Positions 1-19,923 of a DNA stretch of 19,923 nt are shown piece by piece. The position numbers were made by a program, and so were the translations under genes. Where the stretch lies: positions 1 to 19,923 of the forward strand of contig JAGSPR010000074.1 in assembly GCA_018262455.1 (NCBI GenBank), read 5' to 3'. Each line of letters starts with the position of its first letter. Within the stretch, counting starts at the first letter, position 1. Source of the DNA: Deltaproteobacteria bacterium (GTDB lineage Bacteria > Myxococcota > Polyangia > Haliangiales > Haliangiaceae). Below the pieces are notes generated by a model, which was not told where the DNA came from, ran no database searches, and saw only the letters and a program-made list of their open reading frames with translations.

Positions 1-282
1 CTCGACCCTCGTTCGGTCAGGACCGCGGTCAACAGCCAGATCGCTGCCGTGCAGGAATGCTTCGAACGCGGACGGATGGACGATCCCCGCCTTGCCGGCC
101 GGGTGGTCGTGTTGATCTCGATCGCAGCGTCGGGATCGGTCACCGCGACCCGGATCGAATCATCCACGTTACATGCCCCCGGGGTGGAGCACTGCATCGC
201 CTCGACGGTGAAGGGCTGGACATTTCCACGACCCGCGGGTGATGTTGGGACGACCGTGGCGTATCCTTTCGCGTTGAAGTGA
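1..282 (+). CDS. AgmX/PglI C-terminal domain protein (5' end outside window)
   Basis: The reading frame is open from the first base of the window, so only the last 93 residues are visible. A GTG at 49 is an internal valine rather than a likely start, because the domain begins before it. The visible part has the pattern of the AgmX/PglI (TonB-C-like) domain common in Myxococcota. It shows a Q-x-C-F-E-R segment with Cys at visible residue 20, then L-A-G-R-V-V-V, a G-S-V-T strand, an E-S-S-T-L motif, a second Cys in V-E-H-C-I at residue 65, and a final W-x-F-P-x-P followed by Y-P-F. Such domains usually end envelope proteins linked to motility or energy transduction. The true N-terminus and function cannot be judged. 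The stop overlaps the GTG start of the porin-like gene, so the two are probably translationally coupled. Confidence 0.8.
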   Translation, partial: LDPRSVRTAVNSQIAAVQECFERGRMDDPRLAGRVVVLISIAASGSVTATRIESSTLHAPGVEHCIASTVKGWTFPRPAGDVGTTVAYPFALK

Positions 283-1559
283 TCAGCACGGGTTGGTTCG
301 TAGGGGTGGTGCTCGTCTTCGCCCAGGCTTCGCCCGCCCACGGCCAGCCGGCAGAGCAGGAACCCTCCCCCGAGGACCCCACCGGAGCGGAGCCGGAGCA
401 TCCCGTCGCAGCGGAGCCTCCGCCTGTCACCTCGAGCCCTCCGCAGCCCCCGGAGGTGCAACGGTTCGATGACGTGGCGACCGACCCAGCCACGCCCCCC
501 GTCCCAGGCGCCAGGCCCGCGGACTCGGTGCCGTTGACCCAGATGGACGAGATCTCGGTGCCGACCGCACGCTCACGGATCACGCTCAACATGTTCGGCA
601 ACCTCAGCCTCGAGCAGACCAACTCGAACCACCACCTCGATTTCCACCTCGGCGGTCTGGGCCTGTTGATGATCGGCCGCGCCTCACCGGAGCTCGAGAT
701 GGTGAGCGAGGTCGTGGTCGAGAGCGATGACGGCGAGACGATCATCGATCTCGAGCGGATGTTCCTGCAATGGAAGAACCGCCGCTACGAGGTCGGGGCC
801 GGGAGGACACACACGGACCTGGGGTACTGGAGTCCAGCGTTTCACCACGGCAAGTGGCTACAGCTCACGGTCGACCGCCCGCGCGCGGTCCGGTTCGAGG
901 ACGATGGTGGATTGTTGCCGATCCACAATATCGGCGTGTGGGTGACGGCAAGGACGCCGATCGCTCATGGAACTGGGCGAGCGACGGTGATGATCGCAAA
1001 TGGCCGAGGTCGGATCGTCGACGACGTTCGCAGCTCGAGCGATCTCAACCTCGCCAAGGCGATCATCGTTCACCTGGGGCTCGAGGACGTCGGGATCACT
1101 GGCTTGCGGTACGGGGTGAGCGGTAGTTACGATCGGATCGCGCCCCAACCGATCGATGCTCGGCCGGCGCTCGCTGATACGCCGATCGATGAAGTGATCG
1201 CGAATGCCTATGTCGCCCATCGCGGCTCGCACTGGACGGTGATCAGCGAGCTCTACGACATCATCCATCGCGGTGGCAAAGCGACGCAGTCGACGTTCGC
1301 TGGGTTCGCAGTCGTTGGCTACAAGATCGCTCACCTCGTGCCCTTCGTCATGGCCGAGGCTCGAACGACCTCTGGGGGCAACGATCCGTTCTTCGTCCCG
1401 GACTCGATGAGCCCCCGGGTCACGAAGTTCGTGGAAGGCACGGCAGGCATGCGCTACGAGCTCAACACCTGGAGCGCGCTCAAGTTCCAGCTCCAGGTCA
1501 TGCGCTCGCAAGGCAGGACGAGCGAGCTCGGGATCGTCGACTGGTCGATCGGGCTGTGA
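279..1559 (+). CDS. porin-like outer-membrane beta-barrel protein
   Basis: This is a 426-residue protein starting with GTG at 279, in a GTGA overlap with the upstream stop. Residues 1-22 form a signal peptide (hydrophobic core, A-H-G before Q). Residues 23 to about 82 are a Pro/Glu/Ala-rich low-complexity linker. From about residue 95 to the end the chain alternates polar and hydrophobic residues in short strands with Gly and aromatic turns, as expected for a beta-barrel. The segments around E-V-G-A-G-R, G-Y-W-S-P-A-F and H-G-K-W-L-Q resemble phosphate-selective-porin-like proteins. The disordered linker before the barrel could reach to or past peptidoglycan. Coupling to an AgmX/PglI-type protein suggests a joint envelope role. 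The substrate is unknown, and the chain ends in Leu rather than the usual terminal Phe. Confidence 0.65.
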   Translation: MISTGWFVGVVLVFAQASPAHGQPAEQEPSPEDPTGAEPEHPVAAEPPPVTSSPPQPPEVQRFDDVATDPATPPVPGARPADSVPLTQMDEISVPTARSRITLNMFGNLSLEQTNSNHHLDFHLGGLGLLMIGRASPELEMVSEVVVESDDGETIIDLERMFLQWKNRRYEVGAGRTHTDLGYWSPAFHHGKWLQLTVDRPRAVRFEDDGGLLPIHNIGVWVTARTPIAHGTGRATVMIANGRGRIVDDVRSSSDLNLAKAIIVHLGLEDVGITGLRYGVSGSYDRIAPQPIDARPALADTPIDEVIANAYVAHRGSHWTVISELYDIIHRGGKATQSTFAGFAVVGYKIAHLVPFVMAEARTTSGGNDPFFVPDSMSPRVTKFVEGTAGMRYELNTWSALKFQLQVMRSQGRTSELGIVDWSIGL

Positions 1560-1562
1560 GCC

Positions 1563-2795
1563 CTACTGCGCCTTGATCACGGCGAGGATCTCGTCATCAG
1601 TCAGCACGCGGTTGCCGCGCTTCGCGGCGCCGAGCACGGCATCGACCAGCGGCTTCGTCGGATCGTAGCCACGCTTGTTCAGCCAGTACACGACGTTCGA
1701 CTCGCCGGAGTAATGACCGATCTCGATCTCCTGCTCCCTGCCGAACAGCCCCGCCGGCACGCCGGAGTAGATCCGATCCGCGAGCCACGCGTCGCCCTTC
1801 TTCTCGGCCTTGATGATCGCCGCGGCGTGCACCCCCGTCGCGGTGCGAAACGCGTCGCTGCCGACGAGCGGGTACTGCGGATGGATCGGCACCCGCGTCG
1901 CCTGCGAGGCCGTCTTGCACCACAGCACGAGCTTCGACAGATCGTGGTCGGGCAGCTCACCGAGCAGCTTGAGGTTGAGCAGGATCTGGTCGAGCGCCGC
2001 GTTCCCGACCCGCTCTCCGATCCCGAGGGCGGTGCCGTGGATGCGGTCGGCACCGTACTCGATCGCGAAGATCGAGTTCACCACGCCGAACCCGCGGTCG
2101 TTGTGGCCATGCCAGTCGATGCCGACGTCCGGGCGGCCGAGCCCGTCGAGCATGTTGCGCGTGAACTTGATGAGGTTGCGGATCCCGTCGGGCGTCGCGT
2201 GGCCGACCGTGTCGCACAGGATCAGGCGCTGTGCCCCGTGCTCGATCGCGGTGCTGAACATCCGCGTCAGGATCTCGGGGCGCGACCGCGTCGTGTCCTC
2301 GGTGACGTAGGCGACCGGGAGGTTGTGCCGGCGCGCGAGATCGATCGCATCGGCGGACAGCTTCAGCATCCGCGGCAGATCCCAGTCCTCGGCGTACTGA
2401 CGGATCGGCGAGCTGCCGATGAAGCACAGCACCTCGATCTCGATGCCGACCTTCTGCGAGATGTCGATGATCGCCTGGACATCGTGCTGGTGGGTGCGCG
2501 CCGCGCACGACGCCTTGATCTTCAGCTTCGCCGACTTGATGTGCTCCGCGATGATCGTGACGTCCTCGATCGCGCGCCGGCCGGCGCCCGGCAGCCCGAT
2601 ATCCATCGTGTCGATGCCGAGGTCGTTCGCGAGCTCGACGAGCCTGAGCTTGTCGTCGATCGACGGATCGACCACCGAGGGCGACTGGATGCCATCGCGC
2701 AGGGTCTCGTCGAGGAACTGGATCCGGCGCTTCGGCGAGAGCGGCGCCAGCTTTTCGACGGAGTTCCAGTCGTAGATCAGCTCGTGGTCGGTCAT
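1563..2795 (-). CDS. LeuA/HMGL-family acyltransferase without the LeuA regulatory domain
   Basis: This 410-residue TIM-barrel enzyme belongs to the isopropylmalate/homocitrate/citramalate synthase (DRE-TIM, HMGL-like) family, which condenses acetyl-CoA with a 2-oxoacid. D-E-T-L-R-D-G lies at residues 29-35 and supplies the metal Asp and catalytic Arg. H-G-H-N-D lies at 229-233 and G-E-R-V-G-N at 260-265, completing the divalent-metal site. Y-V-T-E-D-T-T-R at 163-170 corresponds to the usual S-x-E-D-x-x-R strand. After the barrel there is only a linker subdomain (T-G-V-H at 320-323, then a Y-S-G-E-S segment). The roughly 120-residue LeuA dimer/leucine-binding domain is absent, so leucine feedback is unlikely. 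The start is set by a strong ribosome site. The substrate cannot be chosen from sequence alone: isopropylmalate, citramalate and homocitrate chemistry are all possible. It follows a small membrane-protein gene by 7 bases. Confidence 0.85.
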   Translation of the reverse strand: MTDHELIYDWNSVEKLAPLSPKRRIQFLDETLRDGIQSPSVVDPSIDDKLRLVELANDLGIDTMDIGLPGAGRRAIEDVTIIAEHIKSAKLKIKASCAARTHQHDVQAIIDISQKVGIEIEVLCFIGSSPIRQYAEDWDLPRMLKLSADAIDLARRHNLPVAYVTEDTTRSRPEILTRMFSTAIEHGAQRLILCDTVGHATPDGIRNLIKFTRNMLDGLGRPDVGIDWHGHNDRGFGVVNSIFAIEYGADRIHGTALGIGERVGNAALDQILLNLKLLGELPDHDLSKLVLWCKTASQATRVPIHPQYPLVGSDAFRTATGVHAAAIIKAEKKGDAWLADRIYSGVPAGLFGREQEIEIGHYSGESNVVYWLNKRGYDPTKPLVDAVLGAAKRGNRVLTDDEILAVIKAQ

Positions 2796-2805
2796 GGCTT
2801 CCTCA
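2796..2805 (-). promoter_or_regulatory. ribosome binding site fused with upstream stop codon
   Basis: On the minus strand the bases before the LeuA-like ATG read TGAGGAAGCC. The TGA is the stop of the upstream membrane-protein gene, and GAGGAAG is a near-perfect Shine-Dalgarno sequence. Stop and ribosome site overlap, which fixes the ATG at 2795 and points to coupled translation of the two genes. Confidence 0.7.
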
Positions 2806-3171
2806 CATCACGGCGTGCAGGATCAGGATCAGGACCGCGGCCGCCCCGATCACGATGGCGATCATCAAGAACCAGCCGAGCACGATGGCCGCAGCCGCCA
2901 GCGCGAGCCCGATCGCCCACAGCCAGTAGCCGTCACGCTCGCGGCGCGCAAGCGAGACCGCCGAGGCGATCGCCGCCAGGACGAAGCCCGGCACGCTCAG
3001 CCGCCAGTCCGGGGTGGCCCACACCTCGCCCTGGGCGATCGCCACGACGAGGAACGACACCAGGCCGAGCGCAGCCGCCGCCGTGGCCGCCTTGCGCTGC
3101 GCGAGCCACCCCAGGGCCGAGGTGTCCTCGGCTCGCAGGTGATCTGGCTTGTCGAGCGGCGCTTGGCTCAC
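2803..3171 (-). CDS. small multi-spanning membrane protein, unknown function
   Basis: This 122-residue protein is taken to start at a GTG at 3171. A longer frame runs up to 3363, but its extra 64 residues are polar, Arg-rich and antisense to the start of the neighbouring lipoprotein gene, so the shorter form is preferred. Residues 1-28 are a soluble, charged N-terminus. Hydrophobic segments follow at about 30-48, 58-76, 84-100 and 102-121, with the Arg-rich loop A-R-R-E-R-D between the second and third. This gives three or four membrane spans. I do not recognise a family. It precedes the LeuA-like gene in an operon with 7 bases between them, so it may serve that pathway, for example as a small transport or membrane-anchoring factor, but nothing in the sequence shows this. 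Confidence 0.65.
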   Translation of the reverse strand: MSQAPLDKPDHLRAEDTSALGWLAQRKAATAAAALGLVSFLVVAIAQGEVWATPDWRLSVPGFVLAAIASAVSLARRERDGYWLWAIGLALAAAAIVLGWFLMIAIVIGAAAVLILILHAVM

Positions 3172-3183
3172 GCTCCGACTATA
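3172..3183 (-). promoter_or_regulatory. possible -10 element for the membrane-protein/LeuA-like operon
   Basis: On the minus strand TATAGT (3183-3178) matches the sigma-70 -10 consensus at five of six positions. It lies only 6 bases before the GTG at 3171, which would give a leaderless or nearly leaderless transcript. No convincing -35 was found at 16-18 bases. The site lies in the 82-base divergent gap 3172-3253, which must also serve the lipoprotein gene on the other strand. Confidence 0.3.
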
Positions 3184-3253
3184 TCCACAAACCCCAGGCC
3201 GGCACGAGGAATGACCTGGCCTGCGCTCGCGTTCCCGATGATAGCTTCGGCCC

Positions 3254-4105
3254 GTGCTCCGCGCTGTCCCGTGCTCGTTGATCGGCATGCTCGCTTGCTC
3301 GTTCTCGCCACCCGCCGCGTCCGGCGACGCGCTCCCTGCCGAGGCCGACACCGGCGTCACCATCGACGGCCCCAGCGACCGCGATCACGACGGCATGCCG
3401 GACGAGGCCGACAACTGCCCCGATACGCCCAACCCGGACCAGCGCAACCACGATGGCGACCCGAAAGGCGATGCCTGCGACTTCTGCCCGCACCTCGCGA
3501 GCGCGACCGATCCCGACGCTGACGGAGATGGCATCGGAGATGCGTGCGATCCGCGCAACGGCATCGATACGCGCCTGTTGTGGGTCGGGTTCTACGACGA
3601 GGCCGACATCGCCGGCTGGTCGGTCGGCGGGACCTGGACGTTCGATGGCATGACCGCTCGCCAGGCCGATGCGAGCACGACCACGTTCCTCTACCCGCCG
3701 CTGACCTACACCAAGGCAGCCGTGCAGGCCGGCGTGGTCATCGATCTGGTCCTGTCAGCAGGCGGCCACGGGCTCGGGGTGGGGACCGGACTGACCGGCA
3801 GCCTGACGAACCCGGACCAGGGCTATCTCTGCTTCCTGATCAGCGACAACAACGGCGTGCTGTTCCGCGAGAGCCGCGACGTCATCAGGACCCAGAGCTC
3901 GACCGACTGGCCGGTGATGATCTCGGGCTCGACCGTGAAGCTCGACCTCGACGTCGACGGAACCGTGAGCTGCCACGGGGTATCGAGCGCGGCAGACGAG
4001 ACGGTCACCGGGCTGCTCGGAGCCACCACCGGTCGAGTCGGGCTGTTCTCGCAGTCTGCCGAGGTCCGGTTCGACTACCTGTTCGTCGTCGGGCTCGGAA
4101 GCTGA
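3254..4105 (+). CDS. thrombospondin type 3 repeat lipoprotein
   Basis: This is a 283-residue exported lipoprotein with a GTG start. The signal peptide ends in a lipobox M-L-A-C, with Cys15 as the lipidated residue. Residues 42-99 hold Asp-rich thrombospondin type 3 repeats (D-R-D-H-D-G-M-P-D, then D-N-C-P-D-T-P-N-P-D-Q, then D-A-D-G-D-G-I-G-D-A-C-D), which bind Ca2+ in known members. From about residue 108 to the end there is a beta-rich domain with a G-W-x-V-G-G-x-W-x-F segment, resembling the sugar- or surface-binding beta-sandwich modules that often follow such repeats. It is probably displayed on the outer membrane or cell surface. It converges with the TPR gene, whose stop lies 8 bases away, and diverges from the membrane-protein operon. 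The bases after its lipid Cys resemble those of the Calx-beta lipoprotein in this window. Confidence 0.75.
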   Translation: MLRAVPCSLIGMLACSFSPPAASGDALPAEADTGVTIDGPSDRDHDGMPDEADNCPDTPNPDQRNHDGDPKGDACDFCPHLASATDPDADGDGIGDACDPRNGIDTRLLWVGFYDEADIAGWSVGGTWTFDGMTARQADASTTTFLYPPLTYTKAAVQAGVVIDLVLSAGGHGLGVGTGLTGSLTNPDQGYLCFLISDNNGVLFRESRDVIRTQSSTDWPVMISGSTVKLDLDVDGTVSCHGVSSAADETVTGLLGATTGRVGLFSQSAEVRFDYLFVVGLGS

Positions 4106-4113
4106 CCCCGAGG

Positions 4114-6966
4114 TCAAGAGCGCGCGAGCCCGAGCTGCGACCGCAGCTGGACGTGGGCCGCGCCGAACGCGAACTCGATCGCATCGCGATCGAGCTCTCC
4201 GACCTCGAGCGCGCCGGCGAACGCCGCCGGGATGTCGCCGCACATCAGCATGCCGGCGCGATCTGCCGTCCGCGACAGGCCGCGCGCCCACAGCGACAGG
4301 TTGAGCCCGTTGCCTCGGGACATCAGCCGGAGCGCCACGGCACGCGCATGGACCCGAGCCTGTCCGCTCAGCTGGGACACCGCATCCGCGGCCTGTTCGG
4401 CGAGCGGATCTTCGATCCCGACGCTGGATCCCGATGCCTCGCGAAACACCGCCATCACGATCGCTCGTAACACCCGGCCCGACCGCGAGGCGCCGACCGC
4501 TCGACCTGGCCACAGGAAGGTCATCGCGCGGACGAGGCGGAACACCAGCTCGGGGCGGTCCGGAGCCGTCAACGCCTCGTCACCGGCGACCAGCACCGGT
4601 GGATCGCACGCGACCACGTGGATCTGGAAGCCGAGCTCCACGCGCGGATACACCGGCGGGGGCTCGACGCCCAGGAGATCTGCGCAGCGCAGGCGCAGCC
4701 GCTGGAACGAGTCCGGGAGATCTCCGTCTTCGATCCGCTGGCTCGCATCGAGCTCGCTGTCGGCGAGCGTCATCGGGGAGAGCCGGTGGATGGCAGGCGC
4801 GACCAGCTCGATGAGCCCGCCGAGCTCGAGGTTGTCGTCCCTGTGGCGGAGCAGCGCCCACTGTTCGCGGCCGAGCGCACGGGTGGGGAGCACGGCACCC
4901 CGCACGCGATGGGCCTCGTAGAGCGAGGCCAGCTGCTCGTCGGCGGTCCCGAGCGCGACCATCGTCGACGCAGCGAGGAACGCAGCATCGGCATGGCCGA
5001 GCGCCTCGGTGCTCTTGACGAGCGCCGCGCCCGACGCAGGATCGCCCAGCGCCTCGCGCCAGCCTTCGCGGATCGGCTCGCCCGTGACGTGCGACGGACC
5101 AGGAGTCTCCGTCCGCTTCGTCAGCGCGACGACCTCCGAGTCACGCGGTGCGATCCGGTGCGCGTTCGACGCTGCCGCCGCACCGGCCTGCCGATCGTCG
5201 AGCTGTTCGAAGTACAGCCTGGCGAGCCGTGCCCACGCCTTGGCCTCGGCAAGGTTGCCACGGCTGCGGAGCCGGAACAGCAGGCGCTTGAGCACCCGCT
5301 CGTAGCGCCGGAGCTCGCCACGGCGGGTCAGTAGATTCTCGATCGCTGCCACGGCTTCGATGCGGTTCGGATCGAGATCGATCGCGCGCTCGAGATGAAA
5401 CAACGCCGCGGCGTCGTCGCTCTGCATCGCGGCATCGATGCGGCCCTTGTACTCGTGAGCCGCCGCGTGGTCGGGGTTGATCTCGAGCGCGGCGTTGAGG
5501 TGGGGACGCGCGAGATCGGCAGCCGCCGGGCTCTGGTCTCCGCCCATCCACTCCGCCCAGCCCAGCGCCGCGTGGTAGTCGGCTTCGTCGGGCGAGCGCG
5601 CGATCACCGCGCGGATGAGCCCGATCGCGCGGGCCCACTGTTTGCTGGCAAACAGGTCCTCCGCCATGCGGAAGCTCAGCTCGGTGTCGATCGCGGGTGG
5701 CACCTGGACCAGCTCGCCACCCGCGAGCTCGCGGTCGTAGGCGGCACGCTTGCGGTCGTCGAGCAGCACGGCGCGGGCGGTCGCATACGCCTGAAGCAGC
5801 TCCGCGAGCTTCGCGCGCTCGCGCGGCTCGGTGAGCACCGCGATGTCGGGCTCGACCTGGTGGTTGCGCGCCGTCGCGGCGGTCTCGATCTCGCCTGGCT
5901 GGGCGCGGCGGCTGATCATCAAGACGGAGTAGTGATCGGCGCCCTGGATGCGCTGGTGCTCCGCGCTCAGCATCTCCCGCGCTCGTGCGACTCGATCGCG
6001 ATCGTGCGACGCTTCGGTGAGCTCCGCCATCGAAACCACGCCCGAATCCCCACCAAGGAGGTCGTCGACGGGCGCGCTGTGGTCCGCCTCGGCCAGGTCC
6101 AGTGGAGCCGCTCCATCCGAGCCCACCCCGAGGTCGTCGAACAAGACTTCGAATAACGCCGAGGGAGTCTGGGCGCGGCGAGGGAGGATGGCCGCCGGGA
6201 GATCGGCGGACATCGGTGGGATCGCGAAGCCGGGGCGCCCAGCCGCGGTGCCGAGGCCAACCTGGCCGACGCCTGGCTGGGCCGCGCCGCAGAGCATCAT
6301 CGTGTCGATCGCGATCCGGGCCTGGGTGGGATCGGGAAACGCGCGCTCGAGCTCGGAGATCGAGGCACCCGCAGTCAGCGCGCCGACGCCTCGCTCACCG
6401 AACGCGCGCTCGAGCTCGGTGCGGAGCCCGGCGCCCCGGCTCGTCAGCTCGAAGCTCATGCCATCGAGCCGGCTCAACCGGTCGAGATCTCCGACCACGG
6501 TCTCGCACAGCCCCGACAGCACCACCTCGATCATGTCGAGCTGCATACCCTCGATGGCCGCATTCGAAGCATCGAAGCGCCAGGCCCCCTGGGGCCAGCG
6601 CAGCGCCTGCACCAGCTTGTGGCGGGTCTGCTTGGCGAGCTGCTCGATGAGTTGCCTGGGCGTCAACATCTGCAGGGCGACGAGCGCCGCGCCGAGCTTG
6701 CCGCCGAACTCGGCCACGTGCGTCACGGCGTGACGGTGCTCCTCCTCGGTGATCATCCCGCTGCTCACGAGGAAGTGACCGAGCGTCTCCTCGCGGGAGG
6801 TCGAGGCCGCGGCGACGGGATTGCCGCTGACGAGATCCACGGTCTTCGACACGCGCCCACGCTTGAGGGTCAGCTTGCCGGTGACGAGCTCCTCGTGGAG
6901 ATCGAGCAACACAGCGGGCAGAGGCCGCATCGCGAGCTCCCCCGAACGAACCATTGCGCCAGCCAT
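4114..6966 (-). CDS. DUF4388-like / degenerate J-domain / TPR multidomain protein
   Basis: This is a 950-residue cytoplasmic protein without a signal peptide. Residues about 12-135 resemble the DUF4388 (PATAN-like) module seen in myxobacterial signalling proteins, with L-V-T-G-K-L-T-L and later W-P-Q-G-A-W-R-F. Residues about 275-335 are acidic and probably disordered. Residues about 343-415 resemble a DnaJ J-domain (D-H-Y-S-V-L at the start, D-D-R-K-R-A-A-Y-D at the end), but the HPD motif reads E-P-D at 372-374. DnaK stimulation is therefore unlikely. Residues about 430-610 hold TPR-like helical pairs (A-L-E-I-N-P-D, A-I-D-L-D-P-N). The last 330 residues are a further uncharacterised helical region. 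The start is supported by GGAG about 11 bases upstream. It is probably a scaffold in a regulatory complex. It follows oppF by 57 bases and may share its transcript. Confidence 0.75.
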   Translation of the reverse strand: MAGAMVRSGELAMRPLPAVLLDLHEELVTGKLTLKRGRVSKTVDLVSGNPVAAASTSREETLGHFLVSSGMITEEEHRHAVTHVAEFGGKLGAALVALQMLTPRQLIEQLAKQTRHKLVQALRWPQGAWRFDASNAAIEGMQLDMIEVVLSGLCETVVGDLDRLSRLDGMSFELTSRGAGLRTELERAFGERGVGALTAGASISELERAFPDPTQARIAIDTMMLCGAAQPGVGQVGLGTAAGRPGFAIPPMSADLPAAILPRRAQTPSALFEVLFDDLGVGSDGAAPLDLAEADHSAPVDDLLGGDSGVVSMAELTEASHDRDRVARAREMLSAEHQRIQGADHYSVLMISRRAQPGEIETAATARNHQVEPDIAVLTEPRERAKLAELLQAYATARAVLLDDRKRAAYDRELAGGELVQVPPAIDTELSFRMAEDLFASKQWARAIGLIRAVIARSPDEADYHAALGWAEWMGGDQSPAAADLARPHLNAALEINPDHAAAHEYKGRIDAAMQSDDAAALFHLERAIDLDPNRIEAVAAIENLLTRRGELRRYERVLKRLLFRLRSRGNLAEAKAWARLARLYFEQLDDRQAGAAAASNAHRIAPRDSEVVALTKRTETPGPSHVTGEPIREGWREALGDPASGAALVKSTEALGHADAAFLAASTMVALGTADEQLASLYEAHRVRGAVLPTRALGREQWALLRHRDDNLELGGLIELVAPAIHRLSPMTLADSELDASQRIEDGDLPDSFQRLRLRCADLLGVEPPPVYPRVELGFQIHVVACDPPVLVAGDEALTAPDRPELVFRLVRAMTFLWPGRAVGASRSGRVLRAIVMAVFREASGSSVGIEDPLAEQAADAVSQLSGQARVHARAVALRLMSRGNGLNLSLWARGLSRTADRAGMLMCGDIPAAFAGALEVGELDRDAIEFAFGAAHVQLRSQLGLARS

Positions 6967-7023
6967 ACTAGCTCACTCCGCGGCTCGATGGCGTGACCGG
7001 GGGCAGATCGCGAAGTGCCAGTC

Positions 7024-8043
7024 TCACTCGGCGACGTGACATGCGGCCTGGGTGCCGTTCGCGAGCACGCGCAGCATCGGTCGCTCGACGAAGCAGGCCC
7101 GCGGCTTGTCCTTGACCGGGCACCGTGGATGGAACGCGCAGCCGGGCGGTGGCGCGATCGGGCTCGGAACATCTCCGGTCAGAAGGATGCGGTCGCGGCG
7201 GGATTTCGGATCGATCCGCGGCACCGCGGACAGCAGCGCCTGGGTGTAGGGGTGTTTCGGGGTGCGGTACAAGGACCGGGCCTCGGCGAGCTCGACGATC
7301 CGCCCGAGGTACATCACCGCGATCCGATCGCAGATGTGCTGCACGACCTTCAGGTCGTGAGAGATGAACAGGTAGGTCAGGTGCTCCGCCTCCTGCAGAT
7401 CCTCGAGCAGGTTCACGATCTGGGCCTGGATCGAGACATCGAGCGCGCTGATCGGCTCGTCGCACACCACGAACTTGGGGCGACACGCGAGCGCGCGTGC
7501 GATCCCGACGCGCTGGCGCTGGCCACCGCTGAACTCGTGCGGGTAGCGCGTCGCCGCATCAGCGCGCAGCCCTACCCGCGTCAGCAGCTCCTCGACGCAC
7601 GTCTCGCGCTGACGCGCCGAGCTCACGAGGCCGTGGATCTCGAGTGGCTCGGCGATCGCGGTCCCGATGGTCATCCTCGGATTGAGCGACGCGTAGGGAT
7701 CCTGGAAGATCATCTGCATCTCGCGGCGCAGCGGCCTGAGCTGGTGCTGCGGCATCCGCGTCAGGTCCTTGCCATCGAACTCGATCCGCCCTCCATTCGG
7801 CTCGAGCAGCCGCAGCAGCGTCCTGCCGAACGTCGACTTCCCGCACCCCGATTCTCCGACGAGGCCCAGCGTCTCGCCACGGCGAATCTCGAGATCGACC
7901 TGCGAGACCGCATGCACGGTCGCGGCCATCCGCGTGACGGCGCGCCACGCCTTGACGTGCAGCGGAGCGGCGACCTTCGGCCACGCGAGCTTGGTCGCGA
8001 AGGTCTTCGACAGCGCGGTCGCGCGGACGAGCACGTCGGTCAT
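7024..8043 (-). CDS. OppF/DppF-type peptide ABC transporter ATP-binding protein
   Basis: This 339-residue cytoplasmic ATPase belongs to the oligopeptide/dipeptide (OppF/DppF) ABC family, which powers peptide or nickel import. The Walker A motif G-E-S-G-C-G-K-S-T is at 63-71, the signature F-S-G-G-Q-R-Q-R at 171-178, Walker B F-V-V-C-D-E at 191-196, and the H-loop His at 229. The C-terminal tail carries the Cys pattern C-x4-R-C-P then C-x12-C, typical of the family's oligopeptide-binding helper domain. Residues 16-45 form a longer N-terminal insertion than usual. An open frame runs further upstream to 8154, but the ATG at 8043 overlaps the oppD stop (ATGA) and matches the family start. No permease or substrate-binding gene lies in the window. 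Confidence 0.9.
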
Positions 8044-9044
8044 GCGGCGCTCCCCGGCGAGCCATCGAGCGGGTAATGACAGCGCACGTGGGACCGCCCG
8101 AGCTGGACGAGCGGGGGCTCCTGATCGTGGCACAGCTGCGCCGCGGCCGGGCAACGATCGACGAACTTGCAGCCGTTCGGCAGCTCCGACAGCGACGGCA
8201 CCATGCCCTTGATCTCGACGAGGCGCTTGCGCTCTGCCACCTCGTCGCCGTCACCATAGCTCGGGACCGAGCGCAGCAAGCCCGCGGTGTAGTGGTGGCG
8301 CGGCGCCGCGAACAGCGTCTCCGCGCTGGCGCGCTCGACGATCCGGCCGGCGTACATCACGACGACCTCATCGCAGGTCTCGGCGACGACCCCGAGATCG
8401 TGCGTGATCAACAGGATCGACATGCCGAGCTCGCGCTGGAGCCTGCGTAGCAGTTCCAGGATCTGGGCCTGGATGGTGACGTCGAGCGCGGTGGTCGGTT
8501 CGTCGGCGATCAGCAGGTCGGGCTTGCACGCGAGTGCCATCGCGATCATCACGCGCTGGCGCATGCCACCGGAGAGCTGATGCGGATACGCATCGACGCG
8601 CTCGTCGGGAGCCGGGATGCCGACGAGCCGGAACATCTCGATCGCGATCGCGCGCGCTTGCTGGCGCGACTTGTGCTGATGCAGCCGCACGGCCTCGCCG
8701 ACCTGGTCACCGACGGTGAACACCGGATTGAGCGAGGTCATGGGTTCCTGGAAGATCATCGCGATCCGGTTGCCGCGGATCTTGCGCATCTCGGCCGGTG
8801 GCAGCGCGAGCAGGTCCTTGCCGGCATACAAGATCTTGCCCGCCGCGATGGTGCCGGGTGGCGACGCGATCAACCGCATGATCGAGAGCGCGGTGACGCT
8901 CTTGCCGCAACCCGACTCGCCGACGACCCCGAGCGTCCCGCGCGCGGGGATCTCGAACGACACGCCATCGACCGCGCGGACCGTCCCGGACTGGGTGCGG
9001 AACTCCGTCACCAGCTCGCGGACGTCGAGCAACGGGTCGGCCAT
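8040..9044 (-). CDS. OppD/DppD-type peptide ABC transporter ATP-binding protein
   Basis: This 334-residue ATPase is the partner of the OppF-type protein; such pairs form a heterodimer on the inner face of the cytoplasmic membrane. The Walker A motif G-E-S-G-C-G-K-S is at 42-49, the signature L-S-G-G-M-R-Q-R at 157-164, Walker B L-L-I-A-D-E at 177-182, and the H-loop His at 215. [11 protein letters not shown] (97-107) is the characteristic OppD Q-loop region. The C-terminus keeps the Cys-containing tail of the family (G-C-K-F-V-D-R-C-P). Length is normal. The ATG has a weak AAGG 9 bases before it. The stop overlaps the oppF start, so the two are coupled. The gene lies 41 bases after the Calx-beta lipoprotein gene. 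The usual OppB/OppC permeases and OppA binding protein are not in this window. Confidence 0.9.
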
Positions 9045-9085
9045 CAGCTCGAGACCTTAGCCCAAGGACGTCGCCACACGCCGGG

Positions 9086-11206
9086 CTACGGAACGATCTT
9101 GCCCGCGCTGACCGTGCCGGCGAGCGCGCTCGAGCCCTTGATGAACCCGCCGCCGCCGCCGCCGGCCCCGCCACCCTTGCCACCGCCGCCATCGGTCCCC
9201 GCGGTCGCGGCCGTCGCACCGGCGGATCCGTTGCCACCCGCCCCCCCGGCCCCACCGGCGTTGCCACCGAGCGCGGGCGAGGTCGGCGCTCCGGCCGAGG
9301 GGTCCGCGCCGGGTCCGCCGTTGCTGTTGCTGTCGGCACCCTGACCACCACCGCCGCCGTTCGCCAGCAGCGTGCCGTTGGCGCTGAGCGTGGCGGCATC
9401 GAGCAGGATCATGCCGCCCGCGCCCGCTCCGCCACCGCCGCCGGCGTCGGCCGCACCGCCATCGCCGCCGCCCCCCGACACGTTGATCGACCCGGAGATC
9501 GAGATCGTGCCGGCCACGAGGTACACGGCGCCCCCGGCCCCACCCCCGAGACCACCGGCGCCCCCGCCGCCCGCGCCGCTGCCGTTGCCGCCATCCTGGC
9601 CGCGACAGCCGCCGCGCAGGATCGTCGGATCGCTGGCGTCCGCGGTGGGGGCATTCCCGCCCTTCACGTTGCCGCCGTCGCCGCCCGCCCCGTCGCCGCC
9701 CTTGCTCATGAAGCTCGCGCCGGCGCCCGCGCCGCCACCGTTCGAGTTGTTCTGAGGCCCCGCGCCGGCGAACGCCTTGCAGGCCGCGGACGGCCCGCCC
9801 GGCCCGTCCGCGGTGCCCTGGGCCGCGGCATCGAGCCCTGCGGAGATCGTGATCGCGCCGGTCGCGAACACCACGAGCGGACGCGAGCCAGCGACCCTGA
9901 GCCCGCCGCCATTGACGTTGACGTTGGCCGCGATCACGAAGCAGGACGCTGGCTGATTGCCCGCGGTCCAGCCCGCCGGCTGGGTGGTCGCGCACCTCGG
10001 GTCGGTGTCGGTGTTGAGCGAGCCGCCGAGCACGGTCGTCCCGGTCGGCGCGGTGGTCGGGCACACGCGGAAGGCCCCGCGCCCCAGGCAGTCGTCGTCG
10101 ACGATCGTCAGGAGGTGGGTCGGGATCGTTCCGAGCGTCGCGTTCGTGGGAGTCCCGAGCGCGACGTTGAGCAGCTCGTCGACCTCGCCGATCGCGTCGT
10201 TGGCGATCGTGATCGTGATCGTCTGAGTCAGCGTGCCGGGCGCGAACGACAGCGGGCTCGCGGTGGAGAACGTGAAGTCGCCCGGCGTCGACGCGGTGGT
10301 CCCCGTCGCGGCGGCGAACGGCGCCGTCACGGTCAGGCCACTCGCGGTCGACAGCGCGGCGGTGAGCGTGACGGTGGCCGTGCCCTCGGTCACCGACGAC
10401 GAGGCCGCGGTGAACGACACGGTCGGGGGCGAGTCCTCGTCGACGATCGTGTGGGTCAGCGTGGACCTGGTTCCCACGAGGATCTCGGGTGAGGGGTTGT
10501 CGAGCTGGAGCACGACGGTCTCCGGGTCCTCGTCGAGCGTGTCGTTGACCTCGCCGATCGCGACCATCTGCGACGTCTCGCCGGCGGCGAACGTGACGGT
10601 CTGCTGGTTTGCGACCGCGAAGTCGACCCCTGGCGTCGCCGTGCCCGAGACGCCGAGCTGGACCGTGGTGACCGCAGAGGCGGGCTTGTCGAGCATGACG
10701 AGCGCCATCGTCTGCGTCGGCTCGCTGGTGCTCGAGGTCACCACCGCGAACTCGACGCGCGGCAGCAGCGTGTTGCTGATCGTGATCGTGTGGGTGGTGG
10801 TCGCGGCGAGCGTGGCACCCGACGGGGCCGACAGCGTCACCACGATCGTCTCGTCCGACTCGGCCTCGTCGCCGTCGCCGAGGATCGAGATCGGGATCTC
10901 CGCCTGGGTCTGTCCGGCCGCCACGGTCAGCGACGAGCTCGAGATCACGAAGTCCACCCCGGGAGTGGCGGTCCCGTCGGTGCGGGCATACGACACGGTG
11001 ACCGGGGCGTCGGTCGGCGCGGACAACACGACGGGGATCATCAGGGTGCCCGAGGCCTCGTCGGCACTCGACGAGCTGGTCTCGAACCCGATCGTCGTCG
11101 ACGTGTCGTCACCGCCATCGGAGGGCGCTGCGGGGGGGGTGAAGCTGCACGCACCGATCCCAAGCATCAGCGCCGCCAAGCGGCTCGAACCGGACATGAA
11201 CGCCAT
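9086..11206 (-). CDS. Calx-beta / glycine-rich surface lipoprotein
   Basis: The start is placed at the ATG at 11206, giving 706 residues; ATG 11197 is equally good, and an open frame reaches a TTG at 11236. The signal peptide ends in I-G-A-C, lipidated at Cys20. Three Calx-beta-like domains follow at about 37-146, 150-257 and 260-372. Each ends in a Thr/Ile-rich strand, the second and third with D-E-D or D-D-D, and the first two share G-T-A-T-P-G-V-D-F. These domains usually bind Ca2+. Residues about 372-465 are a Cys-containing spacer. From about 465 almost to the end runs a Gly/Ala/Asn/Ser-rich region built of GGxGG units, broken by short strands such as G-T-I-S-I-S-G-S-I. This recalls PE-PGRS or surface-layer adhesins. 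The likely site is the cell surface; the ligand is unknown. It is encoded just downstream of copA on the same strand. Confidence 0.75.
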   Translation of the reverse strand: MAFMSGSSRLAALMLGIGACSFTPPAAPSDGGDDTSTTIGFETSSSSADEASGTLMIPVVLSAPTDAPVTVSYARTDGTATPGVDFVISSSSLTVAAGQTQAEIPISILGDGDEAESDETIVVTLSAPSGATLAATTTHTITISNTLLPRVEFAVVTSSTSEPTQTMALVMLDKPASAVTTVQLGVSGTATPGVDFAVANQQTVTFAAGETSQMVAIGEVNDTLDEDPETVVLQLDNPSPEILVGTRSTLTHTIVDEDSPPTVSFTAASSSVTEGTATVTLTAALSTASGLTVTAPFAAATGTTASTPGDFTFSTASPLSFAPGTLTQTITITIANDAIGEVDELLNVALGTPTNATLGTIPTHLLTIVDDDCLGRGAFRVCPTTAPTGTTVLGGSLNTDTDPRCATTQPAGWTAGNQPASCFVIAANVNVNGGGLRVAGSRPLVVFATGAITISAGLDAAAQGTADGPGGPSAACKAFAGAGPQNNSNGGGAGAGASFMSKGGDGAGGDGGNVKGGNAPTADASDPTILRGGCRGQDGGNGSGAGGGGAGGLGGGAGGAVYLVAGTISISGSINVSGGGGDGGAADAGGGGGAGAGGMILLDAATLSANGTLLANGGGGGQGADSNSNGGPGADPSAGAPTSPALGGNAGGAGGAGGNGSAGATAATAGTDGGGGKGGGAGGGGGGFIKGSSALAGTVSAGKIVP
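9105..9805 (-). repeat. glycine-codon-rich low-complexity tract
   Basis: This tract encodes the Gly-rich end of the Calx-beta lipoprotein. On the plus strand it appears as many imperfect short runs of GCC/CCG/CCC. It is irregular, with no fixed unit length, so it is a protein-level low-complexity repeat rather than a DNA tandem array. It could be prone to slippage or recombination and to assembly errors. Confidence 0.6.
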
Positions 11207-11214
11207 CTCGCCAC

Positions 11215-11250
11215 ATGATCGCCGGTTCCTCGACAATGCTCAAGTTGTCG
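11215..11250 (-). promoter_or_regulatory. possible promoter with overlapping inverted repeat before the Calx-beta gene
   Basis: On the minus strand TTGAGC (11243-11238) and GATCAT (11220-11215) are separated by 17 bases, each matching the sigma-70 hexamers at four of six positions. The -10 lies 8 bases before the ATG at 11206. An inverted repeat, CGACAA and TTGTCG with an 8-base loop (11231-11250), spans the -35. It has no T-run, so it is more likely an operator than a terminator for copA. Both matches are weak. Confidence 0.3.
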
Positions 11251-11286
11251 TCGATCTTGGGTGATCTACTCCACATGCGCCCCCCG

Positions 11287-13524
11287 TCAGGGAGCCCACT
11301 TGCGGAGCCGGAGCGACGACAGCAGGACGGAGACGCTCGATAACGACATTGCCGCACTCGCGAGTACAGGCGACAGCAGGCCCGCCGCGGCGATCGGGAT
11401 GCAGACCACGTTGTAGATCGAAGCGGCCGCGAGGTTCCGGCGGATCGTTCGCAGCGTCGCCCGCGCGAGCGCGAGTGCCGTTGGCAGCGCGCCGATCCCA
11501 CCGCGCAGCAGCGTCACCTCGGCGGCGGACGCCGCGATGTCGGTGCCGGACCCGAGCGCGATCCCGAGGTCCGCGGCCGCGAGCGCGGGGGCGTCATTGA
11601 TGCCATCTCCCACCATCGCGACCGAGCGGTGGGGGCCGGCGGAGCGCTCGCTCGCAACGATCGCGGCCTTCGCCGTCGGCCGCGCACCCGCGTGGACCTG
11701 CGTGATCCCGACCTCGCTCGCGATCCAGTGCGCTGCCGCCTCGCGGTCTCCGGTGATGAGGATCGGCTCGATCCCGAGCGCCCGCAGCGCGGTGATCGTC
11801 GCGCGCGCCTCGGCGGCGGGCGGATCAGCCACCGCCACGATCCCGACGTAGCGCCCGTCGATCGCGCCGTGCGACACCGTGGCTCCCGGTGGCGCCGCGA
11901 GCTCCGCAGGAAGCGCGATGCCCGCGAGCGCGAGGAAGTCTGCCGTGCCAACCAGCACTCGCTTGCCCGTGACGGTGGCGGAGATCCCGGCACCCGGCTC
12001 GACCGTGGCGTCCGTGGGACGCTCGAGCGCGAGCCCACGGGCCCGCGCGCCATCGACGATCGCACGCGCGATCGGGTGCTCGCTCGCGAGCTCGGCCGAG
12101 GCGATCACCGCCAGCTCCGGCAGGGTCACGGCAGGCGTGGCCGAGGGTGACGCGGCCATCTCGAGCAGCGTGGGCTTGCCCGTGGTGAGCGTACCGGTCT
12201 TGTCGAGACACACGACGTTGATCGTGCTCGCGCGCTCGAGAGCGGCACCGCTGCGGAACAGGATGCCGAGCTCGGCACCTCGCGCGGTCCCGACCGCGAC
12301 GGCAGCCGGGGTTGCGAGTCCGAGCGCGCACGGGCACGCGATCACGAGCACGGCGACCATCCGCTCGATCGCGACCGCGGAGCCCACGCCCGCGACCAGC
12401 CACGCGCCGAGTGTCACCGCGGCGATCACCAGCACGATCGGGACGAACACCGCCGACACCCGATCCGCGAGCCGCGCGATCGGCGCCTTGGTGCCCTGCG
12501 CATCCTCGACGGCGCGCGCGATCCTGGCGAGCGAGGTGTCGGCGCCGGCACGCGCCACGCGGATCGACAGCGCGCCATGGTGATTGAGCGTGCCCGCGTA
12601 GACCGGCGCGCCCTCGGCCTTGTCGACGGGCATCGACTCGCCGGTGAGCAGCGCCTCGTCGACGGCCGAGCGCCCCTCGATCACGGTGCCGTCCGCGGCG
12701 ATCCGCTCGCCGGGCCGCACGAGGATGATGTCGCCGGCGGCGAGCGCGGCCGCCTCGACGTCGTGGTCCTGGCCGTCCACCACGCGGCGTGCGGTCGACG
12801 GGGCGAGCGACAGCAGGCCCCGCACGGCGTCCGCGAGACGCGAGCGCGCCCGCGCCTCGAGCAGCTTGCCGACCATGACGAACGCGACGATCGCCGCAGC
12901 CGCCTCGAAGTAGAGCTCGGGCGCATGGATGCGCGGGCCTGCGAGCCAGCGCGCCGCACTCACCGCGGACGACAGCCACGCAGCTCCGGAGCCGAGCGCG
13001 ATCAGGGTGTTCATGTCGGGGCTGCGATGCGCGACTGCGCGGACACCGGCGCGGAAGTAGCGCGCTCCCGGCCCGAGCACGACGACCGAGCCGAGCGCGA
13101 GCTGTGCGATCACGCTGGCGGTGCTGTCAAACACGCCATGCGCCATCGCGATCACGAGCAGGGGCACGGTCGCGGCGATCGCGAGGACCGCATCGCGGCG
13201 CAGGCCCGCGTGCTCCAGGCCCTGAGCGCGCTCGATCGCCGCCAGGCGCGCGGCTCCGGAGGCCGGCGAGCCCGCACTGCCCGGTTCGCTGATCGCATCG
13301 GCCGGGACCTCATAGCCCGCGGCGCGAATCGCCGCGGCGGCGGCGCCGATCGTGGTGAGCGCCGGATCGATGACGATCCGCGCCCGCGACAGGGGCAGGT
13401 TCACCTCGGCACTCGTGATCCCGGGGACCGCGAGGGCGGCCCGCTCCACCCTGCGCACGCACGCTGCGCACGTCATCCCGAGGACCGGAAGGTCGAGTGT
13501 CGTGTGGGCAATCGTTTCGGGCAT
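11287..13524 (-). CDS. copA: Cu(I)-exporting P1B-type ATPase, CopA family
   Basis: This 745-residue inner-membrane pump uses ATP to move Cu(I) out of the cytoplasm. One heavy-metal-associated domain opens the protein, with G-M-T-C-A-A-C at 16-22. The actuator T-G-E-S is at 294-297. The membrane copper site has all expected parts: C-P-C at 397-399, Y-N at 704-705, and M-S-L-S-S at 726-730. The phosphorylation motif D-K-T-G-T-L-T begins at Asp441, the nucleotide-binding S-E-H-P is at 481-484, and G-D-G-I-N-D is at 639-644. This set of residues is diagnostic of Cu(I) rather than Zn/Cd or Co transport. Length is normal for a one-HMA member. AGGGA lies 7 bases before the ATG. It diverges from the copZ-like gene with only 14 bases between starts. 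The Calx-beta gene follows on the same strand. Confidence 0.93.
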   Translation of the reverse strand: MPETIAHTTLDLPVLGMTCAACVRRVERAALAVPGITSAEVNLPLSRARIVIDPALTTIGAAAAAIRAAGYEVPADAISEPGSAGSPASGAARLAAIERAQGLEHAGLRRDAVLAIAATVPLLVIAMAHGVFDSTASVIAQLALGSVVVLGPGARYFRAGVRAVAHRSPDMNTLIALGSGAAWLSSAVSAARWLAGPRIHAPELYFEAAAAIVAFVMVGKLLEARARSRLADAVRGLLSLAPSTARRVVDGQDHDVEAAALAAGDIILVRPGERIAADGTVIEGRSAVDEALLTGESMPVDKAEGAPVYAGTLNHHGALSIRVARAGADTSLARIARAVEDAQGTKAPIARLADRVSAVFVPIVLVIAAVTLGAWLVAGVGSAVAIERMVAVLVIACPCALGLATPAAVAVGTARGAELGILFRSGAALERASTINVVCLDKTGTLTTGKPTLLEMAASPSATPAVTLPELAVIASAELASEHPIARAIVDGARARGLALERPTDATVEPGAGISATVTGKRVLVGTADFLALAGIALPAELAAPPGATVSHGAIDGRYVGIVAVADPPAAEARATITALRALGIEPILITGDREAAAHWIASEVGITQVHAGARPTAKAAIVASERSAGPHRSVAMVGDGINDAPALAAADLGIALGSGTDIAASAAEVTLLRGGIGALPTALALARATLRTIRRNLAAASIYNVVCIPIAAAGLLSPVLASAAMSLSSVSVLLSSLRLRKWAP

Positions 13525-13538
13525 GCTAGCGTCCCTGA
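13525..13538 (-). promoter_or_regulatory. 14-base divergent gap with copA ribosome site
   Basis: The copA ATG (13524, minus) and the copZ-like GTG (13539, plus) are 14 bases apart. The gap holds AGGGA on the minus strand (13536-13532), a good copA Shine-Dalgarno with 7-base spacing. No such site faces the copZ-like gene. Neither promoter fits in the gap, so both must overlap coding sequence. Confidence 0.65.
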
Positions 13539-13766
13539 GTGATTACCACCTTGCGGATCACCGGCATGACGTGCGGAGGCTGCGTGAAGCATGTCGATGC
13601 GGCGCTCCGTGCGCTGCCGGGGGTCTCGGCGGTCGAGGTGAAGCTCGCGGAGCACCAGGCCAAGGTCGTCCATGATCCCGAGCGATCTCCGCTGACTGGC
13701 CTCGTGGCGGCGGTCGAGGCGGCCGGCTACGAGGCCGCCCTGGCAGCGTCCGACGCGTCGGCTTAA
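13539..13766 (+). CDS. copZ: CopZ-like copper chaperone (heavy-metal-associated domain)
   Basis: This 75-residue single-domain cytosolic protein has the ferredoxin-like heavy-metal-associated fold. The Cu(I) site is G-M-T-C-G-G-C at residues 9-15, followed by V-K-H-V-D and the typical L-P-G-V turn at about 26-29. The second half, with V-E-A-A-G-Y-E-A, closes the domain. Known members carry Cu(I) and deliver it to CopA-type pumps or to copper sensors. The GTG start is set by the domain boundary, since the next Met is already inside the metal motif. No ribosome site precedes it, so it may be read from a leaderless transcript. It diverges from copA and heads a five-gene block in the same direction. 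It could also be a general metallochaperone, but the context favours copper. Confidence 0.88.
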   Translation: MITTLRITGMTCGGCVKHVDAALRALPGVSAVEVKLAEHQAKVVHDPERSPLTGLVAAVEAAGYEAALAASDASA

Positions 13767-13790
13767 TCCCGAGCACACTTTCTGGCTTGC

Positions 13791-14249
13791 ATGACCGATC
13801 TGTTGCATACCCGCGGGGTGAGTCGGTTCGCCCTGATGTGGAGTCTCGCGGTCCTGCCGCTCGCCTGCGGCCCTGGCAAACCGGCCGAGCAGCCCCGCCC
13901 GGCGGCGATCGCGACCCACGATGATCCGACCTGCCCGGTGGTCGTGGCAGGAACCTCGGTGAGCGTCGAGGACACCGATCAGGGCGCGGCCTTCGTGTTC
14001 ATCACGACCGGCGACGTCGCCGCGGTGCGATCGCGCGCTTCGGCGCTCGCCGCGATGCACGAGGCGCATCCGCAGATGGGCAGCCAGATGGGTTCGATGA
14101 TCTCGGTGGCCTCGACGGCGACCGCGAGCGAGATCCCCGGAGGCGCGCGCGTGACGTTCACGACCACGAGCGCGAGCGATGCGGCGAAGCTGCAGGCCGA
14201 GCTCCGCATGCACGCGCACCACCTCGCCAGCGGCAGCTGCGTGATGTGA
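13791..14249 (+). CDS. Met/His-rich lipoprotein, candidate periplasmic copper-binding protein
   Basis: This is a 152-residue protein starting at ATG 13791; an internal GTG at 13818 would give a more typical signal peptide length and is a real alternative. A lipobox L-P-L-A-C marks the lipidated Cys26. After a Pro-rich linker come T-C-P-V-V-V, then a short beta-type domain. A Met/His cluster follows (A-M-H-E-A-H-P-Q-M-G-S-Q-M-G-S-M, about residues 84-99). A second half contains a T-F-T-T-T strand, and the tail has M-H-A-H-H and a final C-V-M. Met, His and Cys spaced this way suit Cu(I)/Cu(II) binding, and the gene lies between copZ and a TolC-like gene. I cannot assign a named family. A role in periplasmic copper buffering is inferred from composition and context only. 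Its stop overlaps the next start. Confidence 0.7.
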   Translation: MTDLLHTRGVSRFALMWSLAVLPLACGPGKPAEQPRPAAIATHDDPTCPVVVAGTSVSVEDTDQGAAFVFITTGDVAAVRSRASALAAMHEAHPQMGSQMGSMISVASTATASEIPGGARVTFTTTSASDAAKLQAELRMHAHHLASGSCVM

Positions 14250-14461
14250 TGCGGAGCGGAGGTCTGCTCGGCATCGCGCTCGTCGGAGCGTGCGCGGTTC
14301 GCGGACCGACCGTCGGCTCGACGCACCCTGCGGCGGCGACCGCCCCGATCGGCCGCCTCGCCGGCGCCCCGCCGAGCCTGCGCCCCGGCGCGGTCGTCTA
14401 CCCGGATGTCCCGGCGGTCGCGCCGCCCGAGGCCCCGCACCACCACCACCCCGCACCGTGA
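14249..14461 (+). CDS. small lipoprotein with C-terminal His cluster
   Basis: This 70-residue protein starts at an ATG whose first base is the last base of the upstream stop (TGATG). The signal peptide ends in a lipobox L-V-G-A-C, with lipid Cys15. The mature part, about 55 residues, is rich in Ala, Pro and Gly with little predicted structure. It ends with A-P-H-H-H-H-P-A-P, a cluster able to bind Cu, Ni or Zn. Its stop overlaps the next gene's GTG start (GTGA), so three consecutive lipoprotein genes are chained by start-stop overlaps. That chaining, the lipobox and the flanking copper genes argue that it is real despite its size. No family is recognised. It may be a flexible metal-handing tether beside the TolC-like protein. 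Confidence 0.6.
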   Translation: MRSGGLLGIALVGACAVRGPTVGSTHPAAATAPIGRLAGAPPSLRPGAVVYPDVPAVAPPEAPHHHHPAP

Positions 14462-15798
14462 TCGTGCTCCGGATCTTGCTGGTGCTTGCGATCGCCGGCT
14501 GCGCGCCGTCGAGATCCTGGTTGCAGCGCCCGGTCGACGCCGAGCTGGCACGCCGGCTCGGCCGTGATGCCGACCTGCGGTCGACCGAAGACCCGCGCGT
14601 GGCGGCGGCGATCGCCCTGCGGCTCACCCGTCCTCTCGATGCCGAGGGCGCCGTGCGGATCGCGCTCGCCAACAGCGCGCGCTTGCGGGCCGCGCTCGAC
14701 GAGCTCGGGGTGGCCGGCGGTGGCCTCGCGCTGACGCTCGGACCAACGGAGCTCGAGCTCGCCCACCGCCACGGGGGCGGGGGCAACGAGCTCGAGGTGT
14801 CCGCGGTCCAGGACATCCTCACCGTGATCACCGCCGGGCGCCGTCGCGCCGCCGCCCGCGCGGAGCTGTCCGCCGCCCGCGCGACCGCGACCGCGACCGC
14901 GCTCCGGCTCGCGGCCCGCGTCGAGATCGCCTTTCACGATCTGCTCGCCGCACAGCAGGAGCTCGAGCTCCGCGGCACCGCGTTCGACGCGGCCGACGCC
15001 GCCGCGATCCTCCGCGAACGCATGCACGCCGCCGGCAACGCCTCGGATCTCGCTCGGGCCCGCGATCGCGACGCCCGCGAGCAAGCACGGATCGAGGTGG
15101 CGCGTGCCGAGGCCGCGATCGAGGCCCGCCGAGAGGAGCTCAACGCGCTGCTCGGGCTCACCGGCGAGCAGACGAAGTGGAGCGCGAGCGGACGGTTGCC
15201 CGACGTCCCCGCCACCGCACCGTCTCTCGATGGCCTCGAAGCGGCCGCGGTCACCGCGAACCTCGAGCTCGCCGCCGGGCGCGCGCGCGTCGATGCGGCG
15301 GCCAACCAGGCAGCCGACCAGCGCCTGCGGACGTTCCTGCCGCGGCTCGGCCTCGGCGTCTCGGCGGTCGATCACAACCACATCCTCCAGGTCGGGCCGG
15401 TGATCCAGCTCGGGATCCCGCTGCTCGACTGGAACACCGGCGGGCGCGCGCGGGCCCGGGCGGAGCTCAGCCGGGTCCAGCACGAGCTCACGGCGGTCGC
15501 GGTCGAGCTCCGGGCGGGTGCGCGGCTCGCGCGGATCGCGGCGCTCGCGGCCTATGGCGAAGCACGCCACCTCCACGATGTCGTGTTGCCGCTGCGCCAG
15601 CAGATCGTCGACGAGACGCTCAAGCACTACAACGCGATGGACGCCGATCCGTTCGCGCTGATCCTGTCGCGTCGGGATCTCGCTGATGCGGGACATCAGT
15701 ACGTGGATGCCTTGAGGCGCTACGCCAATGCGATCAGCGCCGTGTCGGCGCTCGAGCGTGGCGTGCTCGTCGATGCAGCCGCAGATAGGTCACACTGA
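14458..15798 (+). CDS. TolC/CusC-like outer-membrane efflux lipoprotein
   Basis: This 446-residue protein starts at GTG 14458, within the upstream stop. That start gives a clean signal peptide with lipobox A-I-A-G-C, lipid Cys15; a longer frame from 14290 only reads antisense-like Arg/Pro sequence. The mature chain is mostly long amphipathic Ala/Arg/Leu-rich helices with heptad character, interrupted by short strands. It is arranged as two tandem halves, as in outer-membrane efflux (OEP) proteins of the CusC/CzcC group, which form trimeric channel-tunnels and are often lipidated. Landmarks are L-D-A-E-G-A-V-R-I-A-L-A-N, a first-half E-V-S-A-V-Q-D, and a second-half G-I-P-L-L-D-W-N-T-G-G. The copper context suggests metal efflux, yet no CusA/CusB-type genes are adjacent. 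It presumably works with partners encoded elsewhere. Confidence 0.8.
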   Translation: MIVLRILLVLAIAGCAPSRSWLQRPVDAELARRLGRDADLRSTEDPRVAAAIALRLTRPLDAEGAVRIALANSARLRAALDELGVAGGGLALTLGPTELELAHRHGGGGNELEVSAVQDILTVITAGRRRAAARAELSAARATATATALRLAARVEIAFHDLLAAQQELELRGTAFDAADAAAILRERMHAAGNASDLARARDRDAREQARIEVARAEAAIEARREELNALLGLTGEQTKWSASGRLPDVPATAPSLDGLEAAAVTANLELAAGRARVDAAANQAADQRLRTFLPRLGLGVSAVDHNHILQVGPVIQLGIPLLDWNTGGRARARAELSRVQHELTAVAVELRAGARLARIAALAAYGEARHLHDVVLPLRQQIVDETLKHYNAMDADPFALILSRRDLADAGHQYVDALRRYANAISAVSALERGVLVDAAADRSH

Positions 15799-15803
15799 GC
15801 GCC

Positions 15804-17108
15804 ATGTCGATCACGCGCCGCACGCTGCTCTCGACCGGTCTCGCTGCCGGCGCCACGCTCGTGGCGAACCGCGCACCCGCGCAGCCCAGCTCGCCCGCGC
15901 AGCCGGTGCCACCGGCACCGCCGCCATCGCCCGCGGGGGCGCGCAAGCCAGAGCGCGTCGTGGTTCCGAACGGCTCGCTGTTGCCGTGGACGCGGCGCGA
16001 TGGCGTGAAGGTCTACCACCTGCGCGCCGAGCCACTGAAGCACCAGCTCGCGCCCGGTCTCGACATCGAGGCGTGGGGCTACAACGGCTCGACGCCCGGC
16101 CCCGTGATCGAGGCGGTCGAGGGCGATCGCGTCCGGATCTACGTGACCAACAAGTTGCCCGAGGTCACCTCGGTCCACTGGCACGGGATCTTCGTACCCA
16201 ACGGGATGGATGGCGTCGCCGGCCTGACCCAGGCGCCGATCGCGCCGGGCAAGACGTTTCGCTACGAATTCACGTTCGATCGCGCGGGGACGTTCATGTA
16301 CCACCCGCATGCCGACGAGATGACGCAGATCGCGCTCGGCATGATGGGCATGATCGTCGTCCATCCGCGGGGCGGCGCCGCGACACGCCGGGTCCGCGAC
16401 TACGCGCTGATGCTGCACGCGTGGAAGGTCCCGATCGGCACGAGTCGTCCCGATCCGCTGGCGATGAACGACTTCAACGTCCTCACGTTCAACAGCAAGG
16501 CGTTCCCCGGCACCGCGCCGCTCGTGGCTGAGACCGGGGACCTCGTGCGGCTGAGGCTCGGCAACCTCGGGCCCATGGATCACCATCCGATCCACCTCCA
16601 CGGCCACGCGTTCTCGGTGGTCGCCACCGACGGCGGAGCGGTGCCGGTCTCGGCCCGGTTCCCCGAGACCACCGTGCTGGTCCCGGTCGGCACGACGCGC
16701 ACGGTCGAGTTCATCGCGAGCGCGGCCGGTGACTGGCCGTTGCACTGCCACATGACCCATCACGCGATGAACCAGATGGGCCACGACGCGGCCAACCTGA
16801 TCGGCGCCGATACCAAAGGCCTCGATGCCAAGCTCGGGCGGATCGTGCCGGGCTACATGACGATGGGCCAGAGCGGCATGAGCGAGATGTCGCACATGGG
16901 CATGGAGCAGCCGCGCAACTCGATCTCGATGGTCGGGGGCAAGGGCCCGCACGGCATCATCGACATGGGCGGCATGTTCACGACGATCAAGATCCGCGAC
17001 CGGCTGATCGGAGATGCCGACCCGGGCTGGTACGAGGCCCCGAAGCACACCGTCGCGGTCGAGGCCACCGACGCCGAGCTCCGGCGCGACGGCATCACCC
17101 GGTCGTGA
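15804..17108 (+). CDS. Tat-exported two-domain multicopper oxidase
   Basis: This is a 434-residue periplasmic oxidase. A twin-arginine signal T-R-R-T-L-L-S-T (4-11) leads to a cleavage region near A-P-A-Q at 24-27, so it is exported folded. All four copper motifs are present: H-W-H-G at 125-128, Y-H-P-H at 166-169, H-P-I-H-L-H-G-H at 261-268, and H-C-H-M-T-H-H-A-M-N-Q-M at 314-325. The last includes the type 1 axial Met. Only about 90 residues separate the second and third motifs, too few for the middle domain of CueO- or CopA-like three-domain enzymes. About 110 residues follow the last motif and are Met-rich (351-391). Known relatives oxidise Cu(I) to the less toxic Cu(II) or act on phenols. 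It starts 5 bases after the TolC-like stop and closes the copper block. Confidence 0.88.
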   Translation: MSITRRTLLSTGLAAGATLVANRAPAQPSSPAQPVPPAPPPSPAGARKPERVVVPNGSLLPWTRRDGVKVYHLRAEPLKHQLAPGLDIEAWGYNGSTPGPVIEAVEGDRVRIYVTNKLPEVTSVHWHGIFVPNGMDGVAGLTQAPIAPGKTFRYEFTFDRAGTFMYHPHADEMTQIALGMMGMIVVHPRGGAATRRVRDYALMLHAWKVPIGTSRPDPLAMNDFNVLTFNSKAFPGTAPLVAETGDLVRLRLGNLGPMDHHPIHLHGHAFSVVATDGGAVPVSARFPETTVLVPVGTTRTVEFIASAAGDWPLHCHMTHHAMNQMGHDAANLIGADTKGLDAKLGRIVPGYMTMGQSGMSEMSHMGMEQPRNSISMVGGKGPHGIIDMGGMFTTIKIRDRLIGDADPGWYEAPKHTVAVEATDAELRRDGITRS

Positions 17109-17120
17109 TCTCGCCGACAC

Positions 17121-17138
17121 CCGCCGAAAGTTCGGCGG
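17121..17138. promoter_or_regulatory. 18-base perfect inverted repeat between the oxidase and NHL genes
   Basis: CCGCCGAA and TTCGGCGG are exact inverted complements separated by AG. As RNA this makes a 6-base GC stem with an AAAGTT-type loop, but no T-run follows, so it is not a standard intrinsic terminator. It sits 13 bases after the oxidase stop and just upstream of a -10-like hexamer, a position that also suits an operator. Confidence 0.55.
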
Positions 17139-17155
17139 TCGCTCCCGGTTCGGCT

Positions 17156-17161
17156 TACAAT
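17156..17161 (+). promoter_or_regulatory. possible -10 element of the NHL lipoprotein gene
   Basis: TACAAT matches the sigma-70 -10 hexamer at five of six positions and ends 7 bases before the ATG at 17169. Transcription would begin at or beside the start codon. No good -35 is present; the position where it should be is occupied by the inverted repeat, which would suit an activator-dependent promoter. Confidence 0.4.
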
Positions 17162-17168
17162 CGCGACG

Positions 17169-18278
17169 ATGTCTACTCGGGGGATTGTCTTGGTGGCGCT
17201 GCTCGCCGGGTGCGGAGGCGGAGGTCCGGTCACCCCTCCGACAGGGGACGGCGGCGTGGACGCGGACGGGGACGCGGGCTCCATCACGGATGCGCCGGTC
17301 GTGCCATGCACCCACCCGTCGCTCGACCGCGCGGTCGCGACGATCGCCGGCTGCGAACAAGCGGGCGCGACCGACGGCCCGCGTGACGACGTGCGGTTCA
17401 ACAACCCGACCAACGTCGTGGTCGTGGGCGACGCGATCATCGTCGCCGACTTCGACAACAGCCGGCTGCGCCGGATCGCCGCCGACGGCACCACGACCAC
17501 GCTCGTCATGCGCGCCGACTTCCGCCGCCCGTTCGGGCTCGCGGCCGCCACCGATGGCACGCTCTACGTCGAGACGGACGACAACGATCTGGGCGTCCAC
17601 ACGATCGACAGTGGCACGGTGTGGCGGGTCGATCCGACGACCGGCACCGCGGTGGTGGTTGGCCGTGATCTCGGACGGCCACGAGGCCTCGCGGTCCTAC
17701 CCGACGGCCGGATCGCGATGTCCGATCACATGCACCACGTGCTCCGGATCCTCGATCCGACAACCGGGCTCGCGACGCCGCTCGCCGGCCTGGCCGATGC
17801 CGCGGGCTACGTCAACGCCAGCGGCGCCGACGCGCGGTTCGCGCAACCCTACGATGTCGTGCTGCTCCCCGACGGAGACCTCGCGGTCGCCGATCAGGAC
17901 AACCACCGCATCCGCCGCGTCACGCTCGCGGGTGTCGTCAGCGATCTTGCCGGCTCGGGGACCCTCGGGAACATCGACGGCCCGGTGGACGTGGCGCAGT
18001 TTCATGCGCCACAGGGCCTCGCGGTCGCGCCCGACGGGCTCTACGTGACCGACATCAAGCGTTACTTCGTGCGCCGGATCGCGAACGGCACGGTGTCGAC
18101 CGTCGCCGGAGACGGCACCGCGGGCTGGCTCGACAGCAACGAGCCGCGCAGCGCGCGGTTCTATGGCCTCGAGGGCATGGCCGCGAGCGCGACCCAGCTC
18201 GTGGTCGCCGACGGCAACGGCGGCGATGGCAGCACGTTCCACCGCATCCGGACGATCCGGCTCGACGCGCTGCCGTAG
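17169..18278 (+). CDS. NHL-repeat beta-propeller lipoprotein
   Basis: This is a 369-residue exported lipoprotein. Its signal peptide ends in L-L-A-G-C (lipid Cys15), followed by a Gly run and an Asp/Gly-rich linker to about residue 42. The rest consists of NHL-type repeats, each with a P-x-x-V/L strand, a D-G or G-D turn and a V-A-D-x-x-N-x-R-L/I-R-R-I/V ending. The clearest copies are at about 79-105 (A-D-F-D-N-S-R-L-R-R-I), 176-200, 226-258 (A-D-Q-D-N-H-R-I-R-R-V), 280-305 and 330-367. About five or six blades are expected, forming a beta-propeller on the periplasmic or outer face. Such propellers mostly bind proteins or ligands; the target here is unknown. It follows the copper oxidase by 60 bases but may have its own promoter. 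The NhaD gene starts 8 bases after its stop. Confidence 0.8.
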   Translation: MSTRGIVLVALLAGCGGGGPVTPPTGDGGVDADGDAGSITDAPVVPCTHPSLDRAVATIAGCEQAGATDGPRDDVRFNNPTNVVVVGDAIIVADFDNSRLRRIAADGTTTTLVMRADFRRPFGLAAATDGTLYVETDDNDLGVHTIDSGTVWRVDPTTGTAVVVGRDLGRPRGLAVLPDGRIAMSDHMHHVLRILDPTTGLATPLAGLADAAGYVNASGADARFAQPYDVVLLPDGDLAVADQDNHRIRRVTLAGVVSDLAGSGTLGNIDGPVDVAQFHAPQGLAVAPDGLYVTDIKRYFVRRIANGTVSTVAGDGTAGWLDSNEPRSARFYGLEGMAASATQLVVADGNGGDGSTFHRIRTIRLDALP

Positions 18279-18286
18279 CAGCCGCC

Positions 18287-19576
18287 GTGCACGGGCACAT
18301 GCTGATCATCGCGATCTTCGTCCTTGGCTATCTGGCGATCGTCTTCGAGCACACGCTGAAGCTGAACAAAGCAGCCTCCGCGCTGCTGACCGGCGTCCTG
18401 TGCTGGACCGCGTACATCGTGCCGGGTGACCACCACGTGATCGGCGCGCAGCTGATGCATCAGCTCGGTGATCTGTCGGCGATCCTGTTCTTCCTGCTCG
18501 GCGCGATGACGATCGTGGAGCTGATCGACGCCCACGACGGGTTCGAGCTGCTCACCTCGCGGATCACCACGCTCGATCGCCGCAGGCTGCTGCTGACGAT
18601 CGCCCTGATCTCGTTCTTGCTGTCGGCGGTGCTCGACAACCTCACCACGTCGATCGTGATGATGTCGCTCGTCCGCAAGCTCGTGGAGGGTGATGAGGAC
18701 CGGATGTACTTCGCCGGCATCGTGATCATCGCCGCGAACGCGGGCGGGGCGTGGTCGCCGATCGGCGACGTCACCACCACGATGCTGTGGATCGGCGGGC
18801 AGGTCACGGCCCCGCACCTGATCGTGAGGCTGCTCTTGCCGAGCCTGGTGAGCATGGCGGTCCCGCTGGTGTGGCTGATGGCGCGCAGGAAGGGGCAGTG
18901 CACACGCCCGCAAGCCTCGCCCCCGGATCCGAGCTCGCACGGACAGCCGACGACGGCGTTCGAGCGCAAGCTGGTCCTGATCGTGGGCGCGGGTGTCCTG
19001 GTGCTCGTGCCCGCGTTCAAGACCCTGACGCACCTGCCTCCGTTCATGGGCATCCTGCTCGGGCTCGGGATCCTGTGGACGGTCACCGAGCTGATCCACA
19101 AGCGCAAGCACGAGACCGCGCGCGGATCACTGACCGTCGCGAGCGCGCTCCAGCGCATCGACTCGCCGAGCATCCTGTTCTTCCTCGGCATCCTGCTCGC
19201 GATCACCGCGCTGCAGAGTGATGGCGTGCTGGCTCAGCTCGCCAGCGGGATGGACAGGTCGATCGGCAACGTCGATGCGATCACGATGTCGATCGGGCTG
19301 TCGTCGGCGGTCGTCGACAACGTCCCGCTCGTCGCCGCTGCGCAGGGGATGTACTCGCTGGCGCACTTCCCGGCCGACCACCACTTCTGGACGTTCCTCG
19401 CTTACTGCGCCGGGACCGGCGGCAGCATCCTGATCATCGGATCGGCTGCCGGGATCGCGGTGATGGGGATGCAGCGCGTCAGCTTTGGCTGGTACCTCAA
19501 ACGGATCTCGCTGCCAGCGCTGCTTGGCTACCTGGCCGGCGCCGCGACCTACCTCGCCATCGCCGCCGCGAGCTGA
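18287..19576 (+). CDS. nhaD: NhaD-type Na+/H+ antiporter
   Basis: This 429-residue inner-membrane antiporter belongs to the NhaD branch of the ion-transporter superfamily and is expected to exchange Na+ (or Li+) for H+. The protein is a chain of about 11-13 hydrophobic segments. It carries paired motifs typical of the family: L-D-N-L-T-T-S-I-V-M-M (about 116-126) with N-A-G-G-A-W-S-P-I-G-D (about 150-160), and in the second half V-V-D-N-V-P-L-V-A-A (about 342-351) with G-T-G-G-S-I-L-I-I-G-S-A-A-G. These repeat in an inverted two-halves arrangement. A soluble Pro/Ser-rich loop lies near residues 203-225. The GTG at 18287 is used; ATG at 18299, four codons in, is an alternative. It converges with the next gene, 10 bases away. 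Confidence 0.85.
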   Translation: MHGHMLIIAIFVLGYLAIVFEHTLKLNKAASALLTGVLCWTAYIVPGDHHVIGAQLMHQLGDLSAILFFLLGAMTIVELIDAHDGFELLTSRITTLDRRRLLLTIALISFLLSAVLDNLTTSIVMMSLVRKLVEGDEDRMYFAGIVIIAANAGGAWSPIGDVTTTMLWIGGQVTAPHLIVRLLLPSLVSMAVPLVWLMARRKGQCTRPQASPPDPSSHGQPTTAFERKLVLIVGAGVLVLVPAFKTLTHLPPFMGILLGLGILWTVTELIHKRKHETARGSLTVASALQRIDSPSILFFLGILLAITALQSDGVLAQLASGMDRSIGNVDAITMSIGLSSAVVDNVPLVAAAQGMYSLAHFPADHHFWTFLAYCAGTGGSILIIGSAAGIAVMGMQRVSFGWYLKRISLPALLGYLAGAATYLAIAAAS

Positions 19577-19586
19577 GCGTCCGGCG

Positions 19587-19923
19587 TCACGCGAGCTGCG
19601 CGTAGAGCGGAAGGCTCCACACGACGCCAAGCACGACCGAGAGCAGTCCGGCACCGGCGAGCAACGTGCGTTGCGCGTGCCCCGGCACCGCCGCGAGCGA
19701 GGCGCCCGCGACCGCCGACGCGGCGGCCATCCCGCCGACCGAGCCGAGGCCGAACAAGCTGATGTAGGCGAGCCGCGATGACGTCGAGGGCAGCTGCGAG
19801 AACACGAGCGCGGTGAGCGCGCCGCTGCCGGCGAGGCCATGAACGAGCCCGACCGCGAGCGGCCGCCACGCGAGCGTCGCGCGGCCGACGTGGACGTGCG
19901 CGGATGGACCGTGGTGGTGGTGG
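19587..19923 (-). CDS. UreH/HupE-like membrane protein, C-terminal part (5' end outside window)
   Basis: The minus-strand frame is open from the window edge to a TGA at 19587, showing the last 111 residues. An internal ATG at 19805 is present, but the similarity starts well before it. The visible part begins with a His cluster (H-H-H-H-G-P then H-V-H-V) and continues W-R-P-L-A-V-G-L-V-H-G-L-A-G-S-G-A-L. It then has L-F-G-L-G-S-V-G-G-M-A and a last hydrophobic span ending Y-A-Q-L-A. A His-rich loop followed by R-P-x-x-V-G-x-x-H-G-L-A-G-S is characteristic of the urease accessory/nickel permease (UreH, HupE, NicO-like) group. At least three membrane spans are visible. Metal transport, probably nickel or cobalt, is inferred by family only. 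Confidence 0.72.
   Translation of the reverse strand, partial: HHHHGPSAHVHVGRATLAWRPLAVGLVHGLAGSGALTALVFSQLPSTSSRLAYISLFGLGSVGGMAAASAVAGASLAAVPGHAQRTLLAGAGLLSVVLGVVWSLPLYAQLA

What the first reader, a model, noticed from the sequence alone, without database searches (positions are those of the whole stretch)
13791..14461. Two unfamiliar, overlap-coupled small lipoproteins inside a copper-efflux block
Between copZ and a TolC-like gene lie a 152-residue lipoprotein with a Met/His cluster and M-H-A-H-H tail, and a 70-residue lipoprotein ending in HHHH. Their starts and stops overlap each other (TGATG) and the TolC-like gene (GTGA). The overlaps and lipoboxes are seen directly. That they are periplasmic copper carriers handing metal to the outer-membrane channel is inferred. 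This position is where a CusB/CusF-like partner would normally stand.
Basis: partly seen in the sequence, partly recalled or inferred. Interest (0 to 1): 0.72.

Follow-up and report, generated by a model that had tools for sequence, protein, structure and literature searches.

The report
Two copper-module lipoproteins of myxobacteria
Two small membrane-anchored proteins, both unnamed in the protein-family libraries searched, sit in a myxobacterial copper-detoxification gene block; one looks like a duplicated small fold with a metal-binding loop, the other like a short anchored metal-catching tail that goes with a particular outer-membrane channel gene.

Summary
Both frames are conserved genes in a myxobacterial copper module: copA (divergent), copZ, ORF1, ORF2, TolC-like channel (OEP), multicopper oxidase (MCO). 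Neither matches Pfam or NCBIfam above cut-off.

ORF1 belongs to an unannotated lipoprotein family. Its predicted core is a ββα unit duplicated in tandem (half against half: hhalign E 3.8e-10 on the wide alignment), with a Met/His-rich loop between. C48, H90, M103, H141, H144 and C150 are invariant in 32 aligned sequences. Distant members outside the cassette lie within 10 kb of a P1B metal ATPase in 8 of 25 cases (0.34 expected).

ORF2 is tied to the channel: all 17 strong matches in the order lie directly before an OEP. In 40 OEP loci elsewhere in the phylum a rule finds a His- or HMBD-tailed lipoprotein just upstream in 29, against 78 of 4000 random positions; that likeness is of position and composition, not proven homology. 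Some carry a Pfam heavy-metal-binding domain (HMBD).

Copper binding is well supported by inference. Hand-over to the channel, and an exit without pump or adaptor, are plausible but untested. ORF1 is not CusF and ORF2 not CusB by the tests run.

The parts
11287..13524 (-). copA: copper P1B-type ATPase, divergent from the block
   Evidence: TIGR01511 525.5 bits over cut-off 397
13539..13766 (+). copZ: HMA-domain copper chaperone, 75 aa
   Evidence: PF00403 E 1e-17
13807..13812 (+). ATACCC element just before the likely ORF1 start; also before the start in L001 and L002
   Evidence: function inferred
13791..14249 (+). ORF1: lipoprotein, 152 aa from ATG; likely true start GTG 13818 (143 aa)
13866..13868 (+). 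ORF1 lipid-attachment Cys (C26 of the 152-aa numbering)
   Evidence: Cys in 97% of 32 sequences
13932..14063 (+). ORF1 first ββα half (residues 48-91; C48 and H90 invariant in A2)
14064..14099 (+). ORF1 Met/His linker (residues 92-103; M103 invariant in A2)
   Evidence: M+H fraction 0.28 in the linker against 0.04 and 0.10 in the halves
14100..14228 (+). ORF1 second ββα half (residues 104-146; helix with E137, M140, H141, H144)
14238..14246 (+). ORF1 C-terminal C150-V-M152 (C150 invariant)
14247..14251 (+). TGATG overlap of ORF1 stop and ORF2 start
   Evidence: same overlap in L001, L002, L004
14249..14461 (+). ORF2: lipoprotein, 70 aa
14291..14293 (+). ORF2 lipid-attachment Cys (C15)
   Evidence: invariant in 8
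14324..14383 (+). ORF2 conserved segment HPAAATAPIGRLAGAPPSLR (residues 26-45), candidate docking motif
   Evidence: docking is inferred
14438..14449 (+). ORF2 HHHH (residues 64-67), likely metal-binding tail
   Evidence: His ends in relatives
14458..14461 (+). GTGA overlap of ORF2 stop and OEP start
14458..15798 (+). TolC-like outer-membrane efflux protein (OEP), itself with a lipobox (AGC)
   Evidence: PF02321 E 6e-23, two stretches
15804..17108 (+). multicopper oxidase, 434 aa, RR-type signal, Met/His-rich C-terminal part
   Evidence: PF07732 E 1e-38; PF07731 E 2e-31; TAT_signal below cut-off

Best explanation
ORF1 and ORF2 are two envelope lipoproteins of one copper-detoxification module (CopA, CopZ, ORF1, ORF2, OEP, MCO). 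They probably sit on the periplasmic face of the outer membrane and bind copper. ORF1 is a small folded buffer or chaperone: two ββα units, ends perhaps held by a C48-C150 disulphide, with a Met/His loop plus helix-borne His/Met, suited to Cu(I) that CopA brings into the periplasm and from which the oxidase can take it. ORF2 is an anchored tether: lipid Cys, a short conserved Pro/Ala segment that may dock on the channel, and a flexible end with His residues (HMBD in some proteins at the same place elsewhere), suited to holding Cu(II), the product of the oxidase, next to the channel. Shown here: conservation, gene order, lipoboxes, duplicated fold (predicted), conserved Cys/His/Met, association with copper genes. 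Inferred: metal binding and its redox preference (Met for Cu(I), His for Cu(II): general knowledge), location, docking, and the order of hand-over. I put copper binding by both at about 0.75 and hand-over through the OEP at about 0.3.
For: Gene order ORF1-ORF2-OEP-MCO recurs: of 30 OEP loci in the order, MCO lies within 3 kb downstream in 27, ORF1 upstream in 14, ORF2 in 18 (one weak), both in 12. All 17 strong ORF2 matches in the order (E at or below 1.4e-8) lie directly before an OEP (searches compared by eye). Of 40 OEP loci taken elsewhere in the phylum, 29 have a lipoprotein with a His tail (24) or HMBD (5) just upstream by a fixed rule; random positions gave 78 of 4000. Pfam finds HMBD in five such proteins. 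MCO follows the OEP in 17 of 17 rows that could be compared. ORF1: C48, H90, M103, H141, H144, C150 in all 32 rows of A2, and at least 90% in all 37; same fold predicted for a distant member; half-half homology; non-cassette relatives near P1B ATPases 8 of 25 against 0.34 expected. In Bradyrhizobium, insertions in a tolC-family gene and in an MCO gene each lowered copper tolerance (PMC5057107, passages); the tolC mutant was sensitive to other metals too, and linkage of the two genes was not seen in the passages.
Against: No metal was measured. 17 of the 25 non-cassette ORF1 relatives are not within 10 kb of a P1B ATPase, though many contigs are short, and a divergent NCPS/GHCP type shows none in the 13 that were in searched genomes, so the fold alone does not mean copper. 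P0035 and P0036 lack the Met/His loop. ORF1 was not found at 16 of 30 OEP loci and ORF2 not at 12, some of them contig ends; L005 has ORF1 joined straight to OEP, and L038's ORF2 has no His tail. The ORF2 model A7 found no convincing ORF2 outside the order except beside the G170 OEP (E 3.5e-4): of 25 rows, 18 are weak and not known to lie by an OEP. P1B hits include transporters of metals other than copper. TolC-type channels normally need an adaptor (recalled), and none was found here.
Confidence: 0.68

Rival explanations
1. Passive sponges: the two lipoproteins only bind and store excess copper at the outer membrane, with no hand-over to oxidase or channel.
For: Loop length and tail type vary freely (linker 13-82 residues in A2; His, Met/His or HMBD tails), as expected of a sponge rather than a precise docking partner. 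Distant ORF1 relatives occur without OEP or MCO nearby.
Against: ORF2 is tied to the OEP: 17 of 17 strong matches in the order lie directly before it. A short segment near its anchor is conserved apart from the tail. ORF1 has invariant single His/Met/Cys sites in A2.
Confidence: 0.35
2. Assembly factors: ORF2, and perhaps ORF1, help to fold, place or metallate the OEP or the MCO, and free-copper binding is secondary.
For: Strict adjacency of ORF2 and OEP, with overlapping stop and start in the window and several relatives.
Against: A metal-binding end is found at this place while the sequence around it changes, HMBD included; ORF2 was not found at 12 of 30 OEP loci (some are contig ends, and L161 has an HMBD lipoprotein instead).
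Confidence: 0.15
3. Redox or copper-sensing lipoproteins: ORF1's two conserved Cys act as a thiol pair that signals or repairs rather than carries copper.
For: C48 and C150 are invariant in all 37 aligned relatives, and the matching Cys are invariant in 29 diverse members.
Against: No CxxC; the Met/His loop and helix His residues have no role in this reading; the neighbours are copper transport and oxidation genes.
Confidence: 0.08

Closest known systems
CusF (PF11604) and CusB of the Cus copper/silver efflux system
   Same: Small periplasmic Cu-binding partners encoded beside an outer-membrane channel; one HMBD-bearing protein of the ORF2 slot gives a weak match to the CusB model (NCBIfam E 0.0026, 16.3 bits against 390).
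   Different: ORF1 fails the CusF model and is predicted ββαββα instead of CusF's OB barrel (OB fold recalled). ORF2 has no adaptor body. No RND pump or adaptor among the 17 window proteins scanned.
CopL of Staphylococcus aureus (copXL and copB/mco loci)
   Same: A lipoprotein beside a P1B ATPase and, in some strains, an MCO; suggested to bind copper outside the cell (PMC10233261, passages).
   Different: Gram-positive, no outer membrane, no TolC; ORF1 and ORF2 match no Pfam family. CopL itself was not compared by sequence.
PcoE / SilE type Met/His-rich periplasmic metal sponges (recalled)
   Same: His/Met-rich, small, in copper or silver blocks.
   Different: Soluble and disordered as recalled; ORF1 has a confident folded core (pLDDT 90 or more for 78 of 152 residues) and both proteins are predicted lipoproteins.
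curA operon of Myxococcus xanthus (CuoA, CorSR, CopA, DUF305 lipoprotein)
   Same: A myxobacterial copper operon with MCO, CopA and lipoproteins (PMC3707914, passages, section 5 with Table 1).
   Different: Table 1 lists no TolC-type channel and no protein described like ORF1 or ORF2; MXAN_3413 is listed only as hypothetical and was not compared.
TolC family protein + copper oxidase pairs on plasmids of Proteobacteria and Simkania
   Same: Same OEP-MCO gene pair in the annotated regions looked at; a small protein just upstream with a Met/His-rich end in 3 of 7 (Janthinobacterium, Cupriavidus, Simkania; the last is a lipoprotein with NHPAS...HVHPHH).
   Different: ORF1 was not sought there; the small upstream lipoproteins of Sulfitobacter and Microvirga have no His tail.

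Membership tests
CusF (PF11604) | Match to the family model above its cut-off | tested here: not met
   ORF1: 15.3 bits against a cut-off of 27, E 0.018
CusF (PF11604) | OB-type β-barrel fold (recalled) | tested here: not met
   ORF1 predicted ββαββα with confident core; a prediction, not a solved structure
CusB / RND adaptor (MFP) | Match to an adaptor family | tested here: not met
   ORF1 and ORF2 match no adaptor family; ORF2 is 70 aa
Cus/Czc-type tripartite RND system | RND pump (PF00873) encoded next to the channel | tested here: not met
   None among 17 window proteins. In 11 cassette-bearing relatives each genome has 7-30 matches, but of 13 cassette contigs, some short, only G006:C301 holds any, about 10.7 kb away (coordinates compared)
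TolC / outer-membrane efflux protein (PF02321), for the neighbour gene | OEP domain above cut-off | tested here: met
   82 bits against 22, two stretches
HMBD (PF19335) | HMBD match in ORF2 | tested here: not met
   ORF2 of the window has none; five proteins from the same place elsewhere do
Copper-binding protein, general | Measured Cu(I)/Cu(II) binding | not testable with these tools
   Conserved His/Met/Cys and copper neighbourhood only
Known fold in PDB | Clear structural match to a solved fold | tested here: inconclusive
Bacterial lipoproteins | Lipobox with Cys after a signal peptide | tested here: met
   Lipobox read from sequence. One search printed one for all 29 ORF1-type frames, but its choice for L044 looks wrong, so 28 of 29 are sound

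The most novel reading that the evidence does not exclude
A TolC-like channel that exports copper without an RND pump or membrane-fusion adaptor of its own. Instead, a lipid-anchored tether (ORF2) with an interchangeable metal-catching end (poly-His or HMBD) loads Cu(II), made by the neighbouring oxidase, straight into the channel mouth, while ORF1, a new duplicated ββα protein, feeds Cu(I) to the oxidase. The tether-OEP-MCO trio would be a new kind of periplasm-to-outside copper exit, spread through Myxococcota and perhaps beyond (Simkania plasmid).
Probability: 0.22. Interest if true: 0.78.

Novelty: new variant of a known kind. Interest (0 to 1): 0.55.

Why it matters
How periplasmic copper leaves cells that keep an oxidase and an outer-membrane channel gene, with no dedicated pump gene beside them, was not explained in the papers found. 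This block names two testable partners for the widespread OEP-MCO pair. It also defines a protein family for which no Pfam or NCBIfam model was found, with a predicted tandem ββα duplication.

Tried and rejected
CusF membership of ORF1: rejected. Viral contigs: 3 stretches matched a pattern, none encodes a relative. PDB by sequence: nothing better than E 0.37. Fold searches: nothing clear; the best VIA rows (allophanate hydrolase subunit, ArgR C-domain, polymerase pieces, AcrB pieces) were taken as common arrangements.

Sigma-70 promoters and terminators: none found in 13450-17200. A CsoR-type operator at GCATACCCGCGGGGTGAG was considered, because a published S. aureus site begins ATACC, but only the left half recurs in L001 and L002; left open.

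The half-half duplication test is weak on the narrow alignment A2 alone (Prob 11, E 0.0027) and succeeds on the wider A4 and A5.

The ORF2 model A7 in the phylum: 25 rows at E up to 0.01 in 24 of 377 genomes. Six rows with E at or below 1.4e-8 lie by an OEP, and so does G170 (3.5e-4); the other 18 are weak and were not followed. So the phylum-wide likeness of ORF2-slot proteins is one of position and composition.

Limits of counts. The genome searches score only some candidates per genome (9, 15 in 72, 8 in 82, 4 in 83), so their genome counts are lower bounds; the A4 protein search scored only 7997 candidates. A2 leaves out 5 of the 37 proteins: two near-duplicates (P0032, P0033) and three divergent ones (P0035, P0036, P0037), of which the first two lack the Met/His loop. 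One search used 30 of the 32 OEP rows (two weak G391:C930 rows dropped). The 40 OEP loci are 40 of the 67 rows (7 belong to the order set, 20 were not fetched), with close relatives and several rows from one genome among them. The rule was written. My reading by eye gives 38 of 40 (L193 and L195 are misses; L176 and L185 are poor cases). The motif was also written after looking, on 42 rows picked by me (36 of those 38, plus 6 others), so its 36 of 42 (shuffles: mean 4.5, most 11) is descriptive. One search leaves out weaker matches and a near-type ORF1 at a contig end (G398:C1211). It counts G151:C352 as non-cassette although OEP and MCO lie upstream of it. Its NCPS/GHCP list of 14 was sorted by me, with 8 read as sequence and 6 not, and one (G292) lies in a genome that one search did not search, so the count is 0 of 13. 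Its random expectation ignores contig ends.

Literature: seven searches listed no paper that I recognised as being about this cassette or either protein; only open-licence PMC papers are held. Seen: passages of PMC3707914 and its section 5; passages of PMC5057107, PMC10233261, PMC8478169 and PMC10092412. All other papers: search listings with the starts of abstracts only.

Full report
What is there. The window holds copA (minus strand) and copZ, then ORF1, ORF2, a TolC-like OEP and a multicopper oxidase on the plus strand, with stop-start overlaps TGATG and GTGA exactly as described. Downstream lie an NHL-repeat lipoprotein and an NhaD-type antiporter. Of 17 window proteins scanned with Pfam, none is an RND pump or adaptor. 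No whole genome is held for the window; its relatives are named Kofleriaceae or Myxococcales where they are named.

ORF1 is a real and conserved gene. A database search gave 37 proteins including itself, none with a Pfam domain. In all 37, C48 and C150 are invariant, and H90, M103, H141 and H144 reach at least 90%. In the 32 kept as A2, H90, M103, H141 and H144 are invariant too, with M140 at 91% and M152 at 97%. Of the five left out, two are near-duplicates; P0035 and P0036 lack the Met/His loop and helix His residues, and P0037 is divergent. The Met+His fraction in A2 is 0.28 in the middle linker against 0.04 and 0.10 in the two halves. The likely start is GTG 13818, since ATACCC precedes the start in the window, L001 and L002, though not in the other stretches printed.

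ORF1's shape. AlphaFold2 on A2 gives β55-61, β65-72, α76-91, loop, β108-115, β118-125, α128-146, with block pLDDT of 93-98 over most of the core. A distant member, P0046, gives the same order with a low-confidence Met/His loop. Half 1 and half 2 are homologous by profile comparison on the wide alignments (Prob 96.7, E 3.8e-10 on A4; Prob 96.0, E 4.7e-9 on A5), though not convincingly on the narrow one (Prob 11, E 0.0027). So the protein looks like a tandem duplication of a ββα unit. No solved structure is clearly alike, which does not prove a new fold.

ORF1's wider family. In the wide alignment A4 (29 members) the two Cys matching C48 and C150 are invariant and a His matching H90 stands at 97%. 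A4 finds members in 25 of 377 genomes drawn from the phylum at E up to 1e-5 and in 24 of 35 genomes of the order at E up to 0.001, weak matches included. Ten distant members match no Pfam or NCBIfam family above its cut-off. A further protein search listed 86 proteins, none with a Pfam domain; among the few names are Kofleriaceae, one Gemmatimonadota and one Pseudolysinimonas, all metagenome bins. Of 25 members outside the cassette, 8 lie within 10 kb of a P1B ATPase where about 0.34 would be expected; three of the eight (G019, G029, G039) have near-identical neighbourhoods. A divergent NCPS/GHCP type shows 0 of 13 in searched genomes. So copper association is seen for the CPM / Met-His branch only.

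ORF2 is tied to the channel. Seven relatives besides itself share HPA...A..GR.A.APPSLR and a His end. In the order, 20 matches reached E 0.01; the 17 with E at or below 1.4e-8 all lie directly before an OEP on the same strand, and the three weaker ones do not (searches compared by eye). In 30 OEP loci of the order, MCO is within 3 kb downstream in 27 (two of the three misses are contig ends), ORF1 upstream in 14, ORF2 in 18 (one weak), both in 12, ORF1 alone in 2, ORF2 alone in 6, neither in 10, some of these at contig ends. Tails vary: HHHH, long Pro-rich linkers ending HEGHH, a Met tail in L148, none in L038.

The slot before the OEP across the phylum. OEP is present in at least 51 of 377 genomes. 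I fetched the upstream DNA of 40 of its 67 rows, outside the order set. A rule (lipobox, then three or more His near the end, or an HMBD pattern), written after a first look, is met just upstream in 29 of 40 (24 His, 5 HMBD) against 78 of 4000 random positions. By eye I count 38 of 40, with L193 and L195 the misses. Pfam confirms HMBD in five of these proteins, counting the one read in L161 and again in L194 once. MCO follows the OEP in 17 of 17 rows for which both searches covered the genome. The window's own ORF2 model does not find these proteins by sequence, apart from the one at G170, so common descent is not shown. A Simkania plasmid has an unannotated lipoprotein with NHPAS and HVHPHH in the same place, and two Betaproteobacteria have Met/His-tailed small proteins there, 3 of 7 plasmid regions in all. 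ORF2 thus looks like one of a class that no library used here names: lipid anchor, short Pro/Ala segment, exchangeable metal-binding end.

How it most likely works. CopZ passes Cu(I) to CopA, which moves it into the periplasm (established for these families). ORF1, lipid-anchored and Met/His-rich, buffers Cu(I) and makes it available to the oxidase (inferred). The oxidase turns Cu(I) into Cu(II) (established for CueO-type oxidases; this one not tested). ORF2 holds Cu(II) on its His end beside the OEP (inferred). Exit through the OEP without a dedicated pump is the boldest step. In 11 cassette-bearing genomes RND pumps are plentiful (7-30 matches each), but of 13 cassette contigs only one carries any, about 10.7 kb away. 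A shared RND pump encoded elsewhere cannot be excluded.

Known or new. Gene company and chemistry are of a known kind. The proteins themselves match no family in Pfam or NCBIfam above cut-off, and I recognised no paper on them in seven searches. They may work like CusF-, PcoE- or CopL-type copper binders, but are not members of CusF or CusB by the tests run. I call it a new variant of a known kind.

Noticed in passing
window 13787-13818: TTGCATG...TTGCATACCCGCGGGGTGAG: ATACCC recurs just before the ORF1 start in L001 and L002; could be a -10 element or half of a CsoR-like site.
   Followed up: partly
L001 8771-9202 and 9199-9855: An ECF-sigma-like frame and a small membrane-protein-like frame (by my reading) stand between copZ and ORF1 in this relative; a copper-responsive CorE-like regulator is possible, not tested.
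   Followed up: no
L101, L102, L104-L107, L110, L111: A second branch of the ORF1 fold (NCPS...GHCP or GKCP type), no P1B ATPase within 10 kb in the 13 of 14 listed loci that could be checked; both halves begin with a CP motif. Function unknown.
   Followed up: partly
L161 and L194, L166, L177, L183, L199: Lipoproteins directly before the OEP that carry HMBD (PF19335), some with a His-rich part as well.
   Followed up: yes
L055 3190-3523: Simkania plasmid pSn: unannotated small lipoprotein ending HVHPHH directly before the annotated TolC-family gene and copper oxidase.
   Followed up: partly
window 9086-11236 (-): Calx-beta repeat protein with a very Gly-rich second half.
   Followed up: no
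window 19587-19922 (-): Frame running off the window, beginning HHHHGPSAHVHVGRA, membrane-protein-like, no Pfam match; possibly a metal transporter.
   Followed up: partly
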